In this document: positions 1 through 64,000 of the stretch, piece after piece
Layout: each line of letters starts with the position of its first letter
Position numbering within the stretch: the first letter of the stretch is position 1
Assembly (NCBI RefSeq): GCF_016757965.1
Contig: NZ_JAEKIW010000008.1
Span: 62,001-126,000 of the forward strand
DNA length: 64,000 nucleotides
Direction of reading: 5' to 3'
DNA from: Archaeoglobus neptunius
Lineage (GTDB): Archaea > Halobacteriota > Archaeoglobi > Archaeoglobales > Archaeoglobaceae
The notes under the pieces: generated by a model
Seen by the model: the letters and a program-made list of their open reading frames with translations, nothing else
The model's database searches: none
What the model was told of the DNA's origin: nothing
Position numbers and translations under genes: made by a program

Positions 1-1
1 A

Positions 2-187
2 GGACTGCTGGGAGTTGGTAATCCAATTGCAGCAACGATGGGTGTCAAGGCCTGCGAGATCTACTGGCAGCTAGCCTACAGAGCGGGGAAAAGACAGGTG
101 GCAAAGGAGGTCACAACCGGGGTATGTCAGGCCTGGGGAGACCTGATGCAGGTTGGAACTGTTATGGTTATGTCAAACAAGAGGTGA
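2..187 (+). CDS. Thiolase-family protein, C-terminal end (partial)
   Basis: An open frame runs in from the left edge and stops with TGA at 185-187, giving the last 61 residues. The GLLGVGNPIAAT stretch followed by a helix and a final glycine/valine-rich strand matches the end of SCP2/acetyl-CoA acetyltransferase-type thiolases of archaea, which act in beta-oxidation or acetoacetyl-CoA metabolism. The usual catalytic GHP motif reads GNP here, as I recall for some archaeal thiolase-like proteins. The DUF35 gene follows within 5 bp, the usual archaeal thiolase-DUF35 pairing. The N-terminal active-site cysteine lies outside the window, so activity cannot be judged. Confidence 0.75.
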   Translation, partial: GLLGVGNPIAATMGVKACEIYWQLAYRAGKRQVAKEVTTGVCQAWGDLMQVGTVMVMSNKR

Positions 188-191
188 TATG

Positions 192-722
192 ATGGCTGTT
201 GGCAAAAAGGAGATTGAATGCCCACCCTACGCTGAGGGAACACCTCTCAGTGACAGGGATATAAAAGAAAGGAAGGTAACCTACGTTGAGGATCACCCGG
301 ATATTCGATATTCATGGTCAGCCGGCCAGGCAATAAGCAAATTTCTCAACGGGTTGAAAGAGGGCAGGATTCTGGGGGTAAAGTGCAACAAGTGTGGCAG
401 GATCATGGTGCCACCAAGAATGTTCTGTGAACTGTGTTTCAAGCCCATTGATGGATGGGTGGAGCTTGAAGACACCGGAACAGTACAGACATTTTCCATA
501 TCCTATATCGATCCTGATGCAAAGCCCTTGCCTGAACCAATCATTGTCGCTGTTATTGCGATTGACGGGGCCTCGCAAAACATGGGAATAATGCACATTC
601 TGGACGAGGTAAAGCCCGAGGACGTTTACATTGGAATGAAGGTTAAGGCTGTGTGGAAGAGCGAAGAGGAGAGAGAGGGGGCGATTACGGATATAAAGTA
701 CTGGAAGCCTCTGGAGGGGTGA
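192..722 (+). CDS. DUF35/OB-fold thiolase partner protein with rubredoxin-like zinc ribbon
   Basis: The 176-residue product has a zinc ribbon (C-x2-C near residue 65 and C-x2-C near 79) followed by an OB-fold domain containing DTGTVQTFS and GMKVKAVW, the layout of DUF35 proteins. In archaea these proteins bind thiolases or HMG-CoA synthase and help channel acyl-CoA intermediates. GAGGTGAT lies just upstream, with ATG codons at 189 and 192; 192 has the better spacing. It follows a thiolase end and precedes a second DUF35 gene, forming one operon with acyl-CoA oxidation genes. Its enzymatic partner is inferred from position only. Confidence 0.85.
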   Translation: MAVGKKEIECPPYAEGTPLSDRDIKERKVTYVEDHPDIRYSWSAGQAISKFLNGLKEGRILGVKCNKCGRIMVPPRMFCELCFKPIDGWVELEDTGTVQTFSISYIDPDAKPLPEPIIVAVIAIDGASQNMGIMHILDEVKPEDVYIGMKVKAVWKSEEEREGAITDIKYWKPLEG

Positions 723-724
723 AG

Positions 725-1189
725 ATGATCGAGAAGATTGTTAATCCAAGAGAATTGAGGCACTGGGATGGTAAAATTGAGCTTTACTGGATATACACCA
801 GTGGAAAGGCTGGAGATGAATTCTTCAAAAAGCTCAGGGATGAAGGAAAGTTCATTGCAGCCAGATGCAAGCAATGCGGTAAGGTTTACTTCCCGCCCAG
901 AATCTACTGTGAGAGGGACTTCAGCGATACAGAGTTCGTTGAGGTGAGTGGCGAAGGTAGCGTGAGAGCATTTACAGTTGCAAAACTTGACCCATACGAA
1001 AACCCACTGGAAGAACCGCAGATTTATGCCGTGATAGATATGGATGGGACTGATGGCTGCCTGATTCACCTGCTAGGTGAGGTAAAGCCCGAGGACATAA
1101 AGGTGGGAATGAAAGTTAAACCGGTTCTGAAGCCCAAAGAAGATAGAGAAGGTGCGATTACTGACATTATGTACTTTAAACCTGTCTAA
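725..1189 (+). CDS. DUF35/OB-fold protein, second copy
   Basis: The 154-residue product has the same zinc-ribbon plus OB-fold layout as the gene before it and shares patterns such as GEVKPEDIKVGMKVKPV and REGAITDIMYFKP, so it looks like a tandem paralogue. The zinc ribbon appears incomplete: the first C-x2-C is present, but the second pair reads C-E-R-D, losing its last cysteine. The start at 725 is set by GGAGGGGTGA directly upstream, 2 bp after the previous stop. It probably also partners a thiolase or another acyl-CoA enzyme. A T-rich stretch follows at 1190-1203, just before the next ribosome site. Confidence 0.8.
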   Translation: MIEKIVNPRELRHWDGKIELYWIYTSGKAGDEFFKKLRDEGKFIAARCKQCGKVYFPPRIYCERDFSDTEFVEVSGEGSVRAFTVAKLDPYENPLEEPQIYAVIDMDGTDGCLIHLLGEVKPEDIKVGMKVKPVLKPKEDREGAITDIMYFKPV

Positions 1190-1213
1190 ATTTTTATTTT
1201 TTGAGGTGATAAG

Positions 1214-2398
1214 ATGAACTTCGAATTTACCGATGAGCAGAGGATGATTGCCAACGCTGCGAGAGACATAGCAAAGGACTTCCCGCCCGAGTACTGGAGG
1301 GAGAAGGAGGAGAACGGAGAGTTTGCTGAGGAGTTCTTCAGAGCAATTGCGGATGCGGGCTTCATGGGTATAGTGATTCCGGAGGAGTATGGGGGAAGCG
1401 GTTACGGAATGACAGAACTGCTAATAGCGATGGAAGAGCTGGCAGCGAATAACTGCGGAATGGCAGGTGTTTGGTACCTTGTCCTGACGGAGTGTTTTGG
1501 CGCCCTCACGATCGTCAGGCACGGAACCGATGAGCACAAGGAGAAATACCTCCCCAAAATTGCAAGGGGTGAGATGGAGTTCTGCATGGCTTTAACCGAG
1601 CCGGATGCAGGAACGAACACTCTGGCAATAAGAACCACAGCGGTTAAGGATGGGGATGAGTGGGTCATTAACGGAAACAAGATCTTCATCAGCGGTGCTG
1701 ACAGGGCAAAGGGGATGCTGATAATCGCCAGAACGACTCCGAGAGAGAAAGCGGAGAAGAAGACGTATGGAATAAGCCTTTTCCTTGCAGATCTGCCTAA
1801 CGATGCGGTGAAGGTAAATCCTATCCCAAAGCACGGTATAAACTATTCCAAAACCTGCGAAGTTAGCTTTAACGGCCTGAGATTACCGGAAAATGCTTTA
1901 ATACCACCGCTGGATGGGGGGTGGTACCACCTCCTCGACACCCTGAATCCTGAGAGGATGAGCTTCACAGCAGCAGCGATAGGAATAAGCAGGCTTGCAA
2001 TAAGCAAGGCTGTGGAGTATTCGAAGCAACGGAAAGTTTTTGCTGATCCAATCGGCAGCTATCAGGGCTTGCAGTTTCCCCTGGCGGAGGCTTACGCTAC
2101 ACTGGAATGTGCGAGGTTGATGAACTTTAAGGCTGCGACACTCTATGATGGCGGGGCGAACTACAGGGATGTTGGCAAAGCAGCGAACATGGCGAAGGCT
2201 GTTGCGGTCGAAGCTGGAATCAAGGCGGTTTACTGGGCAATGCAGACCTTTGGCGGTTACGGCTACGCAAAGGAGTACGATGTGGAGAGGTGGTGGAGGG
2301 AGATCAACCTGATTCGACTGGCTCCGGTAACGCAGCAGATGGCACTCAACTTCATAGCGGAGCACATCCTCGGCATGCCTAAGAGCTACAGGACGTGA
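1214..2398 (+). CDS. Acyl-CoA dehydrogenase
   Basis: This 394-residue flavoprotein has the full three-domain acyl-CoA dehydrogenase fold: the N-terminal helical domain, the MALTEPDAGTN substrate/FAD segment near residues 119-129, GNKIFISGADRA, and the C-terminal QTFGGYGYAKEYDVERWWRE segment. It would oxidise an acyl-CoA to the 2-enoyl-CoA in beta-oxidation or branched-chain or aromatic acid breakdown. The glutamate seen near the C-terminus in medium-chain enzymes is absent (LIRLAPVTQQM), while a glutamate occurs in NPERMSF near residue 247, as in isovaleryl-CoA-type enzymes. TGAGGTGAT precedes the ATG. Substrate unknown; the electron acceptor is presumably ETF. Confidence 0.92.
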   Translation: MNFEFTDEQRMIANAARDIAKDFPPEYWREKEENGEFAEEFFRAIADAGFMGIVIPEEYGGSGYGMTELLIAMEELAANNCGMAGVWYLVLTECFGALTIVRHGTDEHKEKYLPKIARGEMEFCMALTEPDAGTNTLAIRTTAVKDGDEWVINGNKIFISGADRAKGMLIIARTTPREKAEKKTYGISLFLADLPNDAVKVNPIPKHGINYSKTCEVSFNGLRLPENALIPPLDGGWYHLLDTLNPERMSFTAAAIGISRLAISKAVEYSKQRKVFADPIGSYQGLQFPLAEAYATLECARLMNFKAATLYDGGANYRDVGKAANMAKAVAVEAGIKAVYWAMQTFGGYGYAKEYDVERWWREINLIRLAPVTQQMALNFIAEHILGMPKSYRT

Positions 2399-2402
2399 GA
2401 AT

Positions 2403-3182
2403 ATGGCTGCGGTAGAGTACAGGGAGGAGGACGGAATTCTGTTTGTGAAATTCAACAGACCTGAAGCTCTGAATGCAATAAACAGAGAATTCGTGAGAGG
2501 GTTAAGAAATGTCGTTGAATACGCCAGGGAGAACAAAAGCGTCAGAGTAATCGTAATTACCGGAGAGGGAAAGGCATTCTGCGCCGGGGCGGATATAAAG
2601 ATGTTTTCAGAGTCTTCTCATTTTGCTGCCAGAAATACGATCGAGGAGCTGGGCAGAGTACTTGAGGACATGGAAGATCTTGAGGTTCCTGTAATTGCTG
2701 CAGTAAATGGATTTGCGCTGGGTGGAGGTTGTGAGGTTGCAATGGCGTGTGATATCATAATAGCGAGCGAGAAGGCGAGCTTTGGTCAGCCGGAGATCAA
2801 TCTGGGAATAATACCCGGTGCAGGAGGAACGCAGAGGCTGGCAAGGCTTGTGGGATGGAAGAAGGCAATGGAGCTCTGTCTGACTGGAGAAAGGATCTCT
2901 GCTGAGGAAGCCTACAGACTTGGACTTGTGAACAAGGTTGTGGAACATGAGAAGCTGATAGACGAGGCGAAGAAACTCGCAGAGATCATCAAGAGCAAGT
3001 CCCCCTATGCCGTAATGCTTGTCAAACAGGCTGTGAACAGGGGATACAAGATGAGCCTGAAAGACGGCATAATGTACGAAAGAGACCTCTTTACGATATC
3101 TTTCTCCTCTAAAGATGCTGAGGAGGGTATAAGGGCGTTTGTTGAGAAAAGAAAAGCTGAATTCAGGAGGGACAGGGAATGA
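2403..3182 (+). CDS. Enoyl-CoA hydratase/isomerase family protein
   Basis: This 259-residue crotonase-fold protein carries the oxyanion-hole segments AFCAGADIKMF and GFALGGGCEVAMACD and the second catalytic segment FGQPEINLGIIPGAGGTQRL. Both glutamates of genuine enoyl-CoA hydratases (in GGCEVA and PEINLG) are present, so hydration of a 2-enoyl-CoA is likely. It lies 4 bp after the acyl-CoA dehydrogenase, whose product is its natural substrate. Its stop overlaps the start of the ABC transporter binding protein (ATGA), tying transport and oxidation into one transcript. Confidence 0.92.
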   Translation: MAAVEYREEDGILFVKFNRPEALNAINREFVRGLRNVVEYARENKSVRVIVITGEGKAFCAGADIKMFSESSHFAARNTIEELGRVLEDMEDLEVPVIAAVNGFALGGGCEVAMACDIIIASEKASFGQPEINLGIIPGAGGTQRLARLVGWKKAMELCLTGERISAEEAYRLGLVNKVVEHEKLIDEAKKLAEIIKSKSPYAVMLVKQAVNRGYKMSLKDGIMYERDLFTISFSSKDAEEGIRAFVEKRKAEFRRDRE

Positions 3183-4333
3183 AAAAGTTTCTGCTTATTT
3201 TTTTAATTTCCGCCCTTTTTCTCGCCTGTGCTCAGCCTGAGGAGACGAAACAGGTTGAGAAAATAAAGATAGGAGTTCTTGTCCCTGAAACAGGGTTGTA
3301 CTCATCAGCCGGAGTGGCGATGAAGAATGCCGCACAACTTGCTGCAAAGCATGCTGGAAATGTCGATCTTGTTTTTGCAGACTGTGGTGACACTCCTGAA
3401 AAGACGAAGACGGCATTCGAGTTTTTGGTTTCGCAGAACGTGGATGCGATTGTGGGGGCGTATTCAAGTCCCCAGGCGATGGTGGCTGCTGATGCGGCAG
3501 GGGAGAACAGGGTTGTTTACATTGTCAGCGTGGCATCGACGGGTGTTATAGAGAAAAAAGTGGCTGCGGGGAACAGGTACGTTTTCAGAACATCTTACAA
3601 TACCACGTACTGGGGAATGCTTGCAGCAGAGTTCTTGAACCTGTCCAAACCCGAAAAGTACTACTTTGTTGGATATGATCCGCTCAGGACGTTCAATCAG
3701 GGAATGCTCGCATCAATTAAGAAGATCTACGGCGATCCTGAAATGGAGATATACTACAAATCGCCGAGTGTGGCTCCTGACGACTACAAAAACGTTGCAA
3801 AGCGGCTTGCTGAGGTTGTTGGGAAAAGAGACGTCATAATTCTTGGAGATCCGAGTGGAGTATCGATAAATTTCCTCAAAGAGTACAGAGCGAACGGTGG
3901 AAAGGGTATTGTTTACTCCGTCGGTGGAGCGCTGGCACTTCCTGCAACACTCAAAAAGCTTAACGCAGATTACACCGCATTCCAGGGTGCCGCACTTGAG
4001 GAGACTGAGAAAACCGATTTAACTAAAAGATACTTCGAGGAGTACAAGAATGAGTACGGAGAGGAGGCAAACAACTATGCAGGACTGCTGACGTACGATT
4101 CCATTCTGATACTGGCGAAGGCTTTCGAGAAGGGCGGAAAGGAGAAGCTTATTGAGACTCTCGAAAAGGGTGAGTTCGAGGGGGCTGCAGGAGTTTACAG
4201 GTTCAACAGCAACCATCAGGCATTGTGGGGGAGTGAGAAACTCAGAGGAGTTATAGGGGAGTTCATAAAGGGTAAGATTGAGGTTCTCTACCCTCCAGAA
4301 TTCGCCACAGGCAATCCCGTGTGGATGGGATGA
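3179..4333 (+). CDS. livK: ABC transporter substrate-binding lipoprotein, branched-chain amino acid (LivK) type
   Basis: The 384-residue product begins with a lipoprotein signal (hydrophobic core, then FLACAQPEE, with the cysteine near residue 17). A periplasmic-binding type 1 fold follows: KIGVLVPETGLYSSAGVAMKNAAQLA, DAIVGAYSSPQAM, and a late AGLLTYDSILILAKAFEKGG helix. It would sit outside the membrane and feed ligand to the two permeases encoded next. The family binds branched-chain amino acids, amides, or aromatic or short fatty acids. The surrounding acyl-CoA genes suggest a carboxylic acid ligand, which is inference. Overlaps 4 bp with the hydratase gene. Confidence 0.88.
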   Translation: MKKFLLIFLISALFLACAQPEETKQVEKIKIGVLVPETGLYSSAGVAMKNAAQLAAKHAGNVDLVFADCGDTPEKTKTAFEFLVSQNVDAIVGAYSSPQAMVAADAAGENRVVYIVSVASTGVIEKKVAAGNRYVFRTSYNTTYWGMLAAEFLNLSKPEKYYFVGYDPLRTFNQGMLASIKKIYGDPEMEIYYKSPSVAPDDYKNVAKRLAEVVGKRDVIILGDPSGVSINFLKEYRANGGKGIVYSVGGALALPATLKKLNADYTAFQGAALEETEKTDLTKRYFEEYKNEYGEEANNYAGLLTYDSILILAKAFEKGGKEKLIETLEKGEFEGAAGVYRFNSNHQALWGSEKLRGVIGEFIKGKIEVLYPPEFATGNPVWMG

Positions 4334-5064
4334 TATCCCCCCTTCTTACAGCAATTTTCATTTCATTTTATTCCTCAGCTCTAATACTCAACTACAGAAT
4401 AGGTGGCCTTCTCAATCTTTCCTTTGCTTCTCTGTACACGCTTGGAGCATATATGTTGGTTGCTGTCAACTCCAAATCCGTTGCGGCAGTATTTGCTTTC
4501 CTGATTTCATTCACGATTGCACTGGGCCTTGCGAAAATAACCGAGAGGCTTTCTGCAGGTGAAGCGACAATAGTTTCGCTCGGATTTGCCATCGGGATTG
4601 AAGAGACAATTAGAATTTACTTCAGAAGCTCGTACTATCAGATCATCGAGACGAACTACATTTCTGTGTTTGGGGAAGCTGTTGATGTCAACTGGATTTA
4701 TGGCTCGGCAATTTTCCTCATGCTCCTCGCTTTTTTTACGTTCATTCAGATGTCTGCTTTTGGTCTGAAGCTCAGATTTGTTGAGGAAGATTGCGAACTG
4801 GCGGAGATATATGGAGTGAGGACAAGGAGGATAAGGCTTTCTGCGATAGCAATCACTTCAGGCCTGATCGGTGTTGCGGGTGCAGTTCTTGCTCCCACTC
4901 AGGCAATTTCACCGGCGATGGGATGGAGCGTACTCATCGTTTCTGTTGTGGTCGCAGCTATTGCGTCTCTTGCGGGAAATGCCGGTCTTAGGAAGTACCT
5001 CGCAACATTCCCGGTCGCACTGCTTTACATGCTTGTCATTCAGACGATGGGGTGGTTGGCTTGA
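4330..5064 (+). CDS. livH: ABC transporter permease, LivH type
   Basis: A hydrophobic 244-residue protein with about eight membrane spans and the LivH-like segments NYRIGGLLNLSFASLYTLGAY near the N-terminus and SLGFAIGIEETIRIYF in the middle. LRFVEEDCELAEIYGVRTRRIRLSA matches the cytoplasmic EAA-type loop that contacts the ATPases. The ATG at 4330 overlaps the binding-protein stop (ATGA). An in-frame GTG at 4321 is an alternative start. With the next gene it forms the membrane channel of the importer. Confidence 0.87.
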   Translation: MISPLLTAIFISFYSSALILNYRIGGLLNLSFASLYTLGAYMLVAVNSKSVAAVFAFLISFTIALGLAKITERLSAGEATIVSLGFAIGIEETIRIYFRSSYYQIIETNYISVFGEAVDVNWIYGSAIFLMLLAFFTFIQMSAFGLKLRFVEEDCELAEIYGVRTRRIRLSAIAITSGLIGVAGAVLAPTQAISPAMGWSVLIVSVVVAAIASLAGNAGLRKYLATFPVALLYMLVIQTMGWLA

Positions 5065-5900
5065 AGACCGACATTCTTCTGCTTATTCTGATTCTCATCT
5101 CCCCTCTGTTCCTGAAAAATCACTTCCTGCTTTCAGTCATAACTCTGGCCGTAATCTACTCCTGCCTGTCCCTCTCATGGTACTTTATGGAGAGATATAC
5201 CGGGTGGGTCAGTCTCTCCCATTCCATCCCATTTGGTCTGGCAGCATACGCACTTGCGGTGAATCCCTATCTGCTGATCCCTGCAATCGTCTTCACGATC
5301 CTGATTTTCTTCCTGATGTCTCTGCTCGGGAGGGAGAGATTTTTGTTTGGAACTTTGATCCTGACGGTGGTTTTCTGGTACCTGTCCCACTACATAGTTC
5401 TGAGCGAAAACGGAGAGCTTATCGGCGGAGAGGAGGGTTTTAGCTATGCGAGTATAGGGGTGCTAAATTCGTACATACTCTCATCTATAATTTTGCTTTC
5501 GGCATTTTTCCTTTTGCTCAGGATTTCGAAATCCTCTTTTGGCCTCAAAATCGCAGCTACCAGGGATGATGAGATTGCCGCCAGAAGCATTGGGATAGAC
5601 GTTTTTAGAGTTAGAGCAATGAGCTTTGCGATTTCAGCAACTCTGGCTGCGATTGCAGGGATCTGTTACATACTTTACTTTGGACACGTTTCGCCAGATG
5701 TTTTCTCGATCGAGGTCGCACTCCTGCCCTTCATCGCAAGTCTTCTCGCAGGTAGCAGGTGGATTTCTCCAATTGCCGGAACATTTCTGGTGGTCATGGT
5801 TTCAAGGATGATGGGCATGGAAATACACCTTTTCCTCTACGCAGCGGTACTGATTCTTTCTCCAAAACTGAGCAGGTGGTGGAATGCTGAAGCTCATTGA
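5052..5900 (+). CDS. livM: ABC transporter permease, LivM type
   Basis: This 282-residue membrane protein has eight or more hydrophobic spans, the LivM-like GWVSLSHSIPFGLAAYA segment, and the coupling loop SFGLKIAATRDDEIAARSIGIDVFRVR near residues 157-183. It should pair with LivH. Reading probably begins at GTG 5052, inside the end of livH; TTG at 5061, overlapping the livH stop, is also possible. Its end overlaps livG by 17 bp, so the whole transporter appears translationally coupled. Confidence 0.87.
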   Translation: MVGLKTDILLLILILISPLFLKNHFLLSVITLAVIYSCLSLSWYFMERYTGWVSLSHSIPFGLAAYALAVNPYLLIPAIVFTILIFFLMSLLGRERFLFGTLILTVVFWYLSHYIVLSENGELIGGEEGFSYASIGVLNSYILSSIILLSAFFLLLRISKSSFGLKIAATRDDEIAARSIGIDVFRVRAMSFAISATLAAIAGICYILYFGHVSPDVFSIEVALLPFIASLLAGSRWISPIAGTFLVVMVSRMMGMEIHLFLYAAVLILSPKLSRWWNAEAH

Positions 5901-6519
5901 TGTTTCAAAAGTTTACGATGGAAACGCTGTGCTCAGGGGAATAAGTCTTGAGGTGGATGATCTTGTCGGGATCTATGGTCCGAATGGAAGTGGAAAGTCA
6001 ACCTTACTCAGGATCATTGCGGGAATCGAAAGGCCAACCTGTGGGAGAATTCTTTTCGAAAATAAAGATATCACAGGACTGCCCCCTCAGAGAATCGCAA
6101 AAATGGGAATCGCCACGGTGTTTCAGATTCCCCGCCCCTTCAAGAGGATGACGGTTGTGGAGAACATTGCGGCTGTGGTTGCAGACAGGGGATACAGAGA
6201 GGCTGTAGATGAAGCATACAGAATCTGCAGGTTCATAGGTCTCGATGGTGTAACTGAAACTCTCGCTTCCAGGCTGTCGCAGGGTGAGCTGAAGCTTCTT
6301 GAAATCGGCAAAGCTCTGGCCCTTAATCCGAAATTCATGCTTATTGATGAGCCTTTTTCCGGACTCGATGTTGAAAATGCAAGAAAAGTTGTCAGGCTCG
6401 TCAGAAAAATAAAGAAGAAGGGGATTCCGGGAATAATCACGGCACACAGAATGAAGCTGCTCAGGGATGTTGCGGACAGATGCTACGAGATAAGAGGTGG
6501 AAAAATTGCTGAAAGCTGA
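5884..6519 (+). CDS. livG: ABC transporter ATPase, LivG type
   Basis: A 211-residue ABC ATPase with Walker A GPNGSGKST (about residues 32-40), Q-loop VFQIPRPF, signature LSQGELKLLEIGKAL, Walker B FMLIDEPFSGLD and the H-loop ITAHR. The Q-loop with IPRPF and the preceding helix are typical of LivG. It hydrolyses ATP in the cytoplasm to drive import together with LivF. It is slightly shorter than most LivG proteins (about 250), with a compact linker after the Q-loop. Overlaps livF by 23 bp. Confidence 0.88.
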   Translation: MLKLIDVSKVYDGNAVLRGISLEVDDLVGIYGPNGSGKSTLLRIIAGIERPTCGRILFENKDITGLPPQRIAKMGIATVFQIPRPFKRMTVVENIAAVVADRGYREAVDEAYRICRFIGLDGVTETLASRLSQGELKLLEIGKALALNPKFMLIDEPFSGLDVENARKVVRLVRKIKKKGIPGIITAHRMKLLRDVADRCYEIRGGKIAES

Positions 6520-7162
6520 GGAAATTACGGTGTCTCTCAATGGCAGAAAGATTCTGAAAAACGCCTCATGCTGGCTTGAGATGGGGGAGATTCTGCTGGT
6601 TGTCGGACCAAACGGAAGTGGAAAGTCCACTCTGCTCAAGGCTTTTATGGGTCTTGTGAGTCATGAAGGGAGGATATACTTCGATAACAGAGATATAACC
6701 GATCTCGAACCTTCGGAAAGGTTCAGACTCGGGATCACCCTTGCACCGGAGAAACTGAGGATTGCCAGAAATTTAAGTGTCACTGAAAACATAGAAATTG
6801 CTGGCAGCGTTGAGGAGGCTTTCGACCTATTCCCTGAACTGAGACCACTCGCGAACAAGAAGACAAAGACTCTCAGTGGTGGCGAAAGGCAGATGGTCGT
6901 TCTGGCGAGGGCTTTTGTTTCCAATCCCAGATATCTACTGCTCGATGAACCGTTCCACGGGCTACACAAAGAGATCAGGAGGAGGGTCATTGATTACATC
7001 AATAGTTTTTCAGCGAGATGCGGGGTTATCGTTGTTACTCACGACGAAATTGAGGAGATATTCTCCATCTCTGATAAAACCTGTATTCTGGCGGGAGGCG
7101 AGATACTATATTTCGGTGATAGTGCTGGGGCGGAGAAAATTGTAAGAGAGCTCTTTATCTAA
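6497..7162 (+). CDS. livF: ABC transporter ATPase, LivF type
   Basis: This 221-residue ABC ATPase has Walker A GPNGSGKST, signature LSGGERQMVVLARAF, Walker B YLLLDEPFHGL and H-loop VVTHDE. It is the second ATPase of the branched-chain-type importer and the last gene of the operon that starts upstream of the window. The start is a GTG at 6497 inside livG, preceded by AGAGGTGG. The D-loop reads FHGL rather than the usual SLGL/SQGL, which is a modest departure. No gene follows for 36 bp, where a new promoter is found. Confidence 0.87.
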   Translation: MEKLLKAEEITVSLNGRKILKNASCWLEMGEILLVVGPNGSGKSTLLKAFMGLVSHEGRIYFDNRDITDLEPSERFRLGITLAPEKLRIARNLSVTENIEIAGSVEEAFDLFPELRPLANKKTKTLSGGERQMVVLARAFVSNPRYLLLDEPFHGLHKEIRRRVIDYINSFSARCGVIVVTHDEIEEIFSISDKTCILAGGEILYFGDSAGAEKIVRELFI

Positions 7163-7170
7163 CTCGAAAA

Positions 7171-7180
7171 CATTTAAACT
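7171..7180 (+). promoter_or_regulatory. TATA box for the NreA gene
   Basis: CATTTAAACT lies 24 bp (centre to first base) upstream of the GTG at 7199, the distance expected for an archaeal leaderless transcript, and no ribosome site separates it from the gene. This is what favours GTG 7199 over TTG 7193 as the start. Confidence 0.4.
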
Positions 7181-7198
7181 TTCAGGATAAGTTTGTAT

Positions 7199-8383
7199 GT
7201 GGAGTGCATTCAGTGCAGGGGTAGATTGAGGTGCTCTTTACCACGCTGTCCAATGCTGAAGCCCATGATAAGGGCTGTGCAGGTAGATACCGAGCTTTTC
7301 GGCTCCTCTCCACCGTCAATTTTTGTGGGGAGAATGAACTATCCAAACGTAAGGGTCTGTCCTGCCTTACCACCCGTTGTCGGAGACACTGCTATCTATG
7401 ACACTCCTGAACTCTGGGTGGAAATGCCCATCGGGAGGATCCTGAAATTGAGAAACTCGCTGATTCTCTCTCAGCTTAATGCGAATGTGCATAAACCTTA
7501 CAGCAGAGAGGTAGAGGTTGTTCAGGAACTCAGCCTTTACAACAGACCCGTTGAGGTGGAGGTTTCCCTTGAGAGGAGACCGAAACCGAGGATGTCATTT
7601 GACGAGTTGTTTCCGCCGATGGGACCATCTGCACCTGCAAAAGAGATTAAAATAGCCTCCACACCGAAAGCGCCCAGTGTCGTGGAAAAAGTTTATTACG
7701 ATACCGATCTAAAGGCTATGAGCGCTGTAAAGCTGCTGTATGACAGGGGAATTGCTGTATCCCATATCCAGAAGCTTCTCTCTGCCGGGTCTCTTGGAAT
7801 AAACAGAAAGCTCGTTCCCACAAGGTGGGCGATAACAGCCGTGGACGATGCGATCTCAAAACTCCTCATTGAGGAGGTGAAGGGCTATGAAACGATTGAC
7901 GAATACAGAGTGTTCAGTCTGAAGGTTGAGAAAAATCTGTTCATGGCAGTTATGCTGCCAGAAGTCTGGAGTTTTGAGTGGGGAGAGGCGTGGTATCCCA
8001 ATACCACGTGGAATAGGGGAGGTAGAGTTGTATGCATTACGGATTTTGAGGGGTACTGGGGAAGGAAAACCTATGCCTCTCTTGGAGGGTGCTACTACTC
8101 TTCCCGTCTCGCCACGGCAGAATATCTATCCCGGATTAAAAGACAGGCGGCTGTGGTTGTCTGGAGGGAAATATATCCTGATTTCAGGATCCCGCTGGGC
8201 GTGTGGTTCGTGAGGGAGATGCTGAGGAAGATGTACAGCAGGGGCTATGAAGAGTTCGACACCCTTGATGATGCTCTCAACTATCTCAGGAACCTCTCTG
8301 ACTACGGTGTAGAGAGGTGGGTTGGGAGGTCTGGACTGCTTGAGGATAAAAGGAGGCAGAGGAAGTTATGGGAGTTCACGTGA
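7199..8383 (+). CDS. nreA: Archaeal DNA repair protein NreA
   Basis: The 394-residue protein begins with a cysteine cluster ECIQCRGRLRCSLPRCPM (C-x2-C, C-x4-C) and continues with the VDTELFGSSPPSIFVGRMNYPNVRVCPALPP region of the Nre family (DUF650/DUF651). The extreme C-terminus QRKLWEFT looks like a PCNA-interacting (PIP) motif, which archaeal NreA proteins are known to carry; NreA is linked to mitomycin C resistance in haloarchaea. The start is GTG 7199 on TATA spacing. The C-terminal 16 bp overlap the radical SAM gene, suggesting joint expression. Confidence 0.87.
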   Translation: MECIQCRGRLRCSLPRCPMLKPMIRAVQVDTELFGSSPPSIFVGRMNYPNVRVCPALPPVVGDTAIYDTPELWVEMPIGRILKLRNSLILSQLNANVHKPYSREVEVVQELSLYNRPVEVEVSLERRPKPRMSFDELFPPMGPSAPAKEIKIASTPKAPSVVEKVYYDTDLKAMSAVKLLYDRGIAVSHIQKLLSAGSLGINRKLVPTRWAITAVDDAISKLLIEEVKGYETIDEYRVFSLKVEKNLFMAVMLPEVWSFEWGEAWYPNTTWNRGGRVVCITDFEGYWGRKTYASLGGCYYSSRLATAEYLSRIKRQAAVVVWREIYPDFRIPLGVWFVREMLRKMYSRGYEEFDTLDDALNYLRNLSDYGVERWVGRSGLLEDKRRQRKLWEFT

Positions 8384-9117
8384 TAAGAAAGAAGACGGGC
8401 AGGGCTATGGGAAAAAGCAGGTTACCGGGTGTTGATTATACCATCAATCCCTACACGGGCTGCTCTCATGGGTGCATTTACTGCTACTCTCGACAGTACT
8501 GCCCCAGAGATGTTGGAGAGAGGTGGGGGAAGGTTGTAGTGGTGAAGAGCAACATCGTCGAGGTGCTGGCGGGGGAGATTAGAAAAAAGCCAAGAGGGAG
8601 AGTTGTACTCAGCACTTTGACCGACCCCTACCAGCCGGTGGAGAGAGAGGAAAGACTGACCAGAAAACTTCTCGAAGTGCTGTTGAACTCAAAATTCAAA
8701 GTTGGGATTCAAACGAAAAGCGATCTTGTGCTCCGGGATCTCGACCTTCTGCTTTCACATCCCGTGGATGTGGGTTTCACGATAACCACCCTCGACGAAA
8801 GTCTGGCAATGACTGTCGAGCCCGGAGCACCGGCACCGTTAAGGAGGGTCAAGGCTCTGGAGAAGCTGCATTATGAAGGTGTGAAGACGTGGATATTCCT
8901 CGGCCCAATTTTGCCTGACAGCGGGTTCGAAGATGTTGTTGAGGTCGCCAAGTCCCTGAGCATACCGCTGATATACGACAGATTCCGGATTAAACCCTTC
9001 ATGAACTCAGCAGATCTGACGGAGATCGTAAAAAAATCGATGAGAACCGACTGGAGGAAGGTGTCGGAAAAAATTGAAAAAATGTACAGCAGGGCCATTC
9101 CAGCATTTCGGAGATAA
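8368..9117 (+). CDS. Radical SAM protein, SplB/Rv2578c-like
   Basis: The 249-residue product has the radical SAM cluster motif CSHGCIYCY (C-x3-C-x2-C, about residues 28-35), followed by VVLSTLTDPYQPVE and KVGIQTKSDLVLRDLDLL, which match the spore-photoproduct-lyase-like radical SAM group. It should use a 4Fe-4S cluster and S-adenosylmethionine. The substrate is unknown. Co-translation with nreA (16-bp overlap) hints at a DNA or nucleic acid repair role, but that rests on position alone. There is no C-terminal accessory cluster. Confidence 0.8.
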   Translation: MGVHVIRKKTGRAMGKSRLPGVDYTINPYTGCSHGCIYCYSRQYCPRDVGERWGKVVVVKSNIVEVLAGEIRKKPRGRVVLSTLTDPYQPVEREERLTRKLLEVLLNSKFKVGIQTKSDLVLRDLDLLLSHPVDVGFTITTLDESLAMTVEPGAPAPLRRVKALEKLHYEGVKTWIFLGPILPDSGFEDVVEVAKSLSIPLIYDRFRIKPFMNSADLTEIVKKSMRTDWRKVSEKIEKMYSRAIPAFRR

Positions 9118-9213
9118 GCTGTTATCTGAATGTTGCTATTTTGATTGTTTTGATTGGAAATTTTAGAAATCCAGCATTAAATTTTTTAATCTGAAACTTT
9201 TAAATCTAACCAG

Positions 9214-10995
9214 ATGCTGAAGACCAGACCACCTCTGAGATTTGTATTCAGGCTTTTTTTATCGATAATCATAGGTGTGATAACAGGTTTTGCTTCATTT
9301 GCTCTGTATTACCTGACACAGTTTTTCACGAAACTGTTTCTCTACGGCATGGGTAATCTCACACTACCACGACCAGGTGGAGAAGTTGAGATCGTAAAAT
9401 TCGATTATTACTTTGGTACCGTCCCACTATTTCTCCTCCCGGCTATTGGGGGGCTGATAGTGGGATTTGTGGCTTATAAGTTTGCACCCGAAACCGCCGG
9501 AGGTGGGACAGGGAAGATTATAGAGGCATTTCACAATTCTCGTGGTTTTGTTAGGGCAAGAGTGCCTGCAATCAAAACGGTAATATCAGCAGTAACTATC
9601 GGAAGTGGAGGGAGTGCCGGAAGAGAGGGGCCCATAACACAAATAGGAGGCGGGATTGGGTCAACGATTGCTACACTACTGAAGCTCTCCGACAGGGACA
9701 GGAGAATTTTGCTCGTAAGTGGTATATCCGGTGGGATAGGGAGCGTCTTTTTAGCTCCACTGGCGGGAGCGTTCTTCGGAATAGAGGTCCTGTATAAAAG
9801 GGACTATGAGGTGGATGCCCTAGTTCCGGCAATAGCATCATCAATAATCGCATACATAGTCTTGGAGATTCTGCTCTCCAACATTGCGGGCGTTCCTTTT
9901 GGGAAGATAAGTATATTCAGGGTACCCTCGCTATCGATAAACTCACCTGTAGAGTACCTAACGTATGCTGCGCTCGGGATAATCTCCGGAGCAGTCGGAT
10001 TGCTGTACATTTTCAGTTATGATTTCACAAAAAGACTGTTCAAAAAACTCAGGGTTCCGGATTACATCAAACCAGCAATAGGTGGGCTAATTGTGGGAAT
10101 CATGGGAATGCGCATTCATGAGGTGCTGGGGATAGGTTACGGATACGCCCAGATGGTACTGTCAGAGTGCACACAGTTTACAATAACATTTCTACTTGTT
10201 CTGGTATTCGCAAAGATTTTCGCAACAGTCCTAACAGTTGGCAGCGGTGGAAGTGGAGGACTATTTGCGCCCTCTCTTGTAATAGGGAGTTTCCTGGGTG
10301 GTGCGGTTGGCCTATTTTTTAATGGTGTGATGCCAGACATCGTCACCCAACCAGAAGCCTATGCACTGATAGGAATGGCATCCTTTCTGTCCGGAGCATC
10401 TAAAACGCCACTGACAGCAATATTTCTTGTTCTTGAGATTACAGGACAGTACGCACTGCTCCCGGCAATAATGGTCGCTTCCACGATCTCCTACATAATT
10501 ACTAAAGATTACACGCTCTACTCCAACCAGGTTCCAACCAGAGTTGAAAGTCCTGCACACAGAAACGAAATGATCGTAGACCTTCTTGAAGATATCAGGG
10601 TGGGAGATGCCATGGTTTCGGCTGAAGATATCATAACTGTAAAACCAGATGATACGGCGCAACATGTTTTGAGACTCGTTGAAAAAACCGGGCATATAGG
10701 GTACCCGGTCGTAGAAGGGGGCAGGCTCGTTGGAATAATAACATTTGATGATGTAGAAAGGGTGCCCGTAGAAAATAGGGACAGGGTGAGGGTTGGAGAC
10801 ATCATGACGACAAGACTAATTGTAACATACCCGGATGAAGACCTTAGGTCAGCCCTAACGAAGATGGTAAGCCACAATATAGGAAGACTTTTAGTGGTCC
10901 CGAGAGATGATGAGTCAAAGCTACTGGGTATTATTACAAAAGCAGACATACTGAGAGCGTATGCAAAGGTCAGGTCTCAGCTTGCATCATCTTAG
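9214..10995 (+). CDS. ClC-family chloride channel/transporter with CBS pair
   Basis: A 593-residue protein with about ten or more membrane helices carrying the ClC selectivity motifs GSGGSAGREGPI (near residue 130) and GSGGSGGLFAPS (near 345). Two CBS domains follow (about 465-520 and 530-590: VGDAMVSAEDIITVKPDD and VGDIMTTRLIVTYPDE). The gating glutamate in GREGP is present, which favours proton-coupled or gated chloride movement. CBS domains usually sense adenine nucleotides or ionic state. It follows 96 bp of AT-rich spacer (9118-9213) with several TATA-like runs. Confidence 0.92.
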   Translation: MLKTRPPLRFVFRLFLSIIIGVITGFASFALYYLTQFFTKLFLYGMGNLTLPRPGGEVEIVKFDYYFGTVPLFLLPAIGGLIVGFVAYKFAPETAGGGTGKIIEAFHNSRGFVRARVPAIKTVISAVTIGSGGSAGREGPITQIGGGIGSTIATLLKLSDRDRRILLVSGISGGIGSVFLAPLAGAFFGIEVLYKRDYEVDALVPAIASSIIAYIVLEILLSNIAGVPFGKISIFRVPSLSINSPVEYLTYAALGIISGAVGLLYIFSYDFTKRLFKKLRVPDYIKPAIGGLIVGIMGMRIHEVLGIGYGYAQMVLSECTQFTITFLLVLVFAKIFATVLTVGSGGSGGLFAPSLVIGSFLGGAVGLFFNGVMPDIVTQPEAYALIGMASFLSGASKTPLTAIFLVLEITGQYALLPAIMVASTISYIITKDYTLYSNQVPTRVESPAHRNEMIVDLLEDIRVGDAMVSAEDIITVKPDDTAQHVLRLVEKTGHIGYPVVEGGRLVGIITFDDVERVPVENRDRVRVGDIMTTRLIVTYPDEDLRSALTKMVSHNIGRLLVVPRDDESKLLGIITKADILRAYAKVRSQLASS

Positions 10996-11013
10996 AAGTT
11001 CCAAAAAACTTTA

Positions 11014-11340
11014 ATGACTTTATACACCACATTCACTGTGAATCTGAACCTGATCGAGGCTGCAGTAGCTGTGTTCGTAATCAACATACCCTTCGGATAC
11101 TGGAGGGGTAATGTTGAAAAGCTCTCCAGGCAGTGGTTTCTGGCAGTCCACGTTCCCGTACCGATGGTGATTGCCATACGATTTCTTTCCGGTTTGGGGT
11201 GGAGCATTCTGAGCTTTCCCGTTCTGATTGCAGCCTTTTTTACTGGACAGTTTGCAGGAGGCAGAATTCACAGATTCATGGAAAAAAGATGCAGTGCCAC
11301 CTCATGCCTGGTTATGGATGTGATAAGAAACCTGGGTTAA
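11014..11340 (+). CDS. Small integral membrane protein of unknown function
   Basis: The 108-residue product has an N-terminal hydrophobic span (IEAAVAVFVINIPFGYWR), a central span around MVIAIRFLSGLGW and a third (FPVLIAAFFTGQFAGGRI), with a short basic, Cys-containing tail. I do not assign a family with confidence; similar three-span proteins occur in Archaeoglobales and methanogens. It starts 18 bp after the ClC gene and may share its transcript. The 89 bp after it (11341-11429), before a convergent gene, hold nothing I can name. Confidence 0.6.
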   Translation: MTLYTTFTVNLNLIEAAVAVFVINIPFGYWRGNVEKLSRQWFLAVHVPVPMVIAIRFLSGLGWSILSFPVLIAAFFTGQFAGGRIHRFMEKRCSATSCLVMDVIRNLG

Positions 11341-11429
11341 GTTTTTTATTACTGCAAATTTTTGTGCCCGGTTGTTAGGCTATCACATCGAACCTCTGAT
11401 CGGCTGTAAAATAAGGGTCGGAAGTGGGT

Positions 11430-11876
11430 TCACCACGATAGAACTGTCACCCATCCCTCAACAACGACTTTTTCGCCAGCGTAACACTTAACATCAAGCC
11501 TGTATCTGTTATTTTCTTTTTCAACGACCTCGCCAACGACCCTCACCGTATCGCCAACTCTAACAGGAGCGGTGTACCTGAAGTGTGTCTCGAGCAGAAC
11601 TATCAGTCCCGGCATTCTGGCCACGGCCGCAGAAACCAGACTTGTCGTCAGCATTCCGTGTGCAACCCTTCCACCAAACTTGGTTTTGCTCGCAACCCCG
11701 TCGTCAAAATGCACGGGATTAAGGTCTCCGGAAACCAGTCCGAACATCTGAACGTCAACCTCACAAATTTTCTTCTCGTACTGAATTCTGTATCCGATAT
11801 CCGGTGTTCCATCAAACTTTCTAAAATCCTTTACTTCTCCTCCATTTTTTCTGTAAAGCTCAACAACTTCCTCCAT
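11430..11876 (-). CDS. MaoC-like (R)-specific enoyl-CoA hydratase
   Basis: This 148-residue hot-dog-fold protein has the hydratase-2 motif SGDLNPVHFD (about residues 49-58), with the catalytic Asp and His spaced as in MaoC/PhaJ proteins, followed by RVAHGMLTTSLVSA. It would hydrate 2-enoyl-CoA to the (R)-3-hydroxyacyl-CoA. GAGGTGATGTT precedes the ATG. It lies downstream of the acyl-CoA synthetase genes on the same strand, separated by 105 bp. An N-terminal 25-residue extension precedes the fold. Confidence 0.85.
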   Translation of the reverse strand: MEEVVELYRKNGGEVKDFRKFDGTPDIGYRIQYEKKICEVDVQMFGLVSGDLNPVHFDDGVASKTKFGGRVAHGMLTTSLVSAAVARMPGLIVLLETHFRYTAPVRVGDTVRVVGEVVEKENNRYRLDVKCYAGEKVVVEGWVTVLSW

Positions 11877-11981
11877 AACATCACCTCAACGTACTCGGGT
11901 TGGCTACTGTGACACTTGTCTGACATTAACATTTTTCTGTCTTTCGCTTGGCAAAAATGGTAGCAATAAAAAATTAAATAA

Positions 11982-13637
11982 TCAGTCTTGCTGTCTGAGC
12001 AATCTTCTGATAATTTTGCCCGTCGGGGTTCTTGGCAGTGGTTTGTCGGTGAACTCAAGTATCCTGGGAAGTTTGTATCTGGCAATATGCTTCTCCAAAA
12101 ACGCCAGTATCTCCTCCCTCAGCTTTTCATCTGGTTGATACCCCTCCTTTACTCTGACTATCGCTTTAACTACCTGACCTCTCAGCCCTTCCGGATCGGG
12201 AACGCCTATCACAGCACACTCAAGCACCGCAGGATGCTGATTCAGAGGCTGCTCGATCTCATCGGGACCTATTCTGTACCCGCTGGACTTTATGAGGTCA
12301 TCATCTCGTGAGACAAAGTATATGTATCCATTCTCGTCTTTTCTGACAAAATCGCCGAGCACATTCCATCCGTTTTTAACGCTCTTCATCTGTTTCTCCT
12401 CAAGATTTCTCGATGGATGGTTCCAGTATCTGATCCCTGTAGGTCCTTTGATGTACAGACTCCCCACCTCATCGGGCTGACACTCCTTACCCGTTTCGGG
12501 GTCGACCACCTTTGCAATGTATCCTGGCACTGGATATCCAATGCTTCCCGCCACTGGCTTTGGTGCGCAGGCGTTGGCAATGCAGATGTGTAACATTTCT
12601 GTCGCTCCCAGAGATTCGTAGATGTCCATGCCGAACACCTCCTTCCATCTCCGTGCAGTTTCCGCTCCAAGCGCTTCTCCACCACCAGTAAAGAGTCTGA
12701 GACTGCTTATATCGTACTTCTGCAGATACTCTTCAAGCTTCGGGTCGGCCAGAATCATACGGTAGGATGTTGGCAGAGACGAGAACACGGTTATGCCGTG
12801 GTCCTCGACATACCTGAAAAAGTTCTCAACACTGAACCTCGGCCATATACTGGCTGCAGCACCGTGGAAATACGGTATGAGACACCCATTTCCGTACCCC
12901 ATGGCAAAGCTGACTGGAGCGGGCCCTCCAACAACATCCTCGGAAGTGAGCTTCCAGACGTGCTTTCCAACAAGATACACTGAAGAAATAACGTTCTCAA
13001 CGAAGTGCACACATCCCTTCGGCAAGCCGGTAGTTCCCGATGTGTACAGAATCAGAGCCGGTGTTCCGATTTTAAGCGGAATCGGATCGAATTTTGCGCT
13101 CTCCCCGAGAACGTCTGAGAACGGGATGAACCCTTCTCTTTCTCCGTCAAGCACAACCATGGCTTTAGCAGTCTTTATTTCGTCTCTGACCTCATTTACT
13201 GCTGGAAAGACTCTTTCATCACCGCTGACAAACAGAACCTTGATTTCCGCATTGTTCGAAACAAACGAGACTTCCTTACCAGCCCACATCGGATTCAATG
13301 GTACGGGAATGGCCCCAGCCTTCATTATTCCGAAATTCACAGCTATTGCTTCCGGCATGTTTCTTGTTCTGAAACCCACTCTGTCATACTCCCGAACTCC
13401 TACAGACCTCAGGAAGTTCGCTATCCTGTTACTCATCCTGTAGATATCTCTGTAGGTTACCCTTCTGTCCTCAAAGTAAACAGCAACCTTTCTCCCCCTC
13501 CCCTCTTTTATATTTCTGTCAAGAATTTCTTCAGCCAGATTGAGCTCTTTCCTCTCTCCGATAAACTCTTTCACTTCATCCGGGATTATTATTTCTGGCC
13601 AGGTATTTTCCGGCACCACATACTTATTTACGTCCAC
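11982..13637 (-). CDS. Acyl-CoA synthetase (AMP-forming), medium-chain or aromatic acid type
   Basis: A 551-residue adenylate-forming enzyme with the ATP-binding loop LILYTSGTTGLPKG (near residues 194-207), ESLGATEML, the hinge around GDFVRKDENGYIYFVSRDDDLIKSSGYRIGP, and the catalytic lysine in PRTPTGKIIRRLL. It activates a carboxylic acid to acyl-adenylate and then acyl-CoA. The sequence resembles benzoate-CoA ligase/medium-chain synthetases more than acetate enzymes; the substrate is unresolved. It begins 4 bp after the upstream synthetase gene, so the two are co-transcribed. Confidence 0.9.
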   Translation of the reverse strand: MDVNKYVVPENTWPEIIIPDEVKEFIGERKELNLAEEILDRNIKEGRGRKVAVYFEDRRVTYRDIYRMSNRIANFLRSVGVREYDRVGFRTRNMPEAIAVNFGIMKAGAIPVPLNPMWAGKEVSFVSNNAEIKVLFVSGDERVFPAVNEVRDEIKTAKAMVVLDGEREGFIPFSDVLGESAKFDPIPLKIGTPALILYTSGTTGLPKGCVHFVENVISSVYLVGKHVWKLTSEDVVGGPAPVSFAMGYGNGCLIPYFHGAAASIWPRFSVENFFRYVEDHGITVFSSLPTSYRMILADPKLEEYLQKYDISSLRLFTGGGEALGAETARRWKEVFGMDIYESLGATEMLHICIANACAPKPVAGSIGYPVPGYIAKVVDPETGKECQPDEVGSLYIKGPTGIRYWNHPSRNLEEKQMKSVKNGWNVLGDFVRKDENGYIYFVSRDDDLIKSSGYRIGPDEIEQPLNQHPAVLECAVIGVPDPEGLRGQVVKAIVRVKEGYQPDEKLREEILAFLEKHIARYKLPRILEFTDKPLPRTPTGKIIRRLLRQQD

Positions 13638-13641
13638 AAAA

Positions 13642-15570
13642 TCACCCCTCTTTGTCTAAAACCTCCTTTATCCTTTCAAGCGAGTCAGGATTCTCCAATG
13701 CCGATGTATCACCGAGTTCCTTTCCGGCAACAACAGCCTTTATCAGTCTTCTCATGATCTTACCACTCCTGGTTCTCGGCAGATCTGGAGCGAAGACGAC
13801 TCTCTCCGGTTTGAACGGCTTTCCAAACTCCTTTATTATCATCTCAGTCAACTCCTTCTCGAGCTCCTCACCGGGCTTATATCCGGGCTTCAGGGTCACA
13901 AATATCCACACAACCTCCCCTTTGAGCTCGTGAGGTACGCCAACACAGGCGGATTCCTGCACTGCAGGATGGGAGTTGACGATGGTCTCTATTTCTGCAG
14001 GGCCCATTCTCTTTCCTGCTACCTTTATGACATCATCCGCTCTGCCGAAGAGGAACCAGAATCCATCCTCATCGATATAGGCCCAGTCCCCGTGATACCA
14101 CACCCCCTTCCATCTGCTCCAGTATGTCTTCAGGTATCTCTCGGGGTCTTTCCAGAACCCCCTGGTCATTGAAGGGGCGGGTTTCTTGCAGACCAGGTAG
14201 CCGATCTGCTGTCTGACGGGTCTGCCCTCATCATTGAAAACGTCTATATCCATTCCCAGACCCGGATATCCGAGTGTTGTAGGCTTAAGAGGCATTGCCG
14301 GTGAGGGGAGGAGGAAACAGCCGAATATCTCCGTACCTCCCGAGAGGTTTATAATCGGACACCTTTCCTTACCAACCTCTCTGAGCAGCCACATCCAGGT
14401 ATCGTGGTCTATCGGCTCTCCGGTGTTTCCTGTCGCCTTTAAGCTGCTCAGATCATGCTGCTCGACTATTTCGTTCCCGTACCTTTTGAGCAGTCTGTAA
14501 ACCGTTGCAGATCCTCCAAGCTGAGTGATTTCGAACTCCTCTATCATGGCCCATATTCTGTCATTCTGGGGATAATCAGGGGCGCCTTCAAACAGCACGT
14601 GCGTTCCACCCAAATTCTGGCAGCCGATTATCTGCCACGGCCCCATCATCCAGCCTATATCCGTTATCCAGAGGAAAACGTCATCCGGCTTCAGATCCAT
14701 GTTGAAAAATATCTCCTTGCTGCTCTGCAGAAGGACGCCAATATGGGACAGCACAACTCCCTTGGGTTTGCCAGTGGTTCCTGAGGTGTAGAGCAGCAAT
14801 GCTGGATCGTTGGATTCCATTGGAACCGTTTCACACCTGCTGCTTTCTTTAACCTCGTCCCAGTAGACATCCCTCCCTTCCTTCATTTCTACATCGGTTC
14901 CGGCTCTGTTAACGACCACAACTTTCTCAACTCCTGTGTTCTCCAGAGCTTTGTCGAGTTCGGGCTTGAGCGGTACCGGTTTCCCTCTTCTGTAGCTTGC
15001 ATCTGCCGTAACAACGACCTTCGCTTCCGAGTCGATCAGTCTCGTGGCTATTGCGGAACTGCTGTAGCCCGAAAATATTGGCATTGACACAGCACCAATC
15101 TTCATCGCTGCAAGGAGTGTTACAACAGTCTCCGGGAACATCGGAAGATACATTGCGACCACGTCACCCTTTTTCACTCCAAATGACTTGAAGGCGTTGG
15201 CCAGCCTGTTTACCTCTCTGTAGAGCTCAAGATACGTGTATTTCCTTACCTCCCCATCTTCTCCCTGCCAGATAAATGCCAGTTTGTTCCTCTTTCCCCT
15301 GTGCTTGTCAAGAGTGTTGTATGCGACGTTTGTTCTTCCGTTGACGAACCAGTTTGTCCACTCTACACCTTTTGACATATCGTATACCTTCTCATACGGC
15401 TCAAACCACTCGATGTTCAGCCACTCTACCGCTTTACTCCACCACCACTCAATGTCCTCCGTTGACCTCTTCACCATCTCCCTGTAGTCTGAAAATCCCT
15501 CCTCATCCATGAACCGCTTAACGTTCGACGCTTCAACCAGATCTTTTGGCGGATGCCATACAAAACCCAT
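13642..15570 (-). CDS. Acetyl-CoA synthetase-like acyl-CoA synthetase (AMP-forming)
   Basis: A 642-residue enzyme with an N-terminal ACAS domain (IEWWWSKAVEWLNIEWFEPY), the nucleotide loop LLYTSGTTGKPKGVVLSH, and the C-terminal lysine motif PRTRSGKIMRRLIK, the site of reversible acetylation in acetyl-CoA synthetases. Length and N-terminal domain fit the Acs family, though the substrate could be another short acid. The ATG at 15570 follows AAGGTGGTGA; a GTG nine bases earlier would bury the ribosome site. Part of a run of CoA-activation genes on this strand. Confidence 0.88.
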   Translation of the reverse strand: MGFVWHPPKDLVEASNVKRFMDEEGFSDYREMVKRSTEDIEWWWSKAVEWLNIEWFEPYEKVYDMSKGVEWTNWFVNGRTNVAYNTLDKHRGKRNKLAFIWQGEDGEVRKYTYLELYREVNRLANAFKSFGVKKGDVVAMYLPMFPETVVTLLAAMKIGAVSMPIFSGYSSSAIATRLIDSEAKVVVTADASYRRGKPVPLKPELDKALENTGVEKVVVVNRAGTDVEMKEGRDVYWDEVKESSRCETVPMESNDPALLLYTSGTTGKPKGVVLSHIGVLLQSSKEIFFNMDLKPDDVFLWITDIGWMMGPWQIIGCQNLGGTHVLFEGAPDYPQNDRIWAMIEEFEITQLGGSATVYRLLKRYGNEIVEQHDLSSLKATGNTGEPIDHDTWMWLLREVGKERCPIINLSGGTEIFGCFLLPSPAMPLKPTTLGYPGLGMDIDVFNDEGRPVRQQIGYLVCKKPAPSMTRGFWKDPERYLKTYWSRWKGVWYHGDWAYIDEDGFWFLFGRADDVIKVAGKRMGPAEIETIVNSHPAVQESACVGVPHELKGEVVWIFVTLKPGYKPGEELEKELTEMIIKEFGKPFKPERVVFAPDLPRTRSGKIMRRLIKAVVAGKELGDTSALENPDSLERIKEVLDKEG

Positions 15571-15593
15571 CTTCACCACCTTAAAAAATAAAA

Positions 15594-16946
15594 TTAAACA
15601 ACACCTTTATTTTTGAGATCTTCAAGCTTTTTACCGGATATGCCAAGATATTTTCCGTAAATATACTCGTTGTCAGCACCAATTGGTCTGCAGACCCATT
15701 TCACCCTACCGGGCGTTCTTGACATGAATCTAAGGGTGGAATTCGGAACGAGAACTTCACCATAATGCGGATCTTTGAGTTTTACGAACATTCTTTTAAC
15801 CCTGAAATGCTCAACCTCAAGCACCTCCTTGGGAGAATTGAGTCTTCCAGTCACCACGGTTCCCTTCTTATCCGGCTTCCTTGAGTATTCTGTAACCATT
15901 TCCAGAAGTTCCGCCGCAGTGTAGTTCATCGTAAACTTTTCAATCTCGTGCTGTATCTTCGGCTGGTTTTCGGGTGTGAGCCTTTCCTTAATCGTCGGGA
16001 ATTGTTGCTGCAGATCCGGACGGTTCATTATCTCACAGAGCGCTGCCCAGTTTGGATCGGTGAATCCAGACATAAAGGTGTAACCATCCTTGCATCTTAC
16101 ATACGTGTATGGAAAGACGGCGTAATCAAAGTTTCCTGCCCTCACCATCTTGTTCTTGGTGAGGTGGAAATACTGCATCAGGTAGTTGGATATCGCAAGC
16201 ATCCCCTCGGGTGGTGCAGCATCAATGAGCTGCCCTTTTCCAGTTTTTCTCTTGTAAAACATCGCCAGCAATATGCCAAAAGCTGCCCAAGCTCCCCCGA
16301 CATACCATCCCATCCAGTTTCCGTGCTTCAGAGGTTTCTTGTATTCCTGTGGAACTTCGGGATCGAGTTCGGGCTCACCTGTTACGGACATCACAACTCC
16401 CCTCGCCTGATCCGTAAGATCGTAGTCGGGCTGATTTACCCTCTCTTTTGCGTCCTTTCCAAACTGGCCATAGGTGTTTACAGCACAGTAAATCAGGCCG
16501 GGGTTAATCTCTCTGAGCTGCTTGTATCCTATACCGAGAGAATCCATATATCCCGGCTTGAACGATTCTATGAGCACATCTGCCTTTTTTACGAGCCTTT
16601 TCAGGAGTTTTCTTCCATCCTCCTTCTCTATGTTCAGGGTTATGTGGAACTTGTTTCTCCCTTCGGTCAGATAGGCCAGACCAGCATCCTTTACCATAAT
16701 CCCAAAAGGTGTCATCTTCCTCGCTATATCTCCCTCCGGGGGTTCTATCCTGATCACCTCTGCCCCAAGCTCCGCAAGAATCGATGAGGCGAAAAGTCCG
16801 GCATAGTTGCCGTAGCTCATATCCAGAACGACCATATCGTCAATAGCCTCAGGCTTCCTCATAACATCGTCAGGATTCGTTTCCTGGTAGATGTACCTTG
16901 CATACTGAGGATCAAGGGCCATTCCAACAATAGTTTTCTCCTCCAT
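15594..16946 (-). CDS. Class III (CaiB/BaiF) CoA-transferase
   Basis: The 450-residue product has the family III signature: [35 protein letters not shown] near the N-terminus, the [20 protein letters not shown] segment, and the expected catalytic aspartate in [12 protein letters not shown]. Such enzymes move CoA between two carboxylates by a covalent aspartyl-CoA intermediate. GAGGTGATGCTG precedes the ATG at 16946; a GTG nine bases upstream is possible. It lies 10 bp after a second family III gene, and the two proteins may form a heteromer as in BbsEF-type enzymes. Substrate not evident. Confidence 0.88.
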
Positions 16947-16956
16947 CAGCATCACC

Positions 16957-18285
16957 TCACGGGAACTTCAGACCTTTCTTTCCGTCCCAATCCGGAGGCG
17001 GACACTGTGGTTTCACATCGGGATTCCATCTGTAGATCACGCCCTCCTCGTATAGCTGTTCGATCTCATCCATACTGAGACCCAGATATTTTGTCAGAAC
17101 GAATTCATTATCGAAGCCAATCGGTCTCGCTCCCCACTTGAGTCTTGAAGGCGTCTCCATTCTTGGTGGATAGCATGGCTCCACGAACTCCCCATACAGA
17201 GGGTCGTCGTAGGCCATAATTGCTCCTCTTTCCCTGAGGTGTTCGCTGTAGTACGCCTCTTCAGCATCAACCACATGTGTAGCTGCAAACCCGTATTTTT
17301 CTGCAAGATCCTCTATCTCCTTTACGCTCTTGTTCTTGGCCCACTCGGCTATCTCCTTCAGAATCAGCCTTGCATTTTCGTCTTTCAGCCTCTCAAGCGG
17401 GTCTGCAAACCTTTCGTAAAGATCCATTCTTTCCATCGCCTGACACAGTCCCTTAAACTCCTCTTCACTGAAGGCCACAATGGCAACCCATCCATCCCTG
17501 CAGTCAAACAGGTCCGAAGGGCAGATCGCAGGGTCTCTGTTCCCCATCCGCTCTCTGTTCTCTCCTGTCAGGTCAACATAGGTCCAGGTCCAGTCAAGAA
17601 GTCTGATAACGTTCTCAACCTGGGAGTAGTCAATATACTGCCCCTCTCCCGTTCTTTCCCTGTAGTTTAGGGCTGCAACAACTGCAACAGCACACATCAA
17701 AGCCGTTGTCCAGTCAGCTATCCACACGCCCGACTTTAACGGACCTCTGCCTTCAAATCCTGTTATGTAAGCCAAACCACCCTCACTCTGTGCTATTGCA
17801 TCGTACGATGTTCTCCCGGTGTATGGCCCCCATGAGCCGAAACCTGAAACGTGAAGCTGTATTATTCCGGGGTTAATCTCTCTGAGCCTGTCGTAACTCA
17901 GTCCCCACTTCGAGAGTCTTCCGGGGGTGAGGTTATCAACAACAACATCGCTTTTCTTCACAAACTCGTAGAAAAGTTCCCTGGCCTTTGGATGGCCGAG
18001 ATGCATTCCGACCCAGTACTTGTTGTGGTTTTGTTCCAGCAGCCCGGGAGAGAGGTTTCTCCAGAAGTAGGCGTAGGGTGTAACGTATCTCATCTGGTCT
18101 CCTCTTCTTGCCTCGAACTTGATTACTTCTGCCCCAAACTCAGCAAGATAATCGGTGGCTGCAGGCCCGAGAACAACACTGCAAACCTCGAGAACCCTGA
18201 TACCCTTCAGAGGTTCCGGCCTGTCAAAGATATCTTCGGCCCCAAGCAATTTTTTAACATAATCCATATACTCCTCAACGCTCAA
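16957..18285 (-). CDS. Class III (CaiB/BaiF) CoA-transferase, second subunit or paralogue
   Basis: The 442-residue product has [56 protein letters not shown] and the catalytic-type aspartate in [12 protein letters not shown]. It begins with TTG at 18285, well placed after GGAGGG. It is the first gene of a five-gene minus-strand set: two transferases, two synthetases, hydratase. It retains the active aspartate, so it is not obviously a silent partner of the next gene. Confidence 0.87.
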
Positions 18286-18328
18286 GACAATCCCTCCACG
18301 CAGTATTAATTATTGGGTAAATTACTAC

Positions 18329-18337
18329 GGTATAAAG
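18329..18337 (-). promoter_or_regulatory. TATA box of the CoA-transferase operon
   Basis: Read on the minus strand this is CTTTATACC. It is the clearest TATA-like element in the 83-bp spacer, about 48 bp before the TTG start, which would leave a 20-base leader containing the GGAGGG ribosome site. Confidence 0.4.
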
Positions 18338-18368
18338 TTTTCGATTTCCAATTTTAAAGAGTTATGAA

Positions 18369-18986
18369 TCAAAATATGTGTCCAAACTGCCCGCTACGTT
18401 CCGCCCTCTTCATTAACTCCTTCAGCTTATCAAACGTCTTAATGCCGTATTTTATAGTACCCAGGAGCTGTATCTGAAAAATCTGAGCAGTTATGAATGC
18501 GTCTGCAAGAGCGTTATGGCGATACGGCGTTTTAATACCGTATTTTTCAGCCAGCCTGTCCAGCGTCATCTCGTTTATTGGCCTTTCACCAAGAATGTAG
18601 CAGAGTGCCCTCTCCAGGTCGATGATGTCGATTCTTTCGTTTTTCATTTTGTAACCTTCTTTTTTCAGTGCCCTCCTGAGAAAGTTGTAGTCGATCTCTA
18701 TAGCATAGCCAACCAGAACTTTCCCATTTACGAGCCTGAATATCTCATCCGCCAGTTCGCAAAAGCTTCTGGCTTTTTCCAGCTTTTTTGGATCGAGACC
18801 ATGAATCTTTATGGTCTCGATTTTAAACTTCTCTGGCCTTATCAGGCTGTAGTAGCTCTCTCCTGCCAGTATACGAGTCCCGACTATTGGTACTGCACCT
18901 ATTGCCAGCATCTCATCTTTTTTTACGTTCAGGCCGGTGAGTTCCAGATCCAGAGACAGAAATTCAACTCCCCTCAGATTCATCAA
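18369..18986 (-). CDS. DnaQ/RNase T-type 3'-5' exonuclease (DEDDh)
   Basis: The 205-residue protein has an exonuclease fold: SLDLELTGL (the D-x-E pair, near residues 13-15), a later aspartate in YAIEIDYNFL, and the His/Asp pair in YRHNALADAF. These are the four acidic residues and histidine of DEDDh nucleases. It is not attached to a polymerase. Its ATG overlaps the stop of the upstream CBS/nucleotidyltransferase gene (ATGA), so the two are translationally coupled. In many bacteria a DnaQ-like exonuclease and a DUF294/CBS protein likewise sit beside an acetate-type symporter (family knowledge). Confidence 0.85.
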   Translation of the reverse strand: MMNLRGVEFLSLDLELTGLNVKKDEMLAIGAVPIVGTRILAGESYYSLIRPEKFKIETIKIHGLDPKKLEKARSFCELADEIFRLVNGKVLVGYAIEIDYNFLRRALKKEGYKMKNERIDIIDLERALCYILGERPINEMTLDRLAEKYGIKTPYRHNALADAFITAQIFQIQLLGTIKYGIKTFDKLKELMKRAERSGQFGHIF

Positions 18987-20788
18987 AGACCCCTCTCAAT
19001 TCCGTAATGCCCCTTCAAAAACTTTTGAAATCTTGAAATTACCTTAAAACTCTCTTTCAAGACGAGCGCCTCAATTTTGTCAATCTGGGAAATATTAACG
19101 ACGTTTGCCCTTCCATCCCCCTCGAGCAGGATTCTGGACTGGTTTTTGAGTCTTAAATCCTGCAGGAATTCGTAACTTTCCTTCAGAGATTCAAGCATCT
19201 CCTCATCAGCAACCCCATTCAGCTTCTCAATTCTGTCCCTCGTGTTTGTGATCTCGATGAATCCGTTTTCAAGCGCCAGTACTCTCACACCATTGGTTAT
19301 GGGATAGATCCCGCTCATCTTGATGTCCACCTCCTTTTTCATTCTCAGTCCAAAGAGACCCAGTGGTGGTTCGGACATCGTTGCATCGTAGGCAAGAAAA
19401 CGCAGAGACTGACTCGTAAAACTCTGTTTTATCTCGTCGATAAGTTCAGAGTGGAGTCTTTCGCTTCCGTAAACTGGTCTGAGATCCAGAAAGACAGACA
19501 GATACCTTATGTTGTCCGGTGTGAGATTCAGGAACCAGTCCTTGAAAACTTTCTTCCAGTTTTCCACGTCTCTGTTCCACCTGGGATTTGATGCCATATA
19601 ATTTCCTTCGCACTTTGGAATTCCGATATAGTCCAGTGTTTCGCAAACCCTTTTCCCGAGTTCAAGCATGATTTCAGAATCTCCACCCGAGTGGATTATG
19701 GCGTTGTCCTGATCTGTAGCCATAACCTGCTCTCTTCTCGCAGAACTCCCCATGTGAATCCACACAAATTCCGGTAGGTTTCCAAATTCTCTCTCGACCT
19801 CTTTAACCTTCTCCTCCACAACTTTGGAGACAACGAAATCGTAAATGTCGGTGAGCAAACTGGAGAGATCGTAAAAGTGCATTCCCCTCAAGACGAGGTT
19901 AGCTATGGATATTTTCAGGCTTGAAAATGCTGCCTTCAGTTCCTCAATATTTTTGGCCTTTTTCAGCTTCCTGTAGAGAACTATCAGGGAAGTTCTGGGT
20001 TCAAACAGCATCAAAACGTCGTTTGCAGTAATAACACCTTCAACCCTACCGTTTTTCGTCACCACAAGGTGATTTATTCCCCTTTTAAGCAGCTCAATAT
20101 GTGCCTCAAAAACTGGCGAGTCAGCGTCTATTGTCGCTACCGGAGAGCTCATGTAGGCAGAAACCTTTTCTTCCGGAGTTTTTCCGTGTATAACAAACGT
20201 TCTCAGGTCTTTGCTGGTTAGTATTCCTACGGGCTTCATGTCATCGGTAACAACGACTATTGAGCCCACCCCTCCCATCTCCATTTTCAGGGCGGCATTT
20301 TTTATGCTGGTGTGGGGATAGCATACAACCGGGCTTTTCGTCACAAGCTCTGAAACCTTCGTGAGGAAGAGCCTATCTGCAATCTTGTCTTCTTTAATAA
20401 TATCAGTAATTCTGCTGAATTTTTTCTCCTCAAAACTTCTGAAAAACTCCTGAAACCTGTTATTTTTCTCCATAAGCCTCTTAAAGACATCTTTCCTAAT
20501 CAGGTAGCATATCGTATCCTCCTCTGCCTTTGCTTCCTTCAAGTAAACATCTCCAAGACCGAAAATTTCTCCTCTGGAGATCTGGTCAACCAGCTCCCCG
20601 TCGTCGTAAATTCCAACTCTGCCTGAAAAAACGAGAAAAACGTAGTCGCTTTTCTCCCCCTTTTTCAGAATTGGTTTCCCTTCCTCGTAAGCTTCAACTT
20701 CCAGATTTCCGACCAGCAAATCCAGTTCATCATCTGAAAGCAGATTGAACGGCTTTATTTTTTTAACAAACTCTCTGGGTGGCAACAT
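18983..20788 (-). CDS. Cyclic-nucleotide-binding/CBS/DUF294 nucleotidyltransferase-like signalling protein
   Basis: The 601-residue cytoplasmic protein has an N-terminal cNMP-binding-like domain (about residues 10-110: EGKPILKKGEKSDYVFLVFSGRVGI), a CBS pair (150-265: SPVVCYPHTSIKNAALKM and SSPVATIDADSPVFEAH), then a DUF294 nucleotidyltransferase-like domain with GSSARREQVMATDQDNAII, in which G-S and D-x-D-x are recognisable, and a C-terminal helical domain. This resembles the bacterial GlnD-like sensors next to acetate symporters. A leaderless ATG at 20788 fits the TATA at 20812-20820; an upstream ATG at 20806 is too close to it. Confidence 0.87.
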   Translation of the reverse strand: MLPPREFVKKIKPFNLLSDDELDLLVGNLEVEAYEEGKPILKKGEKSDYVFLVFSGRVGIYDDGELVDQISRGEIFGLGDVYLKEAKAEEDTICYLIRKDVFKRLMEKNNRFQEFFRSFEEKKFSRITDIIKEDKIADRLFLTKVSELVTKSPVVCYPHTSIKNAALKMEMGGVGSIVVVTDDMKPVGILTSKDLRTFVIHGKTPEEKVSAYMSSPVATIDADSPVFEAHIELLKRGINHLVVTKNGRVEGVITANDVLMLFEPRTSLIVLYRKLKKAKNIEELKAAFSSLKISIANLVLRGMHFYDLSSLLTDIYDFVVSKVVEEKVKEVEREFGNLPEFVWIHMGSSARREQVMATDQDNAIIHSGGDSEIMLELGKRVCETLDYIGIPKCEGNYMASNPRWNRDVENWKKVFKDWFLNLTPDNIRYLSVFLDLRPVYGSERLHSELIDEIKQSFTSQSLRFLAYDATMSEPPLGLFGLRMKKEVDIKMSGIYPITNGVRVLALENGFIEITNTRDRIEKLNGVADEEMLESLKESYEFLQDLRLKNQSRILLEGDGRANVVNISQIDKIEALVLKESFKVISRFQKFLKGHYGIERGL

Positions 20789-20811
20789 TTCCCGATAATA
20801 AATCATAAATG

Positions 20812-20820
20812 TTTATAAAG
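20812..20820 (-). promoter_or_regulatory. TATA box of the CBS/DUF294 gene
   Basis: On the minus strand it reads CTTTATAAA, centred 28 bp before the ATG at 20788, the distance for a leaderless archaeal transcript. It decides the start of the gene. Confidence 0.5.
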
Positions 20821-20878
20821 GTTTTTTCGGTGTTCATAACTGAAAATATTAATCAAAATTTGTTATTTGGATAAATCA

Positions 20879-20911
20879 AAAAATTTAAATATGTTAGAAA
20901 TATCACTAACA
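20879..20911 (+). promoter_or_regulatory. Promoter of the first symporter operon with palindromic operator
   Basis: AT-rich AAATTTAAAT (about 20881-20890) is a good TATA box. Directly after it lies TGTTAGAAATATCACTAACA (20892-20911), a palindrome with 6-bp perfect arms and a symmetric ATAT core. It sits between the TATA box and the expected transcription start near 20914, where a bound repressor would block polymerase. The ribosome site GAGGTGG follows before the ATG at 20937. Confidence 0.45.
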
Positions 20912-20936
20912 ATTAGGTAATTAGAGAGGTGGAAAG

Positions 20937-21155
20937 ATGCCTTGGCCGCCGAAGGTGTTTTGGGTAGGTTTGGTAGTGTACTACGGCTTTGTAGCACTGT
21001 GCTGGATTGCCGAAGCGACAGCAGGGATCAACCACATTCCGACCGCACCGTTCTGGTATGCATCGTTTCTGGGAACGTTCCTGATACCACTGCTGATGTC
21101 AATAATCTACTTCTACTTCCCGGAAAAGGCTGAAGAAGCGAGAGGTGGTGGGTAA
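20937..21155 (+). CDS. Small membrane subunit of sodium:solute symporter
   Basis: The 72-residue protein has two predicted membrane helices (VFWVGLVVYYGFVALCWIAEA and FWYASFLGTFLIPLLMSIIYFYF) and a short charged tail. It overlaps the symporter start by one base (TAATG), the usual arrangement for small symporter accessory subunits such as DUF485- or DUF4212-type proteins. I do not recognise the exact family. GAGGTGG precedes the ATG. Confidence 0.7.
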   Translation: MPWPPKVFWVGLVVYYGFVALCWIAEATAGINHIPTAPFWYASFLGTFLIPLLMSIIYFYFPEKAEEARGGG

Positions 21156-22750
21156 TGGCCGCGGTTGAAGCGCCTGTTGTAGGAATAACCGTGCTGTACT
21201 TTCTTGCAATAGTGGTCATAGGTTACTACTCGAGACAGAGACTGAAGAGCGCAACTGACTACTACGTTGCGGGAAGGCAGATAGGTGCTGTTGTCAACGG
21301 TCTGGCTTTGGAGTCCACGTATCTCAGCCCTGCCTCGATGCTGGGTTTGCCGGCGTACATATTCATCCTGGGCTATCCGTTCTGGTGGGCAATGTCGGCA
21401 ATCATAGCCGGAATGCCAATAGCAACACTGCTGACAGCCTCAGCGCTAAGAAAGTACGCTCCTACAAGTTTCGCCGACTACTATGCTGACAGATACAACG
21501 ATCAAAATCTGAGATGGCTGGTGGGAATAGTGACTGTGATCGGAGCGGTGCTGTACATAACTCTCTCCATTGTTGGTATGGCGTTATTCCTCCTTGCGAT
21601 TGCAAAGGTCCCCTATATCATTGGTGTTGTTATTGGAACGATAATAGTCATGCTTTATGTTGTATGGGGAGGTATGATCGCAACAAGCTGGAATGCAGCA
21701 TTCCAGGCATTTCTAATGACCGTCGCAGCAGTGATAGCAGCAATAGCCATTGTGGTGAAGCTGGGTGGAATCGGAGGATTCTATGAGGCGGTACTGGCCA
21801 ACAACCCCAAGTTCTGGAACACGCCCAGCGATCCTCAGGTTCCACACTTGCTCAGCGGAACATGGATTGCAGTCATTGGTTGGTTCTTCGTCTGGCATTA
21901 CGGATTCGCTACGATGCCCTACACCGTCGTGAGGTTCTTCACAACCATGGACATCAAGACAGCGAGAAGAAGCATCTTCTGGTGCACACTTGCTGCAGGT
22001 ATATTCTACATGGCCCTTCAGATAATCGGTGCAGCCTCAAAACTGATGATTGAAACCGGTCCGATGGGTGGACAGGGTGCCAATGCTGTGGCAATACTGA
22101 AGAACTACATGGCTCAGTACGGCGTGGGTGGATGGCCGGACTACTCGATGGTCGCTGCGGTCGAAGCTCTGCAGAATCCATGGATTCTGGGTATACTCTG
22201 TGCCGGTGGTTTGGCCATAGCCATGTCAACCGCTGCCGGGTGGGTTATGGTCGTTAACACCCTTGTTACGAGGGACTGGGGAGACCTGATGCTCAGGAGC
22301 AAGTTTGCCAAGGAGAATCCGATCACACTCGCCAGAATCGTTTCGGTGATATTCTTACTCGTTGGACTTGCAATAGCCATCAACCCGCCGGGACTTGTCC
22401 TTGACCTCTCAGGATGGGCCTTCGTTGTCATAATCTCCGCCCTCGGTCCGGGACTGATTCTGGGTCTGTGGTGGAAGAGGGCCACCAGAACTGCGATGTG
22501 GGCAACCGCAATTATCATGACTCCGCTTCACCTATACGCCTGGCTCAAAGCAAAGCTTGTTCTCGGACACCATGCGTTCTTCTTCCTCAACGATGTGCTT
22601 TTCGGCAATCCAAAGGCACTGATAACGCCCCACCAGGTCTGGGCCATACCTGTTGGCTTCCTGCTGTTCATAGTAATCTCACTGCTGACAAAACCGGTTG
22701 AGGAGGAGGCCGTGCAGAAGTACTGCGTTGAACTTACGGAAGAGGTTTAA
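21155..22750 (+). CDS. Sodium:solute symporter (SSS family), monocarboxylate type
   Basis: A 531-residue integral membrane protein with about 13 helices. SATDYYVAGRQIGAVVNGLALESTYLSPASMLGLPAYIF near residues 30-70 is the typical SSS N-terminal signature, and SLTAASTGW-like AIAMSTAAGWVMVVNTLVTRDW appears later. It resembles acetate/pyruvate-type (ActP/MctP) members. The transporter is divergent from the cNMP/CBS/DUF294-exonuclease pair, as acetate symporters are in many bacteria. Acyl-CoA synthetase genes just upstream would activate an imported acid; substrate remains inference. Confidence 0.88.
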   Translation: MAAVEAPVVGITVLYFLAIVVIGYYSRQRLKSATDYYVAGRQIGAVVNGLALESTYLSPASMLGLPAYIFILGYPFWWAMSAIIAGMPIATLLTASALRKYAPTSFADYYADRYNDQNLRWLVGIVTVIGAVLYITLSIVGMALFLLAIAKVPYIIGVVIGTIIVMLYVVWGGMIATSWNAAFQAFLMTVAAVIAAIAIVVKLGGIGGFYEAVLANNPKFWNTPSDPQVPHLLSGTWIAVIGWFFVWHYGFATMPYTVVRFFTTMDIKTARRSIFWCTLAAGIFYMALQIIGAASKLMIETGPMGGQGANAVAILKNYMAQYGVGGWPDYSMVAAVEALQNPWILGILCAGGLAIAMSTAAGWVMVVNTLVTRDWGDLMLRSKFAKENPITLARIVSVIFLLVGLAIAINPPGLVLDLSGWAFVVIISALGPGLILGLWWKRATRTAMWATAIIMTPLHLYAWLKAKLVLGHHAFFFLNDVLFGNPKALITPHQVWAIPVGFLLFIVISLLTKPVEEEAVQKYCVELTEEV

Positions 22751-22768
22751 TTTTTCTTTTTTTGTTTC
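22751..22768 (+). terminator. T-rich archaeal terminator after the symporter
   Basis: A run of Ts broken by single other bases (TTTTTCTTTTTTTG) starts directly after the symporter stop codon, as expected for intrinsic archaeal termination. No hairpin is needed or seen. Confidence 0.5.
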
Positions 22769-22855
22769 TGCTGTCCACAATAAAAATTACCCGATTTTGT
22801 CAGTGGCAGAAGCATGAAAATAATGACTGTATACGAATCATCGCCAAAACAAACA

Positions 22856-22929
22856 CGGGCCGGGAGGGATTTGAACCCCCGACTGCGGGATTAAGAGTCC
22901 CGCGCTCTGCCTGGCTAAGCTACCGGCCC
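22856..22929 (-). tRNA. tRNA-Lys (anticodon CUU)
   Basis: The 74-base reverse-strand sequence folds into a complete cloverleaf: acceptor GGGCCGG/CCGGCCC with discriminator G, D-stem GCTT/GAGC, anticodon stem CGGGA/TCCCG around the loop CTCTTAA, variable loop CAGTC, and T-stem GGGGG/CCCTC around TTCAAAT. The anticodon is CUU, read as lysine. No intron and no encoded CCA are present. It stands between the symporter and hel308. Confidence 0.95.
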
Positions 22930-22957
22930 ATTTCTCAAGGGTCTTAAAGCTCAGGGT

Positions 22958-25006
22958 TTAAAGACTTAACGCCTTCAGCACTTTTTCAGCCACACCCCTC
23001 CCTATGAGAGATGCAACTCTGCTGCTGTTTTTCATAATTTCTTCTGCATTTCTTATTCCTGCATTGTAAAGCTTTCTCGCCCTTACCCTTCCAATGTACT
23101 TTATCTCCACAAGGTCGAGCAACTCCTCTCTTACGCCATGCTTTATCCTCTCCGTCAACCCCCTCACACAGTTGTTGCCGATCTCCTCTGCAATTCTGTT
23201 CATCGCATTGCTGAGCCACTCGGCAGTTTCAATTATTCTCCTCAGGTCTCCGGGAGCGATTGAGTACTTGCTGCAGATTTCGTCCTCGTCCATTTCCTCA
23301 ATCCAGTCTTTAAGGCAGAGGGCGGTTTTAACTTCGGACAAGAACCAGTCATACTCAACCGAGAACTCAGAAGGATAGTAGGTAAGATTCTTCCTGAGCC
23401 TGAAAGCCTCCTCCTCTACCCAGGAGTCTGTCTTCCTGATGTTCAGCCTTTCCATGTCCGGAGTTCTGCAGATGAGGTGCAAAGCTCCTGTGTCGTCCAG
23501 TTCCATTCTGCTCAGCACATCGTGAAATATGAACCCGGTCATCGGATCGATGTAAAGTCTGGATACAAGCAACCCAAGCTTTGTTGGAACGAGATACCCG
23601 TCCTCCTCAATCATACCCCAGTTTTCAAGCTGTCTTACAACCCTTTCGAGCTCATAAGCAAGAGATATTTCATTCTGCTTGAAGAAAAATGTATCCGAGA
23701 AAAACTCTTCAAGCTCATCAACCGTCCTCGCATAACCGTCGCAGATGATCGAGAGGCTGTGAAACCTCAGGTGTGTCTCAACACCAAGTTTTGACGTTAT
23801 CCTTTCCGGTTCCCCAAAAATGTACCTTTCCCTGACCAGATCTCTATCTCTCCTGTTCACGCATACAATTGCCTCTCCGTACTCATCCATTCCCGGTCTT
23901 CCAGCTCTTCCAGCCATTTGCTTGTATTCTGAAACCTTAATTCTTTTTGAATAACCATCGAAGCGGTAAATGCTCCTGATAATTACCCTTCTCGCTGGCA
24001 GGTTTACACCAGCAGCAAGCGTTGGTGTCGCAACCACAACCCTGAGGTCGCCTTTTCTGAAAGCCTCCTCCACGATCTTTCTCTGACTGCTGAGCAGTCC
24101 TGCGTGATGAAAGGCAGCACCCTTCCGGCAACAATCAGCCAGCTTTCTGCTCATTTCTCCTTCGTTTTCTTCAAGAATGGGTTTTGCTATCCTGTCATTT
24201 TTAACGTATTTGCCGGTAATTTTTGAGAGCTTAACAGCCGTACTCTCAGCTCCCCTTCTTGTTGATTCGAAAACAAGAACTCCTCCCCCCTCGACCACAC
24301 ACTCCTCCACAAGGTCTTCAAAACTCTTCCTGGTGACACCATCCGAAACCAGCTCGAGCTCATCTCCACACAGTATACCCTCAGTCAGCGGAACCGGCCT
24401 CCAATCGCTTGCATAATACTCTGCATCCAGCCACTCAGCAATCTCGTCAACGTTTGGAGCTGTTGCCGAAAGGCCGATAATTCTCAGCTTTCTGTTCATT
24501 CTTCTCATTTTGGTAACAAGAATTTCGAGTGTCGCTCCCCTCTTCTCCGAATCCAGTAGATGGATCTCATCAAGAACCAGGCATGAAATGTTTTTTATCC
24601 AGCCTGCTCTGTTTCTTATGAGTGAATCGGCCTTTTCACTCGTTGTAATGATGATATCGCAATCTGCGAGGTGCTCGTCTCTCGACTCATAATCTCCAAC
24701 TGAAATTCCTATTCTCAATCCTATCTTCTTCCATTTTTTGAAGCTATCATATTTTTCACTTGCAAGAGCCCTTAAGGGGACAACATAAATGCACTTTCCA
24801 CCTTTTATTGCTTCTCTAACCATTGCAAGCTCAGCAAGAAGAGTTTTTCCAGATGCAGTTGGCATGGCAAGGAGCAGGTTTTTATCTGAAAAAACTCTGT
24901 CAACTACCTCTGCCTGCGGAGGAAAAAGCTCCTCAATCCCCTCTTCTTTCAAGATCTTTACAGCATAGCTGGATATATATTCAGAAAGCTCTTCCACCTT
25001 CACCAA
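22958..25006 (-). CDS. hel308: ATP-dependent DNA helicase Hel308
   Basis: A 682-residue superfamily 2 helicase with Walker A PTASGKT (about residues 50-56), DEIH box, SATAPN (motif III), and motif [13 protein letters not shown] winged-helix region, a ratchet domain and a C-terminal helix-hairpin-helix ([20 protein letters not shown]) follow, the architecture of archaeal Hel308. It unwinds lagging-strand arms at stalled forks. Length matches the A. fulgidus enzyme as I recall it (about 686). Single gene with no close partners. Confidence 0.94.
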
Positions 25007-25063
25007 AAATCCTATGCAGGAGGAAACTAAAAACTTTCCACAATGGTGTTAAAAATAAAAAGG

Positions 25064-27031
25064 TCAGCGACCCTTGAACTGGGGCTTTTCCTTTCTCAGG
25101 AAGGCCGATATACCCTCTCTCAGGTCTTCAGTTGAGAACAGCAGGCCTGCTGCCGTGCACTCCCATTCCAGCCCAATGTCCATCGGCACCTCCCCGCCCT
25201 TGTTGATCAGTCTCTTTATCAGTGCCATTGAAATCGGTGCACAGCGCTCGGCAATATTTCTTGCGTACCTCATCACTTCCTCCTCAAACCTGTCGTCGTC
25301 GAAGACCTTGTTGATCAGTCCCCACTTCTCTGCCTCCTCTGCCGTGATTCTCTCTCCTGTCAGAGCAAGCTGCATTGCCCTGCTGATTCCGACCAGCTTT
25401 ACCATCCTCTGCGTTCCACTCCACCCCGGCAGGAGACCGAGTCCCACTTCAGGCAGGCCAATTACTGCCGACTTCTTTGCCAGCCTTATATCACAGTTCA
25501 TTGCAATTTCGAGTCCTCCACCGAGTGCATAGCCGTTGATTGCAGCAATTACAGGCTTTGGAATTTCCCGGAGTCTGGTAAAAACTCTCTCACCCCTCCT
25601 GTTGTGTTCAAGGAAGTCGAATGGGTGGGTTATGAGTGTTGTCAGATCAGCTCCAGCAGAGAATGCCCTATCTCCCGCACCTGTGATCACGATCACCCTC
25701 GTGTCCTTATCGTTCCAGAGCATTGTAATTGCCTTATCAAGCTCGTCCATCAGCTCCGGTGAAATCGTGTTCAGCCTGTCCGGCCTGTTTAGAACCAGTT
25801 TTGTTACGCCACCCTCAAGCCTCTCTATCTTTATCGTTTTAAATTCCTCTTTTTTCTCTCCCGCATCCTCCTTTGGCTTCAGGAGTTCTTCGAGCTTACC
25901 CTCCTTTAACGTCCTTGCGGGCTCGAATATCTTCTTTCCAAACTGCTTTGCCAGCTCCTCAAGCCTTTTTGCAATCTGCTCCGATCCAAACTGCTTTGCC
26001 AGCTCAAATGGGCCGAAGGGTCTGTTGAGGCCCAGCTTTACTGCCGTGTCAATATCCTGTGGTGTGGCAACTCCCATCTCAACAAGCCTGACAGCTTCGT
26101 TTATCTCAACAAAGGTGAAATCCATCGGATTGATCCTGTCAGTAGCTTTGCTCGAGTCGATTTTTGGTCTGCCTGCACTCCAGTCGTACCACCCCATTCC
26201 TGTTTTCCTTCCAAGTTTGTTTTCCCTGACCATCTTCTCCAGAAACTCTGGGGGCTCGTAGTCCGGGCTGATTGTCTTTGCATAGTATTTCATAGCGTTG
26301 TAGAATATATCAACTCCGGTGTAGTCCATTAGCTCGAATGGCCCCATCGGCAGACCGAGCCTTCTTACGGTTGCATCGACTTCTTCCGGGGTGGCAATAC
26401 CTTTCTCTATTATACACATCAGCAGAACTCCAGCCGGTGCCTGGACACGATTTACTATAAACCCGGGGACGTCTTTCTCAACCCTGACCGGCACCTTTCC
26501 TATGCTCTTGACGAATTCAACCAGAATCTGCATTGTCTCTTCATCTGTTTTTTCCCCTCTTATTACCTCCACCAGTTTCATCAAAACCGGCGGATTGAAG
26601 AAGTGCAGTCCGGCGAACTTATCTGGCCTTGACGTAAACCCGCCGAGCATTGTGATCTTCATCGTTGAGGTATTGCTGGCGAAGATTGCATCTTTTTTAG
26701 CAAACCTGTCCACCTCTTCCCAGACCTGCTTTTTGATGTCAACAACCTCCGGAACAGCCTCGATTACAAGATCAGCATCTTTTACAGCCTCTTCCAGGTC
26801 GAGAGTCGTTTTTATCCGTGAAAGAACTTCATCAGCGCTCTTTATCCTTCCCTTCTGTTCCAGTTTTACCAGACTCTCCTTTATCATGCTCATTCCCCTG
26901 TCTATGAACTCCTGCTTGATATCCCTCATTGTCACCTCGTATCCGGCCATTGCGCATACCTCGGCAATCCCGTGCCCCATTAACCCTGCACCCAGAACAG
27001 CAACCTTCTTTATCCTCTCTCCTGCATCCAT
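25064..27031 (-). CDS. 3-hydroxyacyl-CoA dehydrogenase/enoyl-CoA hydratase fusion
   Basis: A 655-residue bifunctional enzyme. Residues 1-390 form a 3-hydroxyacyl-CoA dehydrogenase with the NAD loop GAGLMGHGIAEVCAMAGYEV and the catalytic histidine region GLHFFNPPVLMKLVEVI. After a charged linker, the C-terminal 260 residues are a crotonase domain with FSAGADLTTL, GGGLEIAMNCD and GLPEVGLGLLPGWSGTQ, keeping both catalytic glutamates. The order is the reverse of bacterial FadB and typical of archaea. The ATG at 27031 is preceded by GGTGG; an ATG 51 bp upstream has no ribosome site. It would carry out two successive beta-oxidation steps. Confidence 0.92.
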   Translation of the reverse strand: MDAGERIKKVAVLGAGLMGHGIAEVCAMAGYEVTMRDIKQEFIDRGMSMIKESLVKLEQKGRIKSADEVLSRIKTTLDLEEAVKDADLVIEAVPEVVDIKKQVWEEVDRFAKKDAIFASNTSTMKITMLGGFTSRPDKFAGLHFFNPPVLMKLVEVIRGEKTDEETMQILVEFVKSIGKVPVRVEKDVPGFIVNRVQAPAGVLLMCIIEKGIATPEEVDATVRRLGLPMGPFELMDYTGVDIFYNAMKYYAKTISPDYEPPEFLEKMVRENKLGRKTGMGWYDWSAGRPKIDSSKATDRINPMDFTFVEINEAVRLVEMGVATPQDIDTAVKLGLNRPFGPFELAKQFGSEQIAKRLEELAKQFGKKIFEPARTLKEGKLEELLKPKEDAGEKKEEFKTIKIERLEGGVTKLVLNRPDRLNTISPELMDELDKAITMLWNDKDTRVIVITGAGDRAFSAGADLTTLITHPFDFLEHNRRGERVFTRLREIPKPVIAAINGYALGGGLEIAMNCDIRLAKKSAVIGLPEVGLGLLPGWSGTQRMVKLVGISRAMQLALTGERITAEEAEKWGLINKVFDDDRFEEEVMRYARNIAERCAPISMALIKRLINKGGEVPMDIGLEWECTAAGLLFSTEDLREGISAFLRKEKPQFKGR

Positions 27032-27120
27032 ACTAACCACCCTGATACTATTTCGCAGGGAAAAGCTATTAAGTTTTTCCATTTTATTCGTTATTGTTGA
27101 AGCTTAGTTGTAAAAAACTT

Positions 27121-27843
27121 CTAAAATTTTGCAATGAAGTTCTTTACGTTTTCCTCAACTTTGGAATAGTCATACGTGCAGGTTACAACATTTCCTACAG
27201 GCGTGCCCCTGAGCTTTAACGGGTTGAATGGACTTCTACCTCCATAAACTACAAGTGTATCGCATTTGAAGGTCTCTCCTTCAATCTCAACACCCTCTAC
27301 CCTTTCCCTGCCAATAACGTTTATGCTATCCCCCAAACTGCTCAACTCAACCTCGTATCCCATTCTGTAAAACTGGGATTCGGCAAGCTCCACAATTTTG
27401 TCCTCTTTTGCGGCAATCAAAATCTTGTTCCCGATTTTGTTATCTCTGGATACCAGCCTTAGGGCTGTTTCGAGAGTGTATATGCCCGCAACTCTTTTCC
27501 CAAGTACGTTGAGCTTTGCAGGAGCAATATCAGTTGCTCCCGTGCAGAGGAGTACTCTCTTTGCCTCAAACCTCTTCAGTCCATTTCCAGAGTTGACGAT
27601 AACGGGCTTTGATTTTATGACAGTACCGACATCTACGGGGATATCCCTCCTCAGTTCTCTTATCTCCTCAATGTATTTCTCGTATTTCGAGCTGAAGTCG
27701 CTCAGTCTGGAGAATACGCTAATCTCACCTCCTGCTTCCCTCATGTCAAATATCAGTGTTTTGAAACCTCTGTCCATGAGGAGTTCCGCACATTTCAAAC
27801 CTGCATACCCTGCACCTACGACGACGTAGTCAACTGCTACCAT
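27121..27843 (-). CDS. FAD/NAD-binding oxidoreductase, partner of GlpA-like protein
   Basis: The 240-residue flavoprotein begins with the dinucleotide loop VVGAGYAGLKCAE and contains VLLCTGATDIAPAKL, a pyridine nucleotide-disulfide oxidoreductase-like layout, but is shorter than that family (usually above 400). It overlaps the upstream GlpA-like gene by 7 bp. Such pairs resemble GlpA/GlpB or HcnB/HcnC complexes that pass electrons from an alpha-hydroxy substrate to the quinone pool. No redox-active CxxC is seen. Exact activity uncertain. Confidence 0.7.
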   Translation of the reverse strand: MVAVDYVVVGAGYAGLKCAELLMDRGFKTLIFDMREAGGEISVFSRLSDFSSKYEKYIEEIRELRRDIPVDVGTVIKSKPVIVNSGNGLKRFEAKRVLLCTGATDIAPAKLNVLGKRVAGIYTLETALRLVSRDNKIGNKILIAAKEDKIVELAESQFYRMGYEVELSSLGDSINVIGRERVEGVEIEGETFKCDTLVVYGGRSPFNPLKLRGTPVGNVVTCTYDYSKVEENVKNFIAKF

Positions 27844-29201
27844 ATCACTTCACTTCCAGCACTATCTTTTACAACTTTATTACACACTCTCTGCATTAAA
27901 ACTATTATGTCCGCATGACACTTATTGCAACTCATGCCCGCTCTTGTTATGTGCCTTACAGCATCAAAACTGGAAAACTCCTTTGCCACATTGAGAATCT
28001 CAGCCTTGCTGACAAGCTCACAAAGACAAATTACATCGCCATAATCCGGATTAGTCCTGACAATTTCCTCAATCGTGCTCAGATTCAGGTCCTTGAGCCT
28101 GATAAATTTTGGTTTCACCAATCTTTTCTTTTTCTTCATCTCGATACCGCTTGTAACAAGCATTTTTACGATTTTCTTGGCTATGGCTGGGGCTGCGGTC
28201 AGGCCGGGACTCTGAATTCCCGCTACGTTTATGAAGTTCCTGATCGGCTGGTTGATCACAAAGTCCTTCCCCGCAATTGATCTCACGCCGGCATAGTAGG
28301 CGATAACGTCTTCGGGCATCTTCCTGAAAAGTTTTCCAAACTTCCTTTTAAGCCCATCCACCTCCTCTTTTCTCACGGCTGTATCCTCTTTGTCGGAGGT
28401 ATCGATCAAATTCGGTCCCCATACCGGCTTTCCGTCTATGCTGACCAGAGCTCCTCCACCCTTCGTCCTTCTGTCAGGTTTGAGGGGTATTTCCGCTATC
28501 AGGTGGTGCGCAAACCCTTTGTCGTTAAAAACTATGTGGGAACCCTTTCCAGGGGTGATTGTCATATCATAACCAGCCATTCTCGAGATTTCGTCAGCAT
28601 GCAGTCCGGCACAGTTTATAACGAATTTTGCTTCCTCTAAATCATCATGTTCTGTTTTTAAAATAAAGCTCTTTGTCCTTCTTTTTATTCCTTTTATCCC
28701 GCAGTTAAATCTGAACTCCACTCCGTTAGCCTTCGCAAACCGGTATGCAGCGTATGTCATTTCGACAGGATTAACAACTCCTGCAGAGGGAAAGAACAGA
28801 CCGCCTCTTATCCCGTCAGTCAAATTTGGCTCCATCTGGAGTATCTCATCCCTGTCAAGCTGCCTGACCTCAACGTATCTTGAGAAATAAGCTCTGAGCA
28901 GTGGTAAAATCAATTTTGTAATCGGGTTTGTTGCAACGAGGATCAGACCAACCCTTTTAAAGGAGAAACCGAGTTCCTCAGCCTCCCTGTCCATCATTGC
29001 GTTACCTTCCAGGCACAGCTTGCCTTTGAGCGAGTTAAATGGAAGTTGAAAAGCATGTATAATCCCTGAGCATCCCTTGGTCTGTCCGAGACCCGGAGCA
29101 GCCTTTCTCTCGAATACCACGACTCTTAGGTTGTACTTTGATAGTTCTTTGGCTATAAAGCAACCCGTAACACCTGCCCCTACTATTGCCACGTCGTACA
29201 C
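27837..29201 (-). CDS. glpA: FAD-dependent glycerol-3-phosphate dehydrogenase-like protein with BFD [2Fe-2S] domain
   Basis: A 454-residue protein with FAD loop VGAGVTGCFIAKEL at the N-terminus, the DAO family body (FSAGVVNPVEMTYA-like FPSAGVVNPVEMTYA, GKGSHIVF), and a C-terminal BFD-type domain with VICLCELVS and GMSCNKCHAD (C-x-C and C-x2-C), which binds a [2Fe-2S] cluster. This is the layout of anaerobic glycerol-3-phosphate dehydrogenase subunit A. L-2-hydroxyglutarate or other hydroxyacid oxidases are alternatives. In archaea it could also handle glycerol-1-phosphate-derived pools; that is speculation. Confidence 0.8.
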   Translation of the reverse strand: MYDVAIVGAGVTGCFIAKELSKYNLRVVVFERKAAPGLGQTKGCSGIIHAFQLPFNSLKGKLCLEGNAMMDREAEELGFSFKRVGLILVATNPITKLILPLLRAYFSRYVEVRQLDRDEILQMEPNLTDGIRGGLFFPSAGVVNPVEMTYAAYRFAKANGVEFRFNCGIKGIKRRTKSFILKTEHDDLEEAKFVINCAGLHADEISRMAGYDMTITPGKGSHIVFNDKGFAHHLIAEIPLKPDRRTKGGGALVSIDGKPVWGPNLIDTSDKEDTAVRKEEVDGLKRKFGKLFRKMPEDVIAYYAGVRSIAGKDFVINQPIRNFINVAGIQSPGLTAAPAIAKKIVKMLVTSGIEMKKKKRLVKPKFIRLKDLNLSTIEEIVRTNPDYGDVICLCELVSKAEILNVAKEFSSFDAVRHITRAGMSCNKCHADIIVLMQRVCNKVVKDSAGSEVIW

Positions 29202-29231
29202 AGATTTAATGCGCTTCGGGAAGATAAAAAA

Positions 29232-29996
29232 TTATGGATACTCGACCGACCTCTTTTTAAAATACTCGTAAATGTCGAATCCCCATTCTATGGCGCTCCT
29301 GTCAAAACTTAGAAGACCGCTTTCCGTGTCGTACTTGCCATCACTCAGGAACAGCCCTATACAGAGTGCTTTTTCGGTTGTTATCACCGTGAAATGTATT
29401 TCGTTGTTGTAGTATATTTTTCCACCATTGTTGAGGTACTCATCAAGCTCATTTTTGTAATCCCTTTTTAAGGCGTTGAGAGCCTTTTCTGAAAGTATAA
29501 CTTCCACATCAGACCGTGAGGATATATCCACGAACATCCGGGGATGGGTGGGAAAGAAGACGGTGGATAGAATTCTTACTATGTTCGATTCGCTGTATAT
29601 TGAGGAAAAAACCTTGAAATGTTTCAAAACAACGTCTTTGGTACTTCTCAAAATCTGATAGTCTCCGAGCTCATCAATTCTGAGTTTAAACTCGTCAGGT
29701 ATACTGCTGAAATCGTGGATTTTCCAGAATTCAGGATCTTTCTCAATTGCAGAAACGATCCTTCTGAATTTCTCAATAGCAAGATAGGCAATCTCGCCCA
29801 TGTCAGTGATTGAATAACAGTTACCGTCTTTACTGATCAAACCCAGCTCGCTCAATTTTTTAAGCTGCCTCGAAATTACCGGTGGAGAAATGCCGGTAAT
29901 CTCGCCCATTTCCTTCAGGGATCTGGGACTTTTTGAAAGTACTTCCAGAATCAGTCTTCGGTGTTTTGACGAGGTAAGGGAGTCAAATAAACCCAT
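29232..29996 (-). CDS. Winged-helix transcriptional regulator with FilR1-type ligand domain (DUF1724)
   Basis: A 254-residue protein with an N-terminal ArsR/MarR-like winged helix (SLKEMGEITGISPPVISRQLKKLSELGLI, about residues 26-54). A C-terminal domain resembling the methanogenesis-regulator (FilR1 middle/DUF1724) group follows, with VEVILSEKAL and ITTEKALCIGLFLSDGKYD near the end. It faces a divergent Cys-rich gene across a 177-bp spacer holding four evenly spaced palindromes, its most likely binding sites. The domain could sense a small molecule; none is predicted here. Confidence 0.82.
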   Translation of the reverse strand: MGLFDSLTSSKHRRLILEVLSKSPRSLKEMGEITGISPPVISRQLKKLSELGLISKDGNCYSITDMGEIAYLAIEKFRRIVSAIEKDPEFWKIHDFSSIPDEFKLRIDELGDYQILRSTKDVVLKHFKVFSSIYSESNIVRILSTVFFPTHPRMFVDISSRSDVEVILSEKALNALKRDYKNELDEYLNNGGKIYYNNEIHFTVITTEKALCIGLFLSDGKYDTESGLLSFDRSAIEWGFDIYEYFKKRSVEYP

Positions 29997-30041
29997 ACTA
30001 TTTCGAGGAATTTGAATAAGTTAAAATTTTCTGAATTAATT

Positions 30042-30118
30042 TTAACCTAGTGAGTCAATTTTTAACTTTTAAAGTCAATAACTGACATTTGAAGTCAAAA
30101 AATAACTCTTAAAGTTAA
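30042..30118. repeat. Array of four 17-bp palindromic operator-like sites, exact 20-bp period
   Basis: Sites at 30042, 30062, 30082 and 30102 read TTAACCTAGTGAGTCAA, TTAACTTTTAAAGTCAA, CTGACATTTGAAGTCAA and ATAACTCTTAAAGTTAA. All follow TTRACT-N5-AGTYAA symmetry, and starts are exactly 20 bp apart, so every site faces a similar side of the helix. A weaker fifth half-match lies at 30022. The array is between the regulator gene (-) and the Cys-rich gene (+), between their likely TATA boxes. Confidence 0.7.
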
Positions 30119-30144
30119 AAATTTTATTAAAACAAATAAAAAAA

Positions 30145-30154
30145 ATTTTTATAT
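30145..30154 (+). promoter_or_regulatory. TATA box of the Cys-rich gene
   Basis: TTTTTATATC is centred about 25 bp upstream of the ATG at 30174 and 27 bp downstream of the last palindrome. The spacing supports a leaderless mRNA starting at that ATG. Confidence 0.5.
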
Positions 30155-30173
30155 CTGGTATCGAACTTTGATT

Positions 30174-30668
30174 ATGATATGGGAGTGTAAAATGTGCTCC
30201 CTAGACGGGAATATAGAGCCTGAAATTGTTTTTGAACCGGTTAAACTTGAGCCCTCCGAAATTGAGAGTTTTTTTGGTGACAAAAATACAAGAAAAGTGC
30301 TCAACATGTTGAAAAGCAACCATTCTGATTTTGATAAATTTAAAGGCAGGCTTTTTCTGAGCGATGCAGGGGTGATTGCTCTCGGCCATCTGGAGGATGT
30401 CAAAAACGGGAGGGTCATAGTTCTGGTAAAGATAGTTGGAAAGAATTCGGTGATTTACGAGGTAAATTCAGATGCAACTTTCAGGGTCTTTTTTTCCAGC
30501 GGGGATGACGTACTCGTTCATGAGATTAAGATTGACTTCCTCTATTTGTGCTTCAGAAATCATCAGTGCAGTGGAGTTTGCTGGGCCGTGCCGCTTTATA
30601 TACTGGTTCCGGAGCTTTATCCCGAGGTCTGCAGAGATGAAGAATGTGTGGTAACCTCGACTGCATGA
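30174..30668 (+). CDS. Cysteine-rich protein of unknown function
   Basis: A 164-residue protein I do not recognise. Cysteines cluster at the ends: WECKMC at the N-terminus, and LCFRNHQCSGVCWAV and EVCRDEECV in the last 45 residues, enough to bind a metal or Fe-S cluster. The middle is a mixed alpha/beta region with no known motif. The leaderless ATG at 30174 is preferred over an upstream TTG because of the TATA box. It is divergent from the winged-helix regulator and most likely its main target. An Mrp-type Fe-S carrier follows 31 bp later. Confidence 0.6.
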   Translation: MIWECKMCSLDGNIEPEIVFEPVKLEPSEIESFFGDKNTRKVLNMLKSNHSDFDKFKGRLFLSDAGVIALGHLEDVKNGRVIVLVKIVGKNSVIYEVNSDATFRVFFSSGDDVLVHEIKIDFLYLCFRNHQCSGVCWAVPLYILVPELYPEVCRDEECVVTSTA

Positions 30669-30699
30669 GGTTTAAAAAGCGAGATGTTTTGAAAGATTC

Positions 30700-31464
30700 A
30701 TGCAGAAAAGGGTTAGCGATGCGGATATAAAGGAAAGACTGGAGAAAATAAAGTTCAGAATTGCCGTGATGAGCGGCAAGGGTGGTGTTGGCAAATCAAC
30801 GGTCACGGCACTGCTTGCCCTGCATTATGCCAGGAAGGGAAAGAAGGTTGGAATTCTGGATGCGGACTTTCTCGGCCCGAGTATACCCATACTTTTCGGG
30901 CTGGAGAAAGGGAGGGTATCGGTCAGTGAAGATGGGCTTGAGCCGGTTTTAACACAGAGATACGAAATCAGGGTGATGTCGATGCAGTTTCTGCTCCCCA
31001 AAAGAGAGACACCCGTAATATGGAGGGGGCCGCTGATTGCGGGGATGATAAGGGAGTTTCTGGGTAGGGTTGCGTGGGGCGAGCTTGATTACCTTCTGGT
31101 AGACCTCCCACCCGGGACAGGAGATGCCCCGCTTACAGTCATGCAGGATGCAAAGCCCAATGGTGCGCTGATTGTATCCACACCGCAGGAGTTAACTGCA
31201 TCTGTTGTTGAAAAAGCGATAATGATGGCAGAAGAGACAAAAACAGCGGTACTTGGAATAGTGGAGAACATGAGTTATTTTGAATGTCCCAACTGCGGTC
31301 ACAGGTCGTACATTTTTGGAGAGGGGAAAGCATCAGAGCTTGCAAGAAAATATAAAATAGAGTTCATTTCGGAAATACCCATAGATTCAGAACTTCTCCG
31401 CCTCTCTGATCTGGGAAGGATTGAGGATTACGAGATGGACTGGTTTGAGTATTTCCCCTACTGA
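30700..31464 (+). CDS. Mrp/NBP35-family P-loop ATPase (Fe-S cluster carrier)
   Basis: A 254-residue ATPase with the deviant Walker A MSGKGGVGKST (about residues 24-34), DADFLGPSIPILFGL, the LLVDLPPGTGDAPLT motif, and a C-terminal C-x2-C (FECPNCGHRSYIF) that bridges a [4Fe-4S] cluster between two subunits. It delivers clusters to apoproteins. A TATA-like GGTTTAAAAAG (about 30668-30678) suits a leaderless start at 30700. It overlaps the convergent decarboxylase gene by 7 bp. Confidence 0.9.
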   Translation: MQKRVSDADIKERLEKIKFRIAVMSGKGGVGKSTVTALLALHYARKGKKVGILDADFLGPSIPILFGLEKGRVSVSEDGLEPVLTQRYEIRVMSMQFLLPKRETPVIWRGPLIAGMIREFLGRVAWGELDYLLVDLPPGTGDAPLTVMQDAKPNGALIVSTPQELTASVVEKAIMMAEETKTAVLGIVENMSYFECPNCGHRSYIFGEGKASELARKYKIEFISEIPIDSELLRLSDLGRIEDYEMDWFEYFPY

Positions 31465-32189
31465 TCCAATTTTTTGATCTCTGCGACTTTTAGCAGTGCC
31501 GAGAATCTGTAACCGCCCAGAACTTCTTTTACGTTTACAGTCTCAAGCTCGTCATTTATCCCGCCAAAAATTTTAATGTCAGCATCACCTTTTGCGATCT
31601 GGTAATATCTGATGTCAGGAGTAATTTCAACAAACTCCCTCACCTCCATCGGCTCTGCGAATCTGTAGAGTATCCATTTTCCGAATTCATCAAGAGGGTT
31701 GGAGTTCACATTCATTTTTGGACTGACCACGAGCTTTATCAGCGGGTATCCTGCTCTCATAGCCACTCCGCCCATTTTTTCCTGTTTCAGCAGAGGGTGC
31801 TGCTTTGTGATATCGATAACTGCAAGTTTTTTCGGAAAACCTGCAACAAAGCCTCGCAGAAGGGAAACATCGTTGTCAACGTACATGAATGGACAGTATG
31901 CGTATTTTCTTCCTTTAAACTCCACTTTCAGGAACACAGCCAGCTCCTTGTATTGGACCAATCCGGGTGCTTCGTAATTAAGTTCTGGAAAATTCGGACT
32001 CTGGGATACTATTTCGGCAAAATAAACGTACCCCTCACCGTATGCTCTGAAACCTTCTGGCAGGATGCTGTCAAGCTGTTCGGATTCGCATTTGAAGTGT
32101 GCAGCTATTGCGTCCATCGCGTAGTTCCAGGGGCCAGAAGCTACCAGTGCCGACTTTCCGGATTTGGAATAGGGTGGCGTCCATGCCAT
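31458..32189 (-). CDS. Acetoacetate decarboxylase-family protein
   Basis: A 243-residue protein of the acetoacetate decarboxylase fold. FVAGFPKKLAVIDITKQHPLL contains the adjacent lysine pair in which one lysine forms the Schiff base and the other lowers its pKa, and YCPFMYVDNDVSLLRGF matches the preceding barrel strand. It may decarboxylate acetoacetate to acetone, or a related 3-oxoacid, consistent with the acyl-CoA gene content nearby. The family also has members with other activities. Stands alone on this strand. Confidence 0.8.
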   Translation of the reverse strand: MAWTPPYSKSGKSALVASGPWNYAMDAIAAHFKCESEQLDSILPEGFRAYGEGYVYFAEIVSQSPNFPELNYEAPGLVQYKELAVFLKVEFKGRKYAYCPFMYVDNDVSLLRGFVAGFPKKLAVIDITKQHPLLKQEKMGGVAMRAGYPLIKLVVSPKMNVNSNPLDEFGKWILYRFAEPMEVREFVEITPDIRYYQIAKGDADIKIFGGINDELETVNVKEVLGGYRFSALLKVAEIKKLDQ

Positions 32190-32238
32190 GGTGGAATTAC
32201 TCCTGAAAGTATTTTAAGTTTGAGCGTAAAATCTGGAC

Positions 32239-32763
32239 ATGGAGGATTGTCTTAGTATTATCTACACGAGAAGGAGTGTTAGAACGTACTCGGATAGGGA
32301 AATAGGCGATGAAGAAATATCCAAGATCCTCAAAGCTGCGATGCAGGCACCATCTGCCGGAAATGAGCAACCCTGGCACTTTGTCGTGGTAAAAGATAAA
32401 GAAAAACTGAAAAAGATGAGTGAGGCCTTCACATTTGGTCAGATGCTTCCGAACGCCGGTGCAGCCGTGGTTGTGTGCGCTGACCCCAAACTGTCTAAGT
32501 ATCCGTACGAGATGTGGGTCCAGGACTGCAGTGCTGCGACCCAGAACATACTTCTGGCTGCGAGATGTCTGGGCATCGGCTCTGTGTGGCTGGGGGTGTA
32601 TCCGAGAGAGGAAAGGATGGCTGCGTTGAGGAAACTGCTCGACATACCGGAAGATATTGTTGTTTTCAGCGTTGTCTCTCTCGGATATCCAAAATCCGAG
32701 AATGACTTTTTTGAGGCGAAGGAGAGATTCAATAAGGATAGGATCCACCACGAAAAGTGGTGA
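32239..32763 (+). CDS. Nitroreductase-family FMN oxidoreductase
   Basis: A 174-residue protein with YTRRSVRTYSDREIGDEEI at the start, APSAGNEQPWHFVVVKDKE (FMN-binding), and AATQNILLAARCLGIGSVWLGVYPREE, all standard for the compact nitroreductase family. It uses NAD(P)H or another donor to reduce an unknown substrate. The end overlaps the convergent metallo-beta-lactamase gene by 35 bp. Confidence 0.88.
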   Translation: MEDCLSIIYTRRSVRTYSDREIGDEEISKILKAAMQAPSAGNEQPWHFVVVKDKEKLKKMSEAFTFGQMLPNAGAAVVVCADPKLSKYPYEMWVQDCSAATQNILLAARCLGIGSVWLGVYPREERMAALRKLLDIPEDIVVFSVVSLGYPKSENDFFEAKERFNKDRIHHEKW

Positions 32764-33532
32764 TGTGCTTTTCAACCATCATTTTTTCAAAACTTAGAAA
32801 GACCATTTTCGGTTCAGGTATTTTCCTGTAGAATATCCCCTTTCCCACTGGATCTGTCCCCTTTGAGATGAGCTCACCGATTTTTCTATCCCGCTCGTAA
32901 ATTTTTCCCTTATATTCTTTCAGTTTTTTGAGGATATTTTCGGTCCCCGAAACGATTGCACCATGGGAGGGTATTGCGATTTTAATTTCAAGCTTTTCCA
33001 CGATCTTCTCCACGGTCTCGATTGATCTTACGAAGTCTCCAACATTGCAGTCCCTGCAACCATACCAGGGGCCGAAGGAAGTCAGATCGATATCTCCAAG
33101 GAAAATAACTGCATCATCAATAAGAAAGCAACAGTGACCTGCCGCATGTCCTGGGGTATGCAGGACCTCGATTTCCACACCCTGAAACTCGAATCTGTCT
33201 CCATCTTCAAATGCCACATCGACTCTACCAAATTCGAAGCTTATGAACATTCTGACTGCATCTCCTATTCCATACCGATCTCTGAACACCCCATAGTTTT
33301 CAATTGCCTCAACATCCAGATGGTGGGCCATAACTTTCTTTCCGATTTTGTTCATTGCGATGTGATCCTCATGCCAGTGAGAGTTCATAATACACTCGAC
33401 ATTCAGATTGTTTATCCGCTTTCCCGATCCGGAATCGATCAGGCAGCTTTTTCCAATCAGCAAACTGTTGCTGAACGGATATCTTCCCCTATTTTCTCCT
33501 TCAATAAAATAGACATTTCTGATAATTTCCAT
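32729..33532 (-). CDS. Metallo-beta-lactamase-fold hydrolase
   Basis: A 267-residue protein with the metal-binding motif NSHWHEDHIAMN (H-x-H-x-D-H, about residues 52-57), a later histidine in HTPGHAAGHCCFLIDD, and an aspartate in GDIDLTSFG, giving a two-zinc or iron site. Substrate unknown; glyoxalase II-type thioester hydrolysis is one option. It diverges from hisH with 49 bp between the starts. Confidence 0.83.
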   Translation of the reverse strand: MEIIRNVYFIEGENRGRYPFSNSLLIGKSCLIDSGSGKRINNLNVECIMNSHWHEDHIAMNKIGKKVMAHHLDVEAIENYGVFRDRYGIGDAVRMFISFEFGRVDVAFEDGDRFEFQGVEIEVLHTPGHAAGHCCFLIDDAVIFLGDIDLTSFGPWYGCRDCNVGDFVRSIETVEKIVEKLEIKIAIPSHGAIVSGTENILKKLKEYKGKIYERDRKIGELISKGTDPVGKGIFYRKIPEPKMVFLSFEKMMVEKHITTFRGGSYPY

Positions 33533-33581
33533 GCGTCAAATTGGAATAGTCTTATTAATCCTTTCCGTCATTCCGCATACA

Positions 33582-34175
33582 ATGATTGCAGTGGTCAACT
33601 ACGGTGTTGGCAACCTGAAAAGTATTGTGAAGGCAGTTGAATACGTTGGAGGGAAGGTCAGGGTTACGGATAATCCAGAAATTATCAAAGAGGCTTCAGC
33701 CGTAATTTTTCCGGGTGTCGGTGCTTTTAAGACGGCCATTGACAGACTTAACAGTATGATGGATGTCATCGACACACTTTCCGTTCCCGTTCTTGGGATA
33801 TGTTTAGGAATGCAGCTTTTTGCAACTGAAAGTACGGAGGGCGGACTTTTCAAAGGTTTGAATTACATCCCGGGGAGGGTTGTCAGGTTTCCCAGTGACG
33901 TTGGGAAAGTCCCTCATATGGGATGGAACACTATTAAAATTAAAAGGAGAAGTGAGGTTTTAGATGGGGTGGAGAGTGGAAGTTACGTGTATTTTGTCCA
34001 CTCCTATTACATGGAAACGGAAGACAGGTACGTATTGACCGAAACAGATTATGGAATAAACTTTGTTTCCGGTGTTGAAAAAGAAAACTACGTTGGCTTT
34101 CAATTCCATCCCGAAAAGAGTGGTAAAATCGGATTGAAGATTCTTGAGAACTTCGTGAGAATGGCAAAGCAATAG
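33582..34175 (+). CDS. hisH: Imidazole glycerol phosphate synthase, glutaminase subunit HisH
   Basis: A 197-residue class I glutamine amidotransferase. It has VVNYGVGNLKS at the N-terminus, the nucleophile cysteine in VLGICLGMQLF (near residue 75), PHMGWNTI, and the His/Glu pair in FQFHPEKSG. It supplies ammonia to HisF in histidine synthesis. The start at 33582 (MIAVVNYG) matches the family; an upstream in-frame extension would add 17 hydrophobic residues. CTTATTAATC about 30 bp before supports a leaderless message. No other his genes are near. Confidence 0.93.
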   Translation: MIAVVNYGVGNLKSIVKAVEYVGGKVRVTDNPEIIKEASAVIFPGVGAFKTAIDRLNSMMDVIDTLSVPVLGICLGMQLFATESTEGGLFKGLNYIPGRVVRFPSDVGKVPHMGWNTIKIKRRSEVLDGVESGSYVYFVHSYYMETEDRYVLTETDYGINFVSGVEKENYVGFQFHPEKSGKIGLKILENFVRMAKQ

Positions 34176-34199
34176 TTGATCAATCAAGATAACCGATAA

Positions 34200-34209
34200 C
34201 TTAAAATAC
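34200..34209 (+). promoter_or_regulatory. TATA box of the L1-L10-L12 operon
   Basis: CTTAAAATAC is placed so that transcription would begin near 34231, directly at the base of the leader hairpin, giving an approximately 42-base leader before the GTG start. Confidence 0.4.
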
Positions 34210-34232
34210 CTCCCTACTACCCTCTTAGGAGT

Positions 34233-34263
34233 CCGTAGGAGGCTTCGGCCGCTGGGACTACGG
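34233..34263 (+). promoter_or_regulatory. mRNA leader hairpin, candidate ribosomal protein L1 autoregulatory site
   Basis: CCGTAG (34233-34238) pairs with CTACGG (34258-34263). Inside are GGAGGC, a TTCG tetraloop closed by GGC/GCC, and GCTGGGA, leaving an asymmetric internal loop. Archaeal L1 represses its own operon by binding an mRNA copy of its rRNA site, and the GGAGGC ... GGGAC arrangement resembles the methanogen L1 mRNA site as I remember it. It ends 10 bases before the L1 start. Confidence 0.6.
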
Positions 34264-34273
34264 GGGTGGTTGA

Positions 34274-34921
34274 GTGATAGTGGATAAAGATAAGCTGGTA
34301 AAATCGATAGAAGAGGCAATTAAGAACGGAAAAGAAAGAAATTTCGTTGAGACTGTGGAGATGGCAGTAAATTTCAGGAACATAGATATGAAAAAACCGG
34401 AAAACAGAATTGACGCTGTGATAGCGTTGCCACATGGACTTGGCAAGCCCAGAAAAGTTGGAGTTTTTGCAAAAGGTGAAACTGCCTTGAAGGCAAAAGA
34501 AGCCGGGGCTGATGTGGTGATCACTCCAGAAGAAATAGACGAACTGGCCAAAAACAAGAGGCAGGGGAAGAAGCTTGCAAATTCAATGGACTTCTTCATC
34601 GCAGAAGCTCCGCTGATGCCGGATATAGGCAGAAAGCTCGGCCCAATTCTGGGACCGAGGGGCAAAATTCCCCAGCCAATACCACCGCTCTCCGATCCAA
34701 AACCGTTTATCGAAAGGCTGAGAAATTCAGTTAGAGTCAGGACAAGGGACAAAATGACGTTTCACGCTCCGATAGGTAGAAAAGACATGGATGTTGAGAA
34801 GCTCGCAGACAACGCACTCGAAATTTTAAAAGTCGTGGAGAACAAATACGACAATCCGAGTCAGGTTGTGAAATCCATTTATGTTAAAACCACAATGGGT
34901 CCGGCAGTGAGGGTGGTGTAA
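34274..34921 (+). CDS. rpl1: Large ribosomal subunit protein L1
   Basis: A 215-residue L1 protein (family length about 215) with the conserved segments AVIALPHGLGKPRKVGVFAKG, DFFIAEAPLMPDIGRKLGPILGPRGKIPQPIPP and the ending VKSIYVKTTMGPAVRVV. It forms the L1 stalk at the E site and can repress its own operon. The start is GTG 34274, preceded by GGTGG; a second GTG lies two codons later. L11, often upstream in archaea, is absent here; hisH stands in that position. Confidence 0.95.
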   Translation: MIVDKDKLVKSIEEAIKNGKERNFVETVEMAVNFRNIDMKKPENRIDAVIALPHGLGKPRKVGVFAKGETALKAKEAGADVVITPEEIDELAKNKRQGKKLANSMDFFIAEAPLMPDIGRKLGPILGPRGKIPQPIPPLSDPKPFIERLRNSVRVRTRDKMTFHAPIGRKDMDVEKLADNALEILKVVENKYDNPSQVVKSIYVKTTMGPAVRVV

Positions 34922-35941
34922 ATGGCAGCGGTGAGAGGAACTCCCCCGCAGTATAAGGTGCAGACCGTTGAGGAACTGAAAAAGATGATCTCATCACGTC
35001 CAGTGGTGGCGATAGTAGGTTTCAGAAACGTTCCTGCAGGACAGATGCAGAAAATAAGGAGGGATTTCAGAGGTAAACTTCTGATGAGAGTCGTGAAAAA
35101 CTCGCTGCTTGAGAGAGCGCTTGATGGTTTGGGTGGGGACTACCTGAAGCTTAAAGATTATTTGGGAGATCAGATTGCGATTATCGTTGCGGATGAGAAT
35201 CCGTTCAGGCTTTTCAAAATGGTCGAGGAGACGAAGGTACCATCACCCCTGAAGCCTAATCAAGTTTCTCCTGTTGATGTGGTTGTTGAACAGGGCCCCA
35301 CTCCCATTCCACCGGGCCCGTTGATGGCCGAACTCCAGATGGCAGGGCTTCCCGTGGCAATAGAGAAGGGAAAGGTTGTTGTAAAGACAACCACAACTGT
35401 GGTGAAGGCCGGAGAGGTTGTAAAGCCGGAAGTTGCAAGAGCTCTTGAGAGACTCGACGTCAGGCCAATAAAAATCGGTCTTGATGTGAAGGCAATCCTT
35501 GATTCAGGAGTAGTACTGACTCCCGATGTACTGGCAATTGATACCGAGAAGGTTTTGGAGGATTTCCAGAGAGCATATCAGATGGCATTGAATCTGGCCG
35601 TCAGCTCAGCATATGTCACTGAGGAGACTGCGGAGATACTGATAATGAAGGCATTCAGCGATGCGAGAAATCTGGCTCTGAATGCGGGAATATTTGCGAA
35701 GGGTGTGATGGAAGATCTGATTGCGAAGGCACATACAGAAATGCTTGCCCTCGCCTCAAATCTGCCTGAAGAAGCTCTTGATGATGAGTTAAAATCGGTT
35801 ATTTCGGGTTTGGCCCAGGTCACGGAGCAGGTTACTCCGACGGCTGAAGAAGAGGTGGAGGAGGAGAAGGAAGAGGAAGAAGAAGAGGAAGAGGAGAAGG
35901 AAGAAGAGGCGATTGAGGGTTTAGGTGCTTTATTCGGTTAA
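34922..35941 (+). CDS. rplP0: Large ribosomal subunit stalk protein L10 (P0)
   Basis: A 339-residue archaeal L10/P0: N-terminal rRNA-binding domain (VAIVGFRNVPAGQMQKIRRDFRGK), the GPTPIPPGPLMAELQMAGLPVAIEKGK insertion, C-terminal helices that anchor L12 dimers, and an acidic Glu/Lys hinge ending in [10 protein letters not shown], identical to the L12 tail. That tail recruits elongation factors. It begins directly after the L1 stop. Confidence 0.95.
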   Translation: MAAVRGTPPQYKVQTVEELKKMISSRPVVAIVGFRNVPAGQMQKIRRDFRGKLLMRVVKNSLLERALDGLGGDYLKLKDYLGDQIAIIVADENPFRLFKMVEETKVPSPLKPNQVSPVDVVVEQGPTPIPPGPLMAELQMAGLPVAIEKGKVVVKTTTTVVKAGEVVKPEVARALERLDVRPIKIGLDVKAILDSGVVLTPDVLAIDTEKVLEDFQRAYQMALNLAVSSAYVTEETAEILIMKAFSDARNLALNAGIFAKGVMEDLIAKAHTEMLALASNLPEEALDDELKSVISGLAQVTEQVTPTAEEEVEEEKEEEEEEEEEKEEEAIEGLGALFG

Positions 35942-35956
35942 AAGGAGGTGTTGGAT

Positions 35957-36277
35957 ATGGAGTACGTGTATGCGGCTCTCCTGCTACATTCCGCTGGTAA
36001 AGAAATAACAGAAGACAGCGTTAAGGCTGTGCTTGAGGCAGCAGGGGTTGAGGTGGACGAGGCCAGAGTCAAGGCTCTTGTAGCCGCTCTCGAAGGTGTA
36101 AACATCGACGAGGCGATACAGAAGGCTGCAATGCCAGTGGCAGTGGCATCCGCTCCGACTGCTGCAGCAGCAGCACCAGCGGAAGTAGCTGAAGAGGAGG
36201 CAAAAGAAGAGGAGGAAGAGGAAGAAGAGGCAAAGGAAGAAGAGGCAATCGAAGGTCTCGGAGCACTCTTCGGCTAA
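35957..36277 (+). CDS. rpl12: Large ribosomal subunit stalk protein L12 (P1)
   Basis: A 106-residue archaeal L12: N-terminal dimerisation helices ([20 protein letters not shown]), an Ala-rich hinge, an acidic Glu/Lys run, and the factor-binding tail [10 protein letters not shown]. The ATG at 35957 lies 7 bases after GGAGGTG; an in-frame GTG at 35948 is part of that ribosome site and is rejected. Last gene of the stalk operon. Confidence 0.95.
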
Positions 36278-36490
36278 AATTTTTAAGATAAAAATTTTAA
36301 ATTTTTAGATAGGGTTTAAATCTCAAATTTTCATTCTTTGTTTGTCCGCATTTTGGTGAAGTGGGTTATCTTCATTTCATTTTCTGGCGATGCTGATAAC
36401 ATGTGCTTGAGAAAATAATGTTCTGATGGAAGTTCGATAGAAAAGTATATATATACCTAATACTAAATTTTGTAACGAAAAGAGATAGGA
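36278..36490 (+). other. Intergenic spacer between L12 and histone genes
   Basis: The first 40 bases are runs of T and A that probably terminate the ribosomal operon. The middle (36320-36440) has no open frame and no clear hairpin. The histone TATA box lies at 36445-36457, TATATATA preceded by an A/G-rich stretch. Confidence 0.4.
36445..36457 (+). promoter_or_regulatory. Strong TATA box of the histone gene
   Basis: GTATATATATACC is the most perfect TATA element in the window and would start transcription near 36477, leaving a short leader containing AGGAGGTG. It fits a highly expressed gene. Confidence 0.6.
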
Positions 36491-36500
36491 GGTGTGTTGG

Positions 36501-36704
36501 ATGGCTGAGTTGCCGATGGCACCGGTTGACAGATTGATTAGGAAGGCTGGGGCTGAGAGAGTAAGTGCAGATGCAGTGGAAAAAATGGTCGAAGTGCTTG
36601 AGGACTACGCAATGAGCGTTGCCAAGAAAGCAGTCGAAATTGCAAAGCACTCTGGCAGAAAGACCGTTACTGCTGACGACATCAAACTTGCTCTCTCGAT
36701 GTAA
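36501..36704 (+). CDS. Archaeal histone (HMf family)
   Basis: A 67-residue single histone fold: [20 protein letters not shown] (helix 1 and loop), [43 protein letters not shown] (helices 2-3). The basic residues and the R-T pair that contact DNA are present, and the length equals HMfB-type proteins (66-69). The ATG at 36501 follows GGAGGTGTGTTGG; an upstream GTG in the ribosome site is rejected. It wraps DNA as dimers and higher oligomers. Confidence 0.95.
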
Positions 36705-36729
36705 ACAGTTTTTATTTTAATTATATTTT
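36705..36729. terminator. Bidirectional T/A-rich terminator between histone and PGI
   Basis: The spacer of 25 bp between two convergent genes is TTTTTATTTTAATTATATTT-like on one strand and A-rich on the other. It can terminate both transcripts in the archaeal manner. Confidence 0.45.
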
Positions 36730-37440
36730 TTAAGAAATTGGCTCAAAAGCTTTTTTGAACACATCCAAATGCTTTCCGGGTTTTGTGAGGAACTCCAGCT
36801 TCTCGATGTCTTTTGCCAGTGAGTACATGTTCCCCTCAACACCAAAAATGTTGACAGGTTTTGCGAATCTCAGTTCTGGAACTTCTCCGTAATTTTCATT
36901 CTTAACCCATTTGCCCTCTATGTAGTAGTAACATGCCCCCCTCTTTTCAGTGTACGGGTCATAAATCGACTTGAAATCTCTGCAAACCCAGTTTGCTGTG
37001 ACAAGCTCTTTTTCAGTTGGATTGATTGTTACGTGCCCGTAGTTTGGTGGAATTATGACCACGTCTCCCTTCTTTGCAGGTATTGCAACCGCGTCAACGA
37101 TTCTGTCATTTTCAGGTTTCTGTATCAGGAAAATAGCTTCCCCTTCCAGTACCTGATATACCTCCGGGTACGTGTATCCGTCCTCAGCCTCCGGGTGATA
37201 GTGTCCGTATGTCTTTATGCTTTCTCCCCCTATGTTGTTTGGAGGTATCACAGTGTAATCGTACCGCAATCCAACCTCTTCGATTCTTTTTCTGTCTTTT
37301 TCTGTTTTGTAGGAATCTCTGAACATGAAATAAGCGTCAAAGTCCTCTTTAAGTGCCTCTGGGAAGGCGAGGACCGGTTTCAAATCCGATGCTTTTCTAA
37401 CCTCTGCGTTGAATTTTTTATCGCCAAAACTGAACTCCAT
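36730..37440 (-). CDS. pgiA: Cupin-type glucose-6-phosphate isomerase
   Basis: A 236-residue cupin enzyme. The metal site motif appears as GHYHPEAEDGYTYPEVYQVLEGEA (H-x-H ... E, near residues 85-105) and GHVTINP about 45 residues later. TVIPPNNIGGESIKTYGHYH is characteristic of the euryarchaeal phosphoglucose isomerase that replaces the classic PGI. It is longer than the Pyrococcus enzyme (189 residues), with an extra C-terminal helix pair. It interconverts glucose-6-phosphate and fructose-6-phosphate in gluconeogenesis. Confidence 0.9.
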   Translation of the reverse strand: MEFSFGDKKFNAEVRKASDLKPVLAFPEALKEDFDAYFMFRDSYKTEKDRKRIEEVGLRYDYTVIPPNNIGGESIKTYGHYHPEAEDGYTYPEVYQVLEGEAIFLIQKPENDRIVDAVAIPAKKGDVVIIPPNYGHVTINPTEKELVTANWVCRDFKSIYDPYTEKRGACYYYIEGKWVKNENYGEVPELRFAKPVNIFGVEGNMYSLAKDIEKLEFLTKPGKHLDVFKKAFEPIS

Positions 37441-37516
37441 GTCTGATTTTCCGGTACACTGTATTTAACACCTTTTGTGCTGCTTGAGCTGTAGATAAAG
37501 TTCAAGACCAAACCAG

Positions 37517-37525
37517 CTTTATACT
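37517..37525 (+). promoter_or_regulatory. TATA box of the Trm10 gene
   Basis: CTTTATACT is centred 26 bp before the ATG at 37547 and no ribosome site lies between, so the transcript is predicted to be leaderless. Confidence 0.45.
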
Positions 37526-37546
37526 CGACCTCCAACTTATTTTCGA

Positions 37547-38560
37547 ATGCGCCTCAGGGACGTCTTTGTATCTGAGCTGAGGAGAAGGAATGTGAAGAGA
37601 GTAGGCACGAGGCTTAAAAAGGTGATGTCCTCATCAGACCCAGTAGCGAGGATGGCTCTGTATGTGGCAAATGGCAAAGCGCAGGTCTGCAGGAGCGATG
37701 GTGGATTGCGACACTCCTTCACTCTTGATGGACATTTTGTCAGCCTTCCACCACATGCCTACGTTGGAAGGTGTAAATCGGAGATCTTGCTTGGTAAAGA
37801 GGACCTGACCGGGTACCCGTTCCCCTTCCTTGTTGTGGATTGCAGGTTCTATGATGAACACTCGGAAAAGGAAAGGTGGAAGATAGATCTTCAGGTTAAA
37901 CAGGCCCTAGGTGTGGTTAGAGAATACATGTGGGATGAGAAGCTTGTGGTTACCTACAGGGACTTCGGTTACGGCAACTACTGGCCCACGACTGAGGATT
38001 TTTTAAGAGAGCAAGAGATAGAAAGAGTCGTGCTTCTCGATCCAAACGGAGAGAGTCTCTTTGAGAAGACCGGCGCAAAATGCTTCGTAATTGGTGGGAT
38101 AGTGGATAAATCCGGGAAGAAGAGAGGTTACACCTCGAAAATTGGCAGATCTCTTGAAAAGGATGGTTTTGACGTCGACTACAGAAGAATTGAATTGAGG
38201 GGCGATGTTATCGGTGTGCCGGACAGGATCAACCATATTGCCGAAATACTGCTCAGGGTGGAACTTGATGGTGAGGATGTTGAGAGTGCAGTAAAAGCAG
38301 TTCAGCCACCTCTTGTTGCCAAGTGGAGGTTGAGGAAGGAGCTGCACGAGAAAACATTCAGGGTGTGTGCTGGAGACAGAACTTTCAGAGTTGTGTCGAA
38401 GGATGAGTTCCACCGTTTTAAGGAATGGCTGAACATCAGAAAGCAGGATTTCTATGAGGTGTGCATGGAGCAGGGATTTTTTGTCGTATCGGGCAATGTG
38501 ATCCGCCAAATAAAGGCCCTGGAGTGGGATGCAAGAAAGAGGTGTTTTAGGTTGGGTTGA
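37547..38560 (+). CDS. trm10: tRNA (purine-9)-N1-methyltransferase, archaeal Trm10
   Basis: A 337-residue protein whose central SPOUT domain has VVLLDPNGES and the diagnostic CFVIGGIVDKSGKKRGYTSKIG (near residues 180-201), which forms the knotted SAM site in Trm10 enzymes. An N-terminal basic domain (about 1-80) and a C-terminal extension match the archaeal form. It methylates N1 of G9 and/or A9 of tRNA; which purine is used cannot be told from sequence. Confidence 0.85.
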   Translation: MRLRDVFVSELRRRNVKRVGTRLKKVMSSSDPVARMALYVANGKAQVCRSDGGLRHSFTLDGHFVSLPPHAYVGRCKSEILLGKEDLTGYPFPFLVVDCRFYDEHSEKERWKIDLQVKQALGVVREYMWDEKLVVTYRDFGYGNYWPTTEDFLREQEIERVVLLDPNGESLFEKTGAKCFVIGGIVDKSGKKRGYTSKIGRSLEKDGFDVDYRRIELRGDVIGVPDRINHIAEILLRVELDGEDVESAVKAVQPPLVAKWRLRKELHEKTFRVCAGDRTFRVVSKDEFHRFKEWLNIRKQDFYEVCMEQGFFVVSGNVIRQIKALEWDARKRCFRLG

Positions 38561-38634
38561 ACTCCCTTTTTAATGGAAAAGCAGTGATGTAACAAAACTG
38601 TTGGTCAGCCTAATTATTGTGAGGCAAAACAGAA

Positions 38635-38645
38635 AATTTTAAAAC
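38635..38645 (+). promoter_or_regulatory. TATA box of the second symporter operon
   Basis: AATTTTAAAAC is centred 29 bp before the ATG at 38669 and fits a leaderless message for the 34-residue companion gene. Confidence 0.45.
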
Positions 38646-38668
38646 TTGCACCATTGGCACAATCCAGC

Positions 38669-38773
38669 ATGTTTGGACTTCCGGCAGTAACATTCTGGTG
38701 CGTGGTGGTGACGGTATCGGTTCAGATTGCACTGCTGTTAATCTGGGGTCTGAGGTGGAGTGAGGTGAGCTGA
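38669..38773 (+). CDS. Tiny membrane companion of the second sodium:solute symporter (34 aa)
   Basis: ATG at 38669 opens a 34-codon frame ending in TGA at 38771-38773, whose last base is the A of the symporter ATG (TGATG). The product begins MFGLPAVTFW and has one membrane helix (VVVTVSVQIALLLIWGL) with a short polar tail. The overlap with the symporter, good TATA spacing and the two-helix analogue upstream of the first symporter make it credible as an accessory subunit. Family not recognised. Confidence 0.65.
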   Translation: MFGLPAVTFWCVVVTVSVQIALLLIWGLRWSEVS

Positions 38774-40299
38774 TGATTGTTCCACTGGTCGTTTTTGGAC
38801 TGTATCTTGCTGCAATAGCAGTTATTGCCTATGTCGGAGCCAGAAGAACAAAAACTCTTGCAGATTTCATTGCTGCGAGCGGACAGCTTGGATTCTGGAC
38901 GTACTGCCTGCTGATGATTGGAAGCGTTTTCAGCGGAATGACGCTAATCGGTGTTGCTGGACTGGCATTCACAACTGGCTGGGCAAATGTGTGGGAGAGG
39001 ATCATCGGCCCACCCTTTGCCATTGCCTTTGGGACGATTATCATCGGCAAGAAGCTGTTCAACCTTAAAAGCGAGAACGGAATTCTGACAATTCAGGATT
39101 ATCTTGCACATCGGTATGACGATCCCAGAGTGATGAGAATGCTTGCCGGGATCATATCTGCCATAACTTGCTTCGTTTACCTTATAGGACAGTACACAGC
39201 AATTGGTGTTGTGAGCCAGATTGTTCTCGGCATTCCTTACTGGGCTGGAGCAGCGATAGCGGCAATAATAGTTGTTGTTTATGTCATGAGCGGCGGGATG
39301 TTTTCAACCGCTTGGACAACCTTCCTGCAATCACTGCTTATGCTCCTCGGCATCTACCTAACCGTACCGATAATCATATCCTGGGTTGGCGGATTTGAGG
39401 CTATGAATCAGGCCCTTGTTGCGATGCCAGAGATTCAAAACGCAACACGAGGCGTCGCAAAAGATTTTCTCTTTGCACAATATCTCAGCAAACCTTTCGC
39501 TCCGGCGAATGTACCTCTTGCAGGCTGGTTCTACAATCTCACCCTCTTCGGTCTTACGGTTCCGCTCGGACTGATGGTTGCCCCTCACATTGTGAATAAC
39601 ATGCTCACTTTCAGGAAACTCAGCTACACGAGGTGGTCTCCCCTTGTCATGTATGTTGTCGGCTTTTCGGCAATAATGCTGACTGCCCTTGCAGGTATGG
39701 CGGCGAGAGTTGCATGGGCACGGGGAATGATTGAGATTCCCAGCCTCACACTCGGAGCAATAACTGTTAAGTGGTCTGACATGGCATATCCAACAATTGC
39801 CAGCAAAGCGCTACCTTACTGGCTATTCGTTCTCCTCCTTCCGACAATTCTTGCGGGTGTGATGTCAACAACCGACAGACTGATTCTGACAGCAGCAAAC
39901 AACATCAGCTACGATGTCCTCAGGAATGCAATCGGCAAGAAAATCTCTGACAGAACTGTGAAGCGGGTGAACATGCTGATCATACCTCTCATAGGCTTTG
40001 GATCACTTGTCGTCGCTCTGTATCCGCAACAGCTTCTCGCATGGTTCGTATGGGCTGCTTTATCGCTGATGCTGAACTGTTTCTTCTTCCCGATAGTGCT
40101 TGGCCTGTACTGGAAGAAAATGAGCAGAAACGCCGCAAGGTGGAGCATGGTCGTTGGTTTCGTCATAACAATTACAACCTTCGCCGTTTTCGGAAAAACC
40201 GTTTTTGTTGCAGGGATTCCATCGTACTCCGTCCTTCCCGGATTCATTGCCGCCCTTCTGACGTCCCTAACCATCTCCATAATTGACGGTAGAAGCTGA
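38773..40299 (+). CDS. Sodium:solute symporter (SSS family), second copy
   Basis: A 508-residue membrane protein with about 13 helices. The N-terminal TLADFIAASGQLGFWTYCLLMIGSVFSGMTLIGVAGLAF is the SSS signature region, and LPTILAGVMSTTDRLILTAANNISYDVL marks the later sodium-site helix. It differs clearly from the first symporter of this window, so probably carries another solute (pantothenate/proline/monocarboxylate range). Its end overlaps a convergent exporter gene by 33 bp. Confidence 0.87.
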   Translation: MIVPLVVFGLYLAAIAVIAYVGARRTKTLADFIAASGQLGFWTYCLLMIGSVFSGMTLIGVAGLAFTTGWANVWERIIGPPFAIAFGTIIIGKKLFNLKSENGILTIQDYLAHRYDDPRVMRMLAGIISAITCFVYLIGQYTAIGVVSQIVLGIPYWAGAAIAAIIVVVYVMSGGMFSTAWTTFLQSLLMLLGIYLTVPIIISWVGGFEAMNQALVAMPEIQNATRGVAKDFLFAQYLSKPFAPANVPLAGWFYNLTLFGLTVPLGLMVAPHIVNNMLTFRKLSYTRWSPLVMYVVGFSAIMLTALAGMAARVAWARGMIEIPSLTLGAITVKWSDMAYPTIASKALPYWLFVLLLPTILAGVMSTTDRLILTAANNISYDVLRNAIGKKISDRTVKRVNMLIIPLIGFGSLVVALYPQQLLAWFVWAALSLMLNCFFFPIVLGLYWKKMSRNAARWSMVVGFVITITTFAVFGKTVFVAGIPSYSVLPGFIAALLTSLTISIIDGRS

Positions 40300-41109
40300 A
40301 GGTTTGAGGAATGTGACGCCTATGCCGGACAGAATTACGGCCATGTAAATATATGCATCAGCGCTCAGGGTTTGATTGAGAAAGATGGCTGCGAGAATAG
40401 CTGCCCCAACAGCCTCACCTATAACGCTTGCAGTTACCGGCAGAACTTCCATTTTTCTCAGTACGTAATTCAGCAGTGTATGGCCGATCAGCATTGGGAT
40501 CAAAGCCAGCAAACCGAAAAAAATCCACGTTCTGGGTGGGTAGCCGAATATCGGTGTTGAGGTAAACAGACAGGCGATAAAGGCAAATATTGCTGCCGAA
40601 GAGTATGTTACAAGTATGTAGGAAGGAAAATCTATGTTTCTGGCAAATCTGGCAGAGGCAAAGTAGTATCCACCAGCCACAGCTCCGACCAGGGCAAAGA
40701 TGATACCGTAAGAATCTGTCCTGGTATCTGCACCGCTCAGGAAGTAAACACCGGTCATGGCAATGAGAACTCCAATGATCTGGTTTTTTCTGGGTTTTTC
40801 ACCCCAGAGATAGGCAAAAAGACCTGAAAAAAGGGAGTGTGTGCAAACTATCGTTGTGCTGACGGCGATTGATGCATGGAAAAGAGATTCAATCCAGAAA
40901 GAAAAGTGGAGTGCCAGGGCAAAACCGGCAAGAATGGGCATGGCGGATAGATGTATTCTCCGTGGCCTGTAAATGAGAATGAGTATTGGAATTGAGATAG
41001 CGAGTCTCCAGAATGCAGCCACAACCCCCGGAGCAGAGGCCAGAAAGGCAAAAATCGCAGCAGATGATACTGCAAGAACTGCAGTGAAAAGCAGAACAGT
41101 GTAAATCAT
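40267..41109 (-). CDS. EamA/DMT-family transporter
   Basis: A 280-residue protein with ten predicted membrane helices arranged as two five-helix EamA repeats; the second begins around IIFALVGAVAGGYYFASARFA. ALIPMLIGHTLLNYVLRKMEVLPVTASVIGEAVGAAILA is the typical EamA end. The family exports or exchanges metabolites and amino acids. The start overlaps the upstream HD gene stop by one base. Confidence 0.83.
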   Translation of the reverse strand: MIYTVLLFTAVLAVSSAAIFAFLASAPGVVAAFWRLAISIPILILIYRPRRIHLSAMPILAGFALALHFSFWIESLFHASIAVSTTIVCTHSLFSGLFAYLWGEKPRKNQIIGVLIAMTGVYFLSGADTRTDSYGIIFALVGAVAGGYYFASARFARNIDFPSYILVTYSSAAIFAFIACLFTSTPIFGYPPRTWIFFGLLALIPMLIGHTLLNYVLRKMEVLPVTASVIGEAVGAAILAAIFLNQTLSADAYIYMAVILSGIGVTFLKPSASTVNYGDG

Positions 41110-41657
41110 CAGAAGGTCAACCCGCTCAACCTTTCAAGTTCCTCCTTGATCTTTTTCGCCCTCTCCCGGGTTCTTTCGGTTAGCCACCTCAGTTCCGGAG
41201 ATCTTCTGTCTATCTCTTCAAGACGCCTCATGAAATCTTCAAAACTTCCTTCTCTATCTCCGACTGCCAGATTGTCCGAAAAGCTTACTATTTTTTCCTC
41301 CAGAGTTTGAGGTATATAGTTTTTTGGCTCTAAACCAAGTTTTTCTGCTTCCTCAGCACTAAGACCAGCGCTGAAGTGCCTTTCAGCAATCCTGACGACT
41401 CTTTCATCCATATTCTCTGTTCTGAGAATTTCTGCAGATTTTATGAAATGCATAAATGGATCGTGGGTAACCGCCCTTCCAATATCGTGCAGCAGTGCAC
41501 CTTTAAGTAGCAACTTCGTGTCAACATGATGCCCGTTCTGTTTTATCCGTTCTGCTATCTTCATTGATATTTTCGCCACCGTAATGCAGTGTCTTCTGAC
41601 CGACTCCTCAAGACCGTATCTGTCCCATATCTCCACGACATCAGGTGGAATCTCCAT
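41109..41657 (-). CDS. HD-domain phosphohydrolase (TIGR00295-like)
   Basis: A 182-residue protein with an HD domain: RRHCITVAKISMKIAERI (first His), GALLHDIGRAVTHDP (HD pair, near residue 55), VRIAERHFSAG and a later SFSDNLAVGDR aspartate. These give a metal-dependent phosphohydrolase site. Substrate unknown; related proteins act on nucleotides or cyclic phosphates. Co-transcribed with the DMT exporter. Confidence 0.83.
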   Translation of the reverse strand: MEIPPDVVEIWDRYGLEESVRRHCITVAKISMKIAERIKQNGHHVDTKLLLKGALLHDIGRAVTHDPFMHFIKSAEILRTENMDERVVRIAERHFSAGLSAEEAEKLGLEPKNYIPQTLEEKIVSFSDNLAVGDREGSFEDFMRRLEEIDRRSPELRWLTERTRERAKKIKEELERLSGLTF

Positions 41658-41711
41658 GCTGCCTCTTCTGCTCAGATTTTATCAAGGTTTTGCTCTCTGG
41701 AAAGGGAAAAG

Positions 41712-42848
41712 CTAATCACCCAGCAGACATCTTGCAATGCGACTGCTGTACAGACATTCACTGCATGAGGGTTTGTTGGCATAGCAGTCAACGTTTTTCT
41801 CGGCGAACCAGCAACCCTCAACATATGGACAATCGGCGCACCATGGAAAGTTTTCCATCTTCTCCCTTATTGAATCAAACTGTTCAAGATTTTCTTCTAT
41901 TTCATCGATATCCTGAATCTTCAAGTCCCCAATGCTGAAAGGCTCAATTACCTTGTAATGTCCGTTTACGAACTCCTGATGAGCATATGCAAAACTCATG
42001 CAACTCGAGACGATACCATCAGCCCTTACGAATATTGAGCCCTCGTAGGGACACTTTCTTGACTTTGAATTGCCGAAAAATTCGGGTGGGGAAAACATGA
42101 CGCCATATTCCTTTGCGATATCCCTCATTCTGTCAAACACCTCTTCTGCCTCAAATGCCCTCTCAATCCTGTCTCCTGAGCTGAAAATACCGAGAAGGTT
42201 GATCGAATATCCTTCAGAGTAAACCCGATCCAGCAGGTTGCGATATCTTGATAAAGCCCTCCCACCACCTTTTGAGCAGTCCCTTATTGCCTCAACGAGG
42301 ATTTTCTCGTCCATATCCATTACAAGCTCCACATTTCTCCTGCTACCTTCGAAGTAAACAACATCCTCGTAAATCACGGGATCGGGAGCAATCACATTCG
42401 TTGCGATTAAACCCGAACCGTGGCAGGCAATCCTTTCAAAAAAATCCGGGAGGCCTTTGAGGTTGTTTGCAGTAACAACGATCTCTGCAATACCCTTTTC
42501 TCCGAGTTTTTGCAGATTTTTCATTGCTGTTTCAACCGTCAGTCCCCTTCTAAAACGATCGTCAAGATCGACAGAAACCCCCACCATGTCGGCGATCTCC
42601 ATAACACCATCGAGATCGAACATACCGTTGGTGCTGATTATTATACGCCCGTTCAGCGATTCAACCATTCTCTCAAACTCGGGAAAAAGGAAGGGTTCCC
42701 CATACCCGTAAATCACATACTCCTTTGCCACTCCGTTGATCTTTTCGAAAACCTCTGTCTGCATATCTACCGCTGGTATAGACCTGCGGTGGCAGTATTC
42801 GCAGTTCAGATTGCAGAAAGTTGTGGGTTCTATCTGTATCTTCTTCAT
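41712..42848 (-). CDS. Radical SAM protein with SPASM-like C-terminus (tungsten-enzyme maturase-like)
   Basis: A 378-residue protein with TTFCNLNCEYCHRRS (C-x3-C-x2-C, about residues 12-19), EYVIYGYGEPFLFPEF and a C-terminal third rich in cysteine (CADCPYVEGCWFAEKNVDCY and CSECLYSSRIARC) that should hold extra 4Fe-4S clusters. It resembles the radical SAM maturases encoded near tungsten aldehyde:ferredoxin oxidoreductases. It overlaps the MoaD-like gene by 4 bp, supporting a cofactor-linked role, though no such oxidoreductase gene is in the window. Confidence 0.78.
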   Translation of the reverse strand: MKKIQIEPTTFCNLNCEYCHRRSIPAVDMQTEVFEKINGVAKEYVIYGYGEPFLFPEFERMVESLNGRIIISTNGMFDLDGVMEIADMVGVSVDLDDRFRRGLTVETAMKNLQKLGEKGIAEIVVTANNLKGLPDFFERIACHGSGLIATNVIAPDPVIYEDVVYFEGSRRNVELVMDMDEKILVEAIRDCSKGGGRALSRYRNLLDRVYSEGYSINLLGIFSSGDRIERAFEAEEVFDRMRDIAKEYGVMFSPPEFFGNSKSRKCPYEGSIFVRADGIVSSCMSFAYAHQEFVNGHYKVIEPFSIGDLKIQDIDEIEENLEQFDSIREKMENFPWCADCPYVEGCWFAEKNVDCYANKPSCSECLYSSRIARCLLGD

Positions 42849-43117
42849 CCTCCACCTGCAACTGGTGGAAAAACCGATATTCTTGCATTTTCAGGTAGTT
42901 TTTCTATCATCTCATCCTTTATGTTTCTGCCGTTTACCGTTATTATCCTGTCCCCTCTGAAGTTGCCATCCTCGTCAAAGATCTCTCTCAGGAATTCCTC
43001 GCCCAGCTTTTTCGATGCGGCAAGAAAAGCTCCTCTCAGAGTGCCGTCACACTCGATTTCTACTGACTTTCCGTATTTCTCTCTGAGGGTTGCGTACAGC
43101 TCGATCCTCACTTTCAC
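42845..43117 (-). CDS. MoaD/ThiS-like ubiquitin-fold sulfur carrier
   Basis: A 90-residue beta-grasp protein: KVRIELYATLREKYGKSVEIECDG at the start, RIITVNGRNI in the middle and the C-terminal FPPVAGGG. The exposed GG end is what MoaB/E1-like enzymes adenylate and thiolate to carry sulfur for molybdopterin. One extra terminal glycine is present (GGG). It is translationally coupled (ATGA-type overlap) to the radical SAM gene, suggesting both serve tungstopterin cofactor or enzyme maturation. Confidence 0.85.
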   Translation of the reverse strand: MKVRIELYATLREKYGKSVEIECDGTLRGAFLAASKKLGEEFLREIFDEDGNFRGDRIITVNGRNIKDEMIEKLPENARISVFPPVAGGG

Positions 43118-43138
43118 AAAAAAACTGGTTTTTGAGAG

Positions 43139-43894
43139 TTAAAAGTCTTCCCCGATGGCCTTAACAGCAAGGGTCACATTTTTTCCAAGATGATCTTTGC
43201 AGTGGAAAATCCAGACGGGAGTGTAGTACTCCTGCCTCTTGCCGAAACCGGCGGCAAAATATCCAAGTTCAACATCCGTGATTTTCAGTTTCAGCTTACC
43301 CATCGGTTTCATCACGACTTCTCCCTTTACCAGCCTATCGAAAGCTTCCTTAGCCGGAATTATCTTCGCTTTTCCGGCATACTCCAACTTCCTCCAGATT
43401 TTGGTGAGGTCAACGATTTCGCCGTTATCACCGATATAAACAACTATCTTTCCTCCCGGACCGATGACGGGCATTCCATCAACGTATCTTTTGAAAGTAA
43501 CCCTTATGAGAGTCGGTTTCCTGTCAGCGATCTTTCCCGTATCTGTGTTGATAACTTCAGCGTATTCGATTTGAACTTTCGATAGCACGGCGTCTTCCGG
43601 CAAACCTCCATATTTCTCCAAAGCTTTCATCGCAAACCTGACGGCATCCTCCTCCGACGGCAGATTGTACCTGATTCTGCCGTAGTCCGGAGAGCTGTTT
43701 CCAATCCCTTCAATGCTCTCATCGCCAACCACCCTGTAGAGATTTACCTCTGCTGGGGATTCTGGCAGCGCTGTTTTAAGCTCTATTTCGCCAACTGGAC
43801 TGAGAATGACAGAGTTACCGGAAGCATGCATTCTCAGAAAAACTGCAGACAGTGCAGTCACCAGAATCAGCAGAAGGACGAATTCTCTTTTCAT
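43139..43894 (-). CDS. Secreted or membrane-anchored protein of unknown function
   Basis: The 251-residue product begins with an N-terminal signal/anchor helix (EFVLLLILVTALSAVFLRM). An extracellular alpha/beta region follows with PSEEDAVRFAMKALEKYGGLPEDA, KPTLIRVTFKRYVDGMPVIGPGGKIVVYIGDNGEIVDL and YYTPVWIFHC. The paired repeat-like segments resemble PepSY/YycI-type folds, but I cannot assign a family. GGTGTTAGTGAT precedes ATG 43894. It lies 4 bp after the broken gene upstream, so the two once formed a pair. Confidence 0.65.
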   Translation of the reverse strand: MKREFVLLLILVTALSAVFLRMHASGNSVILSPVGEIELKTALPESPAEVNLYRVVGDESIEGIGNSSPDYGRIRYNLPSEEDAVRFAMKALEKYGGLPEDAVLSKVQIEYAEVINTDTGKIADRKPTLIRVTFKRYVDGMPVIGPGGKIVVYIGDNGEIVDLTKIWRKLEYAGKAKIIPAKEAFDRLVKGEVVMKPMGKLKLKITDVELGYFAAGFGKRQEYYTPVWIFHCKDHLGKNVTLAVKAIGEDF

Positions 43895-43898
43895 ATCA

Positions 43899-44630
43899 CT
43901 AACACCCCCAGTGGTAGTGGTAAACGTAGTTGTCATCCGGATACTCATCTGGAGCAACGAATCCATGACTCCACAGGTGATCGTTTATCTGCATCAATAT
44001 ACACTGAAGCTTCAACATCACTCCCGAATGTTTCAATTGTTGCCTTTTTGTAAGCATCGAAGATCTTCCAGTTTTTGTGTACTGCATACTCAAAAAACCT
44101 CTCTGGAAGGTCAGGGTTGATATACGTTACCGTTTCGAAACCCAGGAGCATGTGGGAATACTTTAAGGCTGCAGCCCAGTTGAGATCTTCCAGTACATAA
44201 CAACTCTGAAAAACAATATTTAGATCCCATTTTCTTTCTGCCATCCATGAGTCAACTTTTCTATCAGGATTCCAGATAGAGTAGTCGTAGAGGGCGATGT
44301 CCCCATCATTCGTCAGGCATGTAACCCATGGCCCACATGCCAGTGGAAGTCAGACTCATCAAGTCCCTGCCAGCCGGAGTCAAGAATTCCAAAGTTTTCT
44401 CTATCTACAGACGAATCCTTATGATAAAATTTCTGTATCCATCCGTCCTCAGTACCAAGCCAGTACTGGACTTTATTTGCGACTTGAGTTCCAAAAGGCG
44501 TTAGATCGTCCAACGACGTGTAGTCTTCAATATTCGTTATGGAATAGCTATATGCGACGACTGCCGATTGAGCTATGCAGACTGCCAATAATAGAATTGC
44601 ACATTTTCTCACACCTTCAGCCTGTATCAT
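43899..44630 (-). pseudogene. Frameshifted exported protein, DUF6345-like
   Basis: Three fragments of one protein lie in order. 44630-44313 gives a signal peptide (CAILLLAVCIAQSAVVAYSY) and ends HWHVGHG. A second frame (from about 44325 to 43985) carries NDGDIALYDYSIWNPDRKVDSW and SCYVLEDLNWAAALKYSHM. The first frame then resumes with NDHLWSHGFVAPDEYPDDN and stops at 43899. Two opposite frameshifts restore the frame. The conserved style of all three parts points to a recently damaged gene or two sequencing errors. The likeness to DUF6345 proteins is from memory. Confidence 0.65.
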
Positions 44631-44874
44631 GCAGTTCCATGCTATGATAAAACATAAAAATTTTGTGATTTGATATCATACGATTATGAAAAAAATCGTG
44701 AGACACGTCTGCGAAAAGTTAAATGAAGAGGCTTCAGGGTGATCAATGCCTGCTGGCGGTCAGGTTTTGGCTGGATACAACAGTATCCAGAACACTGCCC
44801 TTCCCCGTCAATCTCAGCGTTTCCTCGATTTCAGCCCTTACTTTTAAAAAATAACGATTAACAAACCATAAAAA
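44631..44874. other. Intergenic spacer without a clear gene
   Basis: Minus-strand 44847-44746 contains a short codon-like frame (RAEIEETLRLTGKGSVLDTV) of about 40 residues from a TTG, without a ribosome site or family. The plus strand has a similar weak frame from ATG 44746. The rest is AT-rich. No RNA gene is evident. Confidence 0.3.
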
Positions 44875-44875
44875 C

Positions 44876-44901
44876 CTTTATATTTTCTGAGAAGCATCTC
44901 A
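44876..44901 (+). promoter_or_regulatory. Promoter of the riboflavin operon with palindromic operator
   Basis: CTTTATATTTT (44876-44886) is the TATA box. It is followed immediately by TGAGAAGCATCTCA (44888-44901), a palindrome with 5-bp arms lying where a repressor would block initiation. TTGAGAA (44905 region) and TTCTCAA inside the first codons form another dyad. The first gene encodes a DNA-binding riboflavin kinase, a natural candidate for autoregulation. Confidence 0.5.
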
Positions 44902-44912
44902 CTTTTGAGAAA

Positions 44913-45560
44913 ATGCTGGAGGTTCTCAAGTCCCTGGCCCTCATGAACGCATCGAGGAAGGTTGTAAAGGTGAGTTCGAAAGAGCTTGCTGAGAGGATCG
45001 GTCAGAGTTTGCAAACGGCGGCGAGAAAACTCAAGGAACTGGAGGAGGAGGGTTTGATAGATCGCACCCTGACCAGAGATGGACAGTTCGTTGTGATAAC
45101 TGAGAAGGGGAAGCAGGTTTTGTACAGGGAGTATATGGATTACAGGAAGATTTTTGAAGGAGAGGAGAGCATAAAGATCAGAGGGGAGGTTTTCAGCGGT
45201 GTTGGTGAGGGAAGATACTACGTTTCTCTTGAGGGATATAGAGAGCAGTTTAAGAAAAAACTCGGCTTCGATCCGTACCCCGGAACTCTCAATCTCAGAA
45301 TACCGAAAGAGGAGATGTACTTCCGCAGGAGGCTTGATGAGGAGAATGGAATACTGATTGAGGGTTTCAAAACGGAAGACAGGACATTCGGCGAGGTTAA
45401 GGCCTTCAGGTGCAGGATCGATGGCGTGGAGGGGGCGGTTGTAATTCCGAAGAGGACGCACTACCCGTCGGAAATTCTTGAAGTAATTGCTCCCACGAGG
45501 TTGAGAGATAAGCTGGGGATAAGAGATGGAGATATGGTGGAGGTGGAGGTGCTGTTATGA
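44913..45560 (+). CDS. ribK: CTP-dependent riboflavin kinase with N-terminal HTH (RbkR-type)
   Basis: A 215-residue protein. Residues 1-80 form a winged helix (SSKELAERIGQSLQTAARKLKELEEEGLIDR) and 90-215 the archaeal riboflavin kinase domain: GRYYVSLEGYREQFKKKLGFDPYPGTLNLRI and GAVVIPKRTHYPSEILEVIAPTRLRDKLGIRDGDMV. It makes FMN using CTP. HTH fusions of this type (RbkR) are known in archaea to regulate riboflavin genes. It overlaps ribB by 4 bp. Confidence 0.93.
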   Translation: MLEVLKSLALMNASRKVVKVSSKELAERIGQSLQTAARKLKELEEEGLIDRTLTRDGQFVVITEKGKQVLYREYMDYRKIFEGEESIKIRGEVFSGVGEGRYYVSLEGYREQFKKKLGFDPYPGTLNLRIPKEEMYFRRRLDEENGILIEGFKTEDRTFGEVKAFRCRIDGVEGAVVIPKRTHYPSEILEVIAPTRLRDKLGIRDGDMVEVEVLL

Positions 45561-46273
45561 TACTGGATTTTGATGAGTCTCTGAAGGCATTCAGAAGGGG
45601 CTCTCCAGTTCTGATATATGACTTCGAAGATAGAGAGGGTGAGACCGACATCGCCATACCAGCGATTCATGTTGGCCCTGATGAGGTTGCAATGATGAGA
45701 ATCGACGGCGGTGGACTGATTTGCGTTGCAATTCACCCTGTTGCAGCGGAAAAACTCGGTCTTCCTTTCATGCACGATGTTCTGAGAGTTGCGAGTGAAA
45801 AGATGCCCGAAATAAAGAGGGTGGCAGATGCGGATGACATCCGGTACGATTCGAGGAGTTCGTTTTCTCTCTGGGTAAACCACAGAGACACTTTTACCGG
45901 TATCACCGACGTTGACAGGTCCTTGACGATAAGAAGGGTTGGTGAAGTTGTTGATGAGGTTATGATGGGTAGGAAGGTTGATTTTGGCAGCGAGTTCAGA
46001 AGCCCCGGGCATGTTGCTCTGCTGAGAGCGGCGGACAATCTGACCTATGAAAGGGTTGGGCAGACGGAACTGAGCGTCGCTCTTGCAGAGATGGCCGGAA
46101 TTTCTCCAGCAGTGGCGATATGTGAGATGCTGGATGCTGAAACTGGCAGGGCGCTTACAAAAGAAAAGGCCATGGAGTATGCTGAGGAGAGAGGGATACC
46201 GTTTATAGATGGAAAAACGATAGTGGAAAGATATAGAAAATTCAGAGAGGTAGAGGTCAGCCTGTTCATCTAA
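45557..46273 (+). CDS. ribB: 3,4-Dihydroxy-2-butanone 4-phosphate synthase
   Basis: A 238-residue enzyme with the acidic loop YDFEDREGETDIAIPA (metal-binding glutamates, near residues 25-35), the RSPGHVALLRAADN segment, and GQTELSVALAEMAGISPAVAICEML, all standard for RibB. It converts ribulose-5-phosphate to the four-carbon precursor of riboflavin, fitting its coupling to riboflavin kinase. The RxGHTEA motif is altered to RSPGHVALL, as I recall in several archaeal members. Confidence 0.92.
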   Translation: MILDFDESLKAFRRGSPVLIYDFEDREGETDIAIPAIHVGPDEVAMMRIDGGGLICVAIHPVAAEKLGLPFMHDVLRVASEKMPEIKRVADADDIRYDSRSSFSLWVNHRDTFTGITDVDRSLTIRRVGEVVDEVMMGRKVDFGSEFRSPGHVALLRAADNLTYERVGQTELSVALAEMAGISPAVAICEMLDAETGRALTKEKAMEYAEERGIPFIDGKTIVERYRKFREVEVSLFI

Positions 46274-46465
46274 CATTTTCGTTATATTTTCTGCACTGAA
46301 TACGGTGGTTCTAATCCTATCCGGCAATTCTTGCCCGGTTAATCACCTTTTAGGATTTTTGAGAAGATCTGCGGATAAAGGGTGGTTACCGAAACCTGAA
46401 TCACTGCATCCATTTATGGATATGTGCTGTCTCACCGCAATTGGCCATCCATTGGCAATATAAGC

Positions 46466-46526
46466 TTTGTGACCATATATCTTGAAATATGATAATTTAA
46501 ATATTTTCCTAAAATATGGTCACAAA
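46466..46526. promoter_or_regulatory. 13-bp perfect inverted repeat framing a promoter
   Basis: TTTGTGACCATAT (46466-46478) and its exact reverse complement ATATGGTCACAAA (46514-46526) flank 35 bp holding an AT-rich TATA candidate (ATAATTTAAATATTTT, 46491-46506). The arms are 48 bp apart start to start. The expected transcription start is at or just past the right arm. This layout suits a protein bound at both arms, possibly looping over the promoter. The genes after it are both unknown. Confidence 0.6.
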
Positions 46527-46558
46527 ATACTTAATCCGTAAACGATTTGAGGTGAAAT

Positions 46559-46690
46559 ATGAGAGTGAGCATCTATAGGGCTACAGGCTGGAATTACGCT
46601 CTTGACAACATAAAAAGCATAACAAAAGATGTGATGAAAGAGACTGCCGGATACGTTAAGGGTATGATTGGATATACTCTGTTCACGTGA
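46559..46690 (+). CDS. Small protein of unknown function (43 aa)
   Basis: ATG 46559 lies a good distance after GAGGTG and opens a 43-residue frame with TGA at 46688-46690. It starts MRVSIYRATGWNYALDNIKS and continues with KDVMKETAGYVKG, a likely amphipathic helix, and no cysteines or signal peptide. It stands between the inverted-repeat promoter and a membrane-anchored gene that starts 4 bp later. No family recognised; the ribosome site and position support it. Confidence 0.55.
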   Translation: MRVSIYRATGWNYALDNIKSITKDVMKETAGYVKGMIGYTLFT

Positions 46691-46694
46691 TAGC

Positions 46695-47366
46695 ATGAGC
46701 AGAACGAAAAAAGCCCTTCTGGCATTTCTGTTCGTATCTGCAATTCTTTTCGGATCTGCATGTTTCGTTTACGTATGGCTTACAGGCCCCTTCGGGCCAC
46801 CGGAGTATGTGAGTGCGGCTATCTACCTGCTACCCGGTAACGTTTCACCTGAGAAGCTGCCTCCCTACTCCTACCCATCTCCGGTGGAGAACGTCACCGA
46901 CGTAACGGTTATTCTGCCGGTAGTTTACGTTAAGGACAAACCCCTCTACGAATATATCCCGATAAGGGGTGAGTACCGGATCGTAAACACCGAACACGGC
47001 AAAATGCTGAAGATACACGCTTACAGCGGACTTTTGTGCAGTGGTCTGGAAGATGTGGCGGTGGTGGAGATAAATAAAGAAGTGAGGATATCCCCGTCAG
47101 AGATTGCAGGAGAGAGGGTGAGCGGAAACAATCCGGTTATCAGGGTGGTGAACTACACCGTTCCCGTCTACACCTCCGAAAACGTGACGGTGGTGGTAAG
47201 CATAACCACGTGCTCCGGTATATCACTCTTTGGTCCGGTCTGGAAGGGAAAGAAGTACTCGGGATGCAGGTATGATGAGATCGTTACAACCGGTAAGGGC
47301 TGGAGAATTGCGAAGGGGACTGCGAGAGTGGAGATGTATTTCAGAAAGCACTGGTACGATCTTTAG
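46695..47366 (+). CDS. Membrane-anchored extracytoplasmic protein of unknown function
   Basis: The 223-residue product starts MSRTKKALLAFLFVSAILFGSACFVYVWL, an N-terminal anchor. A probable beta-rich exterior domain follows with several Asn-x-Thr/Ser sites (PGNVSPE, VENVTDV, SENVTVVV) and paired cysteines (LLCSGLE, TTCSGISL, SGCRY). I recognise no family. It belongs with the 43-residue gene to one transcript. An upstream in-frame ATG at 46668 falls inside that gene and is rejected. Confidence 0.6.
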   Translation: MSRTKKALLAFLFVSAILFGSACFVYVWLTGPFGPPEYVSAAIYLLPGNVSPEKLPPYSYPSPVENVTDVTVILPVVYVKDKPLYEYIPIRGEYRIVNTEHGKMLKIHAYSGLLCSGLEDVAVVEINKEVRISPSEIAGERVSGNNPVIRVVNYTVPVYTSENVTVVVSITTCSGISLFGPVWKGKKYSGCRYDEIVTTGKGWRIAKGTARVEMYFRKHWYDL

Positions 47367-47470
47367 GATGTTTAAGTTTGGAATTTTGATACCTTCTGTC
47401 CATAATCCTGTCCTGAAAAGTAAAGTTGGATGGGAAACTTTTAATATTTTAAACTGACCACCGGAAAATC

Positions 47471-47758
47471 ATGAAATTTGAGAGTGATGAGGTCAAGCTC
47501 ATTTTCAAGGAGAGAGCGGTTGAAATCCTGATGACGATTTATTCAGAAAATCTTGCAGGAAAGGACGTTTACATTCAATATATAGCGAGCAGAGTAAACA
47601 GCCCACATAGCTATGTATGGTTATTGGTTAAGAAATTTGAGGAGGCTGGACTGGTGGATTGCGAAATTGAAGGTAGAACCAAAATTATAAGACTTACGGA
47701 TAAAGGATCGAAAGTTGTCGAGCACATACTGGAGATTGCAAAAGAATTAACAAAATAA
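47471..47758 (+). CDS. Small winged-helix DNA-binding protein (MarR-like)
   Basis: A 95-residue protein whose body is a single winged helix: AVEILMTIYSENLAGKDVYIQYIASRVNSPHSYVWLLVKKFEEAGLVDCEIEGRTKIIRLTDKG. There is no ligand domain. It lies 115 bp upstream of the membrane-bound hydrogenase operon and may regulate it or the unknown operon before it; no direct evidence distinguishes these. Confidence 0.75.
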   Translation: MKFESDEVKLIFKERAVEILMTIYSENLAGKDVYIQYIASRVNSPHSYVWLLVKKFEEAGLVDCEIEGRTKIIRLTDKGSKVVEHILEIAKELTK

Positions 47759-47872
47759 AATGCAATTTAAATTGTATAGATTTTTAAAAGTATAAAATTC
47801 ATTACACAATTTATCCTAGAAAATCTTTTAAAAATTACTAATTTAAAACGTTAAAATTTGAGGAGGGTCAGA

Positions 47873-48934
47873 ATGTTGCCGAGTTTAACAAGAAGGAATT
47901 TTATGAAACTCGTTGCTGCTCTCGGTGCATCTACTTTTCTGAGCGTTTACAAGGCAGATATTGTAAAGGCATTGAGTGCAGAAAAGGATTACTGGCACAT
48001 ATGCTGGCTAAATGGCGCAGCCTGTACAGGATGCACGATTTCTTTTGCTCAGGCATCGAATCCTGATATCGTTCAAATCCTGACGGAGATCACAGTGGGC
48101 ACGTCTGGATTGCCGATAGCACTGCCGGATTACATGGAAACAATACATCCCGCATCCGGCAGTCTGGCAGAGAGTTTAAAGGAGAGGTGGAAAGAGGGAA
48201 GCAAAGGGAAGAGGATACTGATTGTCGAAGGGGCAGTTCAGGATCCTGGATTCTGCGTAATTGCAGGAAAGGACTTTAGAGATCATGTGAGAGAAGCAGC
48301 AGAGGTTGCAGATGCGATTGTTGCTGTTGGACAGTGTGCCACTTACGGAGGAATTCCTGCAGCGAGGCCAAACCCAACAAACGCCATGGGACTCTCTGAA
48401 TTCCTAAAAGAGGAGGGTGTGGACAAGCCTGTAATCAATCTCCCGCTCTGTCCGGCAAACGGTGAACACATCGTTGTTGTTCTCTCGGGCGTAATCATGG
48501 GCGTTGTACCCGAACTTGATGAATATGGCCGACCCAAACCGCTGTTCGGTACAAACATGCATGAGGAACTCTGTCCGTACAGACCATACTACGACAGAGG
48601 AATTTTCATAGAGGAACCCGGAAACGGGGAGGGTTGCAGGTATAAAATCGGCTGTAAGGGGCCAGTTACATACACAGACTGTCCGTCGAGAAGGTGGAAC
48701 GGCAGAGTCAGTTACTGTGTTGAAGCTGGTGCACCCTGCATTGGATGTTCAGAGCCGGGATGGCCGGATAAGTTTTCTCCGTTCTACAGAGAACTTTCAT
48801 CACTGCCAACGGTGTTCGGAATAGACCCTGCAACTTTTGGTGGTGGAATTTTCGCCGCAACCGCTGCAGGCATAGGTGTGCATGCCATTAGGAGAAAACT
48901 CAGAGGTGATTCCGATGAGCAAAGTGGTGATTGA
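47873..48934 (+). CDS. vhtG: NiFe hydrogenase small subunit, Tat-exported, membrane-bound (Vht/Vho type)
   Basis: A 353-residue precursor starting with a Tat signal (TRRNFMKLVAALGAS, RRxFxK). The mature part has NGAACTGCTISF, IVEGAVQDPGFC, VGQCATYGGIPAARPNP, CPANGEHI and CYS-rich CKGPVTYTDCP and GAPCIGCSEPGWPDKFSPF, providing ligands for three Fe-S clusters. A C-terminal helix (FGGGIFAATAAGIGVHAIRRKLRG) anchors it in the membrane. ATG 47873 follows GAGGAGG; a TTG at 47858 would bury that site. It faces outward and passes electrons to cytochrome b. Confidence 0.93.
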   Translation: MLPSLTRRNFMKLVAALGASTFLSVYKADIVKALSAEKDYWHICWLNGAACTGCTISFAQASNPDIVQILTEITVGTSGLPIALPDYMETIHPASGSLAESLKERWKEGSKGKRILIVEGAVQDPGFCVIAGKDFRDHVREAAEVADAIVAVGQCATYGGIPAARPNPTNAMGLSEFLKEEGVDKPVINLPLCPANGEHIVVVLSGVIMGVVPELDEYGRPKPLFGTNMHEELCPYRPYYDRGIFIEEPGNGEGCRYKIGCKGPVTYTDCPSRRWNGRVSYCVEAGAPCIGCSEPGWPDKFSPFYRELSSLPTVFGIDPATFGGGIFAATAAGIGVHAIRRKLRGDSDEQSGD

Positions 48935-50615
48935 TCCTGTAACGAGAATTGAGGGACATCTGAGAGTTGAGATGGCCACCAGGAAAATTGAAACGTCAAC
49001 CGGAAAGTGGGATATAGTTGATAAAGCGTACTGCAGTGGAACGCTATTTAGAGGGTGGGAGACAATTTTGAGAGGAAGGGATCCGAGAGATGCCTGGATT
49101 ATCACCCAGAGAATATGCGGAGTTTGCCCTGCACCACACGGGGAGACATCCATTCAGGCAATAGAGGCTGCTTATGGTGTCACCCCCACTCCGACGGCGA
49201 TTCTTATGAGAAACATTCTGCACGGAGCATACTACATTTACGATCACATTATCCACACGTACATACTTGTAGGTCCTGAGCTTGGCGTTGTTGCCAAGTA
49301 TCCACCGATGGTACCCCCGGCACTCGGTAAGGACGGGGTTGCGAAGCTCGGTCTTGGATCGAGTTATGTGCAGGCCCTTGAAATTCAGAGAAAGGCCAAC
49401 GAAATCGTCGCATTATGGGGTGGGAAGTTCCCGCACCACCAGAGCGAGTATCCCGGTGGAATGGCCGTAAAGCCGACAGATGACAGGATAGCATCAACAA
49501 TGGCAAGAATGTTTGAGATATGGAGATGGGTTGCAGAGGTGATGGTGGGAGATTTCAGGAATCTGCTGGAGGCCAACAAAAAGGTTGGGGAAGCCGTAAG
49601 CTCTCTTCTTGACCTAAAGTTCAGAGGATTACAGGATATTGGTGCATCCACCGGATATTTCCTGAGCTATGGTCTGTTTCCGGATCATGAGAACTACGAT
49701 GACTGGTTATCACTGCTCGACAGTCCGGGAAGGAGGAAAAGTGCGGTGATATATGCCGGAGCATGGGATGGAAGTGCAAAACCGTTTGACCTGTCCAAAA
49801 TTGCAGAATACGTGAAATACTCCTGGTACGACAACGAGAGCGGACTGAACCCGAAGGATGAAGATGCACCAAAGCCGAACAAGAACAAAGCCGGAGCGTA
49901 TTCATGGCTAAAAGCTCCGAGATACGAGGGGAAGGTTTACGAAGTTGGACCACTGGCAAGAATGCTGAATACTTTCGGTACTAGATGGAAGATACCCATA
50001 AGAAATCCGGTCACGGGTGAGGACCGCGGCTATTTCGAGTACACCGTCCAGAATCCGAAAGGGTCTGTTGTGGACAGAGTGGCTGCGAGAGTTGCCCTCA
50101 CAATCATCACAGCTCAGAAAATGTTTGAATGGTTGCTTGCCCTTAAGGAATACAGAAATGAAAAGGTAACAAACTACAAGAGCAATCCAAAAGAAGGAGA
50201 AGGATTCGGTCTGTGGGAGGCTCCGAGAGGCGCATTGCTTCACTACATCAACATCAGGGATCACAAGATTGCAAACTATCAGTGCGTAGTGCCGAGCACG
50301 TGGAATCTCAGCCCGAGAGATGATTTCAATCAGCCCGGCCCTGTGGAGACCGCCCTTACTGGAACATGGTTGCCGAATGCAACGGTTCCGGAAGTGTGTG
50401 ATCTTATATACCCCGATGCAGATGTTGATCTCTCTCCTTTCGGACTTTCGAAGGTAACATGGGGTAAGGCCCTTGCTGCAGCTCTCACTCCACTCGGTCT
50501 GGCAGAACTGAATGTCGAGAGAGTGAATGGGACAATATACAATACATCTCTCGCTCTGCTTGTCGTCAGAAGCTTTGATCCCTGCATTGCGTGTGCTGTA
50601 CATGTGGTGAGGTAA
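48915..50615 (+). CDS. vhtA: NiFe hydrogenase large subunit, membrane-bound (Vht/Vho type)
   Basis: A 566-residue protein carrying the NiFe site motifs: ITQRICGVCPAPHG (C-x2-C) near residue 63 and, at the C-terminus, DPCIACAVHVVR. A peptidase should cut after the histidine, removing VVR. VIDPVTRIEGHLRVE begins the protein. The start at 48915 follows AGAGGTGATTCC and overlaps the small subunit gene by 20 bp. No export signal is present, so it travels with the small subunit. Confidence 0.94.
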   Translation: MSKVVIDPVTRIEGHLRVEMATRKIETSTGKWDIVDKAYCSGTLFRGWETILRGRDPRDAWIITQRICGVCPAPHGETSIQAIEAAYGVTPTPTAILMRNILHGAYYIYDHIIHTYILVGPELGVVAKYPPMVPPALGKDGVAKLGLGSSYVQALEIQRKANEIVALWGGKFPHHQSEYPGGMAVKPTDDRIASTMARMFEIWRWVAEVMVGDFRNLLEANKKVGEAVSSLLDLKFRGLQDIGASTGYFLSYGLFPDHENYDDWLSLLDSPGRRKSAVIYAGAWDGSAKPFDLSKIAEYVKYSWYDNESGLNPKDEDAPKPNKNKAGAYSWLKAPRYEGKVYEVGPLARMLNTFGTRWKIPIRNPVTGEDRGYFEYTVQNPKGSVVDRVAARVALTIITAQKMFEWLLALKEYRNEKVTNYKSNPKEGEGFGLWEAPRGALLHYINIRDHKIANYQCVVPSTWNLSPRDDFNQPGPVETALTGTWLPNATVPEVCDLIYPDADVDLSPFGLSKVTWGKALAAALTPLGLAELNVERVNGTIYNTSLALLVVRSFDPCIACAVHVVR

Positions 50616-50616
50616 C

Positions 50617-51312
50617 ATGTGCAAGAAATGCAGCACGGTAAAGGTGGAGAGGCATTCAAAGTTCGTCAGAAGCTGCCACTGGGGGATAGTGGTAACGGGA
50701 ATCGTAACAGGCCTGACAGGATTGCAGTTGGCAAACCTGTTTGGCATCAACTTTTTTGACGATGCCTACGCTCTGCACATAAGAATGAGCTTCATCTTTG
50801 CTGGACTCTGGGCGCTGTTCATTTACTTCAGTCTTTTGGAGGAGTGGAAGTGGCTTAAACCGAGCAGAATACCGTACAGTATTAAATTCGTGATGGAAGA
50901 AGCTGTTGCGTGGGTGAAAGGAGGACATGTGGATGATCCAAGAGCGTACGACCCGAGAAGAAAAGAATACGTTGAAAAAATAATACCCAGTCAGGTTCTT
51001 GTGTGGTGGACGTACCTGTTGCTCACGGCAATCATTGGATTGACGGGCCTGGCAATGCTGGCACCCGACACATTCAAACCAGTATTCGGTTTTGCATCGG
51101 CGATAGCGCCACTGTTCGGAACGGAAAATGCCTACGCATTCGTAAGGGCGGTGCATAAATTTACGATGTTTCTGTATGCAACCGTAATGATAACCCATGC
51201 TTACGCAGCAACGATATTTGGAACGCTATCGTCAATGATCAATGGAATACGGAGGGAGAAGGTTGTCTCGGAGAGTACTGGTGCTGGGAGTGGGCAACCT
51301 GCTGATGGGTGA
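50617..51312 (+). CDS. vhtC: Hydrogenase cytochrome b subunit
   Basis: A 231-residue membrane protein with four predicted helices (about CHWGIVVTGIVTGLTGLQLA, HIRMSFIFAGLWALFIYF, VLVWWTYLLLTAIIGLTGLAML, HKFTMFLYATVMITHAYAATIF). Histidines for two hemes lie in KVERHSKFVRSCHW, YALHIRM, AVHKF and MITHAY. It transfers electrons from the hydrogenase to a quinone (menaquinone in Archaeoglobales) or methanophenazine. ATG immediately follows the large subunit stop. Confidence 0.9.
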   Translation: MCKKCSTVKVERHSKFVRSCHWGIVVTGIVTGLTGLQLANLFGINFFDDAYALHIRMSFIFAGLWALFIYFSLLEEWKWLKPSRIPYSIKFVMEEAVAWVKGGHVDDPRAYDPRRKEYVEKIIPSQVLVWWTYLLLTAIIGLTGLAMLAPDTFKPVFGFASAIAPLFGTENAYAFVRAVHKFTMFLYATVMITHAYAATIFGTLSSMINGIRREKVVSESTGAGSGQPADG

Positions 51313-51772
51313 TGACGGCATAGGTATAAGGGTCGTCAGAGAGCTGATGAATCGCAGATTGCCGAAAGGCGTGGATATCGTTGAGGGAGGCACTTTAAGC
51401 TTCCAGCTTGTCAATTTTTTCAGCGAATACGACCTTGTAATCGTCGTGGATGCTGTTAACTTTGGAGGCAGACCGGGTAGAATATACAAACTCACTCTGG
51501 ATGACGTTCCTGTAAAAATCACAGGGTCTGTACACGATGTTGATGTTTTCACAGCCTGTAAGGTCCTCAGAATGGCCTGCGAACTTCCACCTGTAATCAT
51601 TATTGGAGTCGAGGTAAAGAGAATTCAGGAGTTTGCGGAACTCTCCCCCGAGTTAGCCCTGGTGGTGAGGAAGGTTGTTAAAAAAATTCTGAGGATGATC
51701 ACTCCCTCATCAGGTAGAAGAGGGAGGATCCGTAGAAGGCGAGTCCGACGATTAACGCAATCTCCCACATGA
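51242..51772 (+). CDS. Hydrogenase maturation endopeptidase (first copy)
   Basis: The 176-residue protein has LVLGVGNLLMGDDGIGIRVVREL (metal-binding Asp in GDDG-type motif), VVDAVNFG and GSVHDVDVFTACKVL, which match HycI/HupD/FrhD-type peptidases that trim the large subunit C-terminus. It overlaps vhtC by over 50 bp; ATG 51242 or TTG 51263, behind GGAGGGAGAAGG, may be the start. The last 20 residues are unusually basic (GRRGRIRRRRVRRL) and coincide with a hydrophobic frame on the other strand. Confidence 0.85.
   Translation: MEYGGRRLSRRVLVLGVGNLLMGDDGIGIRVVRELMNRRLPKGVDIVEGGTLSFQLVNFFSEYDLVIVVDAVNFGGRPGRIYKLTLDDVPVKITGSVHDVDVFTACKVLRMACELPPVIIIGVEVKRIQEFAELSPELALVVRKVVKKILRMITPSSGRRGRIRRRRVRRLTQSPT
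51699..51770 (-). CDS. Possible 23-residue membrane microprotein, antisense to the peptidase end
   Basis: The minus strand from ATG 51770 encodes 23 residues, MWEIALIVGLAFYGSSLFYL then three more, and stops at 51699. It is one membrane helix. Upstream on the minus strand lies AATAAATTAATATG, a TATA candidate about 25 bp before the ATG. The unusual basic tail of the overlapping peptidase is what a real antisense hydrophobic gene would cause. It may also be coincidence. Confidence 0.3.
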   Translation of the reverse strand: MWEIALIVGLAFYGSSLFYLMRE

Positions 51773-51880
51773 AAGTTAGTGAACATATTAATTTATTAGT
51801 TTTTCTTGTCTGAAATTTGCACGAATTTTCATACAAATATTAACAATTACAAAATAACATGCATTTTAATTTGATAAAAA

Positions 51881-51890
51881 ATTTATAATC
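51881..51890 (+). promoter_or_regulatory. TATA box of the hdr-mvh operon
   Basis: ATTTATAATC is centred 27-28 bp before the hdrA ATG at 51913 with no ribosome site between, so hdrA should be leaderless and transcribed separately from the vht genes. The 140-bp spacer is otherwise AT-rich. Confidence 0.5.
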
Positions 51891-51912
51891 GTTCCAATCA
51901 ACTTGAATTAAG

Positions 51913-53889
51913 ATGAAAATTGGTGTGTACATCTGTCACTGCGGAGAGAACATCTCAGCCACCGTAGATGTGGACGAACTTATGGAATACGCCGGAAAAT
52001 TTGAAAAAGTTTCGGTGGTTCGCGACCACATCTTCATGTGTTCGGAACTCGCTCAGGAAATGATTCGGAGGGATATCAAGTCTGGAAGAGTGGATCGGGT
52101 CGTTATTGCCGCATGCACTCCCCGAAACCATGAAAGGTTTTTTCGATCAACGCTCGAAAGTGCGGGAATTTCCAGGTACATGCTTGAAATCGCAAACATA
52201 AGGGAGCAGTGTAGCTGGGTTCACGGTGATGGGACTGAGAAAGCTAAGAAAATTCTTGCCGCTGCAATTGCAAAGGCAGAAAATCTTGCGCCTCTGAATG
52301 ACATGAAGTTTGACGTTGAAAAAAGCGTTCTTGTTATTGGTGGTGGAGTTGCCGGCATCGTTGCATCGCTGGAGCTGGCGAAAATTGGTTACAGGGTCTT
52401 TCTGGTTGAAAGAGAAGCATCTATAGGCGGAAAGATGATGAAATTTGACAGAATATTTCCAATGAACGATTGCTCTTCGTGCATTCTGTACCCTCTGATT
52501 TCCGAAGTTTCATCGCATCCCCTTATAGAACTAATAACGTATGCCGAGGTGGAGGATGTAAGCGGTTCCGTGGGAAGTTTCGAGGTAAGGGTCAGAAAAA
52601 AGCAGACGTATGTGGACTGGGAAAAGTGCATAGGATGTGGAGCTTGCGTTGATGCATGCCCTCCCAGAGCATCAAAGCCGGACGAGTTTAACGAGGGATT
52701 GAGCAGGAGAAAAGCAATGTACATCGCCTCTCCATTTGCCGTTCCAAGAAAGGCAGTCCACGATCCCGAAGTGTGTGTTAACTGTGGTAAAAAAGTTTTT
52801 GGAACCCGCAGATTTCTCAGAGGTGGAAAAGAGTATCTCACGCCATGCGAAAAGGCCTGTCCTACTGGTGCAATAAACAGGTCGATAAAGTGGGACCCTG
52901 AAGGTGAAACGATAGAGCTGAAGGTTGGTGCAATAATTGTTGCCGTTGGTTACAGGGTTATGGAGAAGTCTAACTTTAAGGAATACCTTCCCCACTCTCC
53001 CAACGTCATAACTGCCCTGCAGTTTGAGAGGATTTTATCTCCAACAGGTCCGACAGAAGGAAAGATTCGAAGACCTTCCGACATGAAAAAGCCCGGAACG
53101 ATCTCCTTCATATCGTGTGTTGGCAGCAGGGATGAAAGATACCATACCTACTGCTCGAAGGTATGCTGCATGTACATGCTCAAACAGGCGAGATTGATCA
53201 AAGAGAGGGAGCCAGATATCGATGTTTACATACATTTTATAGATGTGAGGGCTCCGGGTAAAGAACTGGAGGAGTACTACACGTATTCCAGGCAGTTGGG
53301 TATAAAGATAATAAGGGGAAAGGTGGGGGGAATTGAAGAGCTGTCAGACGGAAGATTGAGGGTTATGGGGTTTGATGCAGACATAGGTGTGCCTGTGGAG
53401 GTAGAAGCTGACCTTGTTGTTCTGGCTACCGCCATAGAACTTGATGATGATGCCAGAGCACTCGTCAAAAAACTCGGAATTTCTCTGGACACTTCCGGAT
53501 TTATAAGGGAGGATCATCCGAAGCTGAGGTCTGTGGAAAGCTGGCTGAGTGGCATCTTTATCGCTGGATGCTGTCAGGGTCCAAAAGATATTTCGGAAAC
53601 CGTTGCTCAGGCTAAAGCTGCCGCTGCGGCTGCAGCAGGGGTAATCTCGCAGGATGAAATCAAAACAGAACCTTTCTTAGCGGTTGTGAATGAGTCTCTT
53701 TGCAGCGGATGCGGCATATGCACATCAGCCTGTCCGTATGATGCAGTAGTGGTTGAGGATGTGGCGAGAGTTGATTTAAGGAGATGCCGGGGATGCGGGT
53801 TGTGCTCAGCTTCATGTCCCGCAAATGCCATCGATCTGTCCGGGTTCACCCGGGAACAGTTAATGTCGCAGGTGGTGAGGATTTCATGA
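51913..53889 (+). CDS. hdrA: Heterodisulfide reductase subunit A (flavin and Fe-S)
   Basis: A 658-residue HdrA: N-terminal CHCGENI motif, FAD loop VIGGGVAGIVASLELA (about residues 137-152), FPMNDCSSCILYP, an inserted ferredoxin region (CIGCGACVDACPP near 239, CVNCGKK... CEKACPTGAI), and two C-terminal 4Fe-4S motifs (CSGCGICTSACPYDAV, CRGCGLCSASCPANAI). It is the bifurcating flavin subunit in Mvh/Hdr complexes, splitting electrons between ferredoxin and a disulfide or other acceptor. Leaderless start at 51913. Confidence 0.93.
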   Translation: MKIGVYICHCGENISATVDVDELMEYAGKFEKVSVVRDHIFMCSELAQEMIRRDIKSGRVDRVVIAACTPRNHERFFRSTLESAGISRYMLEIANIREQCSWVHGDGTEKAKKILAAAIAKAENLAPLNDMKFDVEKSVLVIGGGVAGIVASLELAKIGYRVFLVEREASIGGKMMKFDRIFPMNDCSSCILYPLISEVSSHPLIELITYAEVEDVSGSVGSFEVRVRKKQTYVDWEKCIGCGACVDACPPRASKPDEFNEGLSRRKAMYIASPFAVPRKAVHDPEVCVNCGKKVFGTRRFLRGGKEYLTPCEKACPTGAINRSIKWDPEGETIELKVGAIIVAVGYRVMEKSNFKEYLPHSPNVITALQFERILSPTGPTEGKIRRPSDMKKPGTISFISCVGSRDERYHTYCSKVCCMYMLKQARLIKEREPDIDVYIHFIDVRAPGKELEEYYTYSRQLGIKIIRGKVGGIEELSDGRLRVMGFDADIGVPVEVEADLVVLATAIELDDDARALVKKLGISLDTSGFIREDHPKLRSVESWLSGIFIAGCCQGPKDISETVAQAKAAAAAAAGVISQDEIKTEPFLAVVNESLCSGCGICTSACPYDAVVVEDVARVDLRRCRGCGLCSASCPANAIDLSGFTREQLMSQVVRIS

Positions 53890-54407
53890 AAGTTGTGAAG
53901 TTACCCAAAATTGACGGGGATCCGGTTGAGGAGGTTTCAAAGTTTGGTGGTGAGGGAATAAAAAAGTGTATCCAGTGTGGAGCCTGCATGTCTGTGTGCC
54001 CTGTTGCAATGGCCGGATTCAACTATCCGAACAAAAAGCTGTTCAAGCTCATAATTCTGGGTCAGAGGAGGGAGATACTTTACGATCCATCTCCATGGGC
54101 CTGTGTGGCATGTGGGAGATGCATAGAGGTGTGCACAAGAGATGTGAATCCATTCTCAGTATACTTTGCTTTCAGAAGAATTCAGACAAGGGAGTTTTCA
54201 GTACCGTCTGTTGCTGAAGAGGCATTGAGGAATCTGTACGAGACTGGTTATGCGGTTACAGGGAATGCGAACATCAGAAAGGAGCTCGGTCTTCCTGAAG
54301 TCAAATTTGCATTAAACAACGGGGAGGCTCTGAAGGAAATAAGATGTATAATTGAATCGACTGAAATAATGCAGCTCGGCATACTTCCGCGGAGGGAGAT
54401 GTTTTGA
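53886..54407 (+). CDS. hdrC: Heterodisulfide reductase subunit C
   Basis: A 173-residue protein with two 4Fe-4S motifs, CIQCGACMSVCPVAMAG and CVACGRCIEVCTRDVNP, and the HdrC-typical C-terminal helices. It conducts electrons from HdrA to HdrB. The ATG at 53886 overlaps the hdrA stop (ATGA). An open frame further upstream begins inside hdrA and is rejected. Confidence 0.92.
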   Translation: MKVVKLPKIDGDPVEEVSKFGGEGIKKCIQCGACMSVCPVAMAGFNYPNKKLFKLIILGQRREILYDPSPWACVACGRCIEVCTRDVNPFSVYFAFRRIQTREFSVPSVAEEALRNLYETGYAVTGNANIRKELGLPEVKFALNNGEALKEIRCIIESTEIMQLGILPRREMF

Positions 54408-55282
54408 AATACGCTCTTTATCTCGGGTGTCAGATACCCTTCCTGAGGCCGGATTTAGAGGTTGCCATTCGAGAAGTCTCTCTGGCTCTCGGGATTGAAC
54501 TCGTTGACCTAGAAGGATACTCCTGCTGCCCCACATGGATTTCAGTTCCTTCCTACGACATTGAGGCGTGGCTCGCCTTATCTGCCAGAAACATAGCACT
54601 GGCGGAGGAGAAAAACCTGGACATGGTTGTGGGATGTAACAACTGCTACAGCGTTCTCAACCACGCAAGATACATGCTGAAAGATGAGAAGTGGAGGGAA
54701 AAGACTAACAGAATACTATCGAAGGTGGGTAGAGTTTACAGAGGTAGCAGCAAGGTTCTCCACATTATCCACATCCTTGAAAGTGTTGAAAAGAAGATAA
54801 AAAAGAGTCTGAAGTATGATCTTAAAGGTCTGACGGTTGCGGTACAGCCGGGTTGTCATACACTCTGGCCTGAGAGGGTGATGGACATACGGGAGGAGAA
54901 CCCGTTTTACCCAAAGAAGCTGAGGGAGCTTGTTGAAATTCTCGGTGCAAGCGCACCTCACTACAGCAGAATGGAATTTTGCTGCGGTATGGGGTCGATG
55001 AAAACCATAGATTATGAGAGGTCTCTTGAATTCGTCCTTGAAAAGCTGAAATCGATGAAGGAGGAAATCGACCCCGATATGATCGTCACAGCCTGTTCTT
55101 CCTGCTACATTCAGCTTGATGAGGCCCAGCAAAAACTTGAGAGGGACGGTAAGATAGACTTCAAAATTCCCGTTTTCTACTATCCTCAAATTCTGGCAGT
55201 ATGTATGGGCTTTGACGTATCCAAGGTTGCGAGGTTCAGCTCCATTCCGAAGGATGAGATAATCAGGAGGATTGTTGGGTGA
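54404..55282 (+). CDS. hdrB: Heterodisulfide reductase subunit B
   Basis: A 292-residue protein with two complete CCG domains. The first has LGCQIP, YSCCPTW and CNNC (about residues 9, 42, 79), the second PGCHTLW, FCCGMG and CSSC. In HdrB each set binds a noncubane 4Fe-4S cluster that reduces the disulfide. Start is TTG 54404 overlapping the hdrC stop. In a non-methanogen the substrate is not CoM-S-S-CoB; a different disulfide, such as DsrC, is possible. Confidence 0.92.
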   Translation: MKYALYLGCQIPFLRPDLEVAIREVSLALGIELVDLEGYSCCPTWISVPSYDIEAWLALSARNIALAEEKNLDMVVGCNNCYSVLNHARYMLKDEKWREKTNRILSKVGRVYRGSSKVLHIIHILESVEKKIKKSLKYDLKGLTVAVQPGCHTLWPERVMDIREENPFYPKKLRELVEILGASAPHYSRMEFCCGMGSMKTIDYERSLEFVLEKLKSMKEEIDPDMIVTACSSCYIQLDEAQQKLERDGKIDFKIPVFYYPQILAVCMGFDVSKVARFSSIPKDEIIRRIVG

Positions 55283-55286
55283 TGGT

Positions 55287-55694
55287 ATGAATATTGTGGG
55301 TTTTGCCTGTCAGTGGTGCGCTTACCAGGCTGCTGATCTGGCAGGGAGTATGAAAATGGAGTATCCTGAGAGCATTAAGCTAATACGCGTACCGTGCTCC
55401 GGAAGGGTGGAGACAGAATTTATCCTTCAAGCTCTGTTGAATGGCGCAGACGGTGTTTTTGTGGCAGGCTGTCCTGTTGCTGAATGCCACTACAGAATGG
55501 GGAACAGAATCGCCAGAAAAAGGATTGCGATTCTGAAAAGAATACTTCCGGAGTTTGGTATTGAATCCGGAAGAGTAGAGTTTTTGCAGGTTTCCAGCGC
55601 AGATGCAAGAAGATTTGTTGAATTTGCGGAAGAATTTGACAGAAAAATAAAGAAACTGGGATCGAACCCCATTAGGAGGTATTCGGATGGTTGA
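55287..55694 (+). CDS. mvhD: F420-non-reducing hydrogenase/Hdr electron-transfer subunit MvhD
   Basis: A 135-residue protein with GFACQWCAYQAADLAG, PCSGRVE and GCPVAECHYRMGN, the cysteine pattern of MvhD that binds a [2Fe-2S] cluster and links the hydrogenase MvhAG to HdrA. The ATG at 55287 after GGTGATGGT is preferred over a start 15 bp upstream in the hdrB end. Overlaps mvhG by 8 bp. Confidence 0.92.
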   Translation: MNIVGFACQWCAYQAADLAGSMKMEYPESIKLIRVPCSGRVETEFILQALLNGADGVFVAGCPVAECHYRMGNRIARKRIAILKRILPEFGIESGRVEFLQVSSADARRFVEFAEEFDRKIKKLGSNPIRRYSDG

Positions 55695-56613
55695 CGTTGC
55701 GATATATCTTGCGGCTGGTTGTTCTGGATGTGAGCTCTCCTTGCTCGATCTGGGCGATAGATTGGCAGATCTTAACTTCAGGGTGATCTGGGCTTCTCCG
55801 ACTCTTGGGGATGGAAAATATGGTAGAATCCCGGAGGTGGACATAGCTTTTGTAGAGGGGGGTGTGAGGCTGGATGAGCAGGAAAGAATTGTGAGAGAGC
55901 TTAGAAGAAAGAGTGATGTGCTTGTAGCGTTCGGCATATGTGCAGCGTGTGGAGGGGTTCCGGGACTGGCAAACTTGCACTCAAAGGATGAAATTCTGGA
56001 GGGGGTTTTCAGAAAGGGCACCACCACTGACAATCCGGAATCAATAATTCCTCAAAAAACAGTCTTTGTTGACGGCAAGTACGAGTTAACGCTGCCGGAA
56101 TTTTATGAAAATGTCAGGGCGGTTGATCAGATCGTTGAAGTGGACTGTTACATCGGCGGCTGTCCCCCAACACCCGGTCAAATAGAAGATGCCGTAAGCC
56201 GGATAATCGGTGGCGAGGTGGGCTGGATAACGACTGCAAGGGCTGTGTGTGAGTCCTGCCCGTACGAACTTGGAGATGGTATGGAGGGCGCAGGGAGGTT
56301 CACAAAAATCGTGTCGGGAGAATGTTTCCTGAAAAAAGGCATTTTATGCTTTGGACCGGCCACACAGGGCGATTGCGGGGCATCGTGTCCGAAAGTAAAC
56401 ACGCCATGCAGGGGATGCGGAGGACCTTTGCCTGCAGTGAGTGATTACGGTGCGAAAATCGTGGACATGCTCTCACTCCTTCTGGATGAAAAGGGAGTTG
56501 AGGAGCTGGGGTCAAACTATCACACCATTGCGAAATTGATCTACCTTTATTCCATGGCATCAGCAACGATTCCCGGAAGGGTTAGAAAGTATCACGTGAG
56601 GGAGATAGAATGA
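55687..56613 (+). CDS. mvhG: F420-non-reducing hydrogenase small subunit MvhG
   Basis: A 308-residue cytoplasmic NiFe hydrogenase small subunit (no Tat signal) with YLAAGCSGCELSLLDLG, GICAACGGVPGLANL, CYIGGCPPTPGQIEDAV, and a cysteine-rich C-terminal region (CESCPYE, CFGPATQGDCGASCPKVNTPCRGCGGPLP) for Fe-S clusters. It passes electrons from the NiFe site to MvhD. Ends in ATGA overlap with mvhA. Confidence 0.93.
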   Translation: MVDVAIYLAAGCSGCELSLLDLGDRLADLNFRVIWASPTLGDGKYGRIPEVDIAFVEGGVRLDEQERIVRELRRKSDVLVAFGICAACGGVPGLANLHSKDEILEGVFRKGTTTDNPESIIPQKTVFVDGKYELTLPEFYENVRAVDQIVEVDCYIGGCPPTPGQIEDAVSRIIGGEVGWITTARAVCESCPYELGDGMEGAGRFTKIVSGECFLKKGILCFGPATQGDCGASCPKVNTPCRGCGGPLPAVSDYGAKIVDMLSLLLDEKGVEELGSNYHTIAKLIYLYSMASATIPGRVRKYHVREIE

Positions 56614-58022
56614 GGATCGAAATTAATCCGGTCTCGAGGATTGAAGGGCACGGTAAGGTAACCATATTTTTTGACCACAACGGGAAGGTGGAGAGAGTGT
56701 TCTTTCAGGCAACTGAACTCAGGGGATACGAAAAAATCCTCACGGGTATGCCGATGGAAGAGGTTCCGAGAGTCGTTTCGACTGTATGTGGCATTTGCAG
56801 AGCGGTCCACTTCATAGCTGCTGCAAAGGCGGGAGATCAGATTTTTGGCGTTGAAGCAACCGATACAGCAAGAACAATTAGGGAGATGATGCTGTGCGCA
56901 CATTTCATCGAAGACCACACCGTGTCTCTGCTGGCTCTGGCTCTCCCGGATTTCCTCTCTCCGGAGGAGAGAAGCATATTTGGAGTAGTTAAAAAGCTTG
57001 GAGATCTGGGGAGAGAGCTGCTCAGAAAAAGGGGATATGCTGTTAAGATTCTTCAGATTCTCGGTGGTAGAAACATTCACCCGGTTGCGTATGTCCCCGG
57101 AGGTTGGACGAAAGGTGTAAGCGGTGATGAGATTGCACAGATAGAGAAGTACTCCTATGAGCTTGTCGATCTTGGATTGAAGGTTGCGGATGTGGTTGAG
57201 GGAGCGCTGAGTTTTGATGAGGGATGCAGGCTGGGTCTGAAGCTAATGGGAACCGTTGATAGGTCGGGAGCGCTGAACCTATACGATGGATTTCAGGTCG
57301 TTAAGGATCAAGAGGGGAATGAAATCGAGAGGTTTTCCGGAAAGGATTACATCGGCGTCATCGCTGAAAGGGTTGTCCCCTGGAGTTACAGCAAGATACC
57401 GTATCTCAGAAAATTTGGCTGGCGGGAGTTTGAAGACGGGGACGATTCGCCATTTTACATTGTTGGCCCCCAGTCCAGAGTTCGTCTAGGAAAGCTAACG
57501 CCCAAAGCGAGGGAGGTTCTTGAAAGGATTTCAGACCATCCAACCGACAGTATCATGTTCAACCACCTAGCAAGAGCGGTGGAAATTATTCATGCTGCTG
57601 AAAGGTTGACGGAGCTGATTCAGGGGTATGTGAGTGGGGATCTGCAAAATGATCCCGAGAAGATTTCCGGAGAGGGTGTGGGGATAGTTGAGGCTCCCCG
57701 GGGAACACTGATCCACCATTACACCACTGATGACAGGGGGGCGGTGAGGGATGCAAACCTGGTGGTTGCTACAACTCAGAATGTTGGTGCGATAAGTATG
57801 GCTGTTAAGAAGATCGCCGAGAAGTATGGAGATTCGGAAAATCTTGCAGAAAAAATTGAAGTGGCAATCAGGGCCTTTGACCCATGCATGGCGTGTGCGA
57901 CACATGCTATAAACGGTATACTCCCTCTAGAAATAGAGATCTACAGGGATGGGGAACTCGTGAAGGTATTGAGAAACTATGAGGAAGATTCTGGTTGGAA
58001 TAGGCAATCCGTATCTCGGTGA
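56610..58022 (+). CDS. mvhA: F420-non-reducing hydrogenase large subunit MvhA
   Basis: A 470-residue NiFe large subunit with INPVSRIEGHGKV at the start, STVCGICRAVHFIA (C-x2-C near residue 61) and DPCMACATHAING near residue 420 for the other two Ni ligands. About 38 residues follow the histidine where the peptidase should cut, longer than the few-residue tail of vhtA and running 44 bp into the next gene. The substrate is H2, with electrons going to HdrA via MvhG and MvhD. Confidence 0.93.
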   Translation: MRIEINPVSRIEGHGKVTIFFDHNGKVERVFFQATELRGYEKILTGMPMEEVPRVVSTVCGICRAVHFIAAAKAGDQIFGVEATDTARTIREMMLCAHFIEDHTVSLLALALPDFLSPEERSIFGVVKKLGDLGRELLRKRGYAVKILQILGGRNIHPVAYVPGGWTKGVSGDEIAQIEKYSYELVDLGLKVADVVEGALSFDEGCRLGLKLMGTVDRSGALNLYDGFQVVKDQEGNEIERFSGKDYIGVIAERVVPWSYSKIPYLRKFGWREFEDGDDSPFYIVGPQSRVRLGKLTPKAREVLERISDHPTDSIMFNHLARAVEIIHAAERLTELIQGYVSGDLQNDPEKISGEGVGIVEAPRGTLIHHYTTDDRGAVRDANLVVATTQNVGAISMAVKKIAEKYGDSENLAEKIEVAIRAFDPCMACATHAINGILPLEIEIYRDGELVKVLRNYEEDSGWNRQSVSR

Positions 58023-58401
58023 TGATGCTGCTGGCATAAGGGCCGCAGAAGCCGCAGCTAAGCTCTTTCATATTGATGTTGCAATTCTGCACACGACATC
58101 ACTTGAACTGGTTGATCTGATTTGCGAGTATGATCGGGCTGTTATAGTGGATTCCATCTTCGGTGAAAATCCGGGAACCGTCCATGTTTTTGGCATTGAT
58201 GATCTGAAGGCCAGGAGAATTACCGGATCGCATTCAATAGGACTGGCTGAGTCTCTGCTTCTGGGCAGGGAATTTACCAGATTGCCCGAGATCACGATCA
58301 TAGGCATCGAGATATGCAGCGTATCGAATCAAACGGGGAGTGTCCGAAAGGCTCTTGATACTGTGCTGGACATCATCGAGTACGAACTGTGCTGGAGGTA
58401 G
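57979..58401 (+). CDS. Hydrogenase maturation endopeptidase (second copy)
   Basis: A 140-residue protein with ILVGIGNPYLGDDAAGIRAAEAA (metal-binding Asp), VIVDSIFGENPG and TGSHSIGLAESLLLG, a HycI/HyaD-type peptidase. It begins inside the end of mvhA, its likely target. With the vht-linked copy it gives one peptidase per large subunit. The final 29 bp overlap the convergent hypD gene. Confidence 0.88.
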   Translation: MRKILVGIGNPYLGDDAAGIRAAEAAAKLFHIDVAILHTTSLELVDLICEYDRAVIVDSIFGENPGTVHVFGIDDLKARRITGSHSIGLAESLLLGREFTRLPEITIIGIEICSVSNQTGSVRKALDTVLDIIEYELCWR

Positions 58402-59440
58402 CCCAGATGTTACAGGTACCCTCAAACCCTACCATGCATGCACCAACGGGATTTCTGGGGTTACAAACCCTCATAAAGAGGGGACACTTATCCGGGGTTA
58501 TGACACCTTTAAGCACGTCTCCACACCTGCAGGCTCTCTTTTTTGCATCCTCCTTTGGCTGAAAGTCCTTGAAAGTGTCCTCAAAAAACTTTCTTGCATC
58601 GTGATCCTCATACTTCCTGTTTATCGCTCCGCCACTTTCTCTGACAGTACCGAGCCCCCTCCACGCCCAGTCAGCACGATCAAAAGTCTCGTTTATGGCG
58701 TTAATGGCTGCCACATTCCCCTCATATCTAACTGCTCTGGTGTATTCGTTCACGATTTCCATCTTGCCATCTCTGATGCATTCAAGGAGCAGGTATATGG
58801 AGAGCATCACATCCTCAGGATCGAATCCGGCTATGACCTGCGGAATTCCGAACTTTTTCAGAATTTCCTCGTAGGGTTTCACACCAATAACTGTTGAAAC
58901 ATGTCCGGGATTTATGAATCCATCAACCTTTATCCCCTCGGCCAGTGTGTGAACTGCCGGTATGAAAAACCGATGAGACGAGAACACGTAGAAGTTTTCT
59001 ACTCTGTCTCTCAGAGCGATTGCTGTTGAAGGCATTGTCGTTTCAAAGCCTATAGCAAAATGTACAACCGGAGTTGATGTGGACTTGGCCAGTTTCACCG
59101 CATCGAAAATGCTGTAGACCATCCTAACATCGTAGCCTTCTGACCTCATGGTGAACAGAGTCCTGCCTTCAAAAGGAACCCTCATCATATCCCCGAAGGT
59201 CGTGAGAATTATTTTCTCATTTCCAAGCAGATGCATCACCATTTGAAGATCCTCATCTGGCGTTATGCACACCGGACATCCGGGACCGCTGAGCAGCCTG
59301 ATGTTTGGTGGAAGCAGTGATCTGAGATTGTATCTGGTGATGGTATCCTCGTGGGTACCGCAGAGGTGCATCAGCCTTACCTCGTCCAGATCCTCTGCCA
59401 CCCTCTTTATTTTTTCTGCAAGCTTAATAACCGGTTTCAT
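58373..59440 (-). CDS. hypD: Hydrogenase maturation factor HypD
   Basis: A 355-residue scaffold protein with LMHLCGTHEDTITRY, LSGPGCPVCITP, the FAIGFETTMPSTAIAL core, FINPGHVSTVIG, and CRCGDVLKGVITPDKCPLF plus NPVGACMVGFEGTCNIW, the cysteines that bind a 4Fe-4S cluster. With HypC it builds the Fe(CN)2CO group. Start MKPVIKL at 59440 overlaps hypC by 17 bp. Confidence 0.94.
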   Translation of the reverse strand: MKPVIKLAEKIKRVAEDLDEVRLMHLCGTHEDTITRYNLRSLLPPNIRLLSGPGCPVCITPDEDLQMVMHLLGNEKIILTTFGDMMRVPFEGRTLFTMRSEGYDVRMVYSIFDAVKLAKSTSTPVVHFAIGFETTMPSTAIALRDRVENFYVFSSHRFFIPAVHTLAEGIKVDGFINPGHVSTVIGVKPYEEILKKFGIPQVIAGFDPEDVMLSIYLLLECIRDGKMEIVNEYTRAVRYEGNVAAINAINETFDRADWAWRGLGTVRESGGAINRKYEDHDARKFFEDTFKDFQPKEDAKKRACRCGDVLKGVITPDKCPLFMRVCNPRNPVGACMVGFEGTCNIWATSSTVRTR

Positions 59441-59648
59441 CTGCGATCCTCTCGAGCAACTCCCACGTTTTTTTGGCCTCTTCCTCATCCACTTTCTGTA
59501 TTGCCATACCAACATGGACCAGTACAAAATCGCCCACATTTAAGTCCTCAATCAGGTCAATCCTGACCTCCCTTTTGAGACCTTTAAAATCGACCACAGC
59601 GGTGGGGTAGCTGATCTTTTCAATTTTTCCCGGAATTGCCAGACACAT
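59424..59648 (-). CDS. hypC: Hydrogenase maturation chaperone HypC
   Basis: A 74-residue HypC starting MCLAIPGKI, in which Cys2 carries the iron centre, followed by VDFKGLKREVRIDLIEDLNVGDFVLVHVGMAIQKVDEEEA. One HypC must serve both hydrogenases of this locus unless another exists elsewhere. It overlaps hypB by 29 bp and hypD by 17 bp. Confidence 0.94.
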   Translation of the reverse strand: MCLAIPGKIEKISYPTAVVDFKGLKREVRIDLIEDLNVGDFVLVHVGMAIQKVDEEEAKKTWELLERIADETGY

Positions 59649-60288
59649 TTTTCACCACATCCCTTACAAACCTCAGCCACTCATCTACTCCGATCCCTTC
59701 CTTCAGATCCATCTCAATCAACCTTGCCCTTGGGTTAATCAGTCTCACGTCAGATCTCATCTTCTTTACATCTGCACCGACCGCCTCTGCAAGGGCCACC
59801 TTGTTGATGATCACGACATCTGCCAGTCTAAAGATTTCGGGATGCTTCTCAACAACGTCGTCTCCCTCGGTAACGCTGACCATAACAACTCTAAAATTCT
59901 CTCCAAGATCGAAATCGACCGGACAGATGAGATTTCCAACGTTTTCGATTAGCAGAAGATCAACATCGCTGAAATTTTTGATCCGGTGATGTATCATATG
60001 GGCATCGAGATGACACTCTTTGCCTGTGCTTATGGCCTCCGCCTTTACACCCAGCCTCCTGACCCTCTCGTAATCTGCCCTCGACACGACGTCTCCCAGT
60101 ATCGCTCCGATATTGATTTCTTCACCAAGCTCTCTCACCGTTGTCTCTATTAGCAGGGTTTTACCGGATCCTATTGCCCCCATTAAATTTATCGCAACCA
60201 TACCATTTTTCCTGATTAGATCCCTGTTTTTCTGTGCGAGCTTTCTGTTCTCAGCCATAAGATCGTGTTTCAGCTCATACTCATGCAT
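59620..60288 (-). CDS. hypB: Hydrogenase nickel incorporation GTPase HypB
   Basis: A 222-residue SIMIBI GTPase with Walker A GAIGSGKT (near residues 39-46), the metal-binding KECHLDAHMI, LLIENVGNLICPVDFDLGE and VINKVALAEAVGAD. It loads nickel with HypA. It lacks a His-rich N-terminus, as usual in archaea. ATG 60288 follows GGAGGTGTGAAT; GTG 60294 lies within the ribosome site. Confidence 0.93.
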   Translation of the reverse strand: MHEYELKHDLMAENRKLAQKNRDLIRKNGMVAINLMGAIGSGKTLLIETTVRELGEEINIGAILGDVVSRADYERVRRLGVKAEAISTGKECHLDAHMIHHRIKNFSDVDLLLIENVGNLICPVDFDLGENFRVVMVSVTEGDDVVEKHPEIFRLADVVIINKVALAEAVGADVKKMRSDVRLINPRARLIEMDLKEGIGVDEWLRFVRDVVKNVSGNSGKN

Positions 60289-60290
60289 AT

Positions 60291-60623
60291 TCACACCTCC
60301 AAACTTACCCTATCAAGAATGAAGTCCTTACCCCCTCTGACATTGGCAAATCCGCCGCACTCGCATATCAGGACATCTTTATCGAGCTCTTTTCCACAAA
60401 CGGTGCATTTGATATCGGCTTTTTTTACCGTGATATCGAGTTCGGCACCCTCCAGCAGAGTTCCCTTACTGGCAATCCTGAAACAGAATTCGAGCTGTTC
60501 CGGATTGATCATAAGCAGTTCTCCCACAGTTATCTTTACCGACAGCACTCTCTTTGCCCGCTTTTCTTCAGCAAACCTGAGAGCATGATTGACCACTGCC
60601 TCAGCGAAGCTCATTTCATGCAC
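60291..60623 (-). CDS. hypA: Hydrogenase nickel-chaperone HypA
   Basis: A 110-residue HypA. Starting at GTG 60623 it reads MHEMSFAEAVV, with the His2 nickel ligand and the family N-terminus. An upstream in-frame ATG at 60632 would bury that His at position 5 and lies too near the TATA box. The zinc site is CTVCGKELDKDVLICEC, with C-x2-C and a C-x-C in place of the usual second C-x2-C. Confidence 0.92.
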   Translation of the reverse strand: MHEMSFAEAVVNHALRFAEEKRAKRVLSVKITVGELLMINPEQLEFCFRIASKGTLLEGAELDITVKKADIKCTVCGKELDKDVLICECGGFANVRGGKDFILDRVSLEV

Positions 60624-60641
60624 ATAAGCCATTTCGCAATA

Positions 60642-60651
60642 TTTTTAAAAA
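60642..60651. promoter_or_regulatory. Palindromic TATA element shared by hypA and hypF
   Basis: TTTTTAAAAA is a perfect palindrome in the 49-bp spacer between the divergent hypA GTG (60623) and hypF ATG (60673). Its centre is 23.5 bp from the first and 26.5 bp from the second, both in the range for leaderless archaeal transcripts. No second TATA-like element is visible between the genes. Confidence 0.55.
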
Positions 60652-60672
60652 GTTTTCCACCATCATGACTGA

Positions 60673-62913
60673 ATGTTCAAAATCACGGTTAGGGGGACAG
60701 TTCAGGGCGTCGGCTTTCGTCCTTTTGTCCACAGAATTGCATTGAATCTTGGACTCCGTGGTTACGTCAAAAACACGGGCGATGGATCGGTTGAGATTGT
60801 GGTGGACAGAGATCCGGATTCACTGATAAGGATGCTGAGAGACAGGACTCCGCCGGCGGTTAAAATTGATGATGTGGTGGTTACGAAAATTAACTGTCCT
60901 CTTCCGGAATCGTTTGAGATACTCCCGAGTGGAGGGAAAAGCACCCTTTCTCTACCACCGCCGGACATGGCTGTTTGTGGGAACTGTCTCAAAGAACTTT
61001 TCAGCCAAAAAGACAGGAGGTACCTTTATCCGTTCATATCATGCACCGATTGCGGAGCGAGATTTTCAATTGTGGAAAATCTACCATTCGACAGAGAAAA
61101 TACAAGCCTCAGAGAATTTCCGATGTGTGAAGAATGCAGAGGTGAGTATAAAAACGTGAACGACAGAAGGTACTATGCCCAGACAATTGCGTGCGGAAGC
61201 TGTGGTCCGAATTATCGATTTATGGGTAGAAATGGGGAGAGAGGTGGAATAGAGGAAGCTTCTGAAGCCATCGAGAGTGGAGAGATAATAGCGATCAAGG
61301 GCATTGGTGGATACCATATTGCCTGTCTGACGGAGGACGAAACCGTGGCAGAGCTCAGAAGAATCCTGAAAAGGCCGCAGCAGCCCTTTGCCGTAATGGC
61401 CAGAAACATTAACGCAATTGAAAGCGTTTCCATAGTTGGTGAGGATGAGAGAGATGAGCTGAGCAGCATCGAAAGGCCAATCGTCGTCCTGAGAAAAAAA
61501 GAGCCTGAGATCTTTAAAGAGGTGGCGCCGGGACTTGATACTGTTGGAATGATGCTCCCCTATGCTCCCGTGCATTATCTACTTTTCTCAAACATGAAAG
61601 TCGATTTTATGGTTATGACTTCGGCAAATCTTCCTGGAGAGCCCATGTATATCGATGAGGGCGTATTCAATCTTGATCTGGACGGTTATTTGGTTCACAA
61701 TCTGAAGATTTCAAACAGAGTCGATGATTCCGTTGTCAAGTTCTGCGCAGGAACCAGAATGATTGTGAGGAGGTCGAGAGGATTTGTGCCAAAGGCCCTG
61801 AATATGGATGTTAAGGGTTATGCTCTGGCTGTGGGGGCAGAGCTTTACAACTCCATAGCAGTTCTGAGAGAGGGAAAAGCTGTTGTGTCGCAGTATATTG
61901 GCAATACGTATAACTTCAAAACTTACAGCGAATTTTTCAAAAAAACCGTTGATTTCTTCCTGAGGTTTTTTAGGATGAAGGAAGTCGATAATGTGGTTTC
62001 GGACATGCACCCTCTCTTCAACACCACCATGTTTGCTGAAAAGCTCGCTGAAAAACTCAACGCAAGGCATATCCGAGTTCAGCACCATTTTTCCCATGCT
62101 CTCTCGGTAATGGCCGAAAAGAAGCTATCAAATGCCGTTGCAATTGCAGTTGATGGAGTTGGTTACGGTATGGATGGCAGCGTGTGGGGTGGAGAGGTTC
62201 TGTACATCGATATTGAGGGAGGAGAGTTCAGAAGGGTTGGCAGACTGGAGAGCTTTGAGCTGATTGGGGGTGATGCAGCAACAATGAGACCTGTAAGAAT
62301 ACTTGTATCTCTTCTTTCAGAGAGGCCTGAACTTCTTGATCATTACTCCAGGTACGAAGATGTGCACTCACTCCTCAAACTTCTCCCGTATGCCGTAAAG
62401 ACCACCTCGGCTGGCAGATTTCTGGATGCCGCATCCGCAATGCTTGAGATATGTACAGAACGCACTTATGAAGGCGAACCGGCAATGAAACTTGAGGCTG
62501 CAGCCGAAAAATACGATCTTGGGGTTGAGGTGGAAGTAGACACGGCAGTTGAGAGGGCCAAGTTCGAAACCCCCTTCAAACCGGAGGGCAGAAGTGGGAA
62601 GGTCAGGGTTCTGAAGGTAAGGGATTTTTTTGGAGAATGCACGGAAAGATACCTAAGGGGGGAGAAAAGGAGTAAAATAGCCTATGAAATCTTCGCTTAT
62701 CTGGCCTCCGGATTTGCCACCATAGCTGCTGAGTTTGCCGTTGACTGTCCTGTAATCGTTTGCGGAGGGGTTGCCTACAACCGCCACTTCACGGAAATAC
62801 TGAAAAGGGAACTACCGGACATCATTGTTCCGTCAGCATTCCCGGCGGGGGATAATGGTATAAGTATCGGGCAGCTTTACTCGCTCAAAATTCTGGAGGG
62901 AGATGATGATTAG
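60673..62913 (+). CDS. hypF: Carbamoyltransferase HypF
   Basis: A 746-residue four-part enzyme: N-terminal acylphosphatase (GTVQGVGFRPFVHRIA, residues 1-90), a zinc-finger region (CGNCLKE, CTDCGARF, CEEC, CGSCGPNY), a YrdC-like domain (AIKGIGGYHIACL, KRPQQPFAVMARN) and a Kae1-like domain (IAVDGVGYGMDGSVWGGEVL). It makes the thiocarbamate precursor of cyanide with HypE. The usual VxHHHAH motif reads VQHHFSHALS, keeping H-H-x2-H. Confidence 0.93.
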   Translation: MFKITVRGTVQGVGFRPFVHRIALNLGLRGYVKNTGDGSVEIVVDRDPDSLIRMLRDRTPPAVKIDDVVVTKINCPLPESFEILPSGGKSTLSLPPPDMAVCGNCLKELFSQKDRRYLYPFISCTDCGARFSIVENLPFDRENTSLREFPMCEECRGEYKNVNDRRYYAQTIACGSCGPNYRFMGRNGERGGIEEASEAIESGEIIAIKGIGGYHIACLTEDETVAELRRILKRPQQPFAVMARNINAIESVSIVGEDERDELSSIERPIVVLRKKEPEIFKEVAPGLDTVGMMLPYAPVHYLLFSNMKVDFMVMTSANLPGEPMYIDEGVFNLDLDGYLVHNLKISNRVDDSVVKFCAGTRMIVRRSRGFVPKALNMDVKGYALAVGAELYNSIAVLREGKAVVSQYIGNTYNFKTYSEFFKKTVDFFLRFFRMKEVDNVVSDMHPLFNTTMFAEKLAEKLNARHIRVQHHFSHALSVMAEKKLSNAVAIAVDGVGYGMDGSVWGGEVLYIDIEGGEFRRVGRLESFELIGGDAATMRPVRILVSLLSERPELLDHYSRYEDVHSLLKLLPYAVKTTSAGRFLDAASAMLEICTERTYEGEPAMKLEAAAEKYDLGVEVEVDTAVERAKFETPFKPEGRSGKVRVLKVRDFFGECTERYLRGEKRSKIAYEIFAYLASGFATIAAEFAVDCPVIVCGGVAYNRHFTEILKRELPDIIVPSAFPAGDNGISIGQLYSLKILEGDDD

Positions 62914-63934
62914 GAAGGAGGATGGGGCTGGAGGAAGATACATGAATGAATTTCTGAGGAAACACGTGTTTTCAAAGATCAATTCAAGAGTATGTGAGAT
63001 AGAACTTGCCGAAATGGAGGATTCCGCAGATTTCAACGAAACCTCTGTCTTAACAACGGACTCGTATGTGGTGGACCCACCAGTTTTTCCCGGGGGTAGC
63101 ATAGGAAGTCTGGCAATTTTCGGGACCTGCAATGATCTCGCCGTGGTTGGAGCCGAGCCGAAGTTCATGTCTCTTGCTCTGGTTATTCAGGATGGATTCT
63201 CAACAGAAATTTTTGACAGAATCATGAGTGACATCAGTGATGCGTGCGGTAAAGTGGGTGTGAGCATAATAACCGGGGACACAAAGGTCGTTGAGGCGAA
63301 TGTTGGAATAATCGCAAATACGTCAGGGATAGGGATGAGAAACCCGTTCTTGGATAAGAATCTTGAAGTACTGAGAAGCTATCGAGAGTACCCGTTCACA
63401 TGGGTTCGGGATAGGGGGCTCGGAAATGGAGATGCGGTGATACTCAGCGGGAGCATAGCCGAACACGGTTCGGCCATCATGGCCAGGAGAATTGGTTTCG
63501 ATCATGGTATTCAGTCTGACGTTTTTCCAGTCTGGACCTTTGTGAAGGAGGCTCTGAGTACCGGCGGTATTTCGGCGATGAAAGACCCAACGAGAGGAGG
63601 GGTGGCAGCCGCACTTAATGAGATGGCGGAAAAGAGCGGTGTGGGGATAAAGGTTTACGAGGATAGAATCCCGATAAAGGATGAAGTAAAGAGTTTCTGT
63701 GAGCTGCTGGGACTCGATCCGCTGACCATGGCCAACGAGGGAAAGGTTGTTTTTGGTGTTATTCCAGAGATGGCTGATGACATTCTTAAAGCTCTGAAAA
63801 AAGCAGGGCAAAAGGATGCTGAAATAATCGGTTACGCTACAGATGAGTTCAGAGAGGTCGTTCTTGAAACTTCTGCCGGGACGAGTAGGGTTGTACCGCA
63901 ACCCGTTTCGGATCCAATTCCGAGGGTCTGCTAG
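62903..63934 (+). CDS. hypE: Hydrogenase maturation factor HypE
   Basis: A 343-residue PurM-like protein with VLTTDSYVVDPPVFPGGSIGSLAIFGTCNDLAVVGAEPKF, ITGDTKVVE, MKDPTRGGVAAALNEMA and the C-terminal PIPRVC, whose last cysteine is converted to thiocyanate by HypF-carried carbamoyl. The start overlaps hypF by 11 bp; ATGs at 62903 and 62906 are equally possible. The 66 bases to the window edge end in a TATA-like TAAAAATTTTAAAC, presumably for the next gene. Confidence 0.94.
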   Translation: MMIRKEDGAGGRYMNEFLRKHVFSKINSRVCEIELAEMEDSADFNETSVLTTDSYVVDPPVFPGGSIGSLAIFGTCNDLAVVGAEPKFMSLALVIQDGFSTEIFDRIMSDISDACGKVGVSIITGDTKVVEANVGIIANTSGIGMRNPFLDKNLEVLRSYREYPFTWVRDRGLGNGDAVILSGSIAEHGSAIMARRIGFDHGIQSDVFPVWTFVKEALSTGGISAMKDPTRGGVAAALNEMAEKSGVGIKVYEDRIPIKDEVKSFCELLGLDPLTMANEGKVVFGVIPEMADDILKALKKAGQKDAEIIGYATDEFREVVLETSAGTSRVVPQPVSDPIPRVC

Positions 63935-64000
63935 TCCATCTTAAATGGTCTAAAAATTTTAAACATGTTTCCTGAAAACAGTTAGGGCTCTCTCGGCAGA

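Follow-up and report, generated by a model that had tools for sequence, protein, structure and literature searches.

The Methanosarcina Msr regulators, which we take to be members of PF08350, and FilR1 of Methanosaeta belong by name and domain (FilR1_middle, PF08350) to the same general class as a regulator encoded in the window, the stretch of 64,000 nucleotides of the Archaeoglobus neptunius genome that was analysed here. Msr regulators mostly enhance and sometimes repress the expression of their targets (PMC3960522), and the FilR1 paper mentions no motif or palindrome (PMC3991700). Unlike the locus described below, both act on methanogenesis genes. In the literature searched, no described operator of a FilR1/PF08350 regulator was found, though relatives of these proteins are frequent in the order.

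Tandem operators have been described for other archaeal regulators. In the Lrp family, the dimers of Ss-LrpB and Ptr2 cooperate on several dyads whose centres are two or three helical turns apart; autoregulation occurs, and activators use sites just upstream of the BRE/TATA box (PMC2995911). The present array resembles these operators in its regularly spaced dyads and its place just upstream of a BRE, and differs from them in the adjoining regulator (FilR1/PF08350), in its four units at 20 bp and in being common to two divergent genes. Likewise, the dyad TGGACA-N8-TGTCCA of the Thermococcus activator Tar (TK0271) is located upstream of BRE/TATA (PMC6737238), as are the dyads of the array, whereas a four-unit phased array is absent from the Tar system and its target genes are unrelated. 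The array is a well-conserved new example of a known operator type.

The tandem array and two putative promoters

The array consists of four 17-bp dyads between two divergent genes, and the surrounding features in the window are as follows.

29232 to 29996, minus strand: FilR1-type regulator gene (winged HTH and FilR1_middle, PF08350), candidate binder of the array
30017 to 30029, minus strand: putative TATA region of the regulator gene, AAATTTTAACTTA, a weak box proposed from its sequence and alignment position
30042 to 30058: predicted operator unit 1, TTAACC-TAGTG-AGTCAA, with a counterpart in all six relatives
30062 to 30078: predicted operator unit 2, TTAACT-TTTAA-AGTCAA, the sole exact match to TTRACT-N5-AGTYAA
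30082 to 30098: predicted operator unit 3, CTGACA-TTTGA-AGTCAA
30102 to 30118: predicted operator unit 4, ATAACT-CTTAA-AGTTAA, the unit nearest the promoter of the Cys-rich gene
30134 to 30154, plus strand: BRE-like A-rich stretch and TATA box (TTTTTATAT at 30146 to 30154) of the Cys-rich gene, from the alignment of six spacers
30174 to 30668, plus strand: gene of an orphan Cys-rich protein, the probable regulated gene
30700 to 31464, plus strand: gene of an Mrp/NUBPL-type iron-sulfur carrier ATPase (PF10609), 31 bp behind the Cys-rich gene

An earlier, sequence-only reading had placed the dyads at 30042, 30062, 30082 and 30102 without drift in their spacing, and these coordinates proved exact. 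When periods from 14 to 30 were tried, the four-unit score peaked at period 20 with 45/48, whereas the highest score among 1000 dinucleotide-shuffled spacers was 35. The consensus of that reading, TTRACT-N5-AGTYAA, holds for unit 2 and is missed by one, two and one mismatches in units 1, 3 and 4. TTnAC-N7-GTnAA, the core derived from 28 units of the genus, describes the motif better. Single sites with up to two mismatches to the consensus are not enriched in the 64 kb (6 found, 9.3 expected); it is the ordered array that is unusual, not the isolated site. The weaker fifth match that had been proposed 20 bp further left (about 30022) is not a site, as its 7/12 is at chance level and the equivalent place in relatives reaches 6 to 8 without conservation. 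A different unit, the dyad across the 3-bp gap (RGTYAA-N3-TTRACY), was rejected because in the window's own genome the outermost dyads at either end of the array are of the N5 type and lack a further half-site beyond them to pair with.

The dyads recur at one fixed interval close to a whole number of turns, as expected of a tandem operator array. From the equal spacing near two turns, binding along one DNA face had been concluded; the constant 20 bp stands, and the single face applies only approximately, since 20 bp correspond to 1.9 turns at 10.5 bp/turn and each dimer would be turned by about -34 degrees relative to the one before. A contact strictly on one face would need overwound DNA (10.0 bp/turn) or flexible contacts.

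In the window, 27 nt separate the right edge of the array from the Cys-rich TATA box, and its left edge comes within about 12 bp of the weaker, putative TATA region serving the regulator, which itself is found about 21 to 33 nt upstream of the regulator's ATG. The former box is part of a conserved CAAATAAAAAAA-TTTTTATA block in the alignment of six spacers, and a promoter role of 30134 to 30154 is suggested by the archaeal consensus. The ATG follows about 20 nt behind this TATA box, which makes a leaderless mRNA probable; in relatives, the Cys-rich gene starts at the ATG equivalent to 30174.

The regulator is well assigned, with 79.7 bits for FilR1_middle (PF08350, cut-off 27) over residues 128-249 and an N-terminal winged HTH matching PF01022 (41.1 bits, cut-off 22) and PF25213 (45.7 bits, cut-off 35). 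The Cys-rich protein has no match in Pfam or NCBIfam, its structure model (pLDDT 54) gave no usable fold match, and a scan of the contigs of its genome revealed no relative. To judge from the 31-bp gap, the mrp gene is probably co-transcribed with it as an operon; the two genes also adjoin in the A. fulgidus-like genome G001, and not in G050, a genome of another genus. The G001 copy of the Cys-rich gene (L064:4954-5361) is frameshifted near the C-terminus relative to its congeners and has lost the last two cysteines, which is either real or a sequencing error. Behind the regulator and on its strand, the window encodes a GlpA-like FAD oxidoreductase and a small FAD protein (27121-29201), the former with a BFD-type [2Fe-2S] domain (27837-29201); in G001, the large FAD oxidoreductase is not located between the regulator and the small FAD gene. 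The main texts of A. fulgidus transcriptome papers do not mention the presumed locus tags.

Conservation in the genus Archaeoglobus

The conservation of the spacing in related genomes, on which the sequence-only reading had staked its claim, was examined, and 57 genomes of the order were searched for pairs of consecutive units, at most three mismatches being allowed. The array was found in seven of the eight genomes of the genus, where the reversed control pattern gave no match. These seven, the window's own genome (G000, 2.1 Mb) and six other congeners, are those with the locus, and all of them feature the array with period 20. In each of six spacers, 20 was the best period and its score was reached by none of 1000 shuffles. 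Spacing and half-sites are thus kept in the orthologous promoters of six further genomes, and so is the placement between the two promoters that had been proposed for the window, with the reservation that these species comparisons are not independent, as they concern one genus and four of the genomes are close relatives.

Conservation is concentrated in the half-sites. All 28 units agree at positions 2, 4 and 14, and nearly all at positions 5, 13, 16 and 17; these seven core positions are 93-100% identical between species, compared with 35-75% for the inner 5-bp linker. Unit 4 is the most degenerate across species (mean 9/12). The clearest array is that of G006, with ATAACC-N5-GGTTAA, twice TTAACC-N5-GGTTAA and finally ATAACC-N5-TATTAA. 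Moreover, the distances to both genes hardly change: across species, 44-51 nt separate the regulator's ATG from the array, and in all seven genomes 23-27 nt lie between the array and the Cys-rich TATA box. What does vary is the count of clear units, which is three in G002. Such a variable unit number at fixed distances is the behaviour expected of an operator tied to two promoters.

In G002, the regulator and the Cys-rich gene are situated at the ends of two contigs (C43:1-21 and C46:1-21; L096 and L097), both of which carry the 21-bp end TGTATAGTCC... This end occurs at 14 places in G002, where control matches were absent, and, exactly or nearly so, in three other congeners tested. On both sides of the break, 15 bp (GGTCAACAATTAACC) are duplicated. 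As such a duplication is the mark of an insertion sequence, the array of G002 appears to have been split by one. Read as an empty site, the G002 spacer features three good units, the last of them 25 nt from the TATA box.

Candidate binder and proposed regulation

The set of genomes with regulator orthologues (counted at E < 1e-70) is identical to the set with the Cys-rich protein: 8/57 genomes of the order, namely the seven of the genus and G050. The two genes are neighbours in each of these except the split G002. The Cys-rich family has no further relative in 393 genomes of the phylum, and FilR1-type relatives of the regulator are present in 33/57 genomes of the order. G050 harbours the nearest homologue of the regulator outside the genus, with 48% identity and the same neighbour gene; its spacer features neither an array nor a significant period, so the gene pair can exist without the array. 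The recognition helix reads PPPVALKHLKK in G050, compared with variants of SPPLISRHLKK in the genus. The assignment of the array to the divergent regulator, for which the earlier reading had relied on adjacency, is strengthened by the shared set of genomes and by the absence of the array where this helix is changed. Adjacency, the identical phyletic pattern and the restriction of the array to regulator-bearing genomes together point to the divergent FilR1-type protein, and the array is very probably its docking array.

In the model that we infer, which covers the binder, the cooperativity, the sign of regulation and the signal, the array is likely to be a cooperative operator of the divergent regulator, serving autoregulation as well as control, probably activation, of the Cys-rich operon. 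Four regulator dimers would sit on the four 17-bp dyads, 20 bp apart and with neighbours touching, and would fill them together over a narrow concentration range. The occupied array would recruit TBP/TFB to the Cys-rich/mrp operon, and its close left edge would limit the regulator's own transcription, for which repression is no less likely than activation. For the operon, activation is favoured by analogy with archaeal activators sited just upstream of the BRE: in all seven genomes, the array is located directly upstream of the BRE/TATA box of the Cys-rich gene without overlapping it. Binding, cooperativity and the sign of regulation are directly testable here, given a specific motif (TTnAC-N7-GTnAA), a constant architecture, one array interrupted in nature by an insertion sequence, and another promoter that bears an array.

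The same operator might act with the opposite sign, the regulator repressing both divergent genes by a filament of four dimers which, until released by a signal, would block TBP/TFB or RNA polymerase. Divergent pairs of regulator and target with a common operator are often repressed and the array is near both core promoters, but the Cys-rich TATA box is left free in every species, 23-27 nt beyond the last unit. The site of the repressor TrmB, by contrast, coincides with the BRE/TATA box (PMC4158304). Repression of both genes is the less probable sign, and a somewhat unlikely one.

A doubtful alternative is binding by another protein, e.g., the heat-shock regulator HSR1 of A. fulgidus, whose operator is CTAAC-N5-GTTAG. 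It comes from the same group of organisms and has the half-site TAAC/GTTA in common with the array; besides, adjacency alone proves no binding, and paralogues of the FilR1 type exist in the same genomes. Nevertheless, the HSR1 half-sites are separated by an inner N5 and not, as in the array, by N7, a difference of 2 bp, and in five genomes tested the motif is absent from the spacer and present at separate loci. With both motif and loci differing, HSR1 was rejected as the binder. The array, moreover, is confined to regulator-bearing genomes, where it is found at the regulator's own promoter and one other kind of target, which argues for the divergent regulator against any other protein. The CTAAC-N5-GTTAG dyads away from the array in five congeners (G000:C4:81812 and 90499, G001:C1:1159837 and others, L116-L122) are consistent with a distinct heat-shock operator.

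That the repeat plays no part in regulation and is a by-product of tandem duplication, slippage or low complexity in AT-rich DNA is highly improbable, since, for all the AT-richness of the spacer and the likeness of adjacent units, the linkers within and between units have diverged around a core that is kept across species, with three positions invariant in every unit, and dinucleotide-preserving shuffles never reach the array score.

Array copies before secreted-protein genes

The genome scan for further copies, which had been suggested along with the array, revealed convincing arrays outside the spacer only in promoters of secreted-protein genes among the 57 genomes. Two-unit matches were obtained in G002:C5, G003:C13 and G006:C8, besides three isolated weak ones in other genera; with a 37-position profile, another copy emerged in G006 (C41), and G000 and G001 yielded no further convincing match. 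Single profile matches in G000:C1, G004:C64 and G005:C18 were taken as chance, since their E values are 0.01-0.14 and they fall inside coding regions or at their ends. All convincing extra arrays precede genes of one family of about 386 aa with a signal-peptide-like N-terminus. Three congeners and G038 encode this family, in multiple copies and with changing gene surroundings, the copies being the following.

L061:3545-4705, L062, L093, L060:2634-3605, L071 and L074: genes of the secreted-protein family, only some of them preceded by the array

The family is without Pfam matches or known relatives, and the model of one protein is beta-rich (pLDDT 69) without a significant PDB match. The spacing before its genes is looser than in the divergent spacer: its copy in G002:C5 is preceded by four units with a spacing of 20/19/20, ending directly before a TATA-like box, and the promoters in G003 and G006 feature clear units at 20 bp with one further unit 26 bp away. 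The same kind of array before this gene in three genomes indicates a small regulon of one to three promoters. In G000, the family was not found, and the array there appears to serve one spacer only. Two protein families annotated without a function, the Cys-rich and the secreted one, gain in this way a candidate common regulator. It is conceivable, though rather improbable, that the array forms an all-or-none switch, in which a phased filament of four dimers, common to two divergent promoters and laid on DNA near 10.0 bp/turn in the hyperthermophile, would control the lineage-specific orphan Cys-rich protein and the mobile secreted beta-rich family.

The order's remaining FilR1-type genes are not preceded by any period-20 array that exceeds chance. 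A repeat of period 26, exceeding all 200 shuffles, is located upstream of a distant FilR1-type gene (L040) and could be another operator array.
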